Assembly (NCBI GenBank): GCA_023382335.1
Contig: JAMCPM010000006.1
Span: forward strand, 196,372 to 260,371
Origin: Actinomycetota bacterium
Lineage (GTDB): Bacteria > Actinomycetota > Thermoleophilia > BMS3ABIN01
Length of the DNA stretch: 64,000 bases
Direction of reading: 5' to 3'
Shown: positions 1 to 64,000 of the stretch, one piece after another
Numbering within the stretch: the stretch's first letter is position 1
Layout of the letters: every line of letters starts with the position of its first letter
Notes under the pieces: model-generated
Told to the model about the DNA's origin: nothing
What the model saw: only the letters and a program-made list of their open reading frames with translations
The model's database searches: none
Made by a program: the position numbers and the translations under genes

Positions 1-343
1 TTGCCAGTTCTTGCCTGTTAATGCAGCGCCGGCACCTGTGGCCGGCTAGGAATAACGTGCGTGGTTTGCAGTTTCAGGGGGTTGGCGGCCTGTTTGCCGC
101 CTGTATCGCTAGCTTCCAGACGAATGGCTCCCCTCGCTTGGCTGAGACCCATTATAGCACAGAGCGCTTTTCGCTTAAACCGGGGATTTGCCGTGGGGAA
201 CGGCTTTTGGGGGGAAATCAGAGAGGCTGCTGCCAGGATTGAGTGTGGGGGGTTCCTTCCAGGAGATCCCGATCGCCTCCTGCGGGAACAGTGATGATTC
301 CTGAAGCTTTAAGCGCAGGGAATAAACCCGGCGCGGCGCAGAT
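1..343. other. non-coding stretch with one AT-rich hairpin
   Basis: I see no convincing gene here. The only structure is an 11-base inverted repeat, CAGGGAATAAA (316-326) and TTTATTCCCTG (343-353), around a GC-rich loop. It overlaps the stop codon of the leftward SRAP gene and could end the greA-lysS-SRAP transcript, but there is no clear U-tract. Confidence 0.4.
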
Positions 344-1000
344 TTATTCCCTGGTCCGCTGCAGCGATTCGGAGGCGACCGGACGGATCATGCTCATGAT
401 CTCATCGAAGTCATTGACGGAGGCATCGAGCCAGCGGCTGACATCGTCGCCGGGAAGCACGAAAGGCATGCGGTCGTGCACCTCGCCGACGATCTCGTTT
501 GGTTCCATGGTGATGATGCTGCAGCTATAGCGCCGGTCGTCGCGGTCGGCGGGATTTATCCAGACGGAATAGATGCCGCCCAGCGCCATCAGGCCGCTGT
601 CCCTGAGCACGAACTCGTAGGCTTCGCGGGGTTTTACAGGCTTGCCGCCGACCTTGCGGGTCTCGAAGAAGCTGCGCACAGGCAGGATACAGCGGTGGCG
701 CCGCAGCAACGGCTCGTTGTGACGCCTGGAGAGCGATTCCTTGCGGACGTTGAAGCAGGTGTAACTCGACTCGAAGTAGCGGTTCCAGGGCTGGATCAGC
801 TGCCAGTACATCGAGCCCAGCCGGATGACGCCTTCGCGATCGGTGTAAACGACGTTGACGTCATTGAAGGGGGCGATGATTCTTTCTTCGCGCGTGGGAG
901 GGCCGGCGTCGCCGGGATCGGTGTTGACGTCAATGCCGTAGCGTGACTTAAAGCCACGGATGATCTCTATGTCGCCTGGTTCCGTGAAACGTCCGCACAT
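344..1000 (-). CDS. SOS response-associated peptidase (SRAP / YedK / HMCES family)
   Basis: SRAP proteins form a covalent DNA-protein crosslink with abasic sites in single-stranded DNA and shield them from error-prone repair. The 218-residue length is typical of bacterial YedK. The protein begins MCGRF, so after Met removal Cys2 becomes the N-terminal nucleophile. The other expected active-site residues are visible: Asn84 in FNVRKES, Glu113 in SFFETRK and His175 in EVHDRMPF. It lies 33 bases downstream of lysS on the same strand and is probably the last gene of a greA-lysS-SRAP transcript. Nothing in it looks broken. The family call is firm. The physiological role is inferred from the family. 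Confidence 0.93.
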   Translation of the reverse strand: MCGRFTEPGDIEIIRGFKSRYGIDVNTDPGDAGPPTREERIIAPFNDVNVVYTDREGVIRLGSMYWQLIQPWNRYFESSYTCFNVRKESLSRRHNEPLLRRHRCILPVRSFFETRKVGGKPVKPREAYEFVLRDSGLMALGGIYSVWINPADRDDRRYSCSIITMEPNEIVGEVHDRMPFVLPGDDVSRWLDASVNDFDEIMSMIRPVASESLQRTRE

Positions 1001-1033
1001 GGGCCCCAGCCCCCAGCTTCGATATCGTCGGTG

Positions 1034-2512
1034 CTACTTCTCCGGCCGCAGCAGAGGGAAAAGAATGACGTCGCGGATGCTCGGCGAGTCGGTGAGGATC
1101 ATGCAGAGTCGGTCGATGCCCAGGCCCGAGCCGCCCGATGGCGGCATGCCGTACTCGAGAGCCGTCAGGAAATCGTCGTCGACGAAGCCAGCTTCCTCGT
1201 CGCCGGCCTCGCGCTGGGCCGCCTGCTCCTCGAAACGCCGGCGCTGGTCCAGCGGATCGGTGAGCTCGCTGAAGCAGTTGGAAATCTCCATGCCGCCGAT
1301 AAAGCCCTCGAAGCGCTCGACCAGGGATGGGTCTTCGTCTTTGGGCCGGGCCAGCGGCGAGAGCTCCAGTGGGTAATCAACAATAAACGTCGGCTGTATC
1401 AACCTGGGCTCGACGAAGTTGGTGAGCAGCTCGTCAACCAGCTTGCCCCAGCCGGCGGCCGGGTCGACTTCAACACCAAGTTCCTGCACTTTTGCTAATA
1501 ACGCTTCGCGCTCGGGATATTCCACGAAGTCAACGCCGCTATGCTCGCGGATGAGATCGCGCAGGGTCGCGCGGCGCCACGGCGGCGTCAGGTCGATCTC
1601 TTCTTCCTTCCAGGGAACCTTGAGCGTGCCCAGGACCTCCCCGGCGATATGGGCGACCAGCTGTTCGATCATCTCCATGACATCGTTGTAGTCGGCGTAG
1701 GCCTGCTGCGATTCCATCATCGTGAATTCGGGATTGTGCTTTGTGGAGATGCCTTCGTTGCGGAAGATGCGGCCGATCTCGTAGACCTTGTCAAATCCGC
1801 CGACCAGCAGCCGCTTCAGATGCAGCTCCAGGGCGATGCGCATGTAGAGCTCGATGTCGAGCGCGTTGTGGTGGGTCTCGAAAGAGCGCGCCGTGGCACC
1901 GCCGGGAATCGTCTGCAGGATCGGCGTCTCGACCTCGAGGAAACCGCGGGCATCCATAAAGCGCCTGAGGCTGGAGAGCACCTTGCCTCGGATATAAAAG
2001 GCCCGGTGCACCTCGTCGTTGACGATCAGGTCGAGGTAGCGCTGGCGGTAACGGATCTCGACGTCGGTGAGCCCGTGCCACTTCTCCGGCAGCGGGTGCA
2101 GCGCCTTGGCCAGCAGGATGAAAGATCTTACTTCGATGGAAAGCTCGCCGCGGCGGGTGCGGAATACCGGGCCGGAGACGCCGATAACGTCGCCTATATC
2201 AAGACGGCGGAATTCCTCATAGGTCGCTTCGCCGAGGATATCCACGTTTCCGTAGAGCTGTATGCGCGCGCTTGTTTCCTTGAGCACCAGGAAGGTGGCC
2301 TTGCCGTGTCCGCGCTTGATGAGGATGCGGCCGGCGATGCGGTGCTCTTCGTCGCTGGAGTCGCCGCTCTCGAAACCGGCGTAGCGCTCGAGCAGCGGCG
2401 CCACGGGTTCGGGACCGGGGAAGCGGTTGCGATAAGGGGATTCGCCCGATTCCAGGAGGCTGTCGAGCTTCTGGCGGCGCTCTTCGGCCTCGGACATAGG
2501 CCTCTCGCCCAT
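1034..2512 (-). CDS. lysS: lysyl-tRNA synthetase, class II
   Basis: Charges tRNA-Lys with lysine in the cytoplasm. At 492 residues it has the normal class II LysRS size. An N-terminal OB-fold anticodon-binding domain (about residues 55-150, including GRILIKRGHGKATFLVLKE) precedes the catalytic core. Motif 2 is seen as FRNEGISTKHNPEFTMME and motif 3 as GSGLGIDRLCMIL. The ATG at 2510-2512 begins one base after the greA stop and is preceded by AAGAAGGGAT, a usable ribosome site. A second in-frame ATG at 2497 (MSEAEERR) is the only alternative. The greA-lysS pairing is common in Gram-positive and deep-branching bacteria and supports one operon. Confidence 0.97.
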   Translation of the reverse strand: MGERPMSEAEERRQKLDSLLESGESPYRNRFPGPEPVAPLLERYAGFESGDSSDEEHRIAGRILIKRGHGKATFLVLKETSARIQLYGNVDILGEATYEEFRRLDIGDVIGVSGPVFRTRRGELSIEVRSFILLAKALHPLPEKWHGLTDVEIRYRQRYLDLIVNDEVHRAFYIRGKVLSSLRRFMDARGFLEVETPILQTIPGGATARSFETHHNALDIELYMRIALELHLKRLLVGGFDKVYEIGRIFRNEGISTKHNPEFTMMESQQAYADYNDVMEMIEQLVAHIAGEVLGTLKVPWKEEEIDLTPPWRRATLRDLIREHSGVDFVEYPEREALLAKVQELGVEVDPAAGWGKLVDELLTNFVEPRLIQPTFIVDYPLELSPLARPKDEDPSLVERFEGFIGGMEISNCFSELTDPLDQRRRFEEQAAQREAGDEEAGFVDDDFLTALEYGMPPSGGSGLGIDRLCMILTDSPSIRDVILFPLLRPEK

Positions 2513-2513
2513 G

Positions 2514-2993
2514 CTATCCCTTCTTGATGGAAACGATCTTGTACTTGGCGGCGCCGCGGGGCGTGGCGACCTTGACGATATCGCCGGCCTTGTGGCCCAT
2601 GATCGCCTTGCCCACGGGGGATTCGTTAGAGAGTTTCATATTGGCTGGATCGGCCTCGGCCGAACCGACCACCGTGTAATGATACGATTCGCCGGCCTTT
2701 TCATCCTTGAGATGGACCTTGCAGCCGATGCCGACGGCGTCGGTCTTGATCTCGGCGCCTGAGAGGACCCGGGCGTTGCGGAGCTTGAGCTCGAGCGTGC
2801 CGATGCGCATCTCGAGTTTGGCCTGCTCGTTCTTGGCTTCGTTGTATTCGCTGTTCTCGCTGATGTCGCCGAACTCGCGGGCTTCCTTGATGCGTTCCGA
2901 AACCTCTTCGCGCTTGATCGTCGACAGGTATTCGATCTCTTCGGAGAGACGCTGATAGCCCTCAGCTGTAAGTATGACTTCCTTGTCTGGCAA
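2514..2993 (-). CDS. greA: transcription elongation factor GreA
   Basis: GreA rescues backtracked RNA polymerase by inserting its coiled-coil tip into the secondary channel and stimulating cleavage of the nascent transcript. The N-terminal coiled coil carries the conserved acidic tip GDISENSEYNEAKNEQ, followed by the C-terminal FKBP-like domain. I place the start at TTG 2991-2993 (LPDKEVILTAEG), which gives 159 residues, close to the usual 158, with AGAGGGG just upstream. The frame stays open to an ATG at 3062, but that would add 23 residues that do not resemble GreA. It is the first gene of the run with lysS and the SRAP gene. Confidence 0.93.
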   Translation of the reverse strand: MPDKEVILTAEGYQRLSEEIEYLSTIKREEVSERIKEAREFGDISENSEYNEAKNEQAKLEMRIGTLELKLRNARVLSGAEIKTDAVGIGCKVHLKDEKAGESYHYTVVGSAEADPANMKLSNESPVGKAIMGHKAGDIVKVATPRGAAKYKIVSIKKG

Positions 2994-3154
2994 TTGCCCC
3001 TCTACCTGCCTTTCATATAAAAAGTGACGGTAAATTATAGGTATTGCCGCAACCGGTTGCAAGGTAACCCAAAAAAGATGCGGAAATTATCGGCAGGGGT
3101 TGCCGCGGCCTTAGCCGCGATGCGCTTCCGGCCCGGCTGCAGGCAGGCTTTGAC

Positions 3155-4591
3155 CTAGTCCGATAGCGGCAGCGTCAGGGTGAAACGGGAGCCCTTCCCC
3201 GGAGTTGAGGCGACGGTAATGTCGCCGCCAAGGGCCCGGGCAAGCTCGCGGGAGATGGCCAGGCCGAGCCCCAGGCCCGCGCCTTTGACGCCGTTGCCGG
3301 CCCGGTAGAATCGGTCGAAGACGTGTGGCAGATCGGCGAACTCGATGCCCACACCGGTGTCAGATACCTCGATCGCTATCCGCTCCGGTTCCCCGGAAGC
3401 GGCCGGCAGGCGCCGCGAGGAGATCGTCACCTTGCCCCCGGCGGTGGTGTGCGAGAGCGAGTTCAGGGTCAGGTTCGAGAGGATCTGCCGCAGGCGGTCC
3501 GGGTCTGTCGCCAGGGTGAGGCCGGGGGTTTCCACGGTTCCCTGGGAATCGAGCTCGACACCGCGCTCGCCGGCGTCGCGCGAGAGTCCATCGACCACCG
3601 CCCCGAAAACATCGGCGATCGAGACCGTGGTCCGCTTGAGCTCGAACTGGCGGGCATCGAATTTGGCCACGCTGATCAGGTCCTCGATCAGGCGGCTGAG
3701 CCTCCTGGTCTCCGACACGATGACTCCCAGAGATTTGGCGACCGCCGCGGGGTCTTCGGCAACGCCCTCACTGAGCGCCTGGGCATGACCGGAGATCGCG
3801 GTAAGCGGAGTCTTCAGCTCGTGGCTGACATTCATGACGAACTGCCGCTGCTGCTCCTGGGCCTGCCTCACCTCAGCGGTCATGTTACGGAACGCATCCG
3901 CCAGGCGCCCGATCTCGTCATTGGATCGCACCGCGAGCTCGGTGGAATAATCGCCCTCGGCAACGGCGGTCGCCGCCTGCGTGATCTCGTGCAGCGGCCG
4001 CGACAGCCGCCGGGCCAGCAGGAAGGCCAGCAGCAGCGAGACCGCCAGGGAAGCGATCCCGGCGATCACGATCTCCAGCGCCAGCGGCCGCCATGACTGG
4101 AATGTCCGCAGCGGCTTGGCGAGCACGACGGCGCCGGCAAAGTCGCCGCCGGCATTGAAGCCATGGGCGACCACGACCAGGTTGTGTTCCAGGCCGGTGA
4201 TGTCGGTCTCCTGGACCTGGGTGCCGCCGTTCTTGAGCAGGTCCCAGTCAAGCGACGGCGTGATCGGGGAGCTGGGCGCCGCCTGGTCGGTTCCCGGAGC
4301 GGACTGCGGCAGGCGGCCCAGCGACTGGTCGCTGCCGTAAGGAATGATGAGAGCGCGGGTCTGGTACATCCGCTCTAGATCGGTGATGTAGCGGCGCTGT
4401 GGCAACCCTTCGGACTCGATCTGACTGGCGAGCGCCTCGGACTGGAAGCGAAGGTCGGATATCGTCCTCTGGCGCAGGTAACGCTGCACCAGGGCTCCGG
4501 CGAGGACTCCTGAAATAAGCAGCGAGATGACGATCGAGAGAGCGAAATATGCGGCAAGCCGCCCCCTCAGGCTTTTAGTGAAACCCTTCAT
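3155..4591 (-). CDS. two-component sensor histidine kinase (HAMP, HisKA, HATPase)
   Basis: Membrane sensor kinase of 478 residues. Order of parts: transmembrane segment about 12-34, an extracytoplasmic sensor region of roughly 135 residues without a recognised fold, a second membrane segment about 171-193, HAMP about 193-245, then the dimerisation/phosphoacceptor helix FVMNVSHELKTP with His257, and an ATPase domain with the N box (NLTLNSLSH), DTGVGIE and GLGLGLAISRELA glycine boxes. All catalytic elements look intact. It starts two bases after the stop of the OmpR-type regulator upstream, so the pair is co-transcribed and presumably cognate. The signal is not deducible. The layout resembles PhoR/BaeS-type envelope sensors. 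Confidence 0.93.
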   Translation of the reverse strand: MKGFTKSLRGRLAAYFALSIVISLLISGVLAGALVQRYLRQRTISDLRFQSEALASQIESEGLPQRRYITDLERMYQTRALIIPYGSDQSLGRLPQSAPGTDQAAPSSPITPSLDWDLLKNGGTQVQETDITGLEHNLVVVAHGFNAGGDFAGAVVLAKPLRTFQSWRPLALEIVIAGIASLAVSLLLAFLLARRLSRPLHEITQAATAVAEGDYSTELAVRSNDEIGRLADAFRNMTAEVRQAQEQQRQFVMNVSHELKTPLTAISGHAQALSEGVAEDPAAVAKSLGVIVSETRRLSRLIEDLISVAKFDARQFELKRTTVSIADVFGAVVDGLSRDAGERGVELDSQGTVETPGLTLATDPDRLRQILSNLTLNSLSHTTAGGKVTISSRRLPAASGEPERIAIEVSDTGVGIEFADLPHVFDRFYRAGNGVKGAGLGLGLAISRELARALGGDITVASTPGKGSRFTLTLPLSD

Positions 4592-4593
4592 GT

Positions 4594-5328
4594 TCAGGCC
4601 GTGAGCTTGTAACCGACGCTGCGCACGGTCTCGATCCTGACGGCATCCCCCAGCTTCTTGCGGACCTGGTTGATGTGCACGTCGATCGTGCGGGTGTCGC
4701 CATAGAAATCATAGCCCCACACCTGCTCCAGGAGCTGCCGGCGGGAAAGGGCCAGGCCCTGGTTGATCATGAGAAAATGGAGCAGCTCGAATTCCTTGGC
4801 GGTAAGCTTGACCTCCTCGCCTCCGACCTGCACCTCGCGACGGCCGGGATGAAGAGTGACTTCGCCGACGGTGATGACGGCATCCTCGCCGCGGCTGGCC
4901 GCCTCCGAGCGCCGCAGCACAGACTTGACCCGGGCCACCAGCTCGCGCGGGTCAAAAGGCTTGGTGATATAGTCATCCGCCCCGAGCTCGAGTCCGACCA
5001 CCTTGTCGGTGGCGGCGTCGCGGGCGGTGAGCATGATAATGGGCACATCCGAATCGTGCCGCAGGCGGCGGCAGACTTCAAAGCCGTCTATATCGGGAAG
5101 CATCAGGTCCAGGAGGATCACGCGGGGGGAGTTCTCTTTCGCCAGCTTCAGCCCGAAGCTGCCGGTGCCGGCTACATCGACCGAGAAACCTTCTTTTTTC
5201 AGGTACATGGAAACAAACGAGGCGATACTCTCCTCGTCTTCGATCACAAGTATGGATGATTTGTTCACGGTCATCGGTTCAAGCAGCGTAAAGAACTGCT
5301 CGTGGAAACTTCTCGTCACCTTCTCCAA
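4594..5328 (-). CDS. OmpR/PhoB-family response regulator
   Basis: Receiver domain (SSILVIEDEE ... VILLDLMLPDIDG, phospho-Asp about residue 74 from the first possible start) followed by a winged-helix DNA-binding domain ending RTIDVHINQVRKKLGD ... VRSVGYKL, diagnostic of the OmpR class. It is the partner of the kinase immediately downstream. The start is uncertain. The longest reading begins at TTG 5328. A GTG at 5319 sits behind GGAGAAG. The ATG at 5274 (MTVNKSSILVIEDEE) matches where such proteins normally begin. Targets are unknown. The adjacent DUF5666 protein and lipoprotein genes, transcribed toward it, are candidates by position only. Confidence 0.93.
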   Translation of the reverse strand: MEKVTRSFHEQFFTLLEPMTVNKSSILVIEDEESIASFVSMYLKKEGFSVDVAGTGSFGLKLAKENSPRVILLDLMLPDIDGFEVCRRLRHDSDVPIIMLTARDAATDKVVGLELGADDYITKPFDPRELVARVKSVLRRSEAASRGEDAVITVGEVTLHPGRREVQVGGEEVKLTAKEFELLHFLMINQGLALSRRQLLEQVWGYDFYGDTRTIDVHINQVRKKLGDAVRIETVRSVGYKLTA

Positions 5329-5367
5329 AACCTTCTCTGATTATACCTGTAGCGCTCATTGAACCCG

Positions 5368-5395
5368 AAGGGGCGGCCCGTCAGGGCCGCCCCTT
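5368..5395 (-). terminator. rho-independent terminator after the DUF5666 gene
   Basis: Perfect 12-base stem, AAGGGGCGGCCC (5368-5379) and GGGCCGCCCCTT (5384-5395), with a GTCA loop. It lies between the 3' end of the leftward DUF5666 gene (5435) and the 5' end of the response regulator. Confidence 0.75.
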
Positions 5396-5434
5396 CCATC
5401 CTCCACAGATGTCTGGTGCTCCCGATTCCAGCGA

Positions 5435-6088
5435 TTATGCCGATGGCGTTTCGCCTGCCGGCGGCCCGCCTTCGGGTGGCGCCGCCGGGGCGCCCTGAGG
5501 TTTCTCCGGCGGGTTATACATCAGGCCGATTACCGACCCGTCAGGACCGGTGACGACGCCGAGCCTCATGCCCTGGGTCACGGCAGGAATCTTTACCTGC
5601 TTGTCACCCTGAGCCGTCTGCAGCGTGACGGTGTCGCCATTGACGGCCTTGACTGTGCCTACCGCCCTGTTGTCCTTGGGCGCGTGCGGATTGACGATCA
5701 CTGCCCTGGCAACCGGATCGGAGCCATCGTCCGGCTTCTTGCCCAGGACGATCGCGACCTTCTCGCCCTGGGCCACGTCGCCCAGCGCGGCGTCCTTGCC
5801 ATCCTTGCGATATTTGGTCTGGTCGTCGACCTTGACCGACTTCTCACCATTTTTGAGAGTGTTCAGGGTTACGGTATTGTCCTCGACTTTCACCACTTCC
5901 CCAACCATCATGTGCCGGGCCAGCCTGGCGCGGCCCGGACCGCCGGGACCATGGCCCTGCGTCTGGGTCTGACCCTGTGCCGGCTGGTCCTGCGCGAAAG
6001 CAAAACCGGCTCCCGAGATCAGCGCCAGCATGGCCGCCATCACCGCCGCCATTGCCGGAACCACGATAAGCCAATGCCTTTTCTTCAT
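5435..6088 (-). CDS. exported DUF5666-like protein
   Basis: A 217-residue exported protein of unknown function. Residues 1-33 form a signal peptide or anchor (KKRHWLIVVPAMAAVMAAM). A Gln/Gly/Pro-rich linker follows, then two copies of a small beta-domain of the DUF5666 type. The copies are recognisable by VGEVVKVEDNTVTLNTLKNG (about 62-81) and VGTVKAVNGDTVTLQTAQGD (about 142-161). The C-terminus is Pro/Gly/Ala-rich. The ATG follows AGGAGGAAATTGAC, a strong ribosome site. It is transcribed alone, with a terminator after it. A binding or structural role at the cell surface is plausible, but no enzymatic motif is visible. Confidence 0.8.
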   Translation of the reverse strand: MKKRHWLIVVPAMAAVMAAMLALISGAGFAFAQDQPAQGQTQTQGHGPGGPGRARLARHMMVGEVVKVEDNTVTLNTLKNGEKSVKVDDQTKYRKDGKDAALGDVAQGEKVAIVLGKKPDDGSDPVARAVIVNPHAPKDNRAVGTVKAVNGDTVTLQTAQGDKQVKIPAVTQGMRLGVVTGPDGSVIGLMYNPPEKPQGAPAAPPEGGPPAGETPSA

Positions 6089-6183
6089 GTCAATTTCCTC
6101 CTGGTCGCTTATCTGACATGTTCATTATTGGCCGGCGAAGTTATCGTTTGATTAAGGGAATGTAACGTGTTTGTAAATAATAA

Positions 6184-6211
6184 GGGGCGGGCTGCTGAAG
6201 CGGCCCGCCCC
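6184..6211 (-). terminator. rho-independent terminator after the lipoprotein gene
   Basis: Nine-base stem GGGGCGGGC (6184-6192) with GCCCGCCCC (6203-6211). Read leftward it is followed by TTATTATTTA, a U-rich tail, 43 bases after the stop of the lipoprotein gene. Confidence 0.75.
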
Positions 6212-6254
6212 GATATTCCTTCTATATCACCGGCTTTTAACCGGCTGTCGCCGT

Positions 6255-7475
6255 TTAGGGCGAGTAGATGCTCGAGGTGCTTGTTCCCGTAGTGGAAGTG
6301 CTCGATCCGTTAGTGCTGGTCCCGCCGAGGTCGTCCAGCCCGCTGGCCGAACCGCCCAGGCTGCTGCCCAGACCGCCGCTCAGCAGGTCATTCAGGTTGA
6401 GGATGTTGCCCGAAGGCTTGGTTATGGTCACGGACTGGTTGAGGTTCGACATCTTCAGGTTGACTGAGAAGGTGATCGACTTCAGGGCTGAAGCTGCCGC
6501 ACCGGCGCCGCCATTGGTGCTGGAATCATCCGTGCTGGTGCCGCCCAAGGAGCCGGCCAGGTTGGCGATGGCTGAAGGGTCGAGCTCCAGATTGAGGTTG
6601 ACCTGAACGAAGTTATTGTTGTTGTCGATCCACATCTCCACGGCCTTGGTCTTGAACATGGTGCCCAGCTGGCTCTTGCCCGCCTCGACGGCGCCTGCCG
6701 ATTCGGCCTGGCCGCAGTCGCGCATGGCGTTGGCGGTCTGTGTTAAAAGACCGTCGAGGTTGATGTCGGCCTTGAAGTGACGGGCGTCGGCGCCATTGAC
6801 GTTCTCGGTACCGGCATCCTGGATGTTGGAGAGGATGTTGTTGGCGCCGAAGCGGCTCTTGTCCTTGAAGGCATTTTCCAGACAGGCCGTGTCGACCGTG
6901 CTGGTGCCTGTCGAAGTTCCCGTGCCGCTGAGGCCGCTGCTAAGGCCGCCGCCTAACCCGCCAAGGCCGCCCAGGCCGCTGGTCGCGGAGGACGCGTCGG
7001 TTTGATACCAGGTGCCTCCCAGGTTCAGATAGAGCTTCTGATCAAGGGTGACGAATTTGACATCATTGAGCATGCTGCCAATCAGGTTGAGGCCCATGGT
7101 CGTGGACGCGTCCGTGCTTCCCTCAGAGCTGGCGATGCTTGACAGGATCTTGTCCAGCCCGGTGACGGATATGTTCCCCTGAGCCTTGGGATTTTTGGCA
7201 TCGTTGTTATCGAAATCGGCGCCGCCGGAGATGCCGAGCGTCAGCGGCAACAGGCCCTGAAACTCAGCCCCCATCGCCGAAGCGTCTCCCTGGACATCCA
7301 GCTTGACGTCATAATCAACATGGCCGCTCTTGGTGTTGGCGTTGTTAGCGATCGCGCTGTCGATCACGTCCGACGGCTGCGCGCTGCTGCCGCCGCAGCC
7401 CGTAGCGGCAACAGCTGAAAACGCCATCACCGCCAGCAATATAAACCCGAGGACCAAAGCATTGATTTTCTTCAT
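6255..7475 (-). CDS. lipoprotein of unknown function, LppX/LprG-like character
   Basis: A 406-residue lipoprotein. The signal peptide ends in a lipobox with the lipidated Cys at residue 27 (AVAATGC). The mature part reads DVIDSAIANNANTKSGHVDY, then alternating beta-strand segments. This recalls the single-domain lipid-binding lipoproteins (LppX/LprAFG) of Actinomycetota, but I cannot confirm the fold by eye. It contains two low-complexity Gly/Ser/Thr tracts, one in the middle (GLGGLGGLGGGLSSGLSGTG) and one at the C-terminus. The ATG follows GGAGAGGTGAGATC. The gene is monocistronic with its own terminator. A role in envelope lipid or glycan handling is a guess from the class. Confidence 0.75.
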   Translation of the reverse strand: MKKINALVLGFILLAVMAFSAVAATGCGGSSAQPSDVIDSAIANNANTKSGHVDYDVKLDVQGDASAMGAEFQGLLPLTLGISGGADFDNNDAKNPKAQGNISVTGLDKILSSIASSEGSTDASTTMGLNLIGSMLNDVKFVTLDQKLYLNLGGTWYQTDASSATSGLGGLGGLGGGLSSGLSGTGTSTGTSTVDTACLENAFKDKSRFGANNILSNIQDAGTENVNGADARHFKADINLDGLLTQTANAMRDCGQAESAGAVEAGKSQLGTMFKTKAVEMWIDNNNNFVQVNLNLELDPSAIANLAGSLGGTSTDDSSTNGGAGAAASALKSITFSVNLKMSNLNQSVTITKPSGNILNLNDLLSGGLGSSLGGSASGLDDLGGTSTNGSSTSTTGTSTSSIYSP

Positions 7476-7702
7476 GATCTCACCTCTCCGTAGATGAATT
7501 TGGACAATCGTATATTTTCATGCCACCCGCTGTCTATGCCGGGCGAAACGCCATTAGCCCGTGCGCCTTCCGGACGCCCGGACGGATAATGGTAAAAAAA
7601 CCACCTTGCAGTGGAGCTAAAGATTTGGATACTGTACCCTAACCTCTACGGCAGCCCGGAAACCCCGGACCGGCCCTGTTCAAAGCCAGGACTAAGTCAC
7701 CA

Positions 7703-8836
7703 GTGAATATTCTCCAGGTAGTACGCCAGTATTTACCCAGCACAGGGGGAATGGAAACGTACGTTTCCAGCCTCTGCCGGCAGCTGGCCCAACGCGGCCA
7801 TGACACCGACGTAGCCACCCTTGACTACCTTTTCAAGTCGCACGAACCGCTGCCGCACTACGAGCGGGCCGGCGGCACCGACATCATCCGCCTGCCCTCC
7901 GCCGGCACGGCGCGCCTTTTCTTTGCGCCCCGCCTGATGGAGATGGCCCCGAGGTACGACATCGTACACGTGCACGGAGTAGATTTCTTCATCGATATGC
8001 TCGGCACCTGCAAAAAAGCCCACGGCCGGCCGCTGGTTCTATCCACCCATGGCGGATTTTTTCATACGACCTGGATACCCGGGGTCAAACAGGCATATTT
8101 CCAGACCGTGACCCGTTTTTCGCTCCGCGGCGTCGATCGCGTCATCGCTTCGAGCCCGAAGGACGAGCAGCTGTTTGCTTCCGTCAGCAAGCGGGTGACG
8201 CTGGTAGAGAACGGCATCGACTTCCCGGCGTTCGCCGCCGTGGAAAAACCCGCCGGCCTTGCGGATGAAAAGCTCGTTTTCATCGGCCGCATATCCAAGA
8301 ACAAGCGCGTGGACCTGCTGCTGGCGATGATGGCCCAGCTGCGGCGCACGCATCCGCTTGCGACGCTGACCGTGATCGGTCCCGACTGGGAAGGACTGCA
8401 GGCGGATCTCGAGCGCCAGGCCCTGGCTCTCGGCATCGGCGGCGCCGTCGATTTCGCGGGTGTCCTGCCTCAGGATAAGATGCTTGAAGAGCTGGCGGGC
8501 GCCCGGCTGTTCGTATCCGCCTCGCAATACGAGGCATTCGGCCTCTCAACGGTGGAAGCGATGGCTACGGGCACGGTGCCGGTCGTCAGCGCTATCCCGG
8601 CCTTCGTGGACCTGGTGGAAGACGGCGTCACCGGTTTTCTGACTGATTTTTGCAACCCCGAGGCCGCGGCTGCCGTGGTTGCCGCGGCGCTTGAGATTCC
8701 CGAGGATAAAATGGCGGGAATTAGCGCTGCGGCGGGCGAGTCAGCCTCACGCCACGACTGGAGCCTTGTCGCTAAAGACATCATCGCTATCTATGAAGAG
8801 GTGCTTGCGGGGTATGAGCGTCAGAGAAAAACATGA
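7703..8836 (+). CDS. glycosyltransferase family 4 (GT-B fold)
   Basis: A 377-residue retaining glycosyltransferase, probably acting at the cytoplasmic membrane on an envelope glycan. The N-terminal Rossmann half starts NILQVVRQYLPSTGGMETYV, with the GG acceptor-loop motif of GT4 enzymes. The C-terminal donor-binding half has FIGRISKNKRVDLLL and the E-x7-E element EAFGLSTVE. The start is GTG 7703. Its final stop codon overlaps an ATG in the form ATGA, and the TagA-type gene begins 33 bases later, so the two probably act in one pathway. The substrate cannot be read from sequence. Confidence 0.88.
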   Translation: MNILQVVRQYLPSTGGMETYVSSLCRQLAQRGHDTDVATLDYLFKSHEPLPHYERAGGTDIIRLPSAGTARLFFAPRLMEMAPRYDIVHVHGVDFFIDMLGTCKKAHGRPLVLSTHGGFFHTTWIPGVKQAYFQTVTRFSLRGVDRVIASSPKDEQLFASVSKRVTLVENGIDFPAFAAVEKPAGLADEKLVFIGRISKNKRVDLLLAMMAQLRRTHPLATLTVIGPDWEGLQADLERQALALGIGGAVDFAGVLPQDKMLEELAGARLFVSASQYEAFGLSTVEAMATGTVPVVSAIPAFVDLVEDGVTGFLTDFCNPEAAAAVVAAALEIPEDKMAGISAAAGESASRHDWSLVAKDIIAIYEEVLAGYERQRKT

Positions 8837-8869
8837 GCGCCAGGGAATATATGAGCGCAAAAGGACGAC

Positions 8870-9646
8870 ATGAGCGCTAGCGATTTGAAAAATCGCGACG
8901 GCCGCCTCAAGGTCCTCGGCGTACAGGTTGACCGCGTCGACTCAAAGCAGGCATTGGCAACGATCGAAACCATGCTCGATACGCCAGCGTGCAAGCAGGT
9001 CGTCACCCTGAACCCCGAATATGTCATGCGGGCCACCGAGGATCCGGAGTTGATGCGGATTCTCAACGGCGCCGAGTTGAGTGTCCCCGATGGCATGGGC
9101 ATCGTCTGGGCTTCGCGCATTCTTGGTGAGCCTCTCAAGGGAAGGATCACCGGCACGGGGCTTCTTCCCGAGATCGCGCGCATCTGCGCCAGCCGCGGCC
9201 AGAGCCTGTTTCTGCTGGGAGGTCAACCGGGCGTCGCCGGACTGGCGGCCGCAAGGCTGAGCGAACAGATCCCCGGGCTCGCCATCGCCGGCGTCAGCTC
9301 CAACGACCCGGGAAACGTCACAGACCCACAAACCGTCGAACTTATCAACGGTTCCGGCGCCGATGTTCTGGCGGTCGCCTACGGCTGCCCCAAGCAGGAT
9401 TTCTGGATCGACCGCAACCGCGGCAAACTGACGGGAGTGCGCGTAGCGATCGGCGTCGGCGGCGCCCTGGATTTTATCTCCGGCCAGGTGCCTCGCGCGC
9501 CCAGGTGGATCCGCCGGGCCGGGATGGAATGGCTGTTCAGACTGGGTCTTGAGCCTAGCCGCCTCGGGCGGATGATCGCCCTGCCGCGCTTCGGCTGGCG
9601 AGTGCTGAGAGCCCGGGCAAGAAGCGTCCGTAAGAATTTACGTTAA
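8870..9646 (+). CDS. WecG/TagA/CpsF-family glycosyltransferase (GT26)
   Basis: This family transfers N-acetylmannosamine (TagA) or related sugars to a lipid-linked sugar early in teichoic-acid or exopolysaccharide assembly. At 258 residues the length is normal. Recognisable parts are VVTLNPEYVMRATEDPEL, the conserved SVPDGMGIVWASR with its Asp, the SLFLLGGQPGVA region, and the Arg-rich C-terminal RAPRWIRRAGMEWLFRL. The usual acidic residue in the R(I/V)xGxD segment is Gly here (RITGTGLL), which may affect activity. The ATG at 8870 is the third of three ATGAGCGC copies in 45 bases. It follows the GT4 gene and likely shares its transcript. Confidence 0.9.
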   Translation: MSASDLKNRDGRLKVLGVQVDRVDSKQALATIETMLDTPACKQVVTLNPEYVMRATEDPELMRILNGAELSVPDGMGIVWASRILGEPLKGRITGTGLLPEIARICASRGQSLFLLGGQPGVAGLAAARLSEQIPGLAIAGVSSNDPGNVTDPQTVELINGSGADVLAVAYGCPKQDFWIDRNRGKLTGVRVAIGVGGALDFISGQVPRAPRWIRRAGMEWLFRLGLEPSRLGRMIALPRFGWRVLRARARSVRKNLR

Positions 9647-9653
9647 ATCTGCG

Positions 9654-10571
9654 TTACTCAGTCTCGCTCAACCGTATGAACAGCTTGCACAGAGCTGCCC
9701 CGGCAAGCATCGACAGCGACAGGAAGACCCCCACCCGGTAGACCGAAAGCGCCGGATCGAACATGCCGCCGAAGAGCGGCTGCATGACCTGCCTCAATGC
9801 CTTCTCCCCATTATCCGTCATGGTATTGCCGGCAGCCGCCCAGCTATTGGCCCTGCCGCTCGCCAGGCTCAGCAGCAGGAAGGGAACCCAGCTGGCGATC
9901 GAGAGGCTGACCGCCATGCCCACGACCTTGCCGAGACGGCGGCTGAAGATCATGAAGGGGACGGCCAGGGCCGCGAAGACGACAAGCAGGAGCCCCAGCA
10001 GGATGCCGGCGGTCTGGTGCGTGCCGCCGTTGAGGATGCGCAGCGGCGCCGCGTAAAGGCCGAACATCGTCTTGAGCCCCTGGGCGGGTCCGGTCTGGGT
10101 CTCGGGCACGGCGTTCACCTGCGCTGACAAAGCATCCGGATTGTCATAAACGGTGCGGGCAAAATCCGGGCTCTGGAGGAAAGCATAGAGCTGCGGCGCG
10201 AATATTTTGGCATCCCCCTGAAACTCCTGCGCCAGCACAACTTTGTTAGCGGACGCCAAGGTCTGCTGGGCGTTGCCGGGTCCGGTTGCGATGAACAGAG
10301 CCAGCGCCGCCAGCAATAGTGACAGCACGATGGTGCAGGGGATGCCGAAAATCCACTTGAGGTCAATGCGCCAATGCTTCGGCGGCGCGATCGGTGCGGC
10401 GGTTTTTTCCGGCGGGCTGTGCGGTTCGAGCGGCAGCTGGATGACTTCATGCTCCGGCTGCTGCGCCGCGCCCGAATGCCGCGGATGATGGGGCGGGTGG
10501 TGTGAAGGCTGATGAGGCGCGCCCGCGGAGCGTTCCGGAGGAAAACGATAGATGCTGGCGCCGTTACCCAT
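9654..10571 (-). CDS. membrane protein of unknown function
   Basis: A 305-residue protein that I do not recognise. The first 60 residues are hydrophilic and rich in His and Pro (HQPSHHPPHHPRHSG). They are followed by four hydrophobic segments: about 74-96, and three in the C-terminal half (GILLGLLLVVFAALAVPFMI, GMAVSLSIASWVPFLLL and GVFLSLSMLAGAALCKLFI). An extracytoplasmic loop of about 100 residues lies between the first and second. The gene converges on the TagA-type gene, with seven bases between stops. The His-rich tail could bind metal, but that is only suggestive. Codon use and composition match the neighbours, so I take it to be real. Confidence 0.65.
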   Translation of the reverse strand: MGNGASIYRFPPERSAGAPHQPSHHPPHHPRHSGAAQQPEHEVIQLPLEPHSPPEKTAAPIAPPKHWRIDLKWIFGIPCTIVLSLLLAALALFIATGPGNAQQTLASANKVVLAQEFQGDAKIFAPQLYAFLQSPDFARTVYDNPDALSAQVNAVPETQTGPAQGLKTMFGLYAAPLRILNGGTHQTAGILLGLLLVVFAALAVPFMIFSRRLGKVVGMAVSLSIASWVPFLLLSLASGRANSWAAAGNTMTDNGEKALRQVMQPLFGGMFDPALSVYRVGVFLSLSMLAGAALCKLFIRLSETE

Positions 10572-10749
10572 GACCTGCCCGCTTTGGAAAAATTGCCTAA
10601 TTCATGAGTCGGTATGGAACGGTAAGAAAAGAAGGGGAAAGCCGAAGCCAGCGTGTCTGCTCTATTGAGCGGAGGCCGGCCTCATCGCATCGAACCGCCT
10701 GCACGCATCGACTAGCCGGTTGGCTATATCGACGCCCGAAGAAGAGCCT

Positions 10750-11099
10750 TCAGCTTTCGCGCCCCGGGGCGTCATTCCCCAAAAAGACCTCGTAAGCCTT
10801 GATGGCGACAATGGCTAACTGGCTCGGGTCCTCGGGAATTTTTCCCTCGGGGAAGCTGTCAGCGTGCCCGCGGATGAACTCCCTTTGGGAAGCCCCGGCG
10901 CCGCGGCCAGAAGTTCCCTGGGTATACGGGCGATCGTCTGTGTTTCTTCGGGCCTGATGTGGATGAACTGCGACGAGCTGCAACAGGCGTCGCAACCGGC
11001 GCAATATACATCGGTCCCGTCCTCGAACAGGAGCGCCTGCCGGGTATTGCGAAGCCAGGAAGAGAAGTCGCCAGCGGGGAGATATTGATGCTCGTTCAC
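10750..11099 (-). pseudogene. decayed YkgJ-type cysteine-cluster protein (frameshift plus internal deletion)
   Basis: The first part (leftward from ATG 11099) reads like the start of a YkgJ/UPF0153 protein, with the metal-binding cluster DVYCAGCDACCSSSQFIHIRP. Around 10875-10885 the similarity jumps to another reading frame, which continues FIRGHADSFPEGKIPEDPSQ and then LAIVAIKAYEVFLG to a stop near 10750. This looks like the C-terminal end of the same family. The central segment with the second Cys cluster (typically CSIYxxRPxxCR) is missing. The simplest explanation is a deletion that joined the ends out of frame. Neither single-frame product would be a complete protein. A sequencing error alone cannot explain the missing middle. 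Confidence 0.55.
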
Positions 11100-11136
11100 T
11101 ATAAAACCAAATCGTGGAGTTCATAAGGCGGCCTGC

Positions 11137-11217
11137 CTATGGTCTGCCACCTGCTATTCTGCCAATCGCGAACGCCAGGAACGAAGCCGCCCCGACGATG
11201 ACCAGAATCGTAGTCAT
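11137..11217 (-). CDS. possible 26-residue small membrane protein
   Basis: A short reading frame, MTTILVIVGAASFLAFAIG followed by RIAGGRP, sits behind a strong ribosome site (AGAGGAGGATGG). It encodes one hydrophobic helix and a short basic tail. It lies between tRNA-Gly and the decayed YkgJ-type gene, transcribed toward the latter. The hydrophobic pattern and the strength of the ribosome site are the only support. No homology can be claimed. Confidence 0.35.
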   Translation of the reverse strand: MTTILVIVGAASFLAFAIGRIAGGRP

Positions 11218-11294
11218 CCATCCTCCTCTCGGTATTTGGGATGACAATTGCTGACAATTATAACATCATCCAAAACCGGACCGGTGGAAAGACT

Positions 11295-11370
11295 TGGAGC
11301 GGATGACGGGATTCGAACCCGCGATCTTCGGCTTGGGAAGCCGACGCGTTACCAACTACGCCACATCCGC
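11295..11370 (-). tRNA. tRNA-Gly (anticodon CCC)
   Basis: Read on the minus strand the 76 bases fold as a complete cloverleaf. The acceptor stem is GCGGATG/CATCCGC and the D arm GCGT..ACGC. The anticodon arm is TCGGC-TTCCCAA-GCCGA with CCC at 34-36, and the T arm is GCGGG-TTCGAAT-CCCGT. The discriminator is T, and the 3' CCA is encoded (11295-11297). The CCC anticodon reads GGG glycine codons. Confidence 0.95.
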
Positions 11371-11387
11371 CCGGAGCTCAACGAAAA

Positions 11388-11428
11388 AGTAATGTGTCCC
11401 CGAAATTGGCAATTTAGTAATGTGTCCC
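11388..11428. repeat. 13-base direct repeat AGTAATGTGTCCC
   Basis: Two exact copies (11388-11400 and 11416-11428), 28 bases apart, lie between tRNA-Gly and the end of the UDP-sugar decarboxylase gene. A related AGTCACGTGTCCC occurs at 53016-53028 near the end of rho. The origin is unclear. They may be remnants of a short mobile repeat. Confidence 0.5.
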
Positions 11429-11433
11429 TAAAA

Positions 11434-12396
11434 CTAGAAGGCGCCTTCCTCCTCGAAATATTCGCTGAACCAGTCGACTGTGCGCTTGAGTCCGTCTTCC
11501 ACGGGGATGGACGGCTCCCAGCCGGTCAGCTTCTTGGCCAGGCCGATGTTCGGGCGCCGGCGCTTGGGGTCGTCGGTGGGCAGCGCCTGGTAGACGACCT
11601 CGCTCTTGCTGCCGGTCATCTCGATGATCATCTCCGCCAGCTGCTTGATCGTATACTCCGAAGGGTTGCCCAGGTTCACAGGCCCGTGATAGCTGCTCAT
11701 CATCACCCGGAAGATGCCCTCGACCAGGTCGGAGATATAACAGAAGCTCCGCGTCTGACTGCCGTCGCCGAAGACAGTCAGGTGCTTGTCCTCCAGCGCC
11801 TGGCGGATGAAGGTCGGCACCGCCCTGCCGTCATAGGGGCGCATCCGGGGGCCGTAAGTGTTAAACAGCCTGACGATACGGGTGTCGAGCCCCTGCTGGC
11901 GGTGATAGGCCATGGTCGTGGTCTCGGCGTATCTCTTGGCCTCGTCATAGACGCTGCGCGGCCCGATGGGGTTGACGTTGCCCCAGTAATCCTCGGTCTG
12001 CGGGTGCACCTCGGGGTCGCCATAGACCTCGGAGGTGGAAGTCAGCAGAAAACGCGCCCGCTTGTTTTTTGCCAGGCCGATGGCGTTACGGGTGCCGACG
12101 GCGCCCACCTTGAGGGTGTGCAGCGGGATCTGCAGGTAATCGATGGGGCTGGCGGGGCTGGCGAGGTGGTAGACGAAATCCACTTCCCCGGGAATCTCGA
12201 TGAACTGGGTGATATCCACGTTCATGTAGATGAAATCCTCGGAATCTATGTGCTCGAGATTCCGTAGCGTGCCGGTATTGAGATTGTCCAGTCCGATGAC
12301 GCGATGCCCGTTCTTGAGCAGATAATCGCTTAAATGGGACCCGATAAAACCGGCGGCGCCGGTCACTACCGAGACTTTCTGTCTCTCCTTGGCCAA
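11434..12396 (-). CDS. NAD-dependent epimerase/dehydratase, UDP-glucuronate decarboxylase type
   Basis: Extended short-chain dehydrogenase of 320 residues. It has the NAD-binding GAAGFIG (Gly13, Gly16, Gly19), the catalytic Ser/Thr region [11 protein letters not shown], and Tyr150/Lys154 in [11 protein letters not shown]. The segments [31 protein letters not shown] and [11 protein letters not shown] closely fit UDP-xylose synthase (UXS), which converts UDP-glucuronate to UDP-xylose. It would supply a nucleotide sugar for the glycan locus that follows. The start is TTG 12396 behind AGGAGGACTCA. It is divergent from the DUF2304 operon, with about 130 bases between. The exact sugar product is inferred from family resemblance. 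Confidence 0.88.
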
Positions 12397-12524
12397 TGAG
12401 TCCTCCTGGTCGGTTCGAAATTTCGGTTATTGGCCCCCGCCCGGGCCGTTACAAGGCTCCCGCTTTTTCTATAGAATACTCTATATTAATTAATAGGTTG
12501 CTAACAGTGTAGGGGGGTTTCACC

Positions 12525-12965
12525 CTGAGCAGAATCCAACTCGTTGGCCTGGTGGTCTCGGCCGTCCTGGCCCTCCTGATATTCCAACTGATCCGCCGGA
12601 AGAAACTCAAGGAGCAGTATTCGCTGCTGTGGTTCGTGATCGTGGCGGTGATGTTCCTGCTTTCAGTCTGGGGACAGCCCCTGACATGGCTCAGCGAGGC
12701 GACCGGCATACAGCTTCCCTCCAATACGCTTTTCGTCCTGGCCATCCTCTTCCTGTTCGGAATGGCCCTCCACTTCTCGCTGCTGGTCTCGCGCCTGACC
12801 GACCAGAGCAAGATGCTGGCCCAGAAACTGGCGCTGCTCGAGCTCGACCTGCGCCGGCAGCAGGAGCCCTCCGGCGAAGATGACAGCGCCGGCGGACCGG
12901 TGGCCGTCATCGTGGAAGACCCCGAGGACCCGGCCGCGATCGACGGTCCCGACGCACGTGACTGA
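12525..12965 (+). CDS. DUF2304 family membrane protein, probable CTG start
   Basis: Small membrane protein with two or three hydrophobic helices and a charged C-terminal tail (AQKLALLELDLRRQQE, probably coiled). DUF2304 proteins usually sit beside polyprenyl-phosphate glycosyltransferases of the DPM1 type, as here. No ATG, GTG or TTG begins at the right place. A GTG at 12552 would cut into the first helix. In contrast, CTG 12525 lies nine bases downstream of AGGGGGG and yields a protein beginning MSRIQLVGLVVSAVLALL, close to the usual start of the family, and an in-frame TAG lies just upstream. The stop overlaps the next gene by eight bases. Confidence 0.8.
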   Translation: MSRIQLVGLVVSAVLALLIFQLIRRKKLKEQYSLLWFVIVAVMFLLSVWGQPLTWLSEATGIQLPSNTLFVLAILFLFGMALHFSLLVSRLTDQSKMLAQKLALLELDLRRQQEPSGEDDSAGGPVAVIVEDPEDPAAIDGPDARD

Positions 12966-14091
12966 ATCGACCGGCAGCCAGGGGTCGAAGGCCCCGCCCG
13001 ATAGTTCCGGCGGCGGGCAACGGATCAAGTCGATCCTCAGTTCGCGCCTGCTGCGGGCCGGAGTCAGCCTGGGATTGCTGGCGCTGCTCCTGGTCCGCAC
13101 CGACCTGTCACAGCTGGGCGAGACGCTGCGCGGAGTCTCCTTCAGCATGCTTGCCGTCGCCTTCCTGATATTCCTGGTCTGCAACCTCGTCAATGTCTAC
13201 AAATGGCAGTTGATCATCCGGAAGCAGGGCCTGCAGGTCTCGAGCATCTATCTGACCAAGCTCTATTACATGGGCCTCTTCTTCAACAACTTCCTGCCGA
13301 CCAATATCGGCGGCGACGTCGTCAAGGTCTGGAAGCTCTCCAAGGTCACGGGCAAAGGGCACGACGCCGTCAGCTCCGTTGTCATCGATCGCGCCGGATC
13401 CACGCTCGGGATCCTTCTGCTCGCCCTTGTTCCCACGATGTTCCGCCTGAGTCAGCTGGGCACGAACGTGGCGATACCGATTTTTGCGATGTTCTTCATC
13501 GCCGTGCTGCTCATCGCCTTTCTCTCCAGCGAGAGGGCGGTACGGGCTTTGGGGCGCTTCAGGCTGTTCCGCGCCGACCCGTTCGGCCTGCGGAACCACC
13601 TTAAGTCATTTTATTACTCGCTCTACCAGTTCCGGGACCACAAGCTGACTCTCGCCCTTTTCATGCTATGGTCGCTCGTTTATCAGGCGCTTCATATCCT
13701 CACGGTTTATTTTGTCGCCCTGGCGCTCGACATTGAGATTCCCGCTTATTATTATTTTCTTTTTGTTCCAGTCGTCATGGCGGTGACCATGATGCCGATC
13801 TCGTTAAACGGCGTGGGAACACGCGAAGTGACGTGGGTCCTGCTTTTCCGGCAGGTTATCGAAGACCCGGAGCTGGCAAGGACCCTGGCCATATCCCTGT
13901 CGCTGCTGAGCTTTGTCGTGATAAGCATGATCAGTCTCGCGGGAGGCGTCTTCTACCTGCTCGACCGTTCGACGCCACCGCTCACGGAGGAAGAGGCGTC
14001 GGCGATCGAGGAAGAGGAGCGCGGCGCTTTTTCCCTGGATGAATCCGGAAGCGGCGCCACTCGCGCCATGGCGGAGGAAACAAATGGCTGA
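12958..14091 (+). CDS. lysylphosphatidylglycerol synthase transmembrane region / UPF0104 family protein
   Basis: An integral membrane protein of 377 residues from GTG 12958, which overlaps the previous stop as GTGACTGA. It has about eight hydrophobic segments and the family landmarks KLYYMGLFFNNFLPTNIGGD (about 80-100), the VIDRAGSTLGI region and MMPISLNGVGTREVTWVLLF. Members of this family include the flippase part of MprF, and many stand-alone versions sit in glycan loci, where lipid-linked sugar translocation is suspected. The frame is open further upstream to 12880, but that part lies inside the DUF2304 gene and is not protein-like. Function here is inferred. Confidence 0.87.
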   Translation: MTESTGSQGSKAPPDSSGGGQRIKSILSSRLLRAGVSLGLLALLLVRTDLSQLGETLRGVSFSMLAVAFLIFLVCNLVNVYKWQLIIRKQGLQVSSIYLTKLYYMGLFFNNFLPTNIGGDVVKVWKLSKVTGKGHDAVSSVVIDRAGSTLGILLLALVPTMFRLSQLGTNVAIPIFAMFFIAVLLIAFLSSERAVRALGRFRLFRADPFGLRNHLKSFYYSLYQFRDHKLTLALFMLWSLVYQALHILTVYFVALALDIEIPAYYYFLFVPVVMAVTMMPISLNGVGTREVTWVLLFRQVIEDPELARTLAISLSLLSFVVISMISLAGGVFYLLDRSTPPLTEEEASAIEEEERGAFSLDESGSGATRAMAEETNG

Positions 14092-14809
14092 AGATCCGCG
14101 CATCCTGATAATCATACCGGCGCATAACGAAGCCGACAGCCTCGCCCGCGTTATCGGCGAGATCCGCGCCGCCGTCACGGCCGACATCGTCGTCGTGGAT
14201 GACGGCTCGACAGACAATACCGCCGCGATAGCGCTGCGGGAGAATGTGGAGCTGCTGAGCATGCCTTTTAACCTCGGCATCGGCAGCACCATGCAGACCG
14301 GATTCAAATTCGCCCACCGCGGCGGTTACGACATCGCCGTGCAGGTCGACGGCGACGGCCAGCACGATCCGTCCGAGCTGCAGCTGATCCTCAAGCCGGT
14401 CATCAACGGCGAATGCGACCTGGCCATGGGTTCACGGTATCTCGAGCGCGGCAGCTACAGCGGCTCCGCCGGCCGGCGCGCCGGCACCGCCATCTTTTCC
14501 CGGATCCTGTCGCTGATGACCCGTGAGAGGCTGACCGACGCCACCTCTGGCTTCCGCGCCATCAATCGCAGGCTGATCGAGCTCTTCGCCCACGATTATC
14601 CGCGGGATTACCCCGAAGTCGAGGTGCTGCTGATAATCCACCTGGCGCGTTTCCGTATCCGCGAAGTGCCCGTCGCCATGCGCCGCCGGGGCGGCGGCCG
14701 TTCATCGATCAACAGTTTCCGTTCCGTGTATTACATGGTCAAGGTGCTGCTGGCGCTGCTCGTGGCTGCCTCCAGGCGCCATGCGCCCGAGCTCAACGAG
14801 GAATCATGA
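14084..14809 (+). CDS. glycosyltransferase family 2, polyprenyl-phosphate sugar synthase (DPM1) type
   Basis: GT-A enzyme of 241 residues. The N-terminus is ILIIIPAHNEADSLARVI, followed by VVDDGSTDNTA and the metal-binding QVDGDGQHDPSE, which is typical of dolichyl/undecaprenyl-phosphate mannose or glucose synthases. The C-terminal region has the short MRRRGGGRSSIN motif and one hydrophobic helix. ATG 14084 is preceded by GGAGGAAACAA and overlaps the preceding stop by eight bases. With the upstream DUF2304 and UPF0104 genes it forms a familiar trio thought to make and move a lipid-phosphate sugar. The sugar is not deducible. Confidence 0.9.
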   Translation: MAEDPRILIIIPAHNEADSLARVIGEIRAAVTADIVVVDDGSTDNTAAIALRENVELLSMPFNLGIGSTMQTGFKFAHRGGYDIAVQVDGDGQHDPSELQLILKPVINGECDLAMGSRYLERGSYSGSAGRRAGTAIFSRILSLMTRERLTDATSGFRAINRRLIELFAHDYPRDYPEVEVLLIIHLARFRIREVPVAMRRRGGGRSSINSFRSVYYMVKVLLALLVAASRRHAPELNEES

Positions 14810-15552
14810 CCGTGAACGACTATTACAAATATTACTTCTCGTCAACGGAGATCGAGGGAAGCTCGGAGCGCATCGAGGCCAAGAACGAGCTTGTCTATTC
14901 CCTGCTCGAGCCCTACCTGAAGGCAGCGGCTCCGGTTCTGGAACTGGGTGTGGGCAAGGGCTGGTTTGCCCGGGCCTGCATCGGGCACGGGCATCCCTAT
15001 CACGGCATCGAGGCCAATGGCGAGCAGTGCCGGGAGCTCGAAGCCCAGGGAATCGATGTCACCTGCGCCCGGGTGCCTCCGGTGCCCGCGGGCGGCGAGT
15101 CCGGAGAAGGCGAGTATGGAGACGGCGGCTATGGGCTGATTTACAGCGCCCATCTGATCGAGCACCTGGCCGGCGGCGAGATGGTGCACGAGCTGCTCGC
15201 GGATTGCCCGCGGCTGCTGGCGCCAGGAGGCGTGCTGGCGCTGCTTTTCCCCGACGCCATGGCCATGGGCAACCATTTCTGGAATTGCGATTACACGCAC
15301 ACCTGGCCCACCACCGAGCGGCGCGTGGCCCAGGCGCTGGCCGACGCCGGCTTCCAGGTCAGGGAAGGACACAAGCTCTGCGGACACTACACCGGCGCCA
15401 TGCGGATCGCCGCCAGGGCCGGGTCGCGGCCGCTGGTTTTGCGAACCGCGCAGATGCTGGCCCGGAACCCCGAGCGCCGCGACCTCTTTTATCGCGGCTG
15501 GATGTACCTGCAGCAGGACGTGCTGCTGATCGCCACGCCACGGACCGGTTAA
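14806..15552 (+). CDS. class I SAM-dependent methyltransferase
   Basis: A 248-residue methyltransferase. The SAM-binding motif I is VLELGVGKGWFARACIG, the acidic end of beta2 is GIEANGEQ, and a motif IV-like LIYSAHLIEHL follows. The glycan-locus pattern LLAPGGVLALLFPD is clear. A short Gly/Glu-rich insert (GGESGEGEYGDGGYG) lies before motif IV and looks like a local expansion. ATG 14806 overlaps the preceding stop as ATGA, indicating translational coupling. It probably methylates a sugar of the surface polysaccharide. The acceptor is unknown. Confidence 0.87.
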   Translation: MTVNDYYKYYFSSTEIEGSSERIEAKNELVYSLLEPYLKAAAPVLELGVGKGWFARACIGHGHPYHGIEANGEQCRELEAQGIDVTCARVPPVPAGGESGEGEYGDGGYGLIYSAHLIEHLAGGEMVHELLADCPRLLAPGGVLALLFPDAMAMGNHFWNCDYTHTWPTTERRVAQALADAGFQVREGHKLCGHYTGAMRIAARAGSRPLVLRTAQMLARNPERRDLFYRGWMYLQQDVLLIATPRTG

Positions 15553-15561
15553 CCTCATCGA

Positions 15562-16647
15562 TTGCCGCCCGTGAGCACCGCCACTGAGAGCAATTCAATT
15601 TCACAGGACGCCGGCGAACCCCGCGTCGCTGTCATCATCCCCAACTTCAACGGCGAGGAATATCTGACTACCTGCCTGACTTCGATCCTTGACCAGAGCT
15701 ACGGCAACTATTCCATTTCCGTGGTGGACAACGCCTCGTCCGACCATTCGGTGGAGCTCGTCAAGCACGACTTCCCCGAAGTCGCAATAGTTGAGAACAG
15801 CCGCAATACCGGTTATGCCGGCGGCTGCAACTCCGGTTTGATCCGTGAGCTGAAAAGTGATGCAAAGTATTTCGTGCTGGTAAACAGCGACGTGCGCGCC
15901 GACCGCGAGTGGCTGGCCGAGCTGGTGAAGGCAGCCGAAAGCGACCCGAAGATCGGCATCTGCCAGTCGCTCATCTATCTGGCTGACGACCGCGGCCTGA
16001 TCAACAGCGCCGGCAACGAGTCACATTACCTGGGCTTTGGTTTTTGCGGCCATTATCGCGAACCGGACCGGGGTCAGTTCACGGGAATAAGCGACGTCCC
16101 TTTCGCAAGCGGCTCCTCGATGATGGTGCGGCGCGAACTCATCGACGCCATCGGATTGCTCGATGACGACCTCTTCATGTATCAGGAAGACCTTGACTAC
16201 AGCTGGCGGGCGCGCCTTGCCGGATGGCGCGTGGTGCTGGCGCCGCAGTCGCACCTCTATCACAGTTATTCTTTCAGCCGCAATTCACGCAAGTTCTACT
16301 TTCTGGAGCGCAACCGCATCATCGTCTCTCTCAAGAATTACAGCGGCCGCAGCCTGCTGGTGCTGACGCCGGCCTTTTTGGGCGCGGAGCTGGGGATGCT
16401 CGCCTATTCGATCACCGGCGGCTGGTTGCGGCAGAAACTGAAAGCCTATCTCTACCTGTTGCGCAACCTCGACCGGATACTTGCCAAACGGCGTCAGGTC
16501 CAGGCAACACGCCGGCTGCCCGATGCCGCCATCACCGCCTACTGGACCGGCCGCATGGGATTCGCCGACCTCGCCGACTCGCCGCTCACCAGGGTCGCCA
16601 ACCCTGTTTCCGCGCTCTACTGGGCGATCGCCAGGAGGCTGCTATAG
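15562..16647 (+). CDS. glycosyltransferase family 2 (rhamnosyltransferase-like)
   Basis: A 361-residue GT-A enzyme. It has AVIIPNFNGEEYLTTCLTSI, VVDNASSDHSVE, NTGYAGGCNSG and VNSDVRADREW (the DxD-like site is NSD), then the acceptor part MYQEDLDYSWRARLAGW with the ED motif of GT2 transferases. A hydrophobic segment near residues 262-282 (LLVLTPAFLGAELGMLAYS) probably attaches it to the membrane. The start is TTG 15562 or GTG 15571. Neither has a strong ribosome site, and coupling to the preceding gene is likely. The WbbL-like layout suggests rhamnosyl transfer, but the sugar is not certain. Confidence 0.88.
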   Translation: MPPVSTATESNSISQDAGEPRVAVIIPNFNGEEYLTTCLTSILDQSYGNYSISVVDNASSDHSVELVKHDFPEVAIVENSRNTGYAGGCNSGLIRELKSDAKYFVLVNSDVRADREWLAELVKAAESDPKIGICQSLIYLADDRGLINSAGNESHYLGFGFCGHYREPDRGQFTGISDVPFASGSSMMVRRELIDAIGLLDDDLFMYQEDLDYSWRARLAGWRVVLAPQSHLYHSYSFSRNSRKFYFLERNRIIVSLKNYSGRSLLVLTPAFLGAELGMLAYSITGGWLRQKLKAYLYLLRNLDRILAKRRQVQATRRLPDAAITAYWTGRMGFADLADSPLTRVANPVSALYWAIARRLL

Positions 16648-17984
16648 AGGCTTCCGCAGACAACGGCGGAATCGGCGTCGGCCGCGAAGATGGGGGCAGC
16701 GGAGCGGGCCGCGACGAAGGCCGCAGCGGTGCAGGCCGCATCGCCTGCATCCTTGTCAACTACAGGTCCCCATGGGAGATGCTTGAGCGCTGCCTGGAGT
16801 CATTGGATGCGGGCGTCGGCAGTGACATGGCAGGCGGTAGTGACATCGCTGGCAGAAGTGACAAGGCCAACGGTAGTGGCTGTCGCATCATCCTGGTGGA
16901 CAACGGTTCGAATGACGGCGTCACCGCCCGCGTCCGTGACGAGTTTCCCCGGGTCGAGGTCATCGAGCTCGGCCGCAACGACGGCTTCGCAGCCGCGGTG
17001 AACAGGGGCCTCGAGAAGATCGCCGAGCCTTACGTCTTGATGCTCAACACTGACGCCGTGCTCACGCCGGGCGCTCTCGAGACGATGGCCGCTGCCCTGG
17101 ACTCGGCTGATGATGATTGCGCCGGCGTGGCTCCCAAGATGATGTCTAGTGCGCATGAGGGCATCATCGACGCCGTCGGCACCGTCATGCCAAGAAACGG
17201 CGCCGGGTTCAACCGTGGCATAGGCCAGTGCGATCTGGGGCAGTACGATGGCAGCGATGAAGTCGCCGGGGTCTGCTTCGGCGCGGCGCTGCTGCGGCGC
17301 CGCCTTTTCGAGCCGGAGGCCGTCGGCCGCCTTTACGAGGGTTACTTCCTTTATTTCGAGGATTCTGACTGGTGCATGCGTGCCGCCAGCCAGGGATACC
17401 GTTTCCTCACCGTTCCCGATTCAGTGGTGCTGCACCTGCACTCAGGCGTCGCCCGCAACGAGTCGCTTGATTTCAAATACCAGCTCATCGAGTTGAACAC
17501 GCTCAAGCTGGTCGTGCGAACCTTCGAGAGCCGCGTGCAGCTCATCGAGGCCGTGGCCGCCCGCTGCGCCCGCCTGCTGGCCCGCACCTTCATCCGCAGG
17601 CGCTTCATAAGAGCAAATATTTACACTCTGTCAACCTTCGCGCGACAGCTACCCGGATTGCTTCGGGAGCGGCGGCAGTTGCGGCAGCGAAGGATCGTTT
17701 CCGATGACAGGGTCTTCGAACTTGGTGCAGGGGAAGCTGCGTATTTCGACACGGTGGAATACCGGCCTGACCGTTGCCTTGATTCCCTGATTGCCACGTA
17801 TCTGCGGCTGCTCAAAGAGAGAGGCGACCCGGAGACAGGCAGGCGCCTGGCGCTGCTCTACCGTCTGCAGCTGCAGGAGGCCCGCGGGCTTAAACCCGGG
17901 CTTCCCCGCGACGGCAAGAATCTATTCGAGGGAGAGCCGGCCTGCGTCAAGGAGCTTCTGGACCTCGCCGCCGCAAACGGGTAG
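16644..17984 (+). CDS. glycosyltransferase family 2 with apparent non-standard (ATA) start
   Basis: About 446 residues. The GT2 core begins GRIACILVNYRSPWEMLERC and has VDNGSNDGVTAR, GFAAAVNRGLEKI, MLNTDAVLTPGA and YFEDSDWCMRAASQGYR, followed by an Arg-rich C-terminal region. No ATG, GTG or TTG occurs in frame between the long overlap with the previous gene and Met 16779, which is already inside the catalytic domain. ATA 16644 lies five bases after AGGAGG and overlaps the preceding TAG stop (ATAG), so I take it as the start. CTG 16620 is an alternative. Two low-complexity Gly/Ser/Asp tracts (near 16675-16740 and 16815-16880) flank the first strand. Confidence 0.75.
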   Translation: MEASADNGGIGVGREDGGSGAGRDEGRSGAGRIACILVNYRSPWEMLERCLESLDAGVGSDMAGGSDIAGRSDKANGSGCRIILVDNGSNDGVTARVRDEFPRVEVIELGRNDGFAAAVNRGLEKIAEPYVLMLNTDAVLTPGALETMAAALDSADDDCAGVAPKMMSSAHEGIIDAVGTVMPRNGAGFNRGIGQCDLGQYDGSDEVAGVCFGAALLRRRLFEPEAVGRLYEGYFLYFEDSDWCMRAASQGYRFLTVPDSVVLHLHSGVARNESLDFKYQLIELNTLKLVVRTFESRVQLIEAVAARCARLLARTFIRRRFIRANIYTLSTFARQLPGLLRERRQLRQRRIVSDDRVFELGAGEAAYFDTVEYRPDRCLDSLIATYLRLLKERGDPETGRRLALLYRLQLQEARGLKPGLPRDGKNLFEGEPACVKELLDLAAANG

Positions 17985-17993
17985 CAAGCGGGC

Positions 17994-18704
17994 CTAATCC
18001 TTTTTGCCGCCGCCGGCTGCCACTTCCCATAGCAGCCAGCCGAAGCTTCCCGCTCCGATGACAAAGAGGGCCTCGAAGAACACAGCGCTCGAGAGCGGCT
18101 CCGGGCGGAAAGGAACGATCTTGGCCAGCAGCCCGGCGATGCCCGTGTTGTGATAGAGCACGAAGTACAGCTCACCCCTGTTCGGCTCTCCGTTTTCGAA
18201 CAGCGTGCCCTTGATATAGGTGATGCCCTTGTAATCGTTGGTCGCCGTTCCCATGACCCAGATGCTCTTGTCCTCGGGGTTGTCGCTGGTAAGCCTGATG
18301 GCGTAGACCGCGCCGCTGGTCACCGGCAGCGGATCGAACTCGAAGCGGTGCCCGCCCATGTAATCAAACGAGCCGATATCAAGGGTGACTTCCCGCAGGA
18401 CGTCTCCCAGCACCGGCGAACCCTCGGGGTCGGTGCCCTTGTACTCACGGATCTCAAAGCGCATGCTCCCCTGGCTCTTGGGGTCCATCTTGTCGAGGAT
18501 CAGCTCGATGCGCGAGATGCTGTCGGCCTCAGCCGTGAAAGTCTGGACGTACTCGTGGTTGGCGTTCAGGGTAGCGGCGGCGTCACCGGCCGCCGGCTGG
18601 ATCTCGTCGAGATAGGGGAAGCTCGCGGTGAACAGCCACAGCGCCGCGATCATCATCACCGCGAGAGCGGCGATGGTATGGGGCCAGTAACGGTAGCCGC
18701 GCAT
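17994..18704 (-). CDS. membrane-anchored extracytoplasmic protein, unknown function
   Basis: About 236 residues from ATG 18704 (MRGYRYWPHT). One hydrophobic helix follows the start (IAALAVMMIAALWLFTASF). An extracytoplasmic region of about 160 residues comes next, with a beta-sandwich look (FEIREYKGTDPEG, GHRFEFDPLPVTSGAVYAIR). A second helix lies near the C-terminus (VFFEALFVIGAGSFGWLLWE). I do not recognise the family. It is the last gene of the leftward glycan operon and directly follows the GT-C-like protein, so it may partner that enzyme. The bases in front of its start carry a duplicated copy of the first codons. The longer open frame to 18935 overlaps the upstream gene and is not protein-like. 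Confidence 0.65.
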   Translation of the reverse strand: MRGYRYWPHTIAALAVMMIAALWLFTASFPYLDEIQPAAGDAAATLNANHEYVQTFTAEADSISRIELILDKMDPKSQGSMRFEIREYKGTDPEGSPVLGDVLREVTLDIGSFDYMGGHRFEFDPLPVTSGAVYAIRLTSDNPEDKSIWVMGTATNDYKGITYIKGTLFENGEPNRGELYFVLYHNTGIAGLLAKIVPFRPEPLSSAVFFEALFVIGAGSFGWLLWEVAAGGGKKD

Positions 18705-18738
18705 CAGATATTCCCCGAAGTGTTTTTGTAGCCGCGCA

Positions 18739-20064
18739 TCAGGTGACCCTCGGCAGGAATTCCACCAGCAGCGACCAGGTGAAGAGCAGGCCGGCGACGC
18801 TGACGACCACTGCCGTCGCCCGCGGCCGCCATGCGGGCGGCATCCAGCCCACAAGGCCCGTGAGCAGCAGCGCCCAGAACGGGAAGACAGCCGGGAACAG
18901 ATAACGCCCCTGGGACCCTCCCACCGTGATCTCAAAGTAGCTCACCGCGACCAGGAAGACCATGAATGTGCCGGCCATGAGCGCCGCGACCCAGGTCTTC
19001 ATTATCTGCCAGGCGGGCTTCCACCAGCCGATCGCCGTGGCGGCGGCAAAACCGGCAAGCGCCAGCTGCAGGATCCTCCGGAACCAGTAAAGTTCGGCGA
19101 TCGGCAACGGAATGCTCAGCCAGGAAAAATTCCCGAGGAAACTGGAGATCAGCTCAGCCCTGAAACTCGTCCTAAGCCAGAGGGTCCAGAGGTTGGCCGC
19201 GTGATATCGTTCTGTCTTCTCATACGGCTGCGCGGCGCCGAGCTCGATGTAATTCCTGACGTAGAACCAGCCGCAGATGAGCAGCGAGATCCCCGCCGCC
19301 GCCGCCATTACCTTGAGCAGGTGCAGGCGGCGCCCCTTTTGCGTGTAAAGCATGACAGCGAAAACCGCAGCGCCGATCGGATATGCCATCATAAATGAGC
19401 TTTTTGTCAACATCCCCAGACCGACAGTGGCGCCGATGAAGATGCCGCGCCTGTAACTGCAGTCTCCCTTGGCGAAAACGGCCAGATGATAGAGCAGCCA
19501 GGTGAATAGCAACGCCAGCAACGAATCCTGCACGACGGACGAAGATATAAAACCGAGCTGGGGGTGGAAGATGAGCAGCAGCGGCACACCGATCTGCATA
19601 TAGGTCTTGCCCGGGAAGATCTCGCGGGCCAGCCGGTAAGCGGCCCAGACCAGCAGCACCGAGAAGATGGAAGTAAACAGCATGACCGAGTAGAGCTGCG
19701 TCTCCATCGAGCCGCCGCTGGCTGCCCAGTAGGCCGGCAGCATCAGTGTGTAATAGAGCGGCGGATGGCCGCTGGCGTTGTTGACCTGGGGGGTGACCAG
19801 GTCCATGTGCGTTTCGTAGAGGCCGAAAACCCCGTAGAGATTGGTGCGCTCGAGCGACTGGAGCACATCCGGGTAGTGATCGAGCCTGCCGCTGACAGGC
19901 ACCGTATGCTCGCGGCTCAGGAATTCGATGTAGCCGAAATGCAGATACGAGTCGGGCGATCTCCAGGGCGGCGTCGCCGCAACCCAGAGTACGGATTTGG
20001 CGGCCGCAAGGATCAGCAGCGCTACCAGGATCCTGTTGCCTGAAAGCCAGCGGCGCAGCCTCAT
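18739..20064 (-). CDS. multi-pass membrane protein, GT-C/DUF2142-like glycosyltransferase
   Basis: A 441-residue protein with roughly ten membrane helices. The first large extracytoplasmic loop starts TPPWRSPDSYLHFGYIEFLS and later has NASGHPPLYYTLMLPAYW. This is the arrangement of lipid-phosphate-sugar-dependent GT-C enzymes and DUF2142 proteins, where acidic residues in loop 1 are catalytic. It would use the polyprenyl-phosphate sugar likely produced by the DPM1-type enzyme at 14084 to decorate a glycan outside the membrane. That link is my inference. It lies between a methyltransferase gene (12 bases upstream) and the unknown membrane protein. Confidence 0.78.
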   Translation of the reverse strand: MRLRRWLSGNRILVALLILAAAKSVLWVAATPPWRSPDSYLHFGYIEFLSREHTVPVSGRLDHYPDVLQSLERTNLYGVFGLYETHMDLVTPQVNNASGHPPLYYTLMLPAYWAASGGSMETQLYSVMLFTSIFSVLLVWAAYRLAREIFPGKTYMQIGVPLLLIFHPQLGFISSSVVQDSLLALLFTWLLYHLAVFAKGDCSYRRGIFIGATVGLGMLTKSSFMMAYPIGAAVFAVMLYTQKGRRLHLLKVMAAAAGISLLICGWFYVRNYIELGAAQPYEKTERYHAANLWTLWLRTSFRAELISSFLGNFSWLSIPLPIAELYWFRRILQLALAGFAAATAIGWWKPAWQIMKTWVAALMAGTFMVFLVAVSYFEITVGGSQGRYLFPAVFPFWALLLTGLVGWMPPAWRPRATAVVVSVAGLLFTWSLLVEFLPRVT

Positions 20065-20076
20065 CCGAACCAGCTG

Positions 20077-20985
20077 TCAGTCTGCCGCGGGCGCGGCCTC
20101 ATTGGAACCAGACTCAGGCGCAGCTGCAAACGGTTCAAGGATTGCCATGTCCTGGCCGTCGGTCACACCTTCCCTGCCACACCAGAAGCCTTTACCGATC
20201 GGCCGGACCAGCCTCATCCTTCCCCTCTCGAGCATCCGTTCAAAGGCCTCGGCATTGTAGCCGACGGCGCCTTCGGGATGCTCCTGGTCGTTGATGAAGC
20301 AGCCATTGCCGTAATCATGCTCAAACGTCAAAAAGGTTTCGGGATCTTTCTGTTTTTGCAGGCGGACCAGGTCCATCGTCTCCTCGTCGAGGATGAAGAA
20401 CGAGGCCATCACCTTGCCGCCGCCCCTGAGGACCCGGCCGAACTCGTGCAGATAATGGACGATGTCATCCTCGAACATATGTGTGAAGACGGAATGCAGG
20501 ATGATCCGGTCGATGGAGCCGTCTTCCACCGGCAGCCTGATCTCGGTCGTCTTCAGACTGCCCGCCGAATTGTGGATCTGGCTCTGGATGTCCAGATAGT
20601 GGAATTTGAAATTGGGGTGCCTGCGGGAGATATTATCCTGGCACCACTCGATGCTGGGCCTGATGATATCGATGCCCGTATAGCTGCCGGCGGCATCGAG
20701 AAAGTCGGCCAGCTGAATGGCGTCACGGCCGACGCCGCAGCCGATCTCCAGCACGTCGCTGCCCGGTTCGATGGGGCAGTATTGGCGAAGCTGCTCCTGG
20801 TGGCCCAATGAGATATCATCCCAGGTGTCAACACCGCCTCCAGTGAGGTTGATCAGCTCCCTGGGGATCAGATACCCCTTGTAGTTGAACATGTCCGCGC
20901 CAGTGTCGCCGGCATTGCCGCCTCTCGCGGAACTTTCAGCGCCGCCGGCATATTTCTGCTTCCTCAGCTTATCCATCAGCCACAT
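20077..20985 (-). CDS. class I SAM-dependent methyltransferase
   Basis: A 302-residue methyltransferase. The SAM site is VLEIGCGVGRDAIQLADF, then YTGIDIIRPSIEWC. The post-I region is DRIILHSVFTHMFEDDIVHY and the motif V region is LRGGGKVMASFFILDEE. The C-terminal part contains HPEGAVGYNAEAFERML, a pattern often seen in sugar O-methyltransferases of glycan loci. The N-terminal 40 residues are basic and poorly conserved in look. Its first 17 bases overlap the end of the upstream glycosyltransferase gene, which indicates coupling. The substrate is unknown. Confidence 0.87.
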   Translation of the reverse strand: MWLMDKLRKQKYAGGAESSARGGNAGDTGADMFNYKGYLIPRELINLTGGGVDTWDDISLGHQEQLRQYCPIEPGSDVLEIGCGVGRDAIQLADFLDAAGSYTGIDIIRPSIEWCQDNISRRHPNFKFHYLDIQSQIHNSAGSLKTTEIRLPVEDGSIDRIILHSVFTHMFEDDIVHYLHEFGRVLRGGGKVMASFFILDEETMDLVRLQKQKDPETFLTFEHDYGNGCFINDQEHPEGAVGYNAEAFERMLERGRMRLVRPIGKGFWCGREGVTDGQDMAILEPFAAAPESGSNEAAPAAD

Positions 20986-22291
20986 GGCAACCGTCCTTTG
21001 AAGTTTCCTCTTCGAGGATTTTGTTCCCGGCGATAAACTCGGTCACGTGTTTGAGGTTGCTGCTCCAGTCGCCGCGGCCGTCGGAAACAAAGAGTCTGGC
21101 GTTGGCGTCGATCTCGTCCTGATCTTCGAGCTTGTCGAGCGCCCTCCGGATGCAGTCCGCAATTTCCTCGACACCAGGTGCCGAGGTGACGAAATTACCG
21201 TTGACCCTGGAGAGATCCTTGTTGAACATGTTGTTGCTGACGACCACCATACCGGATGCGGCCATTTCCAGGGGAATGTAGCTTGGATGAGGCGAACTCA
21301 TCAGCGATATGCCGACATCGCTCGACCTCGCCAGCGCCGCCCATTCCTCCAGCGACATCTTCCCGCGCGACACAACCTCGTATCCGTCCACGGAGAAATC
21401 GGCGTGCTTTTCCCCCACCGAGATGATGCGGCCGATTTTTTCCCGGTAGGTGGGATTGACCCTGAAGAAATGCTGAAGGCTCATGCAGGCGACGTCAAAG
21501 AGATTCCGGGGAACGCTCGGGCGGCCGTAGATAAGAAGCGTCGCCTTGCCGGTCGCGGCATAATCACGCGATTCCCCGGGGCGGTACAGTTCAGTGTTGA
21601 TGGCGGGCTCGAAAAACACCGCCTCACTGCCGTGCAGATGGCCACGATCCCGGAAAAAATCATAGAGGATCGAGGTGTTGATGATCTTTGAATAATTGAG
21701 TTTGTAGGTCTCCAGCGCCAGCAGATACTGATGGGACCACGGATAAAAACTCGGCTCAAAATCCTGAACCAGGTAGAAAACCTTGTGCGTCAATTCCAGC
21801 CGCTTGAGGGCGTAAGCGGTCCACCAGGCGGTGGCGATGAAGATCTCGTCATCCTCCACCTCGCAATAACCGCCGCCCGGACGCGCCCACGATTCGATCC
21901 CGGTCAGCTCCGCCGGCGAGATGAAATCGAGGCTCTGGAGAGCCTCGGGGTTATAGGGGGTATTGTTGCAGACGATCCGGGCGCGGAAATCATGCGCCCT
22001 GGCAGCTTCCCAGAATACTTTCAGCGCCGTCCAGGAGCCGGCGAAGAGGTGCTGGCGCTCGACCGAGGGTATGACCAGGGTCAACCGGCGGCGGCCTGCA
22101 GCATTTTCCACCCGTCTGATGGGAAGAGCGGCGGCCTCCGGTGGCAGAGAGCAACCGATCGGCGCCGGCTCGTCGCCGGCCTGGCCCTGCGCGATTCTCT
22201 GGGCGGCGCGGCGCAGCGTTTTTTTGGCGCCGTTGGCCCGGTAATAATCGAAGACCCTGCCCGCGAGTTTTATCTGATTGTCCGGCATCAT
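20969..22291 (-). CDS. GT-B glycosyltransferase resembling the rhamnosyltransferase WsaF
   Basis: A 440-residue enzyme. The N-terminal half has RRLTLVIPSVERQHLFAGSW and FIATAWWTAYALKRL, then KVFYLVQDFEPSFYPWSHQY. The donor-binding half has TLLIYGRPSVPRNLFDVACM, SRGKMSLEEWAALARSSDVG and SPHPSYIPLEMAASGMVVVS. This matches my memory of WsaF, the beta-1,2-rhamnosyltransferase of S-layer glycan synthesis in Geobacillus, and of related transferases in ABC-exported polysaccharide loci. It sits directly before a tandem GT2 protein and the Wzm/Wzt pair, the same company as WsaF. The sugar specificity remains an inference. Confidence 0.82.
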   Translation of the reverse strand: MMPDNQIKLAGRVFDYYRANGAKKTLRRAAQRIAQGQAGDEPAPIGCSLPPEAAALPIRRVENAAGRRRLTLVIPSVERQHLFAGSWTALKVFWEAARAHDFRARIVCNNTPYNPEALQSLDFISPAELTGIESWARPGGGYCEVEDDEIFIATAWWTAYALKRLELTHKVFYLVQDFEPSFYPWSHQYLLALETYKLNYSKIINTSILYDFFRDRGHLHGSEAVFFEPAINTELYRPGESRDYAATGKATLLIYGRPSVPRNLFDVACMSLQHFFRVNPTYREKIGRIISVGEKHADFSVDGYEVVSRGKMSLEEWAALARSSDVGISLMSSPHPSYIPLEMAASGMVVVSNNMFNKDLSRVNGNFVTSAPGVEEIADCIRRALDKLEDQDEIDANARLFVSDGRGDWSSNLKHVTEFIAGNKILEEETSKDGCHVADG

Positions 22292-22297
22292 CGAATC

Positions 22298-24055
22298 CTA
22301 GCTGTATTCACCGCTGGTCGTTTCCAGGGTGAGAGCCTTATTGTAATAGGGATCGCCTGCCTCCAGGAAGGGGGCGTAGTAACGCCTGGAACATTCCACG
22401 TCTTTTTCGTGGACCCATTCCTGCCTGGTCTGCGACTCAAAATGATAAAGCTTTACGAACGGCAGGTAAACGTTGCGCAGTCCGGCCAGGTGCAGCCGCA
22501 GCCCCAGCTCGACGTCGCTGCCGCAGACGATAAACTCCTCATTGAAGCGGCCGACCGACTCAAATTTCTTTCTCTCGACCATCATACAGGCGGCGGTCAC
22601 GGCCAGGTAATCCCTCGACCAGGTGTCCTTGCCGAAGGACGTGAAAGTGTTTTCGGTTCCGCCGGTGAAGATGTGATCAGCGAAGCCGCCGATGCCGACG
22701 ATAACGCCCGCATGCTGGATCGTTCCCTCCTCGAAAAGAAGCTTGGGACCGACGGCGCCGATGTCTTTCCTCTGGGCGTAACCCAGCATGTCCTCGATCC
22801 ACGACGGCGTGATCACTTCAGTGTCATTGTTTAAAAATAGCAGGAACTCGCCCTCGGCCTGCTCCGCCGCCCAGTTGTTGATTGCGGAGAAGTTGAAGTC
22901 GACATCGTGCCGCAAGACCCTGATCCTGGGATCACCTTCCTTCTCCAGGGAATCGAGATATTCGAAGGTCTCGCTGTTCTCGCAATTATTGGCGACGAGA
23001 ACGATCTCGTAATTATCATACGTGGTCAAACGCCGGATGCTATGCAGGCAGTTCCTCAGCAGACCCACCTTGTCCCGGAACGGCAGGATGATCGAGACCC
23101 GGGGTTCCCCCTGCGCCGCGAACCTGACGTGATACTCGGTCGGGTTCTCGCCGGCGTAAGCCCGGGCCGGCCAGCCCCTCCCGGCCAGGTAATCGTTAAG
23201 CGCCCTGACGCCGGCGTCGGTGCAGTAATCCTTGGCGAGGATGTTGCCCGCCGTCGAGGCCGGGGTGCTGCGCCAGTGGTACAGTATCGCCGGGATGTGG
23301 AAGATGTTTTCAGACACCGCGGTTATCCTCAGAAAGAGATCGAAATCCTGCGAGCCCTCGTAGCCTTCCCGGAACCAGCCAACCTGATCGCCTGTCTTCT
23401 TCCTGATCACGCAGAGATGATTGATGTAGTTGACCGACATCAGGAGCTCGGGCGACCAGTCCGGCTTGAACAGCGGTTCGGACCTTCTGCCCTTGACGTC
23501 GATCTTGTCCTGATCGCTGTAGATCAGGTCCGCCTCGGGATGCTCGTTCAACAGCTTTACGGTCTCGAACAGCGCCACCGGCGCCAGCTCGTCGTCGTGA
23601 TCGAGAATGGCGACGTATTCCCCGGTTGCCATCGAGATCGCCTCGTTGGACGCCAGCGAGATGTGCCGGTTTAGGGTCCCGAAGGCCGTCTTGACGCGGG
23701 CGTCGCCGAGGTTTTGCCATTTCTGCAGGCATTCGATGGTGGCTCCATCCGTGGAAGCGTCGTCATAAAGGCAGAGCTCCCAGTTTTCGTAATACTGGTC
23801 AAGCACGGACTGGATGCAGGCGTCCAGGAACTTCGGGTCGGTGTTGTAAACGGGCACGATGACCGAGATCAGGGGCCGGAGCTCCATGTGGCCGGTCAGC
23901 GACCTGATTTTCTCACGGTCCCAGTCCTCATGCCGCCGGATCCATTTCCGGAATGCGGCTTCTTTCTCGCCGCCGAACAGAAGCCGCTGCCATCCCCGCC
24001 GCAACAGACTGCTGAACCCCTCGTTCCGGATGATATAGAGAATGCGATTTATCAT
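22298..24055 (-). CDS. bifunctional glycosyltransferase with two GT2 domains
   Basis: About 585 residues holding two GT-A domains. The first (about 55-290) has ISVIVPVYNTDPKFLDACIQ, DDASTDGAT and LDHDDELAP. The second (about 320-560) has VSIILPFRDKVGLLRNCLHS, NNCENSET and LNNDTEVITPSW, and ends near SDVELGLRLHLAGLRNVYLP. Tandem GT2 proteins of this type often build a repeating disaccharide before ABC export, as WsaE does. I chose ATG 24055 (MINRILYIIRNEGFSSLL). The frame is open to a GTG at 24097, and neither start has a good ribosome site. It lies between wzt and the WsaF-like gene. Confidence 0.88.
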   Translation of the reverse strand: MINRILYIIRNEGFSSLLRRGWQRLLFGGEKEAAFRKWIRRHEDWDREKIRSLTGHMELRPLISVIVPVYNTDPKFLDACIQSVLDQYYENWELCLYDDASTDGATIECLQKWQNLGDARVKTAFGTLNRHISLASNEAISMATGEYVAILDHDDELAPVALFETVKLLNEHPEADLIYSDQDKIDVKGRRSEPLFKPDWSPELLMSVNYINHLCVIRKKTGDQVGWFREGYEGSQDFDLFLRITAVSENIFHIPAILYHWRSTPASTAGNILAKDYCTDAGVRALNDYLAGRGWPARAYAGENPTEYHVRFAAQGEPRVSIILPFRDKVGLLRNCLHSIRRLTTYDNYEIVLVANNCENSETFEYLDSLEKEGDPRIRVLRHDVDFNFSAINNWAAEQAEGEFLLFLNNDTEVITPSWIEDMLGYAQRKDIGAVGPKLLFEEGTIQHAGVIVGIGGFADHIFTGGTENTFTSFGKDTWSRDYLAVTAACMMVERKKFESVGRFNEEFIVCGSDVELGLRLHLAGLRNVYLPFVKLYHFESQTRQEWVHEKDVECSRRYYAPFLEAGDPYYNKALTLETTSGEYS

Positions 24056-24121
24056 GCGATTATTGGTGGAATTCCCCGGGCGGTTCGGCGACCGCACCGG
24101 TCGCAGTCGCGGCGGGGCCGC

Positions 24122-25339
24122 CTATCGCCTCCAGCCGGTATCGAGCTTGACAACCCCGTACTGGTTGGCTTCCGCGGACTTTATCCTGAAGACGTATTTC
24201 TGCTCCTGGAAGGAATACGGTATAACCAGGTTCCAGTCGAAAAGCGCCACTGTAAGATTGAAGGTTCCGGTGAAAAAGGGCGCTTTTCTGATGATGAAAT
24301 CCACGTATCCTTCGCCCTGTATCTCCGGTATGTCAAAGCTTGAAGTCCTGGTATTGGGGCCGGAAATATGGATGTTGTCCTGGGTGTGGATCGCCACCCC
24401 GAAAACCGGCTTCTCAATCGTCTGCCTGGAGAAATAATGGATCCGGGCTATTATATCCTCTCCGGTGCCGAATACGCTTCTTTCCTGCCCTTTTTCATCC
24501 AGGAATTCCACGTTGGTGATGGCGACGTCCCTCTTGCGGTCGATGCCGTCGACGGCGCCGTCTTTCTTGGCTTCTGCGATCCTTTTTTCCTCGTCGCTCA
24601 TGTTCTGGAGGATGTACTCGTTGCCGATCTCCTCGGGATCCCCCATCTTGACGATCTTCCCGTTCCGCAGCAGCATGGCCCGGTCGCAATACCTCTGGAC
24701 CACGGAGATGTCGTGGGTGACCAGGATTACCGTCTTGCCTTCCTCCCGGTAGTTATTGAATTCCTCCAGGCACTTGCTCTGGAAGTTGCTGTCGCCGACG
24801 GCCAAGACCTCGTCCATCAGCAATATCTCCGCGTGGGCATAAATGGCCAGGGCGAAGGCCAGCCGCACCTGCATGCCCGACGAGAAATTCTTGAACTTCA
24901 TGTCGATAAAATCCGCCAGCTCCGAAAATTCTACTATTCTGTCAAACTTCTCCTCGATCGCCTTTCTGGTCAGACCCAGTATCGAGCCGCCGAGAAATAT
25001 GTTTTCCCTGGCGGTGAGCTCGGGATTGAAACCAACCCCCAGCTCAAGGAAGGGAGAGATGCGGCCGTCGATCTTGACCCTGCCGCCGGTGGGGACATAA
25101 ATGCCGGCGATTATCTTCAGCAGCGTACTCTTGCCGCATCCATTGCGGCCGATGATGCCAAAAAATTCTCCCTTCCTGACCTCGAAGCTGACATCATCGA
25201 GGGCCTGGAATTCGGTGTAGCTTTTCTGGTCGAAGAGGTGGAGCGCCGCCGCTTTCAAAGTTGCGTGCTTTTCATGGGGAATCCGGAAACGCTTGGACAG
25301 GTTGTCGACCCTGATGGCGATGTCCCCTTCCCTGGCCAT
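24122..25339 (-). CDS. wzt: polysaccharide ABC exporter, ATP-binding subunit with Wzt C-terminal domain
   Basis: A 405-residue ATPase that drives export of a finished polysaccharide across the membrane. The ABC domain (1-240) has Walker A GRNGCGKST, the TARENIFLGG segment typical of the O-antigen/teichoic-acid subfamily, the signature FSSGM and Walker B ILLMDEVLAVGD. Residues about 265-405 form the Wzt C-terminal beta-sandwich, which in E. coli O8/O9a binds the modified non-reducing end of the glycan. Its presence implies that a chain cap is recognised before export. The start overlaps the wzm stop (TGATG). Confidence 0.93.
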   Translation of the reverse strand: MAREGDIAIRVDNLSKRFRIPHEKHATLKAAALHLFDQKSYTEFQALDDVSFEVRKGEFFGIIGRNGCGKSTLLKIIAGIYVPTGGRVKIDGRISPFLELGVGFNPELTARENIFLGGSILGLTRKAIEEKFDRIVEFSELADFIDMKFKNFSSGMQVRLAFALAIYAHAEILLMDEVLAVGDSNFQSKCLEEFNNYREEGKTVILVTHDISVVQRYCDRAMLLRNGKIVKMGDPEEIGNEYILQNMSDEEKRIAEAKKDGAVDGIDRKRDVAITNVEFLDEKGQERSVFGTGEDIIARIHYFSRQTIEKPVFGVAIHTQDNIHISGPNTRTSSFDIPEIQGEGYVDFIIRKAPFFTGTFNLTVALFDWNLVIPYSFQEQKYVFRIKSAEANQYGVVKLDTGWRR

Positions 25340-26133
25340 CAGATCTCTTCGGCGAACTTGGAGGCTTCTTTCTGGAAAATCCAGTAACCGGCGGCAAAGA
25401 CAACAAACGGCATCGCATAAGGGACCACGTTGAGCGGAAAAGAGAGCGTGTTGAAAACGGTCCCGGTCTCATTGGTGATGAGGACGTAGCGGCTGTCCTG
25501 GATGATCTGGGCCAGAGGGTTCAGCATGATGATCTGGCCGAGACTCTCCGGCACCAGGCTCAGGGGGTAAAGAATCGGCGTCGCATAGAAAAGGACCTGG
25601 GCGGCAACTTCCCAGATGTGGGCGATGTCGCGGAAACGAACAAACAGCGACGCCAGAATAAGCGAAACCCCCGCGGTGAGGATGAAGAACTCGATCATCA
25701 ACGCCAGAATCAGCGGCGCCGTCACCGTCAGTGAGATCTTGGAGAAGAACATGAATATAAGCACGACGACGATGTTCAGAAGCAGGGTGATCGACGCTGT
25801 CACCGAAGCGGAAATGGTCAGGATGATCCGCGGGAAATAAACCTTCCGGATCAGGTCGCCCTTGCTGACGATCGAGGTCAGCGATGAGAAGGTCGCTTCG
25901 ATGAAGAAAGTCCATAGGACGATGCCGAGCAGGAGATAGACTGGATAATCGGGGATGCTTCCGCCCAGCTTGAGAAACTTCGAGAATACGACCAGCAGCA
26001 CACCGAAGAGCATCAGGGGTTTTGCCAGTGACCAGAGATAGCCGAAAAACGAGGCTTTGTATTTGAGTTTGAAATCGGTAAGGGTTAGTTCCCTTACCAA
26101 TCCGTAATATTGGAGTGAGTTAATTTTTTTCAT
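25339..26133 (-). CDS. wzm: polysaccharide ABC exporter, permease subunit
   Basis: A 264-residue ABC-2 type permease with six hydrophobic segments. It begins with the amphipathic TLTDFKLKYKASFFGYLWSL typical of Wzm/TagG proteins and contains FVRFRDIAHIWEVAAQVLFY, which forms the cytoplasmic coupling region. It pairs with the ATPase encoded next. Together they should export an undecaprenyl-linked polysaccharide from the cytoplasm. The ATG has no obvious ribosome site. Transcription probably starts at the coiled-coil methyltransferase gene 24 bases upstream. Confidence 0.93.
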   Translation of the reverse strand: MKKINSLQYYGLVRELTLTDFKLKYKASFFGYLWSLAKPLMLFGVLLVVFSKFLKLGGSIPDYPVYLLLGIVLWTFFIEATFSSLTSIVSKGDLIRKVYFPRIILTISASVTASITLLLNIVVVLIFMFFSKISLTVTAPLILALMIEFFILTAGVSLILASLFVRFRDIAHIWEVAAQVLFYATPILYPLSLVPESLGQIIMLNPLAQIIQDSRYVLITNETGTVFNTLSFPLNVVPYAMPFVVFAAGYWIFQKEASKFAEEI

Positions 26134-26157
26134 ACAGGGGGCTTTGGCTGAGAATCA

Positions 26158-27201
26158 TTATCGGCGCCTGGCGAACGAGACGATTCTTGCCAGTGCTTCC
26201 CTTGCCTGCCAGAATTTGGAGGCCCTCATGGTCAGGATGACCTGCTCCTGCCGCTTGGCGGCATTTTGGGCTTCGAAAACGTCCCGGTGAGCTTCCCGCA
26301 GCTGGTTTTCGAGGGTGTGGATAGCATCGGTTTGCTGCCGGATGTGGCCGTGCAGGGAGACAAATTCCGCCGTCATCGCCTCAGCGGCTTCAGCCAGGAC
26401 GATAAAGGCCTTATCAATCATGTCGATTTTCGCCTTGCGGTCAAAAACATAGGGGAAGGAGTAGTCAAATTCCCCATTTTTGGCAATGAAGTAGATCCTC
26501 CGGTAGCAATCCGCCGCCTCATCCTCAATTGAGGCGATGTTCTCGTTATAGGTCCTGAAGAAGCTCCTGAGAACCTCGTCATTTTTCTGGAAGGAAGTGA
26601 AGTGGACAAAATAAAAGATCAGGGACTGCAGGATCATCCAGTTGTCGGTGTTGTTTGATTTGCACTGCGAGTAGCCGACCCCCTCACTCCTGAAGAAACT
26701 CTCGAGATCGCCGGCACTGGGCAGACCGTTCTCTATGTGCTCCGCCAGCCATTCGTGGTCTGTGCCGGTCAGGCGTTTATAGTAACCGTTCACTACCCGT
26801 TCCGCGTACTCGTTCTGGCCATCCGCGAAGGGAGCGGCGACAATCACAAGCCCGCTGGAGACCCTCAGCGCTTCCCGGATGAATCGGTCCCGCCGATCGG
26901 GCGGGACATGCTCGAAGACATCGCCCGAGGTGACCACGTCGAACGAGTCGTCCCCGAACTGCATGTTGGTGGCGTCGCCAGCGATGAGATTCTCTTCATC
27001 GCCTTTCCTCCGATCGAGCAGGGCCAACTCGTCTTCCGCGTCCAGAAAAAGAGAAAGCTTGCCGTTCCTGCCGCCCAGATCGAGAACCCTGATCCTTTCC
27101 AGGCCCCGATCCTTTTTGAACTTCTTTATTCCTTCGGAGATGATGATGTTCCGGGAATAAAGGTCTGAAGGCAGTTCGAGTATGTCGGTTCTGGTTTCCA
27201 T
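26158..27201 (-). CDS. SAM-dependent methyltransferase with C-terminal coiled coil (possible chain terminator)
   Basis: About 347 residues from ATG 27201. The N-terminal half is a methyltransferase (VLDLGGRNGKLSLFLDAED, SFDVVTSGDVFEHVPPDRR). The last 80 residues (AEAAEAMTAEFVSLHGHIRQ onward through HTLENQLREAHRDVFEAQNA) form a heptad-rich coiled coil ending in a basic tail. Placed directly before wzm/wzt, this recalls WbdD, which in E. coli O8/O9a caps the polysaccharide by methylation and sets chain length through a coiled coil. No kinase domain is seen. The comparison is structural, not a homology claim. A TTG at 27213 is an alternative start. Confidence 0.8.
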   Translation of the reverse strand: METRTDILELPSDLYSRNIIISEGIKKFKKDRGLERIRVLDLGGRNGKLSLFLDAEDELALLDRRKGDEENLIAGDATNMQFGDDSFDVVTSGDVFEHVPPDRRDRFIREALRVSSGLVIVAAPFADGQNEYAERVVNGYYKRLTGTDHEWLAEHIENGLPSAGDLESFFRSEGVGYSQCKSNNTDNWMILQSLIFYFVHFTSFQKNDEVLRSFFRTYNENIASIEDEAADCYRRIYFIAKNGEFDYSFPYVFDRKAKIDMIDKAFIVLAEAAEAMTAEFVSLHGHIRQQTDAIHTLENQLREAHRDVFEAQNAAKRQEQVILTMRASKFWQAREALARIVSFARRR

Positions 27202-27322
27202 TGTTTCCGCCAAGCAACATCGGAGAAAAGAGTATTTGTGAAGCGGAAGCAGATTTTATCACAAGAAAAGGCCGCTGGCCTGAAACAAGCTCTTGACGGT
27301 TGAACGGGCGGGTTGGCTGCCC

Positions 27323-30300
27323 TCAGGAGACCGGGGTGATGGCGATCCTGATGTTCTTGTTGGTATCCACGGCCTGCACGGCGGTTCCAGTGTAGTAGTA
27401 GCCGAGGATGGTTCGGAAGCTGTCGCCGCGGCCGGCTCGTGCCCGGGCCCCCACAGCGCTGATGCCGACACCGTGGCCGTTTAAGGTCATCCCGTTGCAG
27501 TCCGGATCGAGAACGCTCTGCAGCCAGGGCCAGTAATCGATGCCCCATGCCTCCAGGGCCGAACGCGTACGGCCGTCTGAATTGGAATAGTAGGGCGTGA
27601 TGGCGACGTTGCCCCCGTAGGTCACAGCCTGCCCGCTGGTGGCGTTGACCGCGGAAACCAGATCGGGAAATCGCGTCTCCAGCCCATAGCCTTTGTACTG
27701 CTGGTCGTCACCGTTGCCGTTACGGCTGTTCTTGAGAGTGAAGATCTCGGAGGGGCCGTACTTGCCGCCATTGTTCAGGTGCCACAGCGCGTAACCGCGA
27801 GCGGCCGTGGACATGGTCTTGAGATATTCGGTGTAATCGCCGGAGCTGGTCTCGGCGATGCCCTTGAGATAATCCTCGAGAGGCACGTCTTCCACTACCC
27901 AGGCCTTGTTTGAGGCCGGTGAGTAACGCACCTCGATGGCGCCGCGGAACCTGTTATCGTCAAGATCCTGATTCCAGCTCGGATGATCGTGATATGAAGT
28001 CACCTGCATGATGCCGCCGGTCGGTGACGACATCCTGATATAAGAGTCGCCGCTGTGCGAATACCCTGTGCTCGTCTGCACCAGGTAGGACCCGCCGCCG
28101 TAAGCCACAGTGGCGGTCTGGCCCGCCGCCAGGGTCGTCAGCAAGGCGCCGTTGCCGTCCTTTACCTCGAAGGAGGCGTCGGAGGTCACGGTCGTGCTGC
28201 CGCAGCCGCCTGATGTTCCCGGCACGCTGTCGAGCACGGTGCCGGTCACCTCGTTGAAGGAACCGTTCCACAGAACCCGCTGCGAGGCCAGGATGTTTGC
28301 CGGCTGGGGGGAAGGGCACGTGGTCGTCGCCTTCACCTCGACCGGTCCGCCTATGGTTCCCGGAAACGTGGGCGTGGCGCTGGCGCCGGCCTGCAGGGTG
28401 CCGCTGCCAAACAGGGTGCCCGCGATCCTGATCTCGTAGTTGACCGGGAAGGCGTTGGGATTGGAAACCAGCGCCCAGTTGGTGGTGCCGGCCGTCTTCT
28501 GGTCGTACCAGGTCCAGACATAAGAAGAATTGAGCTGCGAAACCGGGTAGCCCGGGACTTCCTCGAAAGATGGCCCCCAGACGACCCTTTGCGAGGCGAT
28601 GACATTCGCCGGCGCGCTCTTGCCGGAATCGGTCCACGCCTGCACCTCGACCGGGCCTCCCATGGTACCGGGGAAGGTCGGCGTCACCCGGTTTCCGGCC
28701 GGCACAGTGCCGCTGCTCGTCAGGTGACCGGCGACCGTGATCTCATAATAGATTTCAGAGTCGTTGGGGTTGGCCACCAGCACCCAGTTGCGGGTGCCGG
28801 CCGACTGCATGTCGTACCAGGTCCAGAGATAGCGGTCGGAGAGTTCAGCTGCGGGAATGCCCGGCACCTCGTTGAAGGCCGAGCCGCCATTTGAGAGCAC
28901 CCGCTGTGATGCCATGATCTTGGCGGGAACGGCGCCGTCGACGCCGTCACTCCAGGCCTGCACCTCGACCGGACCGCCCATGATGCCCATGAATATCGGC
29001 GTCACGCTCGAGCCGGGGTTGATCGTACCCCGTTGATATTCGTTGCCGGCGATCCTGATCTTGTAGAAGACCGTCGAGGCATTGGGGTTGGCGACCAGGA
29101 TCCAGTTCTTGTAGCCGGCGCTGGCCGAGTCGTACCAGGTCCAGTAGTAATGGTCGGTCAAACGCTCCGAATCGAAGCCGGGAAGTTCCTCGAATGAATT
29201 CTGTCCCCAGATGGTGCGCTGGCTGGTTATGGCCTTCGCGCCGGTGAGCGACGGCGCGATGACCATGCCTCCCATGACCCCGTTATAAAGAGGCGTCATC
29301 GATCGGCCGGGCTGCACCTGAGCCGAGCCGCAGAAACCGGGACACTGGCCGTCAGTCGGTGCGAATGGCGAAAGGTTCATGTACCGGCCGGCTATATAGA
29401 GGTCGAAGAACAGCGAGTTGCTCGACGAAGCCGGATTCGCCATCAGCACCCAGTTGCGGCTGTTGACGCCGTCGTACCAGGTCCATATGTAGTCATGCGG
29501 CGTATAGTTCGTCGCGGCGATCGTGAACGTCCAGTCGGCGGTCTTGGTAGAGCCCAACGAGTCGGCGACGTAGGTGTGTACGGTGTGGGTGCCGGGCGCC
29601 AGCGGCGCCGGCGGCCTGTAGCTCACGAGGGTGGAGGTCCTTGTCGCGCCACCGGTGATATCGACGCCGTCGAGCGACATCGTTATCGTGCTGGGCAGAA
29701 CGGCGGAGCCGAGGACGTCCGCGCTGATCAGCGGTTTGTTGTCCGCAATCTCGTTCGCGTTTGACGGCATCATATTGGCGAAATCGGGAGGGTAATGGAA
29801 CTGGGCCGAGGCCTCGGCCCGGAACTGGGGAATGCGGGCGTAAAGGTAATTGCCGGGGCACTCGGTGTAGTTGCCGGCAAGATCCCGGTGGCCCACGATG
29901 TTGGGGGCATAGATTCCGGTCGGATTGCAGCCGCCGTTGCAGCCCGCATAATATTCAAAATAACCCGACCCGTTCGGGTCGATGTTATTGAGGTTGGCTT
30001 TCCAGATGATCAGGCTGACCATGGCGTTATAGATGGCGCCGTTGATGTCGGTCTGGCTGTAATTGCCCAGCACCGAGATCCCGATCGTGCCTTCGTTCCA
30101 GCCGAGCGCGTGGGCGCCGATGACGCCGTTGCCTCCGGAGCGGCCCTGGTAGATCCTTCCCTGCTGATCGATCAGGAAGTTGTAACCGATGTCGCCCCAG
30201 CCCAGGCTGACGGCGTGGTAATAATATATAGTGCGGATCGTGGCCGCCGGGTCGGGGTCGCCGTTCATGGTAACGGTGTGGTGGATGACGATCTTCTTCG

Positions 30301-31033
30301 GCTGGGAGTACTCGGGAGGCCAGGTCATGTAAGCTTCGTTGGCTCCCCACTGGGCCCTCGAGATGATGGCGGGATCGGCGCTCGCCTGCGGCGGACTCAG
30401 GGCCGCGCCGACATTGCGCTCGATCCTGGAAGCGGACAGCAGCGACTCGTGATAGCCCTTGCCGTCAATATAACTGGCGGTCATCCTTGTGACTGCCGGC
30501 GATTGCCCGGCGGCGTTGCTTTTGAGGTCGAGCTTGTACTGGAAATATCTGGCGGCATCTGTGAACACCAGATCGCCGATGGTCTCGCCGGCCGACTTGG
30601 TCTGATCGAAGTTGTCCGGCAGCTCGTCCCCGTTTTTCTCCACAGGTTGCCAGTCGCCCCACTGCTCGCCATCCTGGCTGAAGCGGACCTCGGCGTTGAC
30701 GTCGGTGCCGGGGGGCATGTCAGCCTTCCAGTGAAGGCCAACGGCGTTAAAGGCATAGTCGGCCCTGGCAGGCTGGGAAACGTAGCCGCCTTGTGACTTT
30801 GAAGGATCGAGGGCCAGCACCAGGTCGCCGCCCTTGGTCGAAGGCGCCACGCTGGTTCCGTCCTGGTCGCCGGACTGGAAATCCGCCCCCGAGCTCACCA
30901 CGTCACCTCCGCTGGTTTCCGGTGGAGGTGTCCGGCCGCTGAAGCCGGGGAGGAAAAGGACGGCAGCGGCGGCGAGCAGTGCGGTCGCGGCTGTGCCGGT
31001 GAGGATTTTTGTCTGGCCACGCTTGAACATCAA
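27323..31033 (-). CDS. giant secreted wall enzyme: N-acetylmuramoyl-L-alanine amidase, four WTWYD repeats, SpoIID domain
   Basis: A 1236-residue exported protein. Residues 1-33 are a signal peptide or anchor. Residues about 75-190 are a beta-domain. Residues about 220-410 are an amidase_2/PGRP domain with likely zinc ligands His251 (IVIHHT), His382 (GHRDLAG) and Cys392 (ECPG). An Ig-like stretch follows, about 430-515. Four repeats of about 95-115 residues are marked by WTWYD (527, 621, 737 and 840), NWVLVANPN and GGPVEVQAW. Residues about 1020-1230 are a SpoIID/LytB domain (VEDVPLEDYLKGIAE, likely catalytic Glu1061). It should cut both the peptide and glycan parts of peptidoglycan. It is monocistronic. 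Confidence 0.88.
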   Translation of the reverse strand: MMFKRGQTKILTGTAATALLAAAAVLFLPGFSGRTPPPETSGGDVVSSGADFQSGDQDGTSVAPSTKGGDLVLALDPSKSQGGYVSQPARADYAFNAVGLHWKADMPPGTDVNAEVRFSQDGEQWGDWQPVEKNGDELPDNFDQTKSAGETIGDLVFTDAARYFQYKLDLKSNAAGQSPAVTRMTASYIDGKGYHESLLSASRIERNVGAALSPPQASADPAIISRAQWGANEAYMTWPPEYSQPKKIVIHHTVTMNGDPDPAATIRTIYYYHAVSLGWGDIGYNFLIDQQGRIYQGRSGGNGVIGAHALGWNEGTIGISVLGNYSQTDINGAIYNAMVSLIIWKANLNNIDPNGSGYFEYYAGCNGGCNPTGIYAPNIVGHRDLAGNYTECPGNYLYARIPQFRAEASAQFHYPPDFANMMPSNANEIADNKPLISADVLGSAVLPSTITMSLDGVDITGGATRTSTLVSYRPPAPLAPGTHTVHTYVADSLGSTKTADWTFTIAATNYTPHDYIWTWYDGVNSRNWVLMANPASSSNSLFFDLYIAGRYMNLSPFAPTDGQCPGFCGSAQVQPGRSMTPLYNGVMGGMVIAPSLTGAKAITSQRTIWGQNSFEELPGFDSERLTDHYYWTWYDSASAGYKNWILVANPNASTVFYKIRIAGNEYQRGTINPGSSVTPIFMGIMGGPVEVQAWSDGVDGAVPAKIMASQRVLSNGGSAFNEVPGIPAAELSDRYLWTWYDMQSAGTRNWVLVANPNDSEIYYEITVAGHLTSSGTVPAGNRVTPTFPGTMGGPVEVQAWTDSGKSAPANVIASQRVVWGPSFEEVPGYPVSQLNSSYVWTWYDQKTAGTTNWALVSNPNAFPVNYEIRIAGTLFGSGTLQAGASATPTFPGTIGGPVEVKATTTCPSPQPANILASQRVLWNGSFNEVTGTVLDSVPGTSGGCGSTTVTSDASFEVKDGNGALLTTLAAGQTATVAYGGGSYLVQTSTGYSHSGDSYIRMSSPTGGIMQVTSYHDHPSWNQDLDDNRFRGAIEVRYSPASNKAWVVEDVPLEDYLKGIAETSSGDYTEYLKTMSTAARGYALWHLNNGGKYGPSEIFTLKNSRNGNGDDQQYKGYGLETRFPDLVSAVNATSGQAVTYGGNVAITPYYSNSDGRTRSALEAWGIDYWPWLQSVLDPDCNGMTLNGHGVGISAVGARARAGRGDSFRTILGYYYTGTAVQAVDTNKNIRIAITPVS

Positions 31034-31294
31034 TACCCTCTTAAAGCTTGCCCCATCCCTACCCTAACAAATGATTCCCGGGCCTGCCGGCCCGATTGCC
31101 GGCGCTGCCGGTCATTCCATGGTATTCAGGGGAAGCGGTCCGTAATTTAATATCATCCCATTGTAAGCAGTGCGTAAAAATGTGAAGAAAAAGCACAGGG
31201 CATTAACCCTTTTCAGCGGGCTACTTCTAAAAGAGTTATTCTCCACTTGCCCATTTCCTTCAAAAAAGCCACCTAACCCGTTAGGATTTGCTAC

Positions 31295-32404
31295 ATGAGA
31301 ATCGGTATCGAAGGCCTCCCTCTCCTGTTTCACCGGACAGGAACCTCCACTTATACGCATGAGCTGGTACAGAACCTGCGGCGGCTGAATCTGGGAGACC
31401 AGGTGCTGCTCTTCGCGCGCAACCAGCGCATGGCGGGGGATTCCTATCACAACATCTCTTACGCCGAGCGGATCGCCAATTACCTCTATAAAGAGTATCG
31501 GTTGCCCGTGGAGCTCGCCGAACAGAACGTGGATGTCTACCATTCGCCGCGAGACATGGGCCTTCCCGAGCCGGGGCGGCTTCCATGTCCGAGCGTGATG
31601 ACGCTGCATGACATCATCCTGGTGCGGCTGGCGTCCGACTATTACAGCCCCGCGCGGGCGCGTCTTTACGAGCGGCGCCTGCGGGAAAAGGTAGAGGGGG
31701 CCGACCACGTCGTCACCATCTCGGAATTCTCGCGCAATGACATCCTTGACTGGAGCGGCATCGATCCGGGCAAGATCAGCGTCATCACCGACGGCGTCAA
31801 TGAGAAGTTCCAGCCGGTGACCGACGAGCAGGAACTGGCCCAGGTGACCAACCGCTACCAGCTGCCGCCCCGCTTCGCGCTCTGCGTCGGCTCCACCGAG
31901 CCCCGCAAGAACATCCGCACCGCGATCAAGGCGTTCGGGCAGTTGCGCCGGGTTCGCGCCGACGTGCACCTGGTGATAACCGGAGTCGATTATTGCCGGG
32001 TCGCTCCTGAGGAAGCATTCGCCGGCCTCGACCTTGAAGGGGTCCATTTCACCGGCTATGTCCACGATTTCGACATGCCGGCGATATACAGCCTGGCGCA
32101 AGTCCTGGTCTTCCCTTCCCTTTATGAAGGGTTCGGCCTGCCGCCGCTTGAGGCGATGGCCTGCGGCACACCGGTGGTCACCTCAAACTCCACCGCCATT
32201 CCCGAGATCGTCGGCGACGCCGCCGTGCTGATAGATCCCCGCAACGCCGCCGAGTTGGCCGGGGCCGTCGAGATGGTGCTCTCTTCACAGGATATGCGCA
32301 TGGAGCTGATCGAAAAGGGTAAGAAACAGTCCGCCATCTATTCCTGGCGGACGATGGCCGCCGAGACCAGAAAGATCTATGAAAAGGTAATTTCCGGAAG
32401 GTGA
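31295..32404 (+). CDS. glycosyltransferase family 4
   Basis: A 369-residue GT-B enzyme. The N-terminal domain begins MRIGIEGLPLLFHRTGTSTY and has VYHSPRDMGLP, then SVMTLHDIILVRLASDYYS. The C-terminal domain has CVGSTEPRKNIRTAIKAF, GYVHDFDMPAIYSLAQ and the E-x7-E element EGFGLPPLE followed by MACGTPVVTSN. It looks like a mannosyl-type transferase. It is divergent from the wall-enzyme gene across about 260 bases and is followed three bases later by polX, probably on one transcript. The acceptor is unknown. Confidence 0.9.
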   Translation: MRIGIEGLPLLFHRTGTSTYTHELVQNLRRLNLGDQVLLFARNQRMAGDSYHNISYAERIANYLYKEYRLPVELAEQNVDVYHSPRDMGLPEPGRLPCPSVMTLHDIILVRLASDYYSPARARLYERRLREKVEGADHVVTISEFSRNDILDWSGIDPGKISVITDGVNEKFQPVTDEQELAQVTNRYQLPPRFALCVGSTEPRKNIRTAIKAFGQLRRVRADVHLVITGVDYCRVAPEEAFAGLDLEGVHFTGYVHDFDMPAIYSLAQVLVFPSLYEGFGLPPLEAMACGTPVVTSNSTAIPEIVGDAAVLIDPRNAAELAGAVEMVLSSQDMRMELIEKGKKQSAIYSWRTMAAETRKIYEKVISGR

Positions 32405-32407
32405 CCC

Positions 32408-34150
32408 GTGCCCAGCAACGCCGATATAGCCAGCATCCTGGATACGCTAGCTGAGATGATGGAGCTGGATGAGGTCAACAAGTTCAAGGTCATCTCCGTG
32501 GAAAAAGCGGCCAAGCGCATCGCCGGGGTCAACTACTCGATAGAAGAGCGCGCCAGGGCCGGCACTCTGACGGAGGTCCCTGACGTCGGCAAGAGCATCG
32601 CCGCCAAGATCGAAGAGATCGTCGCCACCGGCAAGCTGGGCGAACTCGAAGAATATTTCCAGAAGTACCCTCCGACGCTTGTAGAGATCGAACGGATCCA
32701 GGGAGTCGGCCCCAGAACCGCCCGCAAGGTCTGGGAAGAACTGGGCGTCACCACCATCGCCGAACTCGAGACCGCCGCTCGCGACGGCAGCATCGCCGGC
32801 CTGCCGGGCATGGGCCAGAAATCCGCGGATAACATCATCAAGGCCATCGGCCGCCTGCGCGCCCGGGGCCACCGCCTGCTGCTGGGCGAGGTGTTGCCCA
32901 TAGCCGAAGAATCGGTGACGGCGCTGATGAAGATTCCCGAGGCCAAAAACGTGACTTATGCCGGCAGCGTCCGTCGCATGAGAGAGACGGTCAAGGACCT
33001 GGACATCATCGCCACCGCATCGGTCCCGGAGGCGCTGACGGGAGTCTTCTGCAAACTGCCGATGGTCGCCGAGGTGATCGGCAGCGGCCCCACCAAGTGC
33101 TCGGTGCGAACCCATACCGGATTGCAGATCGATCTGCGTGTCGTGCCCGACGGCCTCTACGGCAACCTCCTGCAGCACTTCACCGGCTCCAGGGAGCACA
33201 ACGTCGCCCTGCGAGAGCTGGCTATCTCCAAAGGCCTCAAAGTCAGTGAGTACGGGGTTGAGGAGGCCGGCACCGGCGAGGTGCATGAGTGCGATTCCGA
33301 GGAAGAGGTCTACGCCCTGCTGGGCCTCGATTACATCCCGCCAGAGCTTCGCGAGGAGAAGGGCGAGATCGAGGCGGCGGCTGCGGGCCGGCTGCCCCGC
33401 CTGATCGAGGAGAGCGATCTCAGAGGCGACCTGCACGTGCATTCCGACTGGAGCGACGGCCATGCCACCATCGAGGAGATGGCGCTCGCGGCCAGGGAGC
33501 GCGGCTATAAGTACCTGGCCATGTCCGACCACACCCAGTCCCTGGGGATGGTCGAGGGGCTGTCGCCCGAACGCCTCGACGGACAGCTGCAAGAGATCGC
33601 CCGGGTCAACCGTAAGCTCAAGGGTTTCCGCGTCTTCGCCAGCGCCGAGGTCGACGTCCGGTCCGACGGCGCTCTCGATTTTCCGGATGAATATCTCGTC
33701 CGGCTGGATTTCGTCACGGTCTCCATACATTCCGGCTTCAACCAGAGCCGGAGGCAGATCATGAAGCGCCTGAGCGCCGCCATGGAGAACCCGCATGTGC
33801 GCTCGATAGGCCATCCCACCGGCAGGCTTATCAACCGGCGCGAACCTTATGAAGTTGACATCGGGAAACTTATTGACATGGCGGCCAGGACCGGCACGGC
33901 CCTGGAGATAAACTCACATTTCCAACGGCTCGACCTCAACGACCGCCATGCCCGGATGGCACAGGAGGCCGGCGTGATGCTGGTCATCAACAGCGACGCG
34001 CACCGGCCGGCTCATCTCGACATGCTCCGCTACGGCATCGCCACCGCCCGCCGCGGATGGATCGAGGCGGACACGGTACTGAACACCATGACCACAGCAA
34101 AACTCGATAAATTCCTCAAGCGTCCGAAGACGGGAAAACCTGTAAAGTGA
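32408..34150 (+). CDS. polX: DNA polymerase X family with PHP exonuclease domain
   Basis: PolX fills short gaps during base-excision repair, and its PHP domain supplies 3'-5' exonuclease and AP-endonuclease activity. The 580-residue layout is standard: helix-hairpin-helix regions (VPDVGKSIAAKIEEI, IQGVGPRTARKVWEEL), the polymerase palm with GSVRRMRETVKDLDII and the third acidic residue in LQIDLRVVP, and a C-terminal PHP domain with DLHVHSDWSDG, YLAMSDHTQS, SIHSGF, IGHPTGRL and INSDAHRP. All metal-binding motifs look complete. GTG 32408 follows GGAAGGTGACCC. It is common in thermophilic and Gram-positive bacteria. Confidence 0.95.
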   Translation: MPSNADIASILDTLAEMMELDEVNKFKVISVEKAAKRIAGVNYSIEERARAGTLTEVPDVGKSIAAKIEEIVATGKLGELEEYFQKYPPTLVEIERIQGVGPRTARKVWEELGVTTIAELETAARDGSIAGLPGMGQKSADNIIKAIGRLRARGHRLLLGEVLPIAEESVTALMKIPEAKNVTYAGSVRRMRETVKDLDIIATASVPEALTGVFCKLPMVAEVIGSGPTKCSVRTHTGLQIDLRVVPDGLYGNLLQHFTGSREHNVALRELAISKGLKVSEYGVEEAGTGEVHECDSEEEVYALLGLDYIPPELREEKGEIEAAAAGRLPRLIEESDLRGDLHVHSDWSDGHATIEEMALAARERGYKYLAMSDHTQSLGMVEGLSPERLDGQLQEIARVNRKLKGFRVFASAEVDVRSDGALDFPDEYLVRLDFVTVSIHSGFNQSRRQIMKRLSAAMENPHVRSIGHPTGRLINRREPYEVDIGKLIDMAARTGTALEINSHFQRLDLNDRHARMAQEAGVMLVINSDAHRPAHLDMLRYGIATARRGWIEADTVLNTMTTAKLDKFLKRPKTGKPVK

Positions 34151-34177
34151 AGAACGGGAAATGAAGAACGGGATAAT

Positions 34178-35455
34178 TTGAAGCTGCGAGCTCACCTGCT
34201 GCCAGCCATGCTGGCGGTATTCATCTGTCTGTCTTTGTTCGCGCTTTCCGGCTGCGCCGGCGAAAGGCCCCAAAACTCCGACTGGGCCACGCCCACGGCA
34301 ACCGGCGCCGCCGTCACCGGCGGTAGCAACAGTGAAATCCAGGCGGCGCTTGATACCTATGCAAAAGCGCTAACTGACAAGGACCGCGCCGGCTTCGCCG
34401 GTGTGCTCGATAACGAAAATCCCGACTTTGTCGCCGCCGAGCTGCAGCGTTTCGACAATCTGGCGGCGGTCCCTTTCAGTCAGTTTCGCCTGCAGCTGGT
34501 GAGCCAGAGCGAGACCGCTCCGGGCAAGGTCGCGGCTAAAATCGATTCGTCTTATACACTGCGCGACAGCTTCGGCGAGCTTCCCGATCCCCGGCGTGAG
34601 GCCTACTTCCTGGTCAGGCGCACTGATGGCTGGAAGCTCTCGGGCGACGCCAGTCAGCAGGCGCTGGGCAAGAATCGCGCCGCCCGTTTTGAAGACTTCG
34701 GCAAGATCGAGGTGATCGCCGGCCTGCGCTCCCTTGTTCTCTACCATGCCTCACAGGAAGGCGTTGCCAGGCAGGTCCAGGAAATGACCGATGCCGCCAT
34801 GCCGCGACTGGAGTCGATCTTCCCCGACGCGGGTTTCCCCAAGGTGCCGGTCAAGGTCTACGACAACAAAAGTGAGATCGATCAGACCTTCCCCGGGAAA
34901 TGGCAGGAATGGACCGGCGGCGCCTCGCTCATGCTCGGGGACAAAGCCGAACAGGGCGGAGAGATAATCATCGACGCCGAGGTCTTCTCCCGCACGGACC
35001 AGACCTCTCCCGGCTATAACCGGAAGATGATCGCCCATGAGCTGACGCACATCGCCCTTTTCCCGATAAGCGGCAACCGCACGCCCCCCTTCCTGGTCGA
35101 GGGCCTGGCCGATTACGTCGGCGGCATCGAGGACATATCGATGCTGAAAGACCGGCTGCGCGGCGGCGGCGCTATCAGCCCCACACTTAGTGATATCTAT
35201 CAACCTGGCAGCTTCTCGGCGCTGCTTAGCACTGACGCGGCCACCCTGGCATATGAGGAAGCCGACTCGGCGGTCGCGCTGCTGGAGACAAAATACGGTA
35301 ACGACAAGGTGATGGCGTTGCTGCGCGAGTTCCAGCGGCGGCAGAGCGACAACCAGAGCCAGGATGCGCTGGTCAACGACGTGTTCACCTCCGTACTGGG
35401 GATCGGCTGGAATGATTTCGAGGGCGAGTGGCGTGGCTACGTCCTGGGCGGTTGA
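34178..35455 (+). CDS. lipoprotein with peptidase MA-type zinc metalloprotease domain
   Basis: A 425-residue lipoprotein. The signal peptide ends LSGC with Cys26. Residues about 50-165 resemble a small NTF2-like domain (YAKALTDKDRAGFAGVLDN). The C-terminal half is a gluzincin of the peptidase MA clan, with HELTH at 287-291 and the third ligand Glu308 in FLVEGLADYVGG. It probably trims or degrades proteins at the outer face of the membrane. The start is TTG 34178. The preceding bases contain a 14-base tandem duplication (TGAAGAACGGGA twice). The next gene begins two bases after its stop, so they are co-transcribed. Confidence 0.82.
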   Translation: MKLRAHLLPAMLAVFICLSLFALSGCAGERPQNSDWATPTATGAAVTGGSNSEIQAALDTYAKALTDKDRAGFAGVLDNENPDFVAAELQRFDNLAAVPFSQFRLQLVSQSETAPGKVAAKIDSSYTLRDSFGELPDPRREAYFLVRRTDGWKLSGDASQQALGKNRAARFEDFGKIEVIAGLRSLVLYHASQEGVARQVQEMTDAAMPRLESIFPDAGFPKVPVKVYDNKSEIDQTFPGKWQEWTGGASLMLGDKAEQGGEIIIDAEVFSRTDQTSPGYNRKMIAHELTHIALFPISGNRTPPFLVEGLADYVGGIEDISMLKDRLRGGGAISPTLSDIYQPGSFSALLSTDAATLAYEEADSAVALLETKYGNDKVMALLREFQRRQSDNQSQDALVNDVFTSVLGIGWNDFEGEWRGYVLGG

Positions 35456-35456
35456 T

Positions 35457-36350
35457 GTGAGGCGGGCGCCCCTGATAATCCTGACCCTGCTGCTGATGGC
35501 GATCGTGATAGCGGGCGGCTGGTTTGGCCTGGGATGGGTCGAGGCCAGGCGCGCCGACATGCTGCTCAGGGAAGCCAACGGCCACATCGAGACCGCCGAC
35601 AATATCATGGCGCAGATGAAGCTCGACAGACTCGGGCGTGAGAACTTCACATCTCTGGAAAATATCAACGAGGCCGCCGCGGCGCTGCCGGACATGAAGC
35701 TGCTCCTGGGACAAGCCGCGGGCCCGGTCAATGACGCCGAGGACGAGATGTCCGCCGCGGCCGGGCTGCCCCTGATCGACGACAATTATCGCGCCTACCT
35801 CGAGAAGAAACGGGATACAGCGGCGGTGCGGCGGCAACAGCTCGACACGCTGGCGGCGACTGTGGATCGGCTCGACCAGCTCTACGGGGTCGGACCGGCG
35901 ATCTTCAACTCGGTCCAGGAGATGGACCGGCTGCTGGGACAGCTCGAGGATTCCATGGGAAAGGTGCAGTCGAGCCCGCAGGAGGCGGCTGCTTCGCTCA
36001 GGCAGACAGCCGCCTCATTTTTACAGGTGCAAAAACAGCTCGATCAGTCATATTCGCAAGAGGGCTTCCCGCTCCTGACCGGACTTTCGAAGACCGCCGC
36101 CGACGATGCCGACCTGGCCACCCTCGGCGCCCGCCTGGCGGATGCGGCCGGCGCTGGCGACCAGGCCGCGGCGCAACAGGCCGCGGTGCAGATCGAATCG
36201 AGGCTGATGACCATCTCTACCAGCGGCGACCCGATCGACCCGTGGTGGCAGGAACAGATCGAGCCTCTGCAGCGGCAGTATTCAGACCTTCAGTCACAGC
36301 TGGCGACCCTCGACGCCGAGGCTGCCTCCCTTTACGAAGCCATGAGCTGA
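35457..36350 (+). CDS. membrane-anchored coiled-coil protein, unknown function
   Basis: A 297-residue protein from GTG 35457, one base after the preceding stop. One transmembrane helix near the N-terminus (PLIILTLLLMAIVIAGGWFG) is followed by an extracytoplasmic, almost all-helical region rich in Ala, Gln, Asp and Leu. It has long heptad-like stretches (IETADNIMAQMKLDRL, LEDSMGKVQSSPQEAAASLR). I do not recognise the family. The frame is open further upstream inside the metalloprotease gene, but that part is not protein-like. It may assist the peptidase-MA lipoprotein. This is only contextual. Confidence 0.65.
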   Translation: MRRAPLIILTLLLMAIVIAGGWFGLGWVEARRADMLLREANGHIETADNIMAQMKLDRLGRENFTSLENINEAAAALPDMKLLLGQAAGPVNDAEDEMSAAAGLPLIDDNYRAYLEKKRDTAAVRRQQLDTLAATVDRLDQLYGVGPAIFNSVQEMDRLLGQLEDSMGKVQSSPQEAAASLRQTAASFLQVQKQLDQSYSQEGFPLLTGLSKTAADDADLATLGARLADAAGAGDQAAAQQAAVQIESRLMTISTSGDPIDPWWQEQIEPLQRQYSDLQSQLATLDAEAASLYEAMS

Positions 36351-36370
36351 GCGAATACCGCCGCCGGCTC

Positions 36371-37345
36371 TCATGTGGCCAGTGACTGAGCGATCAGCTC
36401 TAAGGCCTGGCTGAATCCTTCCGCGCGCCTCAATCCGTCGCGAAGCTTCGCGTCCGGGCGGAAAGGCTTCAAATACCAGCCATAGAACTTCCTCATCTGG
36501 CGAACCGCCCGCTCCCTGCCGGTCTCGGCCGCCATGTCATTGTAGAAGCGCTCCAGTTCGGCCAGTACGATCCCGATCGGACGGCGATGGGGAGCAACGC
36601 CGCCGAGCAGGTCGCTGAATATCCACGGGTTCCCTTGCGAGGCGCGGCCGATCATCACCGCGGCGCATCCCTCAGCCAGCAGCTCCTCGGCGGCCGGGGG
36701 GCCATCGATGTCGCCGCTGGCTATCACCGGCACAGATGCCGCCTGGGCCATCGCCCGGCTAAGTGAATGGTCGGCTTTGCCTTTATAACCCTGCCCGGCC
36801 AGCCGTGGATGGATGCAAAGAGCGGACACCCCCGTCGCCTCGAGCTTTCCGGCCAGCGACAGGGCGGTCGCAGCCGGACCCGCCCCCGAGCGAAGCTTTA
36901 CCGTCACCGGTGCCTGAACGGCACCCACGACGGCGGCAGCGATGCTTACCGCCAGCGCTTCATCGCCCATAAGGGCCACACCCGCCCCCGTCTTTACCAC
37001 CTTGCGCACCGGACAGCCCATGTTGATATCGATGATGTCGGCGCCGGATGATTCAGCCATGCGCGCCGCCTCAGCCATGGCATCCGGACTGGCGCCGAAC
37101 AGCTGCACGGCGACCGGGTGCTCGGCTTCCGTCAGCTCCAGCATCGCCTGCGTCCTCTGGTTCCGGTAGCAGGCGCCATGGCTGGAAACCATCTCCGTGG
37201 TCAGCAGCCCGGCCCCGAAGCGCCGGGCCTGCAACCGGAACGCGCGCCCGCTGATGCCTGCCATGGGCGCCTGCACCAGCCGGTTCGGCAAGCGGAGGCC
37301 GCCAAGGTTAAAGGGTTCGTTGATATGTGACGTAGTATGCGTCAT
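36371..37345 (-). CDS. dus: tRNA-dihydrouridine synthase
   Basis: FMN-dependent enzyme that reduces specific uridines in the tRNA D-loop. It has RLVQAPMAGISGRAFRLQAR, the active-site NMGCPVRKVVKTGAGVALM, VTVKLRSGAG, CIHPRLAGQGYKGKAD, VIASGDIDGP and MIGRASQGNPW, all typical of the DusB-like subfamily. Length is 324 residues from ATG 37345 (MTHTTSH). An ATG at 37363 would add six residues. It is divergent from the ABC transporter gene, and the two start regions overlap, so neither gene has room for a normal ribosome site if it starts there. Confidence 0.93.
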   Translation of the reverse strand: MTHTTSHINEPFNLGGLRLPNRLVQAPMAGISGRAFRLQARRFGAGLLTTEMVSSHGACYRNQRTQAMLELTEAEHPVAVQLFGASPDAMAEAARMAESSGADIIDINMGCPVRKVVKTGAGVALMGDEALAVSIAAAVVGAVQAPVTVKLRSGAGPAATALSLAGKLEATGVSALCIHPRLAGQGYKGKADHSLSRAMAQAASVPVIASGDIDGPPAAEELLAEGCAAVMIGRASQGNPWIFSDLLGGVAPHRRPIGIVLAELERFYNDMAAETGRERAVRQMRKFYGWYLKPFRPDAKLRDGLRRAEGFSQALELIAQSLAT

Positions 37346-37361
37346 GTTAGAATACAGGCAC

Positions 37362-38156
37362 ATGGCCGACGTGGTTCTCGAAACTCATAATCTCACCAAA
37401 GAGTTTATCAAGCGCAAGGGTATCTCTTCGCCCAGCAATCCTTTCGAAAAGATCGTCTTTTCCGCAGTCAAGGGTATCGATCTGACCGTCAGGCGCGGGG
37501 AGATCTTCGGCCTCCTCGGTCCCAACGGCGCCGGAAAGACCACTCTTACCAAGATGCTCTGCACGCTGGTGCTGCCCAGCGCCGGCAAAGCCACAATCTG
37601 CGGCTTCGACCTGGCCAAACAGCAGGGAAAGGTCAAGGGCAAGATCGCGCTTATCTCGAGCGAGGAGCGCAGCTTCTACTGGCGCTTGACCGGAAGGCAG
37701 AACCTTGAATTTTTCGCCGCGCTCCACGGCCTCTCCAAGAAAGTCGCAACCGAACGCATCGAGGAAGTGCTCGAGATCGTCGAGATGAAGGATGCCGCGC
37801 ACCGGCGCTTCCAGGAATATTCTACAGGGATGAAACAGCGAATGGGACTGGCGCGGGGTCTGCTCGCCGATCCGGAGATCTTTTTCATGGACGAACCGAC
37901 CAAAGGCCTCGATCCCATCGCCACCTGGCAGCTTCACGAATTCATCCGCAGCAGCCTGGCCGCCTCAGGAAAGACGGTGGTCGTCGCGACCCACCATCTG
38001 GCTGAAGCGGAGCAGATCTGCGATCGCGTCGGCATCATGTTCGGCGGCGAGATGCTCGCCAACGGACCGGTAAAAGAGCTGACCGGTGACGCGACCCTCT
38101 CCGACTTCTTCCGCGATCTCGTCGAACAGACCATGGTGGAAGGAACAGAGACCTGA
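37362..38156 (+). CDS. ABC transporter ATP-binding protein (ABC-2 exporter)
   Basis: A 264-residue ATPase. It has Walker A GPNGAGKTT, the Q-loop region ISSEERSFYWRLTGRQNL, the signature YSTGM and Walker B IFFMDEPTKGLDP, with the switch His in VVATHHLAEAEQ. An N-terminal insert (KEFIKRKGISSPSNPFEKIV) is typical of the DrrA/NatA-like class. The stop overlaps the permease start (TGATG), so the pair forms one exporter. The substrate may be a lipid, antibiotic or glycan. ATG 37362 is preferred, and 37344 is an in-frame alternative. A -10-like TAGAAT at 37348-37353 would put the transcript start at or next to the ATG. Confidence 0.92.
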   Translation: MADVVLETHNLTKEFIKRKGISSPSNPFEKIVFSAVKGIDLTVRRGEIFGLLGPNGAGKTTLTKMLCTLVLPSAGKATICGFDLAKQQGKVKGKIALISSEERSFYWRLTGRQNLEFFAALHGLSKKVATERIEEVLEIVEMKDAAHRRFQEYSTGMKQRMGLARGLLADPEIFFMDEPTKGLDPIATWQLHEFIRSSLAASGKTVVVATHHLAEAEQICDRVGIMFGGEMLANGPVKELTGDATLSDFFRDLVEQTMVEGTET

Positions 38157-38974
38157 TGTTGACATTCAGAAAACCGCTGGCGTTCCTGAAAAAAGACTTC
38201 CTCATGGAGGTCAGCTACCGCTTTTCCTTCATGCTTCAGTTTGCCAGCATCTTCTTCTCGGTAGTCATGTTCTACTTTGTGGCCAAGCTGCTGGGCGAAG
38301 CGCCTTCGGTGCAAAACAGCCTCAGCGAATATGGCGGCAACTACTTCTCCTTCGTACTGATTGGAATCGCCTTCTCCAATTTCCTGTCTGTCGGCCTGGG
38401 GAGCTTTTCCACCAACATCCGTTCGGAGCAGATGATCGGCACCCTCGAGGCGATGCTGGTGACGCCGACCAGACTTTCCAACATAGTCCTGTCTTCATCG
38501 CAATGGAGCTTTGCTTTCACCTCGCTGCGGGTCGGCGTCTATCTGCTCATCGGCGGGCTCTTCTTCGGCGTCAGCTTCTCCGGCGCCGCGATTCTGCCGG
38601 CGGTACTGGCTCTTTTGCTCACCGTAGTCGCCTTTTCCAGCCTCGGCATCATCTCGGCGAGCTTCATCATGATCTTCAAGCGCGGCGATCCGATCGCCTT
38701 CGCGCTCTCCACCTCATCCACTCTGCTGGGCGGCGTCTATTATCCCATCAGCATCCTTCCCGGATGGCTTCAGAGCCTCTCATATTTCTTCCCCATCACC
38801 TACTCGCTGAGGGCTATCCGCCTGTCGTTGCTTCAAGGCGCCGGCTTCAGCGAAGTCGGCGGCGATCTCATCGCCCTGGTGATATTCTCCCTGATCACAC
38901 TTCCGATCAGCCTGGTCTGCTTCCGCTATGCCGTTTCGAGGGCCAAACGGGACGGCAGCCTGGCATATTACTAG
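38156..38974 (+). CDS. ABC-2 type transporter permease
   Basis: A 272-residue membrane subunit for the ATPase encoded immediately upstream. It has about six hydrophobic segments. The amphipathic N-terminus (FLKKDFLMEVSYRFSF), the conserved EQMIGTLEAMLVTPT segment after the second helix and the STLLGGVYYPISILPGWLQS region are the ABC2_membrane hallmarks. No further genes follow on this transcript before rpoN, 110 bases away. A daunorubicin-type or polysaccharide exporter is possible. Nothing in the sequence settles the cargo. Confidence 0.9.
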   Translation: MLTFRKPLAFLKKDFLMEVSYRFSFMLQFASIFFSVVMFYFVAKLLGEAPSVQNSLSEYGGNYFSFVLIGIAFSNFLSVGLGSFSTNIRSEQMIGTLEAMLVTPTRLSNIVLSSSQWSFAFTSLRVGVYLLIGGLFFGVSFSGAAILPAVLALLLTVVAFSSLGIISASFIMIFKRGDPIAFALSTSSTLLGGVYYPISILPGWLQSLSYFFPITYSLRAIRLSLLQGAGFSEVGGDLIALVIFSLITLPISLVCFRYAVSRAKRDGSLAYY

Positions 38975-39084
38975 GCGCCTGCCGATTTCCATATATCACC
39001 CGTGCCATTTACAATTGGTGTAAGTAAGTTGTACTGATGGCCGGCCCCGCGGTTCCAGTCCGGCCGGCGGATTAACTACTTGAG

Positions 39085-40563
39085 GTGGGCGCGCAAGCTT
39101 CCGAAACCCCGTTCATGGAACTCAAACCATCCCTTAAAACAACCCCGGGCTTAAGCCAGCAGTTGGTCCTTTCCCCAAGGCTCTACCAGAGCCTCAGGAT
39201 TCTGCGTCTGGGCGCGAACGAGCTGCAAGGCCTCATCCAGAAGGAACTCAACGAGAACCCCACCCTGGAGATCCCCGAGCCATCGGATTTCGATACGGAG
39301 CCCGGGCAGTCCACAGAGCGGGAACTCTGGGAGGATTTTCAGCGATCCAATGCCGCGCCAGACTCGGGATCCGGCGCGGGCTCGGGATCCGGCGCGGGCA
39401 ACCCGGTAACCACGCCCGGCGAGCTGACCGCGAGCCCGGAAACACTTGATGAATACCTGACCCTTCAACTCCATCTGGCCAGCCTCAGCGAGGAACAGAA
39501 CCGCATCGGGCTAGCCATCATCGGCAGCCTCGACGAGGATGGATATCTGCGCGAGTCAGTCGAGGAACTGGCCGGCACGATCAAACGTCCTGAGGCCGAG
39601 ATAGAATCGGTGCTGAAGGTGATGCATCACTTCGATCCTCCCGGCATCGCCGCTCGCAACCTCGAAGAGTGCCTGGCCATCCAGCTCGAGCAGATGAACG
39701 CCGGAGAGACGGCGATACGCATCGCCCGCGATTACCTGCCGCAGGTGGCAAGCGGCGCCTTCGGCGAGATCGCAAAATCCCTCGGCGTCACAGCCGCAAG
39801 GGTGAGGAAGGCCGTAGAGCTGATCCGGGAACTTAACCCCTCGCCGGGCTCGTTGTTCGATACCAGCCCGCCGGCGGCGACGATCATACCCGACGTCTAT
39901 GCCCGGCCCAGCCGCGGGCGTGTGCGCATACTCGCTAACCGGGAGATCATGCCTTCACTGCGGCTAAGCCGCATGTATCAGCAGATGGCGGCAGCCGGCA
40001 AGGCAAAGACGATAAACGTTGGCGGGACCTTCGCCCCGGGCGCCAGCGCCCAGCCCGAGGTCGACCCGGAGACCGCCCGATACATCGGTGAAAAGCTCAA
40101 GAAGGCCTCCCAGCTCATCCGCGATGTCGACCACCGGCGCGCCACCGTGGCAAAAGTCGCGCGCGCCATCGCCGACGCCCAACCCGAATTTTTCAAGAAG
40201 GGGCCCGGATACCTGCGCCCCCTCGGACTTGAAAGTATCGCCAGGACGCTAGAAGTACATCCGTCGACGGTCAGCCGGGCCATACTCGGCAAATATATGA
40301 GCACTCCATTCGGCGTCTTCGAGTTCCGCTACTTCTTCTCTGCCGGGTACGCAACCACAGGCGGCGAAGGGCTCTCGGCAACAGCCGTGAAAAAACGGCT
40401 CGCGGGACGGGTCGCGGGCGAAGACGCCCGCCACCCGTTATCAGATCAGAAGCTGACTGAACTGCTGAAAAGTGATGGCGTCAGCATATCGCGCCGCACG
40501 GTGGCCAAGTACCGTGAAGCCCTGGGCATCCCGGCTTCATGGGAGCGCAAGGCGAACCTTTGA
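39085..40563 (+). CDS. rpoN: RNA polymerase sigma-54 factor
   Basis: Directs RNA polymerase to GG(-24)/GC(-12) promoters that need an AAA+ activator. Region I is seen as LSQQLVLSPRLYQSLRILRL and NELQGLIQKELNENPTLEIP. An acidic, Gly/Ser-rich linker (SGSGAGSGSGAG) follows. The core-binding region has DPPGIAARNLEECLAIQLEQ. The HTH region is RTLEVHPSTVSRAILGKYMS and the RpoN box is RRTVAKYRE near residue 472. At 492 residues it is normal in size and looks functional. The start is GTG 39085, or more likely ATG 39115 (MELKPSLK). The sensor kinase gene overlaps its 3' end, tying sigma-54 to the two-component pair. Sigma-54 is rare in Actinomycetota. Confidence 0.95.
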   Translation: MGAQASETPFMELKPSLKTTPGLSQQLVLSPRLYQSLRILRLGANELQGLIQKELNENPTLEIPEPSDFDTEPGQSTERELWEDFQRSNAAPDSGSGAGSGSGAGNPVTTPGELTASPETLDEYLTLQLHLASLSEEQNRIGLAIIGSLDEDGYLRESVEELAGTIKRPEAEIESVLKVMHHFDPPGIAARNLEECLAIQLEQMNAGETAIRIARDYLPQVASGAFGEIAKSLGVTAARVRKAVELIRELNPSPGSLFDTSPPAATIIPDVYARPSRGRVRILANREIMPSLRLSRMYQQMAAAGKAKTINVGGTFAPGASAQPEVDPETARYIGEKLKKASQLIRDVDHRRATVAKVARAIADAQPEFFKKGPGYLRPLGLESIARTLEVHPSTVSRAILGKYMSTPFGVFEFRYFFSAGYATTGGEGLSATAVKKRLAGRVAGEDARHPLSDQKLTELLKSDGVSISRRTVAKYREALGIPASWERKANL

Positions 40564-42065
40564 CAGCCGCCGGGAAAGCAGGCACGAAAGCGTGGTCGCA
40601 GATCCGCGATGCGGTGCTGGTTGCGGTGGCGATCGTCGTCATCACCTACTTCCATTACTATCCACCGCATTTTGAATTCATCACCCAGGACGATTTCCAT
40701 ATCCTGCTGCGGCGCCTTTACTATGTGCCGATCCTGTACGCCGCTTTTCGTTTTGGCATCAAGGGCGGGCTGCTGGCGTCGCTCTCGGTCAGCGCGCTGT
40801 TCATTCCCCATGCCATCATGTCGATGGGCGGCCTGTTTGTCTCCGGCTCGCTCGACAATCTTTTCGAGGTCATTCTTTACAACGTCCTGGCCCTGATCAC
40901 CGGCGCCGTCGTCGAAGCCAAGCGCAGGCAAGCACAGCGCTACCAGGAGGTCCTGAAGCTCAACAGCGAGATCGAGGAGCGCGAGACCGCCATCCGCCAC
41001 ATGAAGGCTTATACCGAGAGTGTTCTAAGCAGCGTCAGCAGCGGCGTTATCGCCTGCGACCGGCGGGGAATCATCGTTACCGTCAACCCCGCCGCCAGAC
41101 AGCTGTTGGCCAGGCACGAGGATGACCTGGTGGCCTTCCCCATGGCCAGGATCTTCAAGGATCACCCAGGCCTGGTACGCGCCGCGGAACAGATCCTTTC
41201 CGGCGGGCAGGAACGGGCGACCCTGGAGACTGAGCTGGCCTCTGATGGGCGCCTCCTGCCGGTCGCAGTTCGTATCGCCCCCCATCGCAGCCGCGGCCAG
41301 ACCGTGGGCATCGTCATCACCATGGAAGACCTCAGCGAGGTCCAGGACCTAACGGAACAGCTGCTCCGCGCCGACAAGCTTTCCGGCCTGGGGGAACTGG
41401 TGGCGGGAGTCGCCCACGAGGTGCGAAATCCGCTGGGCGTCATCAAGGCAAGCGTTCAGATGCTGGAGCAGGAAATGGATTCAGGATGCGGGGATGCCGA
41501 GCTTACCCATGTCATGGTCCAGGAGATCGACCGCCTCGATTCTGTGGTAAACGCGCTGCTTGACTTCGGCCGCCCCTCTGAGTCACAGTTTGGCACTGTG
41601 GATACGGCCCGCGTCATGGGCGAGGTGGTTCTGCTCACAAAGCAGTTCGCCCGCCAACAGGGTGTCGAGGTCAAAAACGATCTGCCGGCGGGTTTGCCGC
41701 AGATCTGGGCTGATGAGGACCGGTTGAAACAAATCTTTGTGAACCTGATATCAAACGCGATACAGGCGATGCCTGACGGCGGCAGCCTGACCATGGACGG
41801 GATAGCCCGCGACGGCTACCTGAGGATATCCTTCGCCGACAGCGGCATCGGCATGTCGCCCGAAGAGAAGGAAAGGATCTTCGACCCGTTCCATACGACG
41901 CGGGCTGAAGGAAGCGGCCTGGGGCTGTCGATTGTTCACCGCATCATCGATGCTCATCAGGGTTTCATCAGCGTCGATAGCGAGCCGGGCAAAGGCAGCA
42001 CCTTCGTCGTCGGACTTCCGCTAACCCGTACGGCCGCGGAAACAGGAGACGGCGCCTATGCCTAA
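40539..42065 (+). CDS. NtrB-like membrane sensor histidine kinase (PAS, HisKA, HATPase)
   Basis: A 508-residue kinase. It has four or five membrane helices in the first 130 residues, resembling a DUF4118/MASE-type sensor. A PAS domain follows, about 155-265 (VLSSVSSGVIACDRRGIIVT), then the phosphoacceptor GVAHEVRNPLG with His293. The ATPase domain has NLISNAIQAM, DSGIGMSPEEK and GLGLSIVHRII. The short EVRNP H-box is typical of NtrB/AtoS kinases that feed sigma-54 activators. ATG 40539 lies inside rpoN. TTG 40560, which overlaps the rpoN stop and has AAGG in front, may be the true start. The activator gene begins eight bases before its end. Confidence 0.93.
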   Translation: MGAQGEPLTAAGKAGTKAWSQIRDAVLVAVAIVVITYFHYYPPHFEFITQDDFHILLRRLYYVPILYAAFRFGIKGGLLASLSVSALFIPHAIMSMGGLFVSGSLDNLFEVILYNVLALITGAVVEAKRRQAQRYQEVLKLNSEIEERETAIRHMKAYTESVLSSVSSGVIACDRRGIIVTVNPAARQLLARHEDDLVAFPMARIFKDHPGLVRAAEQILSGGQERATLETELASDGRLLPVAVRIAPHRSRGQTVGIVITMEDLSEVQDLTEQLLRADKLSGLGELVAGVAHEVRNPLGVIKASVQMLEQEMDSGCGDAELTHVMVQEIDRLDSVVNALLDFGRPSESQFGTVDTARVMGEVVLLTKQFARQQGVEVKNDLPAGLPQIWADEDRLKQIFVNLISNAIQAMPDGGSLTMDGIARDGYLRISFADSGIGMSPEEKERIFDPFHTTRAEGSGLGLSIVHRIIDAHQGFISVDSEPGKGSTFVVGLPLTRTAAETGDGAYA

Positions 42066-43401
42066 CAGCATCCTCATCGTGGATGACGAGAAGAACATGC
42101 GTTTTGTTGTGGGCAGGGCCCTCTCGGGCGCCGGCCACGAAGTGCGCGAGGCCTCGTCCGGAGAAGAGGCGCTTGACGCCTTTGACGATTCGGTACCGGA
42201 CCTGGTCATCCTCGATCAGCGCATGCCGGGCATGGGCGGACTCGAAGCCCTGGCGGAGATCAAGAAGCAGCATCCCGGCCTGCCGGTCATCATGCTTACG
42301 GCCCACGGCAACGTCGAGAGCGCGGTTCAGGCCATGAAAGCCGGCGCCACCGAATATCTCACCAAACCGTTTGACGTCGAGGAGCTCAAACTCACCGTGG
42401 CCAAGGCGCTCAAGGTCGGCAAGCTCGAACGCGAGGTCGATTATCTGCGCGGCGAACTCGATCGTGATTACGACACTTCCGGCATCATCGGCGAGAGCCC
42501 GCAGATGAAGCAGATCCTTGAGACAGTCGCGCGGGTAGCCGCCTCCGAAGCTTCGGTCATGATCTACGGCGAGAGCGGCACCGGCAAGGAGCTGATCGCC
42601 CGGGCGCTTCACGAGCAGAGCTCGCGGCAAGGCAAGCCCTTCATCCAGCTGAGCTGCGCCGCCCTGCCCGAAACTCTTTTGGAAAGTGAACTCTTCGGAT
42701 ACGAGAAGGGCGCCTTCACGGGCGCAGGCGATTCAAAGCCAGGCCGCTTCGAGCTGGCCGACACGGGCACGCTCTTCCTCGACGAGATCGGCGACATCTC
42801 CCTGACGGTGCAGGTGAAGCTGCTACGGGTGCTGGAACAGATGAGCTTCGAGAGGCTCGGCAGCTCCAAGACCATCAATGTCGACGTGCGGCTGATCGGC
42901 GCCACAAACCGCGACCTTCCCTCGATGATCAAGCAGGGACAGTTCCGCGAGGACCTTTACTACCGGCTGAACGTCATTCCCGTAAACATGCCGCCGCTCC
43001 GCGAGCGCCGCGGCGACATCAGTCTTCTGGCCAAGCATTTTCTGACGCGATTCGCGCCGGACAAGGAGCTTGCCGACAGCTCGCTGCGGCTGCTTGAAGC
43101 CTATCACTGGCCCGGGAACGTCCGCGAACTGCAAAACACGATCGAGCGGGCGACGATCCTCAGCCAGGGCAAGGCTATCTGCCCCGAGGACCTGCCGGCG
43201 GAGGTGCGCATGGGCGCGCCTCTTTCCAGCGATGCGATCCGGCTGCCGGCCGAGGGAGTTGCACTGGAGAAAGTCGAGCGTGAACTGATAGCTCAGGCGC
43301 TGACGAGAACCGACGGCAACCGCACCAGAGCCGCCGCACTGCTTGGCGTCAGCCGCCACACCCTTTTGTACCGGATTGAAAAATACGGGCTGGAAAAGTG
43401 A
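42058..43401 (+). CDS. NtrC-family sigma-54-dependent response regulator
   Basis: A 447-residue activator. The receiver domain has phospho-acceptor Asp53 (VILDQRMPGMG). The AAA+ domain has Walker A GESGTGKE (171-178), an intact GAFTGA loop (218-223) that contacts sigma-54, Walker B GTLFLDEI (237-244) and the arginine-finger region FREDLYYRLNVIPV. The Fis-type HTH is TDGNRTRAAALLGVSRHTLL. All parts needed to open sigma-54 promoters are present. It overlaps the kinase gene and is probably its partner. The two sigma-54 promoters at 46000 and 49881 are the natural candidate targets. Confidence 0.95.
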   Translation: MPNSILIVDDEKNMRFVVGRALSGAGHEVREASSGEEALDAFDDSVPDLVILDQRMPGMGGLEALAEIKKQHPGLPVIMLTAHGNVESAVQAMKAGATEYLTKPFDVEELKLTVAKALKVGKLEREVDYLRGELDRDYDTSGIIGESPQMKQILETVARVAASEASVMIYGESGTGKELIARALHEQSSRQGKPFIQLSCAALPETLLESELFGYEKGAFTGAGDSKPGRFELADTGTLFLDEIGDISLTVQVKLLRVLEQMSFERLGSSKTINVDVRLIGATNRDLPSMIKQGQFREDLYYRLNVIPVNMPPLRERRGDISLLAKHFLTRFAPDKELADSSLRLLEAYHWPGNVRELQNTIERATILSQGKAICPEDLPAEVRMGAPLSSDAIRLPAEGVALEKVERELIAQALTRTDGNRTRAAALLGVSRHTLLYRIEKYGLEK

Positions 43402-43469
43402 GCGCCTTCATTGATACCCGCCGGGGTAATCCGCTTGATACTCCTGCATATAATCGATTTCTTGCCGGC

Positions 43470-43498
43470 TTGACGCTGACAAATGAGGTCTGTATTCT
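43470..43498 (+). promoter_or_regulatory. sigma-70-type promoter for the FtsX/MacB-type ABC operon
   Basis: TTGACG (43470-43475), a 17-base spacer and TATTCT (43493-43498) give a near-consensus housekeeping promoter about 55 bases before the ATG at 43555. The gene has AAGGAG further upstream as a ribosome site. Confidence 0.6.
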
Positions 43499-43554
43499 GA
43501 GGAATATCCCTATGAACCGTTTTAGTTTCATTTCAAGGAGCCAAAGCTGATCTC

Positions 43555-44757
43555 ATGAAACGCCTCGGGCTCCTCTATCTGGCAGCGCAAAACCTCCGCC
43601 GTAAACCATTCCGGAGCTTTGTAACCATTGCCATCGTCGGTCTGGCGGCGGGCGCTCTGTTCTCCGCGACGCTGCTGATCGGCAGCGTCGACCGCAGTCT
43701 CGAAGTGGGAATGCAACGCCTGGGCGCCGACCTGCTGGTCGTGCCCGAAGGCTCCCAGGAATCGGGACAGGCGGCGCTGATCACCGGCGCCCCCGCGAGC
43801 TTTTACATGGACCACTCCGTGCTCGACCAGGTGCGCAACATCAACGGCGTCGCCCAGGCGTCACCGCAGCTGTTCATCGAATCCATGCTCTCTTCGCAGT
43901 GTTGTACCGGCCACGTCCAGATCGTGGGTTACGATCCGGGCAGCGATTTTGTCATCGGCCCCTGGCTGGCGCAGAATCTCAACCGGACACTCGACAGAAA
44001 CGAGGTCGTCATCGGCTCGCTGATCCTGGCCAACAAGGGTGAGCAGGTGCATTTTTACGGCCATGATTTCGATGTCGCCGGGGTGCTCGACGGCACCGGC
44101 ATGGGCGCCGACGAGAGTGTCTTCATGAACATCGACACGGCCTATCTGATGGCGGAAGAGTCGGCACAGGTGGCGGAATCGCCCCTCGACGTCAAACGTG
44201 GCACCATCTCCTCGGTGCTGGTTAAGATCGCGCCGGGGTCCAACATCGACCAGGTTACGCAACGGATCAAGTCCAACGTCCCCGGGACCATGGTCATCAC
44301 CGCCAACGAGCTCAGCCGGTCGGTCACAGACCGTCTTTCCGGCTTCACCAGGGGATTTATCGCCATCGACGCCATCGTCTGGGTGATGTCGCTGCTCACC
44401 ATCGCTGCAATCTTTTCCATGATCGTCAACGAGCGCCAGCGCGAGATCGGCCTGCTGCGGGCAATGGGCTCGAGCCGGCGTTTCGTCTTCCGCCTGATGC
44501 TGACCGAGGCGGTTTTCCTGACCGCTGCCGGCGGCATAGCCGGCATCTTCGTGGGCGGCGCCGCCCTTTTCATCTTCAAGGCGGTCATTACTTCCAGTCT
44601 GGGAATTCCTTACCTGTGGCCGCCGCTGTGGTACTTCGCCATGCTGATGGGCGGCACACTCCTGTTATCGATAATAAGCGGCGCCCTGGCCTCGCTCTAT
44701 CCGGCCCTTAGCTCCAGCCGTCTGGAACCATATGCGGCCATCAGGCAGGGTGAATAA
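43555..44757 (+). CDS. FtsX/MacB-type ABC transporter permease
   Basis: A 400-residue permease with the MacB/LolC layout. There is one helix near the N-terminus (SFVTIAIVGLAAGALFSATL), a large extracytoplasmic domain (about 45-265), then three helices in the C-terminal third. The FtsX-type motif NERQREIGLLRAMGSSRRFV lies between the second and third helices. Such transporters move lipoproteins, peptides or toxins from the outer membrane face rather than across it. Its stop abuts the ATG of the ATPase gene. In other bacteria DUF4418 genes often sit beside this transporter type, and one occurs here 5 kb downstream. Confidence 0.9.
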   Translation: MKRLGLLYLAAQNLRRKPFRSFVTIAIVGLAAGALFSATLLIGSVDRSLEVGMQRLGADLLVVPEGSQESGQAALITGAPASFYMDHSVLDQVRNINGVAQASPQLFIESMLSSQCCTGHVQIVGYDPGSDFVIGPWLAQNLNRTLDRNEVVIGSLILANKGEQVHFYGHDFDVAGVLDGTGMGADESVFMNIDTAYLMAEESAQVAESPLDVKRGTISSVLVKIAPGSNIDQVTQRIKSNVPGTMVITANELSRSVTDRLSGFTRGFIAIDAIVWVMSLLTIAAIFSMIVNERQREIGLLRAMGSSRRFVFRLMLTEAVFLTAAGGIAGIFVGGAALFIFKAVITSSLGIPYLWPPLWYFAMLMGGTLLLSIISGALASLYPALSSSRLEPYAAIRQGE

Positions 44758-45444
44758 ATGACCGACGACGCCATGATAGTCCTCAAGGATCTCAGCAAGG
44801 CTTACAAGGTCGGGCCGAGCACTGTGCGGGCGGTCGACAGTATTGACCTGGAGATTCCTCGTGGTCAACTGGTATCGATCGTCGGGCATTCCGGCTCAGG
44901 CAAGACCACGCTCCTGAGCCTGATGGGCGGCTTGACCAAGCCGAGTTCAGGCAGAGTCATCATCGACGGCACCAACATCTGGAACCTCTCCGATAAGGAG
45001 ATGTCGCTTCTCAGGAACGAGAAGATCGGTTTTTCCTTCCAGTTTGCAAGCCTTCTGCCGACCCTGACTTCGCTTGATAACGTCAGGCTGCCTTCCACCT
45101 TCGGCAGCAGGAACGGCACCGGCGACAACGGCCGCTCCGCCGACCTGCTCAAGCTCGTGGGCCTCGAGGACAGGATGTATTCGTATCCGGGTCAGCTCTC
45201 CGGCGGCGAGCAACGCCGGGTGGCGCTGGCGCGCACACTGATGAACCAACCCAAACTCATTCTCGCTGACGAACCCACCGGCGACCTCGACGAAGACACC
45301 GAGGCCGACATCCTCGAGATCTTCAAGCGGATAAACTCGGAAGGCATCACCATCGTCATCGTTACCCATTCCCGGGCGGTAGCATCGCAGGCACAGCGGG
45401 CACTGCGCATGAACCGCGGGCACCTCGCTGAAGATTCGGACTGA
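44758..45444 (+). CDS. ABC transporter ATP-binding protein (LolD/MacB type)
   Basis: A 228-residue ATPase with Walker A GHSGSGKTT, the Q-loop region GFSFQFASLLPTLTSLDNVR, the signature LSGGEQRR, Walker B LILADEPTGDLDEDT and the switch His in IVIVTHSRAVASQAQR. The sequence is that of the MacB/LolD/FtsE subfamily, partner of FtsX-like permeases, and the permease gene is immediately upstream with no gap. The pair probably transduces cytoplasmic ATP hydrolysis to movement of an exported peptide or lipoprotein. The cargo is unknown. Confidence 0.93.
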   Translation: MTDDAMIVLKDLSKAYKVGPSTVRAVDSIDLEIPRGQLVSIVGHSGSGKTTLLSLMGGLTKPSSGRVIIDGTNIWNLSDKEMSLLRNEKIGFSFQFASLLPTLTSLDNVRLPSTFGSRNGTGDNGRSADLLKLVGLEDRMYSYPGQLSGGEQRRVALARTLMNQPKLILADEPTGDLDEDTEADILEIFKRINSEGITIVIVTHSRAVASQAQRALRMNRGHLAEDSD

Positions 45445-45454
45445 CGGCGAATCG

Positions 45455-45805
45455 ATGCGCATTCGCGCCATATACGACAACCAACCGGCGCGCATCCGCG
45501 CCATGTCGATCATCCTCATGCTCCTGCTGGTTTCGGCCGTGGCGCTTTCGGCCACGGGCTGCGGCAAGAGCGGCATCAGCCGCGATCAGTACAACCAGGT
45601 CCAGAAGGGCATGACACTCGATCAGGTCGAGGGAATCCTCGGCCAGCCCGACCGCACTCATCACACCGGTTCGCCCCAGAACCCAAGCATCATCTGGTAT
45701 TACAACAAGTCCGAAGCCGATGGCCTGGTCAGGCTCGCCTTCACGCCTGACGCCAAGCTGGATTCGATATCGCCGTACGACGTCAGCGTCAATCCGGACG
45801 AATAG
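45455..45805 (+). CDS. small lipoprotein with SmpA/OmlA (BamE-like) fold
   Basis: 116 residues from ATG 45455, or 100 from ATG 45503. The lipobox is SATGC. The mature part, SRDQYNQVQKGMTLDQVEGI followed by LGQPDRTHHTG, is the helix-turn pattern of the SmpA/OmlA/BamE and DUF3862-type small lipoproteins. The strand IIWYYNKSEADGLVRLAF completes the domain. It begins ten bases after the ABC ATPase stop, so it probably belongs to that operon and could be its substrate or accessory. A BLIP-like inhibitor fold is also possible. The stop is 13 bases before the conserved upstream element of the sigma-54 promoter. Confidence 0.78.
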   Translation: MRIRAIYDNQPARIRAMSIILMLLLVSAVALSATGCGKSGISRDQYNQVQKGMTLDQVEGILGQPDRTHHTGSPQNPSIIWYYNKSEADGLVRLAFTPDAKLDSISPYDVSVNPDE

Positions 45806-45818
45806 CACTCCCCCCCCC

Positions 45819-45834
45819 TGTGGCATTTGCCACA
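45819..45834 (+). promoter_or_regulatory. probable activator-binding site (UAS) for the sigma-54 promoter at 46000
   Basis: TGTGGCATTTGCCACA has perfect 7-base palindromic arms (TGTGGCA/TGCCACA). It ends 165 bases before the -24 element, a usual enhancer distance. A 14/16 match occurs at 49717-49732 in the same relation to the second sigma-54 promoter. Confidence 0.6.
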
Positions 45835-45999
45835 GCAGTAGTAGCAGAACCCGCGCAATACCCGGCCCCAGGCTCCGTTCACCTTTCCGCATTGCCCGAA
45901 CCTTGGTTCCCATGATCAAATTATTAATCGGATAATTACGTCTATTTGCAGGCTTATTGGCTGCGAGATAGCTGCTCCTGCATGACTGCGCCCATAAGT

Positions 46000-46015
46000 T
46001 GGCATGGTCTTTGCT
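46000..46015 (+). promoter_or_regulatory. sigma-54 promoter
   Basis: TGGCATG-GTCT-TTGCT matches the consensus TGGCACG-N4-TTGCW at all but one defined base. GG (46001-46002) and GC (46013-46014) are separated by exactly ten bases. Transcription should start near 46026, giving a leader of about 180 bases before the ATG at 46209. Confidence 0.85.
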
Positions 46016-46208
46016 CCTATTTGGGGCAGCAGCGACTTTAGCCCTTCACAATCGGTCTGGGTTTAAAGAGATTTCGCACCCGATAAGGCTCCGGCCGGTC
46101 ACCGGAGCTGGCGGACAGAACAAAAATTTTCGGACGAGGCTCACTGGGGGCCTCGTCCGAAGCCATTTCGACCACAGAACTTTGCAAGCAACTGACAGGA
46201 AAAAATTC
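46016..46208 (+). other. structured 5' leader with a perfect 12-base hairpin
   Basis: The leader after the sigma-54 promoter holds GGCTCCGG/CCGGAGC (near 46087-46107). It also holds a perfect 12-base stem, TTCGGACGAGGC (46129-46140) and GCCTCGTCCGAA (46150-46161). No U-tract follows on this strand, so it is not an ordinary terminator. AGGA eight bases or more before ATG 46209 is the ribosome site. No known riboswitch class is recognised. Confidence 0.5.
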
Positions 46209-47255
46209 ATGCTCATCGCCGGAGCCGCGGTCGCGGCCCTGGCCTTGTGCTTCTGGCTGGCCGTCCCCACCGCATCCATTTCCCCCTCAGACTCGCAGAC
46301 CGGCATCGCTCTGGGCCAGCCGATCACTATCGACTCCTCGGCGCTGGCATCCATCGGCAAGGTAGCGGTCTACGCCGACGGCGAACCCCTTGCGCTCGAA
46401 TACAATACGGGAACCGGTAACCTGGTCCGCGATCTGGACCTAAAGGCCGGACAGCAGATCAGAATCGAAGCGAAGATAAGCTCGATCATCGGCATCACCC
46501 GAGAGTTTACTTCCAGCTTCACCATGGTCCCTCCCATCGAAGTAGAAGCGATGACTGTCAACGGGGCCCGCTACGCGCCCGGCAACAGCATCCCACCCCA
46601 GGCAAGTCTTGTCTTCACTTTCAGCAAGCCGCTGACTCAGGCAGCTGTCTCGGTGGATGGAAGCGACAAGGTCGACCTCGAGCTGGATCCGGAACATCCG
46701 GAGCAGGCGACTTTTCCGCCGACCGTTTCCCTCAAACAGGGCGCCACGCATCTGCTGGCTATCTCAGCCACGGCGTCCGACACCTCGGTCCTCGACTCCA
46801 AAGTGATCCGCGCCAGCGTCGTGAAGCCCCTGTCGCTCTACGGCAAGGTCGCCGACAGCGGCGGACCGGTAACGATCGAGCTGGACTCGAACACGGCTTT
46901 CGCTGACACCGCGGCGGTCAAAGCCGCGCTGGAGACGACTCTGCCCGACGCCGGCATTTCGGTGGAAAAGGAAAAAATCGTCATCACCTGTCCCGGGCTC
47001 GACCGCGGTGGTAGCTACACCATAAAACTGAATCGTGCCAATGGAGCCAATGGCAGCTTCCTCGAGGCGCCGCTGACCATGACGCTGAGCTTTAAGGCCG
47101 ACGCCAATGCCGTCCCGTCGACAGGCGGACAGGCATACCGCGGCTACGTCTACACCAGCGGCGGCTCGGCGGGCGCTTCCGACGCCGGCAGTGGCGCCGC
47201 CGGCTCTGGTCCACCCCCGGGATGGCCTTCCTGCTGCCCATGGCCGCCACAATGA
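46209..47255 (+). CDS. exported protein with Ig-like character and Cys/Trp/Pro tail
   Basis: 348 residues from ATG 46209, behind ACAGGAAAAAATTC. A hydrophobic N-terminal helix (LIAGAAVAALALCFWLAV) anchors or exports it. The rest is beta-rich, with a Big_5-like segment (GNSIPPQASLVFTFSKPLTQ). The last 40 residues are Gly/Ser/Ala-rich and end GPPPGWPSCCPWPPQ, an unusual Cys/Trp/Pro tail. It is the first gene after the sigma-54 promoter. The frame is open to 45999, but that would start inside the promoter. The next gene overlaps its end. The role is unknown. A surface or peptidoglycan-associated role is likely. Confidence 0.75.
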   Translation: MLIAGAAVAALALCFWLAVPTASISPSDSQTGIALGQPITIDSSALASIGKVAVYADGEPLALEYNTGTGNLVRDLDLKAGQQIRIEAKISSIIGITREFTSSFTMVPPIEVEAMTVNGARYAPGNSIPPQASLVFTFSKPLTQAAVSVDGSDKVDLELDPEHPEQATFPPTVSLKQGATHLLAISATASDTSVLDSKVIRASVVKPLSLYGKVADSGGPVTIELDSNTAFADTAAVKAALETTLPDAGISVEKEKIVITCPGLDRGGSYTIKLNRANGANGSFLEAPLTMTLSFKADANAVPSTGGQAYRGYVYTSGGSAGASDAGSGAAGSGPPPGWPSCCPWPPQ

Positions 47256-49711
47256 GCGCCCGGTCGGCTTTAGCCCTGACACTCGCGGTCGCCTTGCTTG
47301 CCGCGGCAACACCCTCACCGCTGCTGGCGACGTCGGGAAACGCAGTGCAGGACGTTTATGGAAGCAGCACCGGACAGAGTACCGGGGGATCCGCCGCCAT
47401 CGCCGTCTATGACCTCAACGGCGGTCCGGGAACCGGAGGAATTAATCCCACGCCCGTTACGGCTGCCATTCAGCCGACCCCGGCAAGCGAGACGGTCGCT
47501 CCCGTTATAACCAACCTCATTCCGTCTGACGGCTCGATCACCGGCACCACCGTGAACTTCAGCGCCGACTATAGCGATGCTGAACCGTCCAGCGGTATCA
47601 AGCTCTCGACGGCGATGCTTCACATCGATAACCACCACCAAAGCGCGGCCGTTCCCACGGCGTCGGGCATAACCTGCGTCAAGAGCGGACTAACCGGCGG
47701 GACTCATACGATCGAAGCTTTTGTCTGCGACAACAACCTCAACTGCAGCAAGGCTACCTGGCATATCACGGTCGATGCGGCCGCGCCGGTCATCTCCAGT
47801 CCCCAACCTTCGGGAACCCTGAATTCGAATGCCGCCAGTGTCAGCGCCGCTTTCAGCGATGGCGCCGGAGCCGGTGTCGATCCCGCTTCGGCCGCCGTAA
47901 CCATCGACGGCTCGGCAGTATCCGGCTGCTCGATTTCCGCCAGCGGCCTCAGCTGCCCGGTCACGGGTCTTGCCGAGGGCAGCCACGCCGTCACGGTGGA
48001 TGTCTCCGACCTTGTCGGTAACCACTCTGCCAGCAGCTGGAGTTTTTCTGTGGATACCGCCGCCATCGGCGTCAGCGGCCAGTTGCCCGCGGCTGGGAGC
48101 TGGCTCACGGAGCGCGCGCCCACGATCGGCGTTGATTTCACGCCGGCAGGTTCCGGCATCATCGATACGGCTTCCATAGCAGTGCTGGTGGATGGCGTCG
48201 ATGTCAGCAGTGACGCCGACCTGAGCGGAGGCGGCATCAGTTATGTCCCTCTGGGATCGCAACTGTCAGACGGATGGCATGATGTCAGCGTCACCGTGAA
48301 CGACGACGCCGGGCACAGCGGCCACAGCGAATGGAGCTTTGCCGTCGACGCGACGCCGCCCGTCATTGAAAATACATTGCCGCGGGAGGCCGCCTCGGCC
48401 AGGCCATTCATAACCGCAAGTTTTGCCGACAGCGGTAGCGGCATCGATCCGGCCTCGGCCAGCTTCATCCTCGACGGGATGGACCAGACCGCCGCCGCCG
48501 TAATCTCCGGAAACAGCCTTTCATATAACCCCGGGGAGAACCTGGCCTATGGTTCGCATAACGTCCAGCTGTCAGTTCGGGACCGCGCCGGCAACCTGCA
48601 GGCTACGGCCTGGAGCTTCAGCGTCCCCCAGCCCCCCGCCGTCCCGGCGCCGGCTGCACGCGCCGGGACGGCTGCCTCCAATGGTTACTGGCAGCCATCG
48701 GGCGCCTTCTCGCCTGGCGGCATCGGCAACTGGACCATCTCGGGCTTCCAGGCCTTCCCCAATTCCTATTATCTGCCCTGGTACGATTCCAGCCCGGCGT
48801 CAGGCGGCGTGAAAGACGAGATCCTCATCCGCAATCTGGGCGCCGGCGAAGCAGTCGTCACCGTTACCGTGGGCGCCGCTGGCAAATGGCAGGGTAAGGT
48901 TCCCGAGGGCGGCGCCGCGGTCTGCGAGATGCCCGGCACCACCGGGGGGCCCGTCAGAATCGTCTGCCCCACGGGGCAGCAGCTGGAAGTGACCGGCCGC
49001 CTTACCGGAGCCGGCGCCGTCAGCGAAACAAGGGCGGTTCCGGAAGACGCCCTGGAATCGAGCCTGCTGCTTCCCTGGTATGAAACTCAACCCGGCGGCC
49101 AGGCAACGTCAGCCCTGGTGATCGCCGATGCCGGCGACAAAGACGCATCGGTGGATGTCTATGTCGGCGACCCTGATATCCCGGAGTCTCTTAAGGGACA
49201 CTTCTCCATAGCGGCCGGAGCCGCGGCTCGAACGCAGCTGCCCGATACCGCCGGCGGCCCGGTGCGAATAGTCTGCAACAACGATCAGCCGCTGGTTGCG
49301 GGGCTGGAAGTCAGCTACCAGGGGTCGGCCGCCGAGATCACAGCTTCCGGCAGCTCCCGCCTGAGCGACAGGTACAAGGTTGTGCCGGCGGCGGGCGATG
49401 GGAGCGGAAAGCCCGTGCTTGACGGAAGAGGAAAGACCATGCTTTTTATCGGTAATGGAAACGGCGAAGACCGGAGGGTCGAGATAACCATCGCCGGCAA
49501 ACGTCTGGTCGATCCGGCCAACAACGGCAATGACTTTTTTATCATCCCGGCCCAGGGCGCCCAGGCCATCGATACCGGCGTCTCGAGTGGCGATGCCGTT
49601 GAGGTCGTCTGCAGCGACTGCAATCTCGGCGAGGGAATCGCCGTCAGCGGTTTTAACCTGAGCGCGGGATCGGTCTCATTCGCAGCTGTTACGGTTCCCG
49701 AAGCCTCCTGA
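47252..49711 (+). CDS. large secreted Ig-like repeat protein with C-terminal PWYD repeats
   Basis: 819 residues from ATG 47252, which overlaps the preceding stop as ATGA. A signal peptide (ALALTLAVALLAAATPSP) follows directly. ATG 47222 is an alternative. Four Ig-like modules of about 90-95 residues follow, each marked by P-x-I, S-G-I-D-P-A-S, a G-x-H-x-V turn and ending W-S-F-S-V-D. The C-terminal 300 residues carry repeats marked LPWYD/LPWYE and GGPVRIVC. These are distant copies of the WTWYD repeats of the wall enzyme at 27323-31033. It is probably a surface adhesin or scaffold under sigma-54 control. Confidence 0.82.
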   Translation: MSARSALALTLAVALLAAATPSPLLATSGNAVQDVYGSSTGQSTGGSAAIAVYDLNGGPGTGGINPTPVTAAIQPTPASETVAPVITNLIPSDGSITGTTVNFSADYSDAEPSSGIKLSTAMLHIDNHHQSAAVPTASGITCVKSGLTGGTHTIEAFVCDNNLNCSKATWHITVDAAAPVISSPQPSGTLNSNAASVSAAFSDGAGAGVDPASAAVTIDGSAVSGCSISASGLSCPVTGLAEGSHAVTVDVSDLVGNHSASSWSFSVDTAAIGVSGQLPAAGSWLTERAPTIGVDFTPAGSGIIDTASIAVLVDGVDVSSDADLSGGGISYVPLGSQLSDGWHDVSVTVNDDAGHSGHSEWSFAVDATPPVIENTLPREAASARPFITASFADSGSGIDPASASFILDGMDQTAAAVISGNSLSYNPGENLAYGSHNVQLSVRDRAGNLQATAWSFSVPQPPAVPAPAARAGTAASNGYWQPSGAFSPGGIGNWTISGFQAFPNSYYLPWYDSSPASGGVKDEILIRNLGAGEAVVTVTVGAAGKWQGKVPEGGAAVCEMPGTTGGPVRIVCPTGQQLEVTGRLTGAGAVSETRAVPEDALESSLLLPWYETQPGGQATSALVIADAGDKDASVDVYVGDPDIPESLKGHFSIAAGAAARTQLPDTAGGPVRIVCNNDQPLVAGLEVSYQGSAAEITASGSSRLSDRYKVVPAAGDGSGKPVLDGRGKTMLFIGNGNGEDRRVEITIAGKRLVDPANNGNDFFIIPAQGAQAIDTGVSSGDAVEVVCSDCNLGEGIAVSGFNLSAGSVSFAAVTVPEAS

Positions 49712-49716
49712 GCGGC

Positions 49717-49732
49717 TGCGGCATTTGACACA
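49717..49732 (+). promoter_or_regulatory. probable activator-binding site (UAS) for the sigma-54 promoter at 49881
   Basis: TGCGGCATTTGACACA differs from the element at 45819 at two positions only. It also forms half of a second palindrome, TTTGACAC-N7-GTGTCAAA. It ends 148 bases before the promoter. Confidence 0.6.
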
Positions 49733-49880
49733 CTTATAGTGTCAAAACTCGTCTTTTTCGGGATTAATTCCCCTTCCCCGGTCCGCTTTTTCGCAGGTAA
49801 ATAATCCAGATGCTCGTTGCGACAGCTTAACTTCCCGCAAAACAAGGCTTTTCCGGGATCGCCCAAAATTCCCGCCGACT

Positions 49881-49896
49881 TGGCATGGATATTGCT
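49881..49896 (+). promoter_or_regulatory. sigma-54 promoter
   Basis: TGGCATG-GATA-TTGCT, with GG at 49882-49883 and GC at 49894-49895 (ten bases between). It shares the TGGCATG-N4-TTGCT core with the promoter at 46000. It lies 45 bases before the ATG of the DUF4418 gene. Confidence 0.85.
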
Positions 49897-49941
49897 TTAC
49901 TTTCTTGCAAAACCCCAGATAACCGATTGAAAGGAGGATCG

Positions 49942-50418
49942 ATGAAAAAATCTACCAGAATGGGCGTCGGAGCCGGAGTCATCACTCTGGGCGGCATCAT
50001 CGCCATAACCCCTCGCTTCTTATTCCCAGTGTGCGAGTACAATGGCATTTTCGTGCAACTTGCCAATAACAGAACCGATTTCATGCACTGCCACTATACG
50101 ACCGTGGCATCTTACCTGCTCGCAGGCATGATCGGCCTGATCGGCACCACCATTTTGTTCGCAAAGGAGCGCGAGACCACTCGCCTTCTGTCCGTCGTGC
50201 TGGCGGGCGCCGCAGTTGCCGTCATCCTCACACCGGTAGTATTCCCCATCTGCCAGAACCCTGATGAACCGTGCAACCACGGAACCAAGCCGATGCTGAT
50301 CGTGATGGGCATCATCACCTTCTTCATGGCCGGCTGGCTGAGGACCACCTCTCGCAAGACGCGTGCCGTTTATTGCAGCCGGTCCGTCCGGGATTCGGCA
50401 CAGCCACAACAGCAGTAA
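49942..50418 (+). CDS. DUF4418 family membrane protein
   Basis: 158 residues, four hydrophobic helices. Conserved Cys residues lie in extracytoplasmic loops (FPVCEYNGI, FMHCHYTTVASYLLAGMIGL, PICQNPDEPCNHGTKP), the pattern of DUF4418. The His/Cys pair and the CNxxTKP-like segment are the family signature. The ATG follows a very strong AAAGGAGG. It is the first gene behind the second sigma-54 promoter. Elsewhere DUF4418 genes accompany FtsX-type ABC permeases and their ATPases, and such a pair lies at 43555-45444. A role as accessory to that exporter is plausible but unproven. Confidence 0.85.
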   Translation: MKKSTRMGVGAGVITLGGIIAITPRFLFPVCEYNGIFVQLANNRTDFMHCHYTTVASYLLAGMIGLIGTTILFAKERETTRLLSVVLAGAAVAVILTPVVFPICQNPDEPCNHGTKPMLIVMGIITFFMAGWLRTTSRKTRAVYCSRSVRDSAQPQQQ

Positions 50419-50542
50419 CATCTTAGCCGTATAACGTCTCAATCCTGACGCGCCTTAATCCGAGCGCGTCTTTAGTCCAAACGCGTATCAATAACGGAAC
50501 GATTCAACCATACGAACGGAAAATTACCGGAGGAATGAAAAC

Positions 50543-51988
50543 ATGCGCAATACCAGAATGCTGAAGTACTTTTTAATCGGGGGCGCCCTGCTGATATTCC
50601 TGTCTCTGGCTGCCACCGCATCGGCGATCGCGGACACAACCGCGCCGGTGGTAACAAACGTCGTACCGGTCAATGGCAGCACTATCTACACCAACGGCGG
50701 CTCCACGATCTATTACCAGCCGGGGAACACCACTCCGATGGTGATCAAGGCCGACTACAGCGACGAAGCTGGCGGCAGCGGTGTGGACGCAACCAGCATC
50801 ATGGTCCACCTGGACGGAATGAACATGCTGAGCGACTGCCCGGTGCAGACGGCCTCACACGTCGAATGCAACGCGACCGCCGCCGACTTGTTCCCGGGAA
50901 CACACGACCTCGACATCTACGTCTACGATCTTGCCGGTAACGGCACGATCAATCATACGACCCTGACTGTCAGCGTCGATAACCAGGCTCCGACCTACTC
51001 CAATCTGACGCCTGCCGCCGGCAGCACCATCTATACATCCCAGTTGAACAGCACCGGCATCAATGATATGAGCGCCCTTCGTTTTGACTATGATATTGCC
51101 GACGCGGCGCCGTCGAGCGGCTATTCCCCCATGAGCCATGTCAACGACACCAGCCCCCCAAGCGTTCCCGGCGGCATGATCTCGAACAGCTCCTGCGTGA
51201 AAACGCCAACAACCAATCCGACTCACTATTCATGTCAGGCGAACAGGGCAAGCCTGCTGCATCTGGGCACTAACACCTTCTCGGCCCTGCTCAAGGACAA
51301 GGTCGGTAACAGCAACTATTCAGATCCCTCGAGCGTGAGCACGTACACCGTGGTTGACGATGTCGCACCGGCAATCAGTGGCATCACTGCCAACCCGGCC
51401 ACAATAGCCGCATCTTACGCTGACCCTCTGCCAACCGGCGCGCTGTCCACGAATCTGGCCAGCGGCATCAATTCAGGCACGGCCATGGTGCATGTCGACG
51501 GCGCCATGATCATGACGGGCTGCATCGCGACTTCAACAGGCATAAGCTGCCCGACTCCCGCGGGCCTGGCTTCGGGCTCACATGTCATTGAGGTCATGGT
51601 TACGGATAACACCGGCAACAACGCCCGCGCAACCCTCAGCTTCACGACCGGCAGGCCGGCGCTGAGCCTTGGCGCACCGGCTCCTCGCTGGGGATCCTAC
51701 GCCGACTACACCGCCGGCATACTCACTGTGGACTGGACCCTGAGAAACACGGGCTCGACCAACGCCAGAAGCACGACCCTGACCTGTGCCGGCAACAGCA
51801 ACGGCGTCATCATGAACGGCCCGGCAACAGCGATTCTCGGCGATATCGCGGCAGGCGGTTCCGCTAGCGGCACCCTCAGATATGAGGGAATTGTCAACGG
51901 CGGTTACGTGGTCGTCGGCAGCTGGCACACGACCAATACGAGCACAGCCCTGGATGACCTCGGTAACCTGTATACCTACCCGGTGTGA
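50543..51988 (+). CDS. secreted Ig-like protein
   Basis: A 481-residue exported protein. The signal peptide is KYFLIGGALLIFLSLAATAS. At least three Ig-like beta-sandwich modules follow, beginning near DTTAPVVTNVVPVNGSTIY, QAPTYSNLTPAAGSTIY and DVAPAISGITANPATI, and each holds a paired-Cys segment (DCPVQTASHVEC, GCIATSTGISC). A C-terminal CARDB-like domain (VDWTLRNTGSTNARS) ends the protein. ATG 50543 follows CCGGAGGAATG. It is 124 bases after the DUF4418 gene and is followed 45 bases later by the small Cys/Trp peptide. All three are probably on one sigma-54 transcript. Confidence 0.82.
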   Translation: MRNTRMLKYFLIGGALLIFLSLAATASAIADTTAPVVTNVVPVNGSTIYTNGGSTIYYQPGNTTPMVIKADYSDEAGGSGVDATSIMVHLDGMNMLSDCPVQTASHVECNATAADLFPGTHDLDIYVYDLAGNGTINHTTLTVSVDNQAPTYSNLTPAAGSTIYTSQLNSTGINDMSALRFDYDIADAAPSSGYSPMSHVNDTSPPSVPGGMISNSSCVKTPTTNPTHYSCQANRASLLHLGTNTFSALLKDKVGNSNYSDPSSVSTYTVVDDVAPAISGITANPATIAASYADPLPTGALSTNLASGINSGTAMVHVDGAMIMTGCIATSTGISCPTPAGLASGSHVIEVMVTDNTGNNARATLSFTTGRPALSLGAPAPRWGSYADYTAGILTVDWTLRNTGSTNARSTTLTCAGNSNGVIMNGPATAILGDIAAGGSASGTLRYEGIVNGGYVVVGSWHTTNTSTALDDLGNLYTYPV

Positions 51989-52033
51989 TTGGCCGATCGG
52001 CGGTCAGCCACTCCAATCGATCGGAGAGTCCGA

Positions 52034-52171
52034 ATGATACCGAAAAATGAAGCGGGTCTGAAACAGTACGAGAAACCACGCCTGCTACGGCATGACAACC
52101 TGAAGAAGCTAACATTCGAGTGCCCGGCCTGGCAGTGCAGCGTGAGCGTGCCACCGCCCCCTGCACCCTGA
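52034..52171 (+). CDS. putative RiPP precursor peptide with lasso-type leader
   Basis: A 45-residue peptide. Residues 12-27 read YEKPRLLRHDNLKKLT. This fits the recognition sequence of lasso-peptide leaders (Y-x2-P-x-L-x3-G-x5-T), with Asp in place of the usual Gly at position 21. The tail is CPAWQCSVSVPPPPAP. A classical lasso needs an Asp or Glu at position 7-9 of the core, and none fits, so another modification of the two Cys and the Trp is more likely. ATG 52034 has GGAG seven bases upstream, and a terminator follows 56 bases after the stop. No modifying enzyme, RRE protein or leader peptidase is in the window. The frame is open to 51989. Confidence 0.65.
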   Translation: MIPKNEAGLKQYEKPRLLRHDNLKKLTFECPAWQCSVSVPPPPAP

Positions 52172-52226
52172 GGACGAGCTCAGCAGAAAGGCAATGCTTT
52201 AGCACTTCAGTATCGAAGTATCAATT

Positions 52227-52258
52227 GCGAAAGCGGCCCCGGAAGGGGCCGCTTTCGC
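52227..52258 (+). terminator. rho-independent terminator ending the second sigma-54 operon
   Basis: Perfect 14-base stem GCGAAAGCGGCCCC (52227-52240) and GGGGCCGCTTTCGC (52245-52258) with a GGAA loop, 55 bases after the peptide gene. Confidence 0.8.
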
Positions 52259-52572
52259 CTTGGTTGAGCCAAAATTAGCCTTTTTTATTGTTTTCGTGAT
52301 ATCGATTAAGTAACCTCGGGTGATTGCCGATAAAGCTAGCGGCAGGCGGAGGAACCTAGCCAAAGAAAGGTTTTTCCTTCCGTCAGATTATCCTTTAGGG
52401 CGAAGACGTAAAGTCTTGACAGGGCGATGAAAACTAAACATTTAACTGATTGCTTCATAATAAAGACAGCAAAGAGTTTTTCATCCAGCGGATTATCCTC
52501 GCCCAAGGGCAGGTCATCGATCTGGTTTGTTTCGACGAGAGCGAATCGGTCGAGAGCGTAATCGAGGAAATC
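52259..52572 (+). other. gene-free stretch with possible RNA structure
   Basis: Between the terminator and the zinc-ribbon gene there is no convincing gene. The AT-rich part 52268-52310 may hold a promoter. It is followed by several short inverted repeats: TGCCG/CGGCA (near 52335-52355), GCTAG/CTAGC and AAGAC/GTCTT. These could form a structured leader. I do not recognise a known riboswitch. Confidence 0.35.
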
Positions 52573-52887
52573 ATGACTGAATTACAAAGAAAAAAGACAG
52601 AGTTACAGACTTGTCCCCTCTGCAAGTCGGATCTTGTCTATCCGGTAGAACGGTACCAGATGAACGACATGGAGTGGAAAGTCCTCATGCTTTGCCCTAA
52701 CTGCCTGTGCAAGCGTGAGCTGGTAGTCGACCGCGAGACCGTGCGCGAGTTGCTCAAAAACGCCAGGGTGGGCCGCGAGTCGCTGATGAAAGAGCTGGAC
52801 AACATGCAGAAGAAGAACATGGAGGAAGAGGCGGACAAGTTCATTCTGGCGCTGCACAAGGACCATATCCTGCCGATCGATTTCTAG
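52573..52887 (+). CDS. small zinc-ribbon protein, unknown function
   Basis: 104 residues from ATG 52573, behind GAGGAAATC. Two CxxC knuckles, TCPLCKSDLVYPVE and LCPNCLCKRELV, about 30 residues apart, form a probable zinc ribbon. A helical, charged C-terminal region follows (MKELDNMQKKNMEEEADKFI). The frame is open upstream to TTG 52450 with a protein-like sequence (IILAQGQVIDLVCFDESESV), so a longer form of 145 residues is possible. It is monocistronic, ending before a bidirectional terminator shared with rho. A nucleic-acid or protein-binding role is suggested only by the ribbon. Confidence 0.7.
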   Translation: MTELQRKKTELQTCPLCKSDLVYPVERYQMNDMEWKVLMLCPNCLCKRELVVDRETVRELLKNARVGRESLMKELDNMQKKNMEEEADKFILALHKDHILPIDF

Positions 52888-52951
52888 CTTTCGATCAAGG
52901 CCGGGTCCGACAGCCCCAAGCCGGCAGCGGACCGCTTATAACACAGAAACC

Positions 52952-52988
52952 AAAAGGGGCGCCTTCCGAACCGGAAGGCGCCCCTTTT
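52952..52988. terminator. bidirectional terminator between the zinc-ribbon gene and rho
   Basis: Perfect 17-base stem AAAAGGGGCGCCTTCCG (52952-52968) and CGGAAGGCGCCCCTTTT (52972-52988) with an AAC loop. A-tracts and T-tracts on both sides suit termination of both convergent genes. Confidence 0.9.
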
Positions 52989-53049
52989 ATTTGTTCTCAA
53001 AGCTTTGCCGGATTAAGTCACGTGTCCCTTTAAATCAGGAGTTCGCCGG

Positions 53050-54354
53050 TCAGGACCGGGAATTCTTCGCGATCTCCTGAAGGAACTGCTCGTTGGTCTT
53101 GGTGTCGCGCAGCTTGGAGATCAGCAGCTCGATGGCCGCGCCAGGATCGAGCGCGTGCAGAACGTTGCGCACTTTCCAGACCTGGATCGCCTCGGCGTCA
53201 TCCATCAGCAGCTCTTCCTTGCGGGTGCCGGAGCGCTCGATATCGATGGCAGGGAAGATACGCTTGTCGGCGAGCTTGCGATCGAGATGCAGCTCCATGT
53301 TGCCGGTGCCCTTGAATTCCTCGAAGATGACCTCGTCCATGCGGCTGCCGGTATCTACCAGAGCTGTGGCGAGGATCGTCAGAGAGCCTCCTTCTTCGAC
53401 GTTACGGGCGGCGCCAAAAAACTTTTTCGGAGGGAACAGGGCAGTCGAGTCCACACCGCCGGAGAGGATACGGCCGCTGGCGGGAGCGGTGAGGTTGTAG
53501 GCGCGAGCCAGCCTGGTGATGCTGTCGAGCAGCACCACTACGTCGCGGCCTGATTCCACCAGGCGCTTGACCCGGTCGAGCACCAGCTCGGCCACCTGCA
53601 CGTGATTGTCGGATGGCTGATCGAAGGTGGAACTGACGACCTCGCCTTTGACCGACCGCTGCATATCGGTGACTTCCTCAGGACGCTCGTCCACGAGCAG
53701 CACCAGGAGGTAGACGTCAGGGTTGTTCTCGACGATGCTGTTCGCCATCTGCTTCAGGATCGTTGTCTTGCCGGCTTTAGGCGGCGAGACGATCAGTCCG
53801 CGCTGGCCCTTGCCTATGGGAGCCACCAGGTCGATGACCCGTGAGGCGATCTCGGTGGGCGTGGTCTCAAGCCTCAGCCGGTCCGTTGGGAACAGCGGCG
53901 TCAGGGCATCGAAGTTTGGCCGGTTGCGTGCAGCCTCGGGCTCCAGCCCGTTGACCGCCTCGATCTTCAGCAGGGCGTTATACTTCTCGCTGTCCTTGGG
54001 CTCGCGGACCTGGCCCGTGACTTCGTCGCCACGTCGCAGGCTGAAGCGCCTGATTTGTGACAGAGAAACATATATATCGTTATCGCTCTGGACGTATCCC
54101 TTGGTCCGAAGAAAACCGAAACCGTCGGGCAGCAGGTCCAGGGTTCCGGTGCGGACCTTGACGTTCTCGTCGCGTCCGGAGCCGTCCCGCGCGGGGCGCT
54201 CTTCCTTGACGGCGGCAGCCGTAGTGGTGGTGGCAGCCTCTTTTGCCTTGGCTGCCGGCTTGGCGGCGGACTTGACCTCCTTGGCCGTGTCCTTCACCGC
54301 TTCCTTTGCTTCCTTGGCGGGGCTTTCCTGATCTTTGTTTTCGACTATTTCCAT
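53050..54354 (-). CDS. rho: transcription termination factor Rho
   Basis: A 434-residue hexameric RNA helicase that ends transcription at untranslated RNA. The catalytic core is complete: RNA-binding cold-shock-like domain (about 68-145, [20 protein letters not shown]), Walker [39 protein letters not shown], and the secondary-site R-loop [21 protein letters not shown]. The usual N-terminal Rho_N helix bundle is not seen. Instead, residues 1-65 are a disordered Lys/Ala/Glu/Thr-rich tract ([20 protein letters not shown]). Long disordered N-termini are common in actinobacterial Rho. The ATG at 54354 has no strong ribosome site. Confidence 0.95.
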
Positions 54355-54432
54355 GATGGTGTCACTTTGTTTTTTCCTTCTGTGGATTGTAAGACGGGTA
54401 TGCTTTCTCGGCTGCCGGTCAGGGCCGCCGGG

Positions 54433-55107
54433 TTAACCAATATTGCCTGCGGCCTCCCGCGCCTGGGACTGTGCCTTTTCCCAGTCATTCTTAAAACTCT
54501 CGATGCCCCGGTCTGTCAAAGGATGCTTTACCATTTTGTGGAAGACGGCCGGAGGTATAGTAGCAATATCGCACCCGAGAAGAGCTGCCTGGGTAACGTG
54601 CAGGGGGTGTCGGATACTGGCAGCTATAACTTTAGTGGAAAATTCGTTCACCGAAAAGACCTCTACTATTTCCGACAGGATGGCGTTGGAATCATGGCCG
54701 ATGTCATCGAGCCTCCCTACGAAGGGACTGACGTATGTAGCCCCGGCGCGTGCCGCCAGAAGCGCCTGGTTGGCGGAGAACACCAGGGTGATATTGGTCT
54801 TGATCTCGAGCTTCGACATCATCTTCGCCGCCCTCAGACCCTCGGGCAACATCGGCACCTTGATGACGACGTTCTGGTGAAGACCTGCCAGTCTCTCCGC
54901 TTCCTTTACCATACCCTCGGCGTCCTCGGACATAACCTCTGCGCTGACGGGGCCGCCGACGAGATCGCAGATCTCGCAGATGATCTCGTCATAGTTGCCG
55001 CTCTCACGCGAGAGGAGCGTGGGATTGGTGGTGGCGCCGGAGAGGATCCCCCAGTGGGCGATCTCCCTGATGTCATCCAGGTTAGCTGTATCGATAAAGA
55101 GTTCCAA
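54433..55107 (-). CDS. transaldolase / fructose-6-phosphate aldolase family protein
   Basis: A 224-residue class I aldolase of the short transaldolase type. It begins MELFIDTANLDDIREIAHWG and has ATTNPTLLSRESG, the Schiff-base Lys in VVIKVPMLPEGLRA, and later GATYVSPFVGRLDD. Short enzymes of this family act either as transaldolase in the pentose phosphate pathway or as fructose-6-phosphate aldolase, and the sequence alone does not decide. It begins two bases after the 2-phosphoglycerate kinase stop on the same strand, so it is likely the last gene of the run with the cyclic diphosphoglycerate genes. Confidence 0.9.
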   Translation of the reverse strand: MELFIDTANLDDIREIAHWGILSGATTNPTLLSRESGNYDEIICEICDLVGGPVSAEVMSEDAEGMVKEAERLAGLHQNVVIKVPMLPEGLRAAKMMSKLEIKTNITLVFSANQALLAARAGATYVSPFVGRLDDIGHDSNAILSEIVEVFSVNEFSTKVIAASIRHPLHVTQAALLGCDIATIPPAVFHKMVKHPLTDRGIESFKNDWEKAQSQAREAAGNIG

Positions 55108-55108
55108 A

Positions 55109-56050
55109 TCAAATCACCTCTACTTCCAGGTTAGAAGCTTTGCGATATTTATCCACGGTGTCGAGCACTATGCCCATGACCGTCTTGACCGCGTCGTCCA
55201 TGTTCTGGTTGTCGATCACCGGCACTTTTTCTTTCTGCGCCGCCTGAACCAGGTAGTCCTGCACCCTGCGTATCTTGTCCATGCTGCCGACGTACTTCTC
55301 GAGCGACCTGACTCCGCCGGTCTCCTTGTCACGCACGAAGAAGTGGCCCTGATGGCGCTCGATATCGTTGACAACCAGGACCATTTGTATTACTACAGCG
55401 TGGTCCCAGAGATCTTCCTTGAGGAAACCCGGCACCAGGTGGGCGCCCTCAACGATCATCGGCGTCCCTTCGTTGATCGCCCGCTTGATGATCGCGTTCA
55501 CGCCGACGCAGACTTTTTCCACCTGCTCGACGAATCCGGTTATATCGCGGTCGACGCCCTTGGCTTCCGCAGCCTTGACCACCTTGCCGGCGTCGAATGA
55601 CGAGTAATGGATCGCCGGCATCAGCTCGCTCGAGAAAAACGCCCGCATGACCTGCCGGATCAGATCCGATGAGGTCAGCCTGGTGATGCCCAGCCGGTGC
55701 GCGACCTGGGTCGCCAGCGTGCTCTTGCCGACTCCGGTGGCGCCGCCGATCAGAATGATGATCGGCTTCTCCAGCTCTCCCAGCTGCCGCCAGCGGCGGT
55801 AGCGCTCGGTAAATTTTTGTCCTTCTTCCTCCCCGAGCGCCTGCTGGGCGATCGCCCGCAGCCTGACCAGAGTGATGCTGGACTCGCCGCTGTCGATCAG
55901 GTGCTGCTCGATCTCGCGCGCTATGTGATACGAGCGCTCCGGCGGCAGCCCGGTTGCCATCAGCGACTGGGCCATCAGTCCTTTGGAATACGGAATCCCG
56001 TGTTCCTTGTCGACTATCTGCAGGTCGTGATGTTCCCTGTGTTCAGCCAT
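55109..56050 (-). CDS. 2-phosphoglycerate kinase
   Basis: Phosphorylates 2-phosphoglycerate to 2,3-diphosphoglycerate with ATP, the first step to cyclic 2,3-diphosphoglycerate. The 313-residue protein has an N-terminal ATP-cone-like domain (PYSKGLMAQSLMATGLPPER, about 20-90). A P-loop kinase domain follows, with IILIGGATGVGKSTLATQVA and SSDLIRQVMRAFFS, the pattern of archaeal 2-phosphoglycerate kinases. The start overlaps the end of the cyclic-DPG synthetase gene by eight bases. The pairing of the two enzymes in adjacent, overlapping genes makes the assignment much safer than either alone. Confidence 0.88.
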   Translation of the reverse strand: MAEHREHHDLQIVDKEHGIPYSKGLMAQSLMATGLPPERSYHIAREIEQHLIDSGESSITLVRLRAIAQQALGEEEGQKFTERYRRWRQLGELEKPIIILIGGATGVGKSTLATQVAHRLGITRLTSSDLIRQVMRAFFSSELMPAIHYSSFDAGKVVKAAEAKGVDRDITGFVEQVEKVCVGVNAIIKRAINEGTPMIVEGAHLVPGFLKEDLWDHAVVIQMVLVVNDIERHQGHFFVRDKETGGVRSLEKYVGSMDKIRRVQDYLVQAAQKEKVPVIDNQNMDDAVKTVMGIVLDTVDKYRKASNLEVEVI

Positions 56051-57422
56051 GGTGCCTTTGAAAATCTGCTATCGCCTGCTCCGCCATGCCCGCCAGCAGA
56101 CCCTCCAGACGCTGACCGCCGTCGATCTCGACCGGCACGTTGTCACAAAAGACCACTTCTTTGCCGCGGTCGCTGGCTTCCTCGGTGACCACATCGATCG
56201 CGGCCGCCTTGATCTCCGTCAGGAAGATATCGACGTCGCTATCCTTAAGCGCGGCCAGGTCGGCCCGCAGCTTCTTGCGGTCCGCCAGCTCGGTGGAGAC
56301 AAAAACCACATCGCATCCGTATGCGCCGCTGATGAACTCGGTGATATGCTCCACGATCGGGCCCTGGGCAGTGGTGAAATAGGCCACCCGCCTGCCCTTG
56401 ATGTCACCATCGGGCTTGGGCCGCAGCACCGTCGGCACCACCTCGATGCCGGGTTTGAGCTCCTTGATGCCGGCAACGATGCCGGCGATTTTTTCAGGGC
56501 TCGCCAGCGGCTCCTCGCACATGGTCAGAACCACCAGGTCCGAGATCAGCATCCGGTAGGTCCCCAGGTAACCAAGCAGATAGTCATACGGCTGATCGGC
56601 TCCGGCGACACAAATGGTCCTGTCGACCTCGATGGGGGGAAGGGCGGAACCGCTTCCCTCAAATATAAGCAGGTCGGCCGGCAGGGCTTCGGCTATCTCG
56701 GCCCCCTCGACGACGTTGGACACAAAGGGCATTCCCGCCAGTCCCCCGCCGCAACGGCGGCAACCGACGGTAGTCACGCCACTGAGTGCCGCGTCCTCGA
56801 AATAATCCGAAGCGGCGTGCTTCCCCTGCCGGCTGTAGGAAAGCAGCTCGGCAACGCCGATGCTTCTCTCGTTGCCGGCGATGACTTCGGGATCGGGCGG
56901 GCCTCCGCGGCCCATGGCGATGACGACGACGCCTTCCTTCTTGCCGTTACGATCGAGAGATGACGAGATCTCCCTGGAAACATAGCCGCTGATAGCAGTC
57001 TTGCCGATTCGCTTGCCCGTACCAATAATGGAAATAGAGGGCTTCGCGGAAAGTTTATGGAAAGACGGGGGAGATAGAATAAAGTCTGCGCCCTGGTATT
57101 CGGCCCCGGAAGCAAGCGCGAAGCTGGCGTACCGGAATCGCTCCCTGTATCCTAGCACCGGCTCGTCGCTCAAGTCAATAACTACCTGGGGATGATGTTC
57201 CGCGACCGCCAGATTGAAGGCTTCCAGGGCGTTTTCGTGGAGAAATACGGGGACCCCGTACTCGTTCTGCTCGGCGTCGCCAGCCAGCGAAGTGTCGATC
57301 TTCTCAGTTCCCCCGAGGAATACTGCCGCTTTCAGGTCGAAGCGTTGCGAGACCTCGCCCAAGGCCTCCCGGACCACGTTCGGGTAGTGCTCGCCGTCTA
57401 TCAGGGCGATGGCGCTCTTCAA
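56043..57422 (-). CDS. cpgS: cyclic 2,3-diphosphoglycerate synthetase
   Basis: Closes 2,3-diphosphoglycerate to the cyclic form with ATP. The 459-residue length matches the methanogen enzyme. Typical segments are ALIDGEHYPNVVREALGEV near the start, the P-loop-like ISIIGTGKRIGKTAISGYVS (about 129-148), VVIAMGRGGPPDPEVIAG, CRRCGGGLAGMPFVSNVVEG and IFEGSGSALPPIEVD. Cyclic DPG is a thermoprotectant and phosphate store in Methanothermus and Methanopyrus, and homologues occur in some deep-branching bacteria. Its ATG overlaps the preceding metallophosphoesterase stop as ATGA. The operon suggests the phosphoesterase may act on the same pool. Confidence 0.88.
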   Translation of the reverse strand: MKSAIALIDGEHYPNVVREALGEVSQRFDLKAAVFLGGTEKIDTSLAGDAEQNEYGVPVFLHENALEAFNLAVAEHHPQVVIDLSDEPVLGYRERFRYASFALASGAEYQGADFILSPPSFHKLSAKPSISIIGTGKRIGKTAISGYVSREISSSLDRNGKKEGVVVIAMGRGGPPDPEVIAGNERSIGVAELLSYSRQGKHAASDYFEDAALSGVTTVGCRRCGGGLAGMPFVSNVVEGAEIAEALPADLLIFEGSGSALPPIEVDRTICVAGADQPYDYLLGYLGTYRMLISDLVVLTMCEEPLASPEKIAGIVAGIKELKPGIEVVPTVLRPKPDGDIKGRRVAYFTTAQGPIVEHITEFISGAYGCDVVFVSTELADRKKLRADLAALKDSDVDIFLTEIKAAAIDVVTEEASDRGKEVVFCDNVPVEIDGGQRLEGLLAGMAEQAIADFQRHHG

Positions 57423-58255
57423 GAGGCCGGTCCCCGGTACGGATGCGCCGATTTCTCGAAAGCCACGGTGGAGGGGTTGAACTTGATGATCTGATCGGCG
57501 TCATGGAACGGGTATTTGCGCCAGATCGTGACCTCATCGTCGCCGATCTCGATGACGTTATAGCAGGGCCTCACTTTTCCCCTGAGCCTCAGGGTGCAGA
57601 CGGTGCCGGCGTTGACGGCGAAGATGTTCTCCAGCCGCCAGGCGTAGGGCACATGCTTGTGGCCGCTTAACACCAGGTTGACGCCGCAGTCCTGCAGCAC
57701 CTCCAGCGTATCGCCGGCATCATAGACCATGTTGCGCTCACGGCCGGTGCCGGGGATGGGCAGGAGATGGTGGTGCAGGAGGAAGATGCGCAGGTCCGCC
57801 GGCGCTGAGAACTGCTCGGCGATCCACTTGTAGCGGTGGCGCCCGATAGTGCCGTAGTCGAGGTCGGGTTCGGATGAATCCACGCCGACGATGCTGATGC
57901 CTTCGCGATGGCAGATCGCCTGGCGCGAACCAAAAAGTTCCTCGAAGTGGACGTAACCGACATTGCGGGCGTCATGATTGCCCGGTACCAGCAGCAGGTT
58001 CTCGCACTGGATCTTGTCGAGATAGCTCTTGGCCAGCAGATATTCCTGCTTGAAGCCCTCATTGGTGAGATCGCCGGTGATCACGACCACGTTCGGCTTG
58101 AGCTCGTTGAGCTCGATCACGGCCCGGTCCATGAGGTTGGGCACGAAGTATTGCGAGCCGGCATGCATGTCCGAAATGTGGGCGATGATGAACGGCTTTT
58201 TCTTTTCCTCGGATTCCTTCTGCCGGTCTTCCGAGAGTTTCATTTCAGGATTCAT
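57419..58255 (-). CDS. calcineurin-like metallophosphoesterase
   Basis: A 278-residue binuclear metal phosphoesterase with all the motifs in order: AHISDMHAGS, VVVITGDLTNEG, LLLVPGNHDARN, FLLHHHLLPIP and VLSGHKHVPYA. The first 20 residues are charged and probably disordered. It resembles the CpdA/Icc group but may equally use other phosphate esters. It is first in a tightly overlapped run with cyclic-DPG synthetase, 2-phosphoglycerate kinase and the transaldolase-family gene. This makes 2,3-DPG or its cyclic form a reasonable substrate to consider. The actual substrate is unknown. Confidence 0.9.
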   Translation of the reverse strand: MNPEMKLSEDRQKESEEKKKPFIIAHISDMHAGSQYFVPNLMDRAVIELNELKPNVVVITGDLTNEGFKQEYLLAKSYLDKIQCENLLLVPGNHDARNVGYVHFEELFGSRQAICHREGISIVGVDSSEPDLDYGTIGRHRYKWIAEQFSAPADLRIFLLHHHLLPIPGTGRERNMVYDAGDTLEVLQDCGVNLVLSGHKHVPYAWRLENIFAVNAGTVCTLRLRGKVRPCYNVIEIGDDEVTIWRKYPFHDADQIIKFNPSTVAFEKSAHPYRGPAS

Positions 58256-58336
58256 CGATTTTTTACTCCTGGTTGTTTCATCGGGGAAGCGTACTCACCG
58301 TCGGCTATTGTTTAAAAATCCATGAGAAGCAGGGAG

Positions 58337-59116
58337 TTATCTCCTTTGGTTCCTCTCATGGACCAGTTTCAAACCCTTTAAAGTCAGTAACGGGTCCACA
58401 CGGTTGAGCGTCGCCGCATGCGGCACCACCAGCTCGGCAAAGCCTCCGGTGGCGATTGTGACCACACCGGCGCCGAGTTCCTGCTGCATGCGCCCGACGA
58501 TACCGTCCACCAGGCCGGCGAAACCGAGTACGACACCGGAGCGCAGCGAGTCGGCAGTGGTCTTGCCGATGACCCCTTCCGGCTCGCCCAGATCGACACG
58601 GGAGAGTCTTGCCGCCCGGCTGGTGAGCGCCTCCAGGGATACTTCGACGCCCGGAGCGATGGCCCCGCCCAGATACTCACCGGCCGCGGAGATGGCGCAA
58701 AAGGTCGTCGCGGTGCCGAAATCCACCACTATGCAGGGAGCGCCCGCGGTCTCGATCGCTGCTACGGCGTTGACGATGCGGTCCGCGCCCACTTCATGTG
58801 GATTATTGGTCAGCACCGGCATGCCAGTCTTGAGGCCGGGCCCGACTATCAAAGCTTCCGATTTGAGGTAACGCCGCGCCAGAGCCTCGTATTGCCCGAC
58901 GAGCGCCGGCACCACCGAGGAGACGATGATCTCCCCCACGTCGGCGATTTCATTGTCCCTGAGCGCCAGCAGCGAAGCGTATAACGCCGCCAGCTGGTCG
59001 GCTGTCGCATCGGCGCTGGTGGCGATGCGCCAGTGGTCGTCCAGACTGTCGCCGGAGTAAATGCCGGCGACGGTGTGTGTGTTGCCAATATCTATGGCGA
59101 GCAGCATTGCAGTCAT
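58337..59116 (-). CDS. coaX: type III pantothenate kinase
   Basis: First enzyme of coenzyme A synthesis: pantothenate to 4'-phosphopantothenate. The 259-residue protein belongs to the ASKHA fold. Phosphate-binding motif 1 is LLAIDIGNTHTVAGIY. The central motifs are GADRIVNAVAAIE and CIVVDFGTATTFCAIS, followed by GGAIAPGVEVSLEAL and VIATGGFAE-like VTIATGGFAELV. Lengths and motifs are standard. The start is ATG 59116 or ATG 59107 (MLLAIDIGNTHT). Neither has a clear ribosome site. It lies between the phosphoesterase run and the DUF1284 gene. Confidence 0.95.
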   Translation of the reverse strand: MTAMLLAIDIGNTHTVAGIYSGDSLDDHWRIATSADATADQLAALYASLLALRDNEIADVGEIIVSSVVPALVGQYEALARRYLKSEALIVGPGLKTGMPVLTNNPHEVGADRIVNAVAAIETAGAPCIVVDFGTATTFCAISAAGEYLGGAIAPGVEVSLEALTSRAARLSRVDLGEPEGVIGKTTADSLRSGVVLGFAGLVDGIVGRMQQELGAGVVTIATGGFAELVVPHAATLNRVDPLLTLKGLKLVHERNQRR

Positions 59117-59181
59117 GCGGAAACGCTCGAGTGAGAAATTGAATGGCCACGAACTGGCCTGCGGAGAATGCTACCTAAAAG

Positions 59182-59601
59182 TCAGTCGTCGACAGGCAGG
59201 CCCGCGAGTTCGGCTAATCCGTTAGTGCAATAATCCAGATCCAGCCAGCGGCAGTCAGCGCAGACTTCATCCAGCTGGAACGGGTCTATTTTATCACGGA
59301 TTGTTTCCAGAAGGGATAACCAGCTGCCGGTATGGCCTATTTCAAGGCCAAGTTTCGCCTCAACCCTGCGGTCGAGGCTATCTACTCGTTGATCTGGGCG
59401 TCCACAGATGCCATTGTTCATGTGAGGACATGACGAACAGATATCATCCGCGCCCGAAACCAGCTGCACCGGCGTTTCCGGGCTGGTACCCAGCCGGTCA
59501 ACCAGTCGAGCCATGTTCGCTACGAAAAGCGGTGAATATCCCTGTCCCCGAAATCCGTGGATGCACAGGAGGTGATGCGCCCGGAGCCTGATGCCCCCCA
59601 T
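59182..59601 (-). CDS. DUF1284 domain-containing protein
   Basis: A 139-residue protein. It begins IRLRAHHLLCIHGFRGQGYS, with the RxHHLLC signature of DUF1284. Paired cysteines follow (DICSSCPHMNNGICGRPDQR and CADCRWLDLDYC), which suggest an iron-sulfur or zinc site. Function of the family is unknown. It is 20 bases after the bioY stop and so is probably co-transcribed with the biotin transporter. No direct link to biotin can be shown, although biotin-linked metabolism also uses iron-sulfur enzymes. Confidence 0.88.
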   Translation of the reverse strand: MGGIRLRAHHLLCIHGFRGQGYSPLFVANMARLVDRLGTSPETPVQLVSGADDICSSCPHMNNGICGRPDQRVDSLDRRVEAKLGLEIGHTGSWLSLLETIRDKIDPFQLDEVCADCRWLDLDYCTNGLAELAGLPVDD

Positions 59602-59621
59602 TGATGGACCTCTGTCTTCCT

Positions 59622-60242
59622 TTACCCCGCCTTGGCGTTCTCCGCCTCAGCTTGCCGCGCGGCTCTGTTGCCGGCTGGCCATTTCCAGATGTGTGGTAGC
59701 TGCACGATCAGACTTGTGCACAAGAACGTCCCTATGAACACCTTAACAATATCACCTGGGAGGAAGGGATAAAAGCCCTTTACCATGCCCGTGGCCAGAT
59801 TCATGCCGGTCACCCGGGCAAGCCAGTAGACACCAGGGATATAGACTATCAGGGCGCCGACGGAGAGGCTTATCGTCAAATAGAGGGATTCAACCGATGG
59901 GGACCGGGAAAACCTTGGCAGATGCTCGATCAGGGCGCCCGCAACGAAGGCCGCCAGGACATAACCGATGAGATAACCGCCCGTAGGCCCGCTAAAAACC
60001 GAAGGCCCGGCCATGTGCTGGGCAAATACCGGCACGCCGGCGAAACCGAGCAGCAGGTACACGATCTGGCTCAGCGAACCAAGCCACTTTCCCAGGATGA
60101 CTCCCGCGAGGATGGCGAACAGGTTGGCAAGCGCGATCGGCACTGGGCTGAACGGCAAGGGAAACGATATCCAGGCGCCGACGGTGGTGAGGGCGGCGAA
60201 GAAAGCGACGTAGATCAGTTCACGCAAGGCCAGCTTTTGCAT
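59622..60242 (-). CDS. bioY: biotin transporter BioY
   Basis: Substrate-binding membrane subunit of energy-coupling-factor biotin transporters. It takes up biotin alone or with the EcfAT module. The 206-residue protein has six hydrophobic helices. Family landmarks are FAALTTVGAWISFPLPFSPV (about 14-33), FSGPTGGYLIGYVLAAFVAG (the biotin-binding GPTGGY) and the C-terminal GFYPFLPGDIVKVFIGTFLC. ATG 60242 has GGGA upstream. No ECF ATPase is encoded nearby. A BirA-type operator lies 76-107 bases before the start, and birA is the next gene upstream, so biotin should repress it. Confidence 0.95.
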   Translation of the reverse strand: MQKLALRELIYVAFFAALTTVGAWISFPLPFSPVPIALANLFAILAGVILGKWLGSLSQIVYLLLGFAGVPVFAQHMAGPSVFSGPTGGYLIGYVLAAFVAGALIEHLPRFSRSPSVESLYLTISLSVGALIVYIPGVYWLARVTGMNLATGMVKGFYPFLPGDIVKVFIGTFLCTSLIVQLPHIWKWPAGNRAARQAEAENAKAG

Positions 60243-60317
60243 CTTTGATTCCCGATGTTGAAGATTTCAGAGGCTGCTGAGGAGCTGCACCTGTAATCTA
60301 TATCACCGGGGCATTTA

Positions 60318-60349
60318 TTGTCAACCAATGAAACATGCAACGTTTACAA
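60318..60349 (-). promoter_or_regulatory. BirA operator upstream of bioY
   Basis: TTGTCAACC (60318-60326), 14 bases, CGTTTACAA (60341-60349). This is the inverted-repeat form of the BirA site TTGTNAACC-N14/15-GGTTNACAA with two mismatches in the second arm. It lies between birA and bioY. The adjacent BirA has the DNA-binding domain needed to use it. Confidence 0.75.
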
Positions 60350-60410
60350 TACGTGCGGCCAGCGATGGAAAAGAGGGGCGGGCGGACGCGGAGGAGCGGG
60401 TACGTGGCGG

Positions 60411-61400
60411 CTAGAGGATATTCCCGGCGCCGGAGAGGGTGGCTTCGCCGCTGAACAGGGCGTGCATCTTTCCTCCGGACCCGCGCACCATCAGCCTGCC
60501 CTCGGCATCGACGCCCATGGCGATCCCCTTGACCAAACCTGCCGGTGTCGAAATCTCGACCTGGCGGCCCTGCAGCAGATCGAATTTTTCGAACTCCTGG
60601 CGCACAGAGGCGAGGCCGCCAGGCTTGCACACCCGCGCGTAGGCGGCATCGAGCTCGCCAAGCAGGGCAACCACGAGATCGCGCCGTGAGAAGCTCCTCC
60701 CCACCTCGTCGATAAGTGACGTGGCTTTGCCGGAGAGCGGCGTACCCTTGAAAGTGTTGTTGACATTTATGCCGATGCTGTCTATCGACCACTTGACCCG
60801 GTCGAGGTCGGCCGCCATCTCCACCAGGATGCCACAGATCTTTCTTCCATTGAGATAGACATCGTTGGGCCATTTCAGACGGAGGTCGAGGCCGGAGCCG
60901 GCAACCTTGATCACCGCGTTTCTTACCGCGATGCCGGTGGCGAGGCTGAGCAGCGGCACCTGCGTGGGCGACAGATCGGGAAAGATGACAACCGACATGG
61001 CGATGGCCTGCCCGAAGGGGGTCTTCCATTCACGGCCAAGACGCCCGCGCCCCGATGACTGGCTCTCGGCGATGACCACGGTTCCCTCGGAAGCGCCTTC
61101 ATCGATGAGCCGGCGTGCTTCGTCGGCGGTGGAGCCGGTCTCATCGAGGTGGACGATGCGGCTGCCCATCACCTTCGTCTTCAGGAGCGGCCTTATTTCC
61201 CCCTGAAACAGCCGGTCGGGACGGCCCGCAAGCCGGTAGCCGTGCCGCGGCGAGGCATCGATTGTATAGCCTCGCTCGCGCAGTTTGACGATGTGCTTCC
61301 AGACGGCCGAGCGGGTGATGTGCAGCTTGTTGCTGATCGCCTGTCCCGAGGAGTAACGTTCCTCGTTGAGCTCTGCCAGAACCTTTGCCTCGACGTTCAC
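60411..61400 (-). CDS. birA: bifunctional biotin-protein ligase / biotin operon repressor
   Basis: 329 residues from GTG 61400, with AAGGGGTGCGAG as ribosome site. The frame is open much further upstream, but that part overlaps nadC and is not protein-like. The N-terminal winged helix is GQAISNKLHITRSAVWKHIV. The ligase core has the adenylate-binding SSGRGRLGREW, then LRLKWPNDVYLNGRKICGIL and SIGINVNNTF. The C-terminal SH3-like domain includes GLVKGIAMGVDAEGRLMVR. It attaches biotin to carboxylase subunits and, when loaded with biotinyl-AMP, should repress bioY through the operator at 60318. It follows nadC by 16 bases. Confidence 0.94.
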   Translation of the reverse strand: MNVEAKVLAELNEERYSSGQAISNKLHITRSAVWKHIVKLRERGYTIDASPRHGYRLAGRPDRLFQGEIRPLLKTKVMGSRIVHLDETGSTADEARRLIDEGASEGTVVIAESQSSGRGRLGREWKTPFGQAIAMSVVIFPDLSPTQVPLLSLATGIAVRNAVIKVAGSGLDLRLKWPNDVYLNGRKICGILVEMAADLDRVKWSIDSIGINVNNTFKGTPLSGKATSLIDEVGRSFSRRDLVVALLGELDAAYARVCKPGGLASVRQEFEKFDLLQGRQVEISTPAGLVKGIAMGVDAEGRLMVRGSGGKMHALFSGEATLSGAGNIL

Positions 61401-61416
61401 CTCGCACCCCTTGTCG

Positions 61417-62259
61417 TTAATCCGCCATCTCCAGTGAAAAATCAATGCCTTCAGCCGAACGCGTGAGCGCGCCCACCGAGATGACATCGGCGCCAGCCAG
61501 CGCGTATTGCCGCACATTGCCCAGGCCGATGCCGCCGGATGCCTCGATAACCACCCTGCCGGCGGCCAGCTCGACGCACTGTCGGACCGTCTCCGGAGCC
61601 ATATTGTCAAGCAGGACCGTGGCGGCGCCGGAGGCGATCGCCTCTTCCAGCCCGGCCGCGGTCTCCACTTCCACTTCAATGGCGGCCTCAGCGCCCAGCT
61701 CCTGCCTGAGTGCGCTGATTGCGGCAGCCACGCCTCCGGCGGCGGCGATATGATTGTCCTTGATCAGCACGGCGTCGTAAAGCCCTTGGCGGTGGGTCTG
61801 ACCGCCGCCATGGGTGACAGCCAGCTTCTCGAGCATCCTCAGCCCGGGGCTGGTCTTGCGCGTGGCGGCGATCGCCGACCCGGTCCCCTGGACACTTCCA
61901 ACGTAAGCGGCTGTCAGTGTCGCTACTCCCGACAGACGGGAAAGAAAATTAAGCACGGTCCGCTCGGCGGCCAGGATCGAGATCAGGCGGCCGTCGAGCC
62001 GGCCGATCTCAGCGTCCGCCGGAACCCGCTGGCCGTCGCGCACCAGCGGCAGCCATTTGAGGTCGGGATCGATCTGCAGGCAGACCTCTGCAGCGGCTTC
62101 CATCCCCGAGATGACACAGGTCTGGCGCGTGATGACGCGCGCGGCTCCCTGATGGTCGGCGCCGAATATCGCGCGGGAAGTGATATCGCCGGTGGCATCG
62201 AGGTCTTCTTCCAGCGACAGGGTCACGATGTGCCTCAGGACGGGATCGGCTGGAATCAT
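61417..62259 (-). CDS. nadC: nicotinate-nucleotide pyrophosphorylase (quinolinate phosphoribosyltransferase)
   Basis: Converts quinolinate and PRPP to nicotinate mononucleotide, CO2 and pyrophosphate in de novo NAD synthesis. At 280 residues it is normal in length. Motifs include LSLEEDLDATGDITSRAIF, ILAAERTVLNFLSRLSGVAT (substrate pocket), TRKTSPGLRMLEKLAVTHGG, VLIKDNHIAAAGGV and VEVETAAGLEEAI, and it ends with IEASGGIGLGNVRQYALAGA and DVISVGAL. Its ATG overlaps the nadB stop by four bases, so the two are coupled. nadA is not in the window and may lie upstream of nadB. Confidence 0.96.
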   Translation of the reverse strand: MIPADPVLRHIVTLSLEEDLDATGDITSRAIFGADHQGAARVITRQTCVISGMEAAAEVCLQIDPDLKWLPLVRDGQRVPADAEIGRLDGRLISILAAERTVLNFLSRLSGVATLTAAYVGSVQGTGSAIAATRKTSPGLRMLEKLAVTHGGGQTHRQGLYDAVLIKDNHIAAAGGVAAAISALRQELGAEAAIEVEVETAAGLEEAIASGAATVLLDNMAPETVRQCVELAAGRVVIEASGGIGLGNVRQYALAGADVISVGALTRSAEGIDFSLEMAD

Positions 62260-63875
62260 TTCACCGCCCGCTCCTCGCTCTTCAAACGGAAGTTGATGTG
62301 GTGCTTCCAGTGCTCGTCGTCGGCCTCGGGGAAGTCCTCGCGCAGATGGGCGCCGCGGCTCTCCTGCCTGAGAAGCGCCGCCTTGACTATGTGGATGGCC
62401 ACCGTGAGCAGATTGTAAAGTTCGTATTCATCCGCGTCGGCGCCGGGCGACTTGAGTGAATTGTGCAGGTCGCGGAGATCGTCGAGCGCCTGAACCAGCC
62501 CCTCCTCATTGCGCACGGTGCCGACGTTCGCCGTCATCGTCTTCTGCAGCCGCTTGAGCCCCTCGGCTACATCCTCGGCGCGGTTGCCTTCGCGGGCGGG
62601 ACCGGGCAGATCGATGTGAAGCCGGCGGACTTCTTCCTCCATGGAAGAGATGTACTTGTCCAGGTCGCGGACGATGCGGTCGCTGAAGACCAGGCCTTCC
62701 AGCAACGAATTGCTGGCCAGCCGGTTGGCGCCGTGGACGCCGGTGCAGGCGACCTCGCCGCTGGCGTAAAGCCCGGGCAGGGTGGTCCGGCCCCAGATGT
62801 CAGTGACGACGCCGCCCATCATGTAGTGGCAGATGGGGGCCACCGGGATGCGGTCGTGGCAGAGATCGTAGCCCTTCTCCTGCAGGCGTTCGTAGACAGT
62901 GGGGAATCTTTCCTTGAGCATGGCGCAGTCGAGATGGGTCGCGTCGAGATAGATGAACTCCTGGCCGGACTCCTGCATCTGGCGCACCATTTCCTTGACC
63001 ACGACATCGCGAGGACCGAGCTCGGCCTGCGGATGCACGCCCACCATGAAGCGCTCCCCCATGTGGTTGAGCAGATAGGCGCCCTCGCCGCGCAGCGCTT
63101 CGGTGATCAGGAAGATCGGCGACTCACCGGAATAAAGCCCGGTGGGATGGAACTGGACGAACTCCATGTCGCCTATAGTGGCGCCGGCGCGGTAGGCCAT
63201 GGCCATGCCGTCGCCGGTGGCGACCCTGGGATTGGTGGTCAGGGAATATACCTGGCCGGAGCCGCCCGTCGCCAGGATCGTCGCGGTGGCGAAATTGAGC
63301 GTGAAGGCGCCGGTCTTGAGATTGAGCGAGACCGCCCCGATGCAATGGCCGCCATTGGTGAGCAGGTCGACGATGAACTCGTGCTCGAGCACCTGCACGC
63401 GGCTGCCCGACTCCATCGCCTGCGCCAGTGAGCTCGCCACGACAGAGCCGGTGGCGTCGCCGCCGGCGTGGGCGATGCGGGGCATGGAGTGCGCTCCCTC
63501 GGCCCCCAGCACGAGGTCGCCACCGGCACGGTCGAACTTGGGACAGATCTCCGTGAGCTCGCGCACGCGCGCCGGGCCCTCGTTGACCAGGATGCGGACT
63601 GCTTCCTCCTTGCAGAGGCCGGCGCCGGCGCGAATGGTGTCCTCGAAATGCAGCTGGGGCGAGTCCTGGTCGCTCAAGGCCGCGGCAATGCCGCCCTGGG
63701 CCAGAAAGGTCGTGGTGTCGCGCAGAACGCTTTTGCTGATCAGCGCCACCTTCCACTTGCGGGCGGCGCCGACGGCCGCTGTCAGCCCGGCAATGCCGCT
63801 GCCGATGACGATGACGTCATAGAATCGCTTGGCGGGCTCGGAATCGGTGGCGGCCAGAAGGTACGGCCGCGTCAT
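62256..63875 (-). CDS. nadB: L-aspartate oxidase
   Basis: FAD enzyme that oxidises L-aspartate to iminoaspartate, the first step of de novo NAD synthesis. The 539 residues have the dinucleotide site VIVIGSGIAGLTAAVGAARK, then TTFLAQGGIAAALSDQDSP (with the flavin-contacting region) and the catalytic-loop region HPTGLYSGESPIFLITEALR. The segment CHYMMGGVVTDIWGRTTLPG ends the flavin domain, and the C-terminal helical domain follows (LLTVAIHIVKAALLRQESRG). The start is ATG 63875 (MTRPYLLAATDSEP). It leads the nadB-nadC-birA unit. Two similar 13-base elements lie 50-105 bases upstream. Confidence 0.96.
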   Translation of the reverse strand: MTRPYLLAATDSEPAKRFYDVIVIGSGIAGLTAAVGAARKWKVALISKSVLRDTTTFLAQGGIAAALSDQDSPQLHFEDTIRAGAGLCKEEAVRILVNEGPARVRELTEICPKFDRAGGDLVLGAEGAHSMPRIAHAGGDATGSVVASSLAQAMESGSRVQVLEHEFIVDLLTNGGHCIGAVSLNLKTGAFTLNFATATILATGGSGQVYSLTTNPRVATGDGMAMAYRAGATIGDMEFVQFHPTGLYSGESPIFLITEALRGEGAYLLNHMGERFMVGVHPQAELGPRDVVVKEMVRQMQESGQEFIYLDATHLDCAMLKERFPTVYERLQEKGYDLCHDRIPVAPICHYMMGGVVTDIWGRTTLPGLYASGEVACTGVHGANRLASNSLLEGLVFSDRIVRDLDKYISSMEEEVRRLHIDLPGPAREGNRAEDVAEGLKRLQKTMTANVGTVRNEEGLVQALDDLRDLHNSLKSPGADADEYELYNLLTVAIHIVKAALLRQESRGAHLREDFPEADDEHWKHHINFRLKSEERAVK

Positions 63876-63921
63876 GATGCTGGGGGTTGGCGATGAGCTT
63901 CCATGAGGAGATTATATCCCC

Positions 63922-63982
63922 GTTGCCAAACCTAAGTATAGGAATCCGGGGCGTCGGCGCGTTTGCCTTTAGGTATAGGAGA
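63922..63982 (-). repeat. imperfect direct repeat upstream of nadB
   Basis: Read on the given strand, CCTAAGTATAGGA (63931-63943) and CTTTAGGTATAGGA (63967-63980) are near copies, each preceded by TTGCC. They lie in the presumed promoter region of the nadB-nadC-birA unit and could be operator sites. No regulator can be named. Confidence 0.35.
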
Positions 63983-64000
63983 CCATGGCTTCGACGGCGG

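Follow-up and report, generated by a model that had tools for sequence, protein, structure and literature searches.

The window, a 64,000-nucleotide stretch of DNA from a bacterium of the class Thermoleophilia, contains at 52034..52171 (+) a gene for a 45-residue peptide that we interpret as the precursor of a linear RiPP. We hold it probable, with real doubt remaining, that an RRE, a kinase and a B2 peptidase encoded far away from the window act in trans on this and other dispersed precursors, and that no cyclase takes part. As judged from comparison of genomes, the reading frame is real, conserved and confined to one GTDB family. Cleavage, phosphorylation, binding, linearity, function and surface role of the peptide are all inferred; biochemical or expression data are not available.

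The peptide gene and its family

Translation of 52034-52171 (+) from the start codon ATG yields MIPKNEAGLKQYEKPRLLRHDNLKKLTFECPAWQCSVSVPPPPAP*. A ribosome-binding site, GGAGAG (52023..52028, +), is found just 5' of the ATG and a hairpin (52227..52258, +) downstream of the gene, and the 45-residue frame is as the first-pass annotation had described it. The same annotation had placed the gene at the end of a sigma-54 operon followed by a terminator. The possible sigma-54 promoter TGGCATGGATATTGCT (49881..49896, +) is a pattern match with one mismatch, which is plausible but not significant alone; two sigma-54-like sites were found in the window versus 0.7 expected. The second, TGGCATGGTCTTTGCT, is located at window 46000-46015 near the start of the 46-kb gene block. 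The first gene of the putative operon (49942..50418, +; reading frame with a AAAGGAGG site) encodes a small membrane protein of 158 amino acids from ATG 49942. The gene directly upstream of the peptide gene (50543..51988, +; reading frame and Pfam) encodes a 481-aa protein that is presumably secreted and contains Big_13 Ig-like domains as well as a YTYP C-terminal domain (see below), its stop being separated from the peptide ATG by 45 nt. The hairpin is strong (14 bp, −35 kcal/mol, fold z −6.2) but lacks a T-run, which explains its absence from the terminator scan; it remains a possible terminator.

The peptide had been called an orphan, which it is not: the source genome carries 10 further copies (11 in total), and the family is multicopy in relatives. 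Most copies share YxKPxLxxHxNLKxITFECPxWQCSVxVPPPPx; the paralog at C13:57855 keeps the leader and W-x-C-S and has an Asp/His-rich tail. By profile search the peptide is present in all 19 genomes of the GTDB family, with 4-12 copies each, and in none of 280 other genomes of the class Thermoleophilia. Within the named genome collection every match is a MAG, bearing the label Thermoleophilia, Gaiellales, Actinomycetes or uncultured; Bacterium BMS3Abin01 is among them. Absence of the tail from close relatives would have refuted the earlier proposal; the relatives keep it. Across 61 distinct peptide genes pN is 0.17 and pS 0.65 (codon analysis), and variability at third codon positions is roughly threefold that at first and second positions, although this set is biased to conserved members because the search pattern demanded some conserved residues. 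That the frame is spurious could be argued from its shortness and from the lack of any match of the peptide in Pfam and NCBIfam; against conservation in 19 genomes, all of the compared genomes being drafts, and against purifying selection and the ribosome-binding site, we give this explanation practically no credence.

A second paralog class (L229-L241 in other family genomes; L017 about 9880) has the same leader and W-x-C-S combined with other tails. In most of the divergent paralogs, which were found via the leader, W-[QNTS]-C-S or no less than C-S is retained, followed by a tail rich in His, Gly, Asp or Ser that is possibly metal-binding. C-S is thus what the classes share, and only the main class has the Pro tail together with the first Cys. 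Separately, a class with CPxFxCSIxVP (Phe or another residue for Trp) is found in several genomes behind an EF-G-like gene (L014, L086, L098), a conserved position without a YTYP neighbour. Matches in genus g3 that were flagged with an internal stop were considered as broken genes, an interpretation that was rejected; they are shorter peptides ending VPPAP.

Leader, core and the question of a ring

In lasso precursors the leader has the register Y-17, P-14, L-12 and T-2, the last in most of them (PMC10368454). In the peptide from the window the leader comprises residues 1-28 (52034..52117, +), in which Y12, P15, L17 and T27 occupy positions −17, −14, −12 and −2, counted from an assumed cut after Thr27-Phe28; the cut site is inferred. 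In the 61 genes the Y, P and T are invariant and the L position is L or I, and therewith the lasso requirement of YxxPxL at −17 to −12 plus Thr at −2 is met in alignments and counts. The four residues, and Asp21 in place of the usual Gly, are located where the first-pass annotation had put them. Asp or Glu replaces this Gly in most copies; Gly is found in several paralogs, one of which (on C22) passes the lasso leader model NF033521 (lasso_leader_L3) with 20.1 bits at a cut-off of 19. The proposal that the gene encodes a RiPP-type precursor whose leader is of the lasso type is supported as far as sequence can tell.

The predicted core, ECPAWQCSVSVPPPPAP (52118..52168, +), has 17 residues; its modification is inferred. 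It contains the two Cys, the one Trp and the Pro run (four consecutive Pro and a final one) that had been claimed for the tail. The element kept most widely, across both classes, is W-x-C-S. Because C-S is common to the classes, its serine (Ser36, core position 8) is by inference the natural candidate for a kinase. Core positions 7-9 are Cys-Ser-Val, so that the acidic residue (Asp/Glu) of a lasso ring is missing there, as had been noticed before, and a lasso ring is unlikely.

A dedicated lasso macrolactam cyclase (C protein) was not found in the source draft genome, an absence that is strong but not absolute. The genome encodes three full-length Asn-synthetase proteins, and most family genomes encode two or three full-length PF00733 proteins, which in principle could cyclise the peptide in trans and to this extent count against a linear product. 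An Asn-synthetase homolog or another ligase would then be an unrecognised cyclase forming an unusual ring on a precursor whose leader, RRE and B2 are all of the lasso type. We regard such a macrocycle as improbable. Each of the three proteins passes the asparagine-synthase model, and the lasso-cyclase model gives them only 214-346 at a cut-off of 525. Core positions 7-9 offer no Asp or Glu, and in one family genome (G008, 98% complete) that has 11 peptides, an RRE and B2 there is no full-length Asn-synthetase homolog. The latter finding is not decisive, since the two genes of its sisters are close together in several of them and one assembly gap could remove both. Together, the missing cyclase and the missing acidic residue argue for a linear product without proving it.

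The absence of lasso machinery from the neighbourhood, which had been pointed out earlier, is correct for the window, in which no RRE, B2 or Asn-synthetase gene was found; RRE, B2 and kinase are, however, encoded far away in the same genome. Two clear PqqD-type RREs are encoded in the genome, each far away from the window. One belongs to a run of overlapping genes on contig C8 encoding an HprK-like kinase (L025 8687-9787), the B1-like RRE (L025 9784-10086), a B2-like peptidase (L025 10055-10495) and a DUF2079 protein (L025 10492-12390). B2 passes the curated model NF033537 (45.7, cut-off 33) and also PF13471. Its catalytic-type Cys and His do not vary among 16 sequences, whereas no residue could be matched to the Asp that is usually counted in the B2 triad; comparison with PDB sequences gave nothing useful. 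The RRE is above cut-off with PF05402. In NCBIfam it scores best with a lasso PqqD model, although its 61 bits stay under the cut-off of that model (80), and among solved structures TbiB1 is the closest relative. With PF05402, PF13471 and NF033537 above cut-off, the genome has the B1 RRE and the B2 leader peptidase that a lasso system requires. The P-loop of the kinase is invariant, its best curated models are HprK-related kinases, all below cut-off, and its AlphaFold2 model (pLDDT 84) has a PEPCK-type kinase fold, which is the fold class of HPr kinases.

Most genomes of the family retain the genes for kinase, RRE and B2. RRE matches were obtained in 19 of 19, one of them weak (in a genome 69% complete), and B2 matches above cut-off in 16 of 19. 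In G006 (78% complete) the RRE was seen only linked to radical SAM and B2 was not found, nor was it in the incomplete G018; in G016 the B2 gene is 20 kb away from the RRE. A PF14907 NTP transferase is encoded on the RRE contig, about 0.5-30 kb off, in eight genomes including the source, and is absent or located elsewhere in the remaining ones. Glycosyltransferases surround the C8 operon; such surroundings have been described for LPP (see below) and paeninodin clusters (PMC13381572). The small ORFs adjoining the two RRE genes do not include a CPxWQC peptide; they comprise merely two Cys-rich precursors that belong to another system. Because no precursor was found next to the C8 operon, its pairing with the peptides rests on leader type and co-occurrence. 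Maturation in trans, as suggested by the first-pass annotation, has support at this level; the processing in trans itself is still inferred.

The second RRE belongs to a RiPP-like cluster on contig C6 (C6:384000-398323; L026 6353-10264, minus strand) that encodes an archaeal-type signal peptidase (TIGR02228, below cut-off), an HprK-like protein, a radical SAM/SPASM protein, the RRE and the two Cys-rich precursors, MARQTYVEPKIERVPLIPEEAVLSNCKC... and MMSRQAYVEPRIERVPLIPEEAVLSACKC... It resembles an LPP cluster to which a radical SAM enzyme has been added, here outside Bacillota. A few family genomes other than the source also carry additional RREs of a different type. The C6 enzymes, being present in the same genome, might mature the peptide, e.g., by a cross-link at W-x-C, which with the following Ser is the most constant core element. 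We think this very unlikely, since the cluster encodes two precursors of its own, whose leader is different, and since radical-SAM-linked RREs occur in only part of the family, the peptides in all of it.

According to the favored scheme of a linear product, the stand-alone RRE (B1-like, PqqD family) would bind the lasso-type leader and present the precursor to the kinase and B2, both from the coupled operon on C8. The HprK-like kinase would probably, or at least perhaps, phosphorylate the invariant serine of the core (Ser36), and B2 would probably remove the leader after Thr27-Phe28. Speaking against this scheme, besides the missing B2 in the incomplete genomes G006 and G018 and the unassigned Asp of B2, is the phosphorylated Ser, which is at core position 3 in the one published LPP and in Bsf, the candidate here being at position 8. 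Without a lasso cyclase the core would stay linear save for a possible disulfide between Cys30 and Cys35; the nucleotidyltransferase (PF14907), found in the same region in several genomes, may add a further group. A single enzyme set would thus serve about ten dispersed precursors, and the peptides may act at the cell surface together with YTYP-domain proteins.

The YTYP-domain proteins

The YTYP C-terminal domain of the protein encoded before the peptide (51650..51985, +; profile search) has about 105-112 amino acids and is a beta-sandwich in the AlphaFold2 model (pLDDT 92), whose last strand is YTYP; the domain ends in YTYP or YTYPGPxP. It occurs in 31 proteins of the source genome and in 18 of 18 family genomes searched, versus 0 of 12 outside. 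The rest of these proteins is variable (Big_13 Ig-like in the window; rhodanese, multicopper oxidase or purple-acid-phosphatase-N/fn3 in others), and their secretion is inferred from N-termini and domains. A fold search with the domain found only generic Ig-like folds with modest TM-scores, and therefore no function can be derived from structure. In two family genomes (G008 and G015; L105 and L132) a YTYP-domain gene is tail-to-tail with the kinase-RRE-B2 operon, which is a further link between the peptide machinery and the YTYP systems.

Of the 59 peptide genes for which sufficient upstream sequence is available, 40 are preceded by a gene for a YTYP-domain protein, located 34-112 nt before the conserved Tyr codon of the peptide. 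In the source genome 7 of the 31 YTYP genes are followed by a peptide gene (hypergeometric P about 1e-11, assuming 2400 genes). From this, from the same family restriction of the domain among the genomes searched, and from the hydrophobic-x-hydrophobic-Pro-rich ends common to peptide and domain, one could conclude that the peptide is not a free RiPP at all; it would be a small partner of the YTYP proteins (a docking strand or tail, or sharing their export or anchoring) with the leader as a sorting tag. This would leave the exact lasso register and the B1/B2 operon unexplained, as well as the 19 of 59 peptides without such a neighbour, including the class behind the EF-G-like gene, and the 24 of 31 domain genes without a peptide. 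It is a minor possibility in our estimate, somewhat less remote than a macrocycle, and can also hold alongside a linear RiPP matured in trans. The YTYP link suggests a surface role, which is the least tested part of our interpretation. More speculatively, dozens of YTYP proteins and the cyclase-free lasso-leader peptides with their like Pro-rich ends may form a lineage-specific surface system, the peptides being assembly parts or signals rather than antibiotics; we consider this a tentative idea that is more apt to fail than to hold.

Comparison with known systems

In the open-licence literature we found no paper on such precursors in Thermoleophilia and none on B1/B2 with dispersed precursors. 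The proposal of a new peptide class was nevertheless too strong, since linear phosphopeptides made with HprK and RRE but without a cyclase have already been described. These linear polyphosphorylated peptides (LPPs) of Bacillota depend on HprK, an RRE and a peptidase, and are said to be restricted to Bacillota (Popov et al., 2026; PMC13381572). The Thermoleophilia system shares with them the stand-alone RRE, the HprK-like kinase (assigned by weak curated matches and fold), the YxxP leader motif, the lack of a macrolactam cyclase, an NTP transferase and the location of genes near polysaccharide loci. When YxKPxLxxHxNLKxITFEC is compared by eye with the LPP precursor consensus YxxPxVLxHQxIxFETxxS (PMC13381572), Y, P, often H, and FE align; Q, T and the spacing do not. 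The systems differ in that LPPs use an SpI-like serine peptidase, which is not found in the Thermoleophilia operon, the lasso B2 cysteine peptidase being present instead, in that LPP clusters contain 1-3 precursors rather than about ten dispersed ones, and in the position of the core Ser.

With the phosphorylated lasso peptides (paeninodin type, Bsf) the system has in common the leader register, B1, B2 and the HprK-like kinase. In Bsf, BsfK aided by B1 phosphorylates core Ser3, and B2 cuts behind the −2/−1 residues (PMC10368454). A cyclase and an acidic ring residue are, however, part of these systems; neither was seen in the Thermoleophilia system. The single enzyme set for many, possibly genome-scattered precursor genes is reminiscent of the prochlorosins and ProcM (PMC10783134), which differ by their lanthipeptide chemistry, Nif11 leader and highly variable core as opposed to RRE, kinase, B2 and a conserved core.

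On sequence evidence, a lasso recognition and cleavage module works without a cyclase and serves precursors dispersed through the genome, which are overlooked when RiPPs are mined by cluster; cyclase-free, kinase-bearing relatives of lasso systems are placed outside Bacillota. The gene order ties the peptides to defined secreted proteins and so offers a way to approach the biological role, as yet unknown, of phosphorylated peptides of the lasso type. Since the defining features of both LPPs (SpI-like peptidase) and lasso peptides (cyclase and acidic acceptor) fail, the system is a member of neither group; the best reading is that of a B2-using relative of the LPPs of Bacillota.
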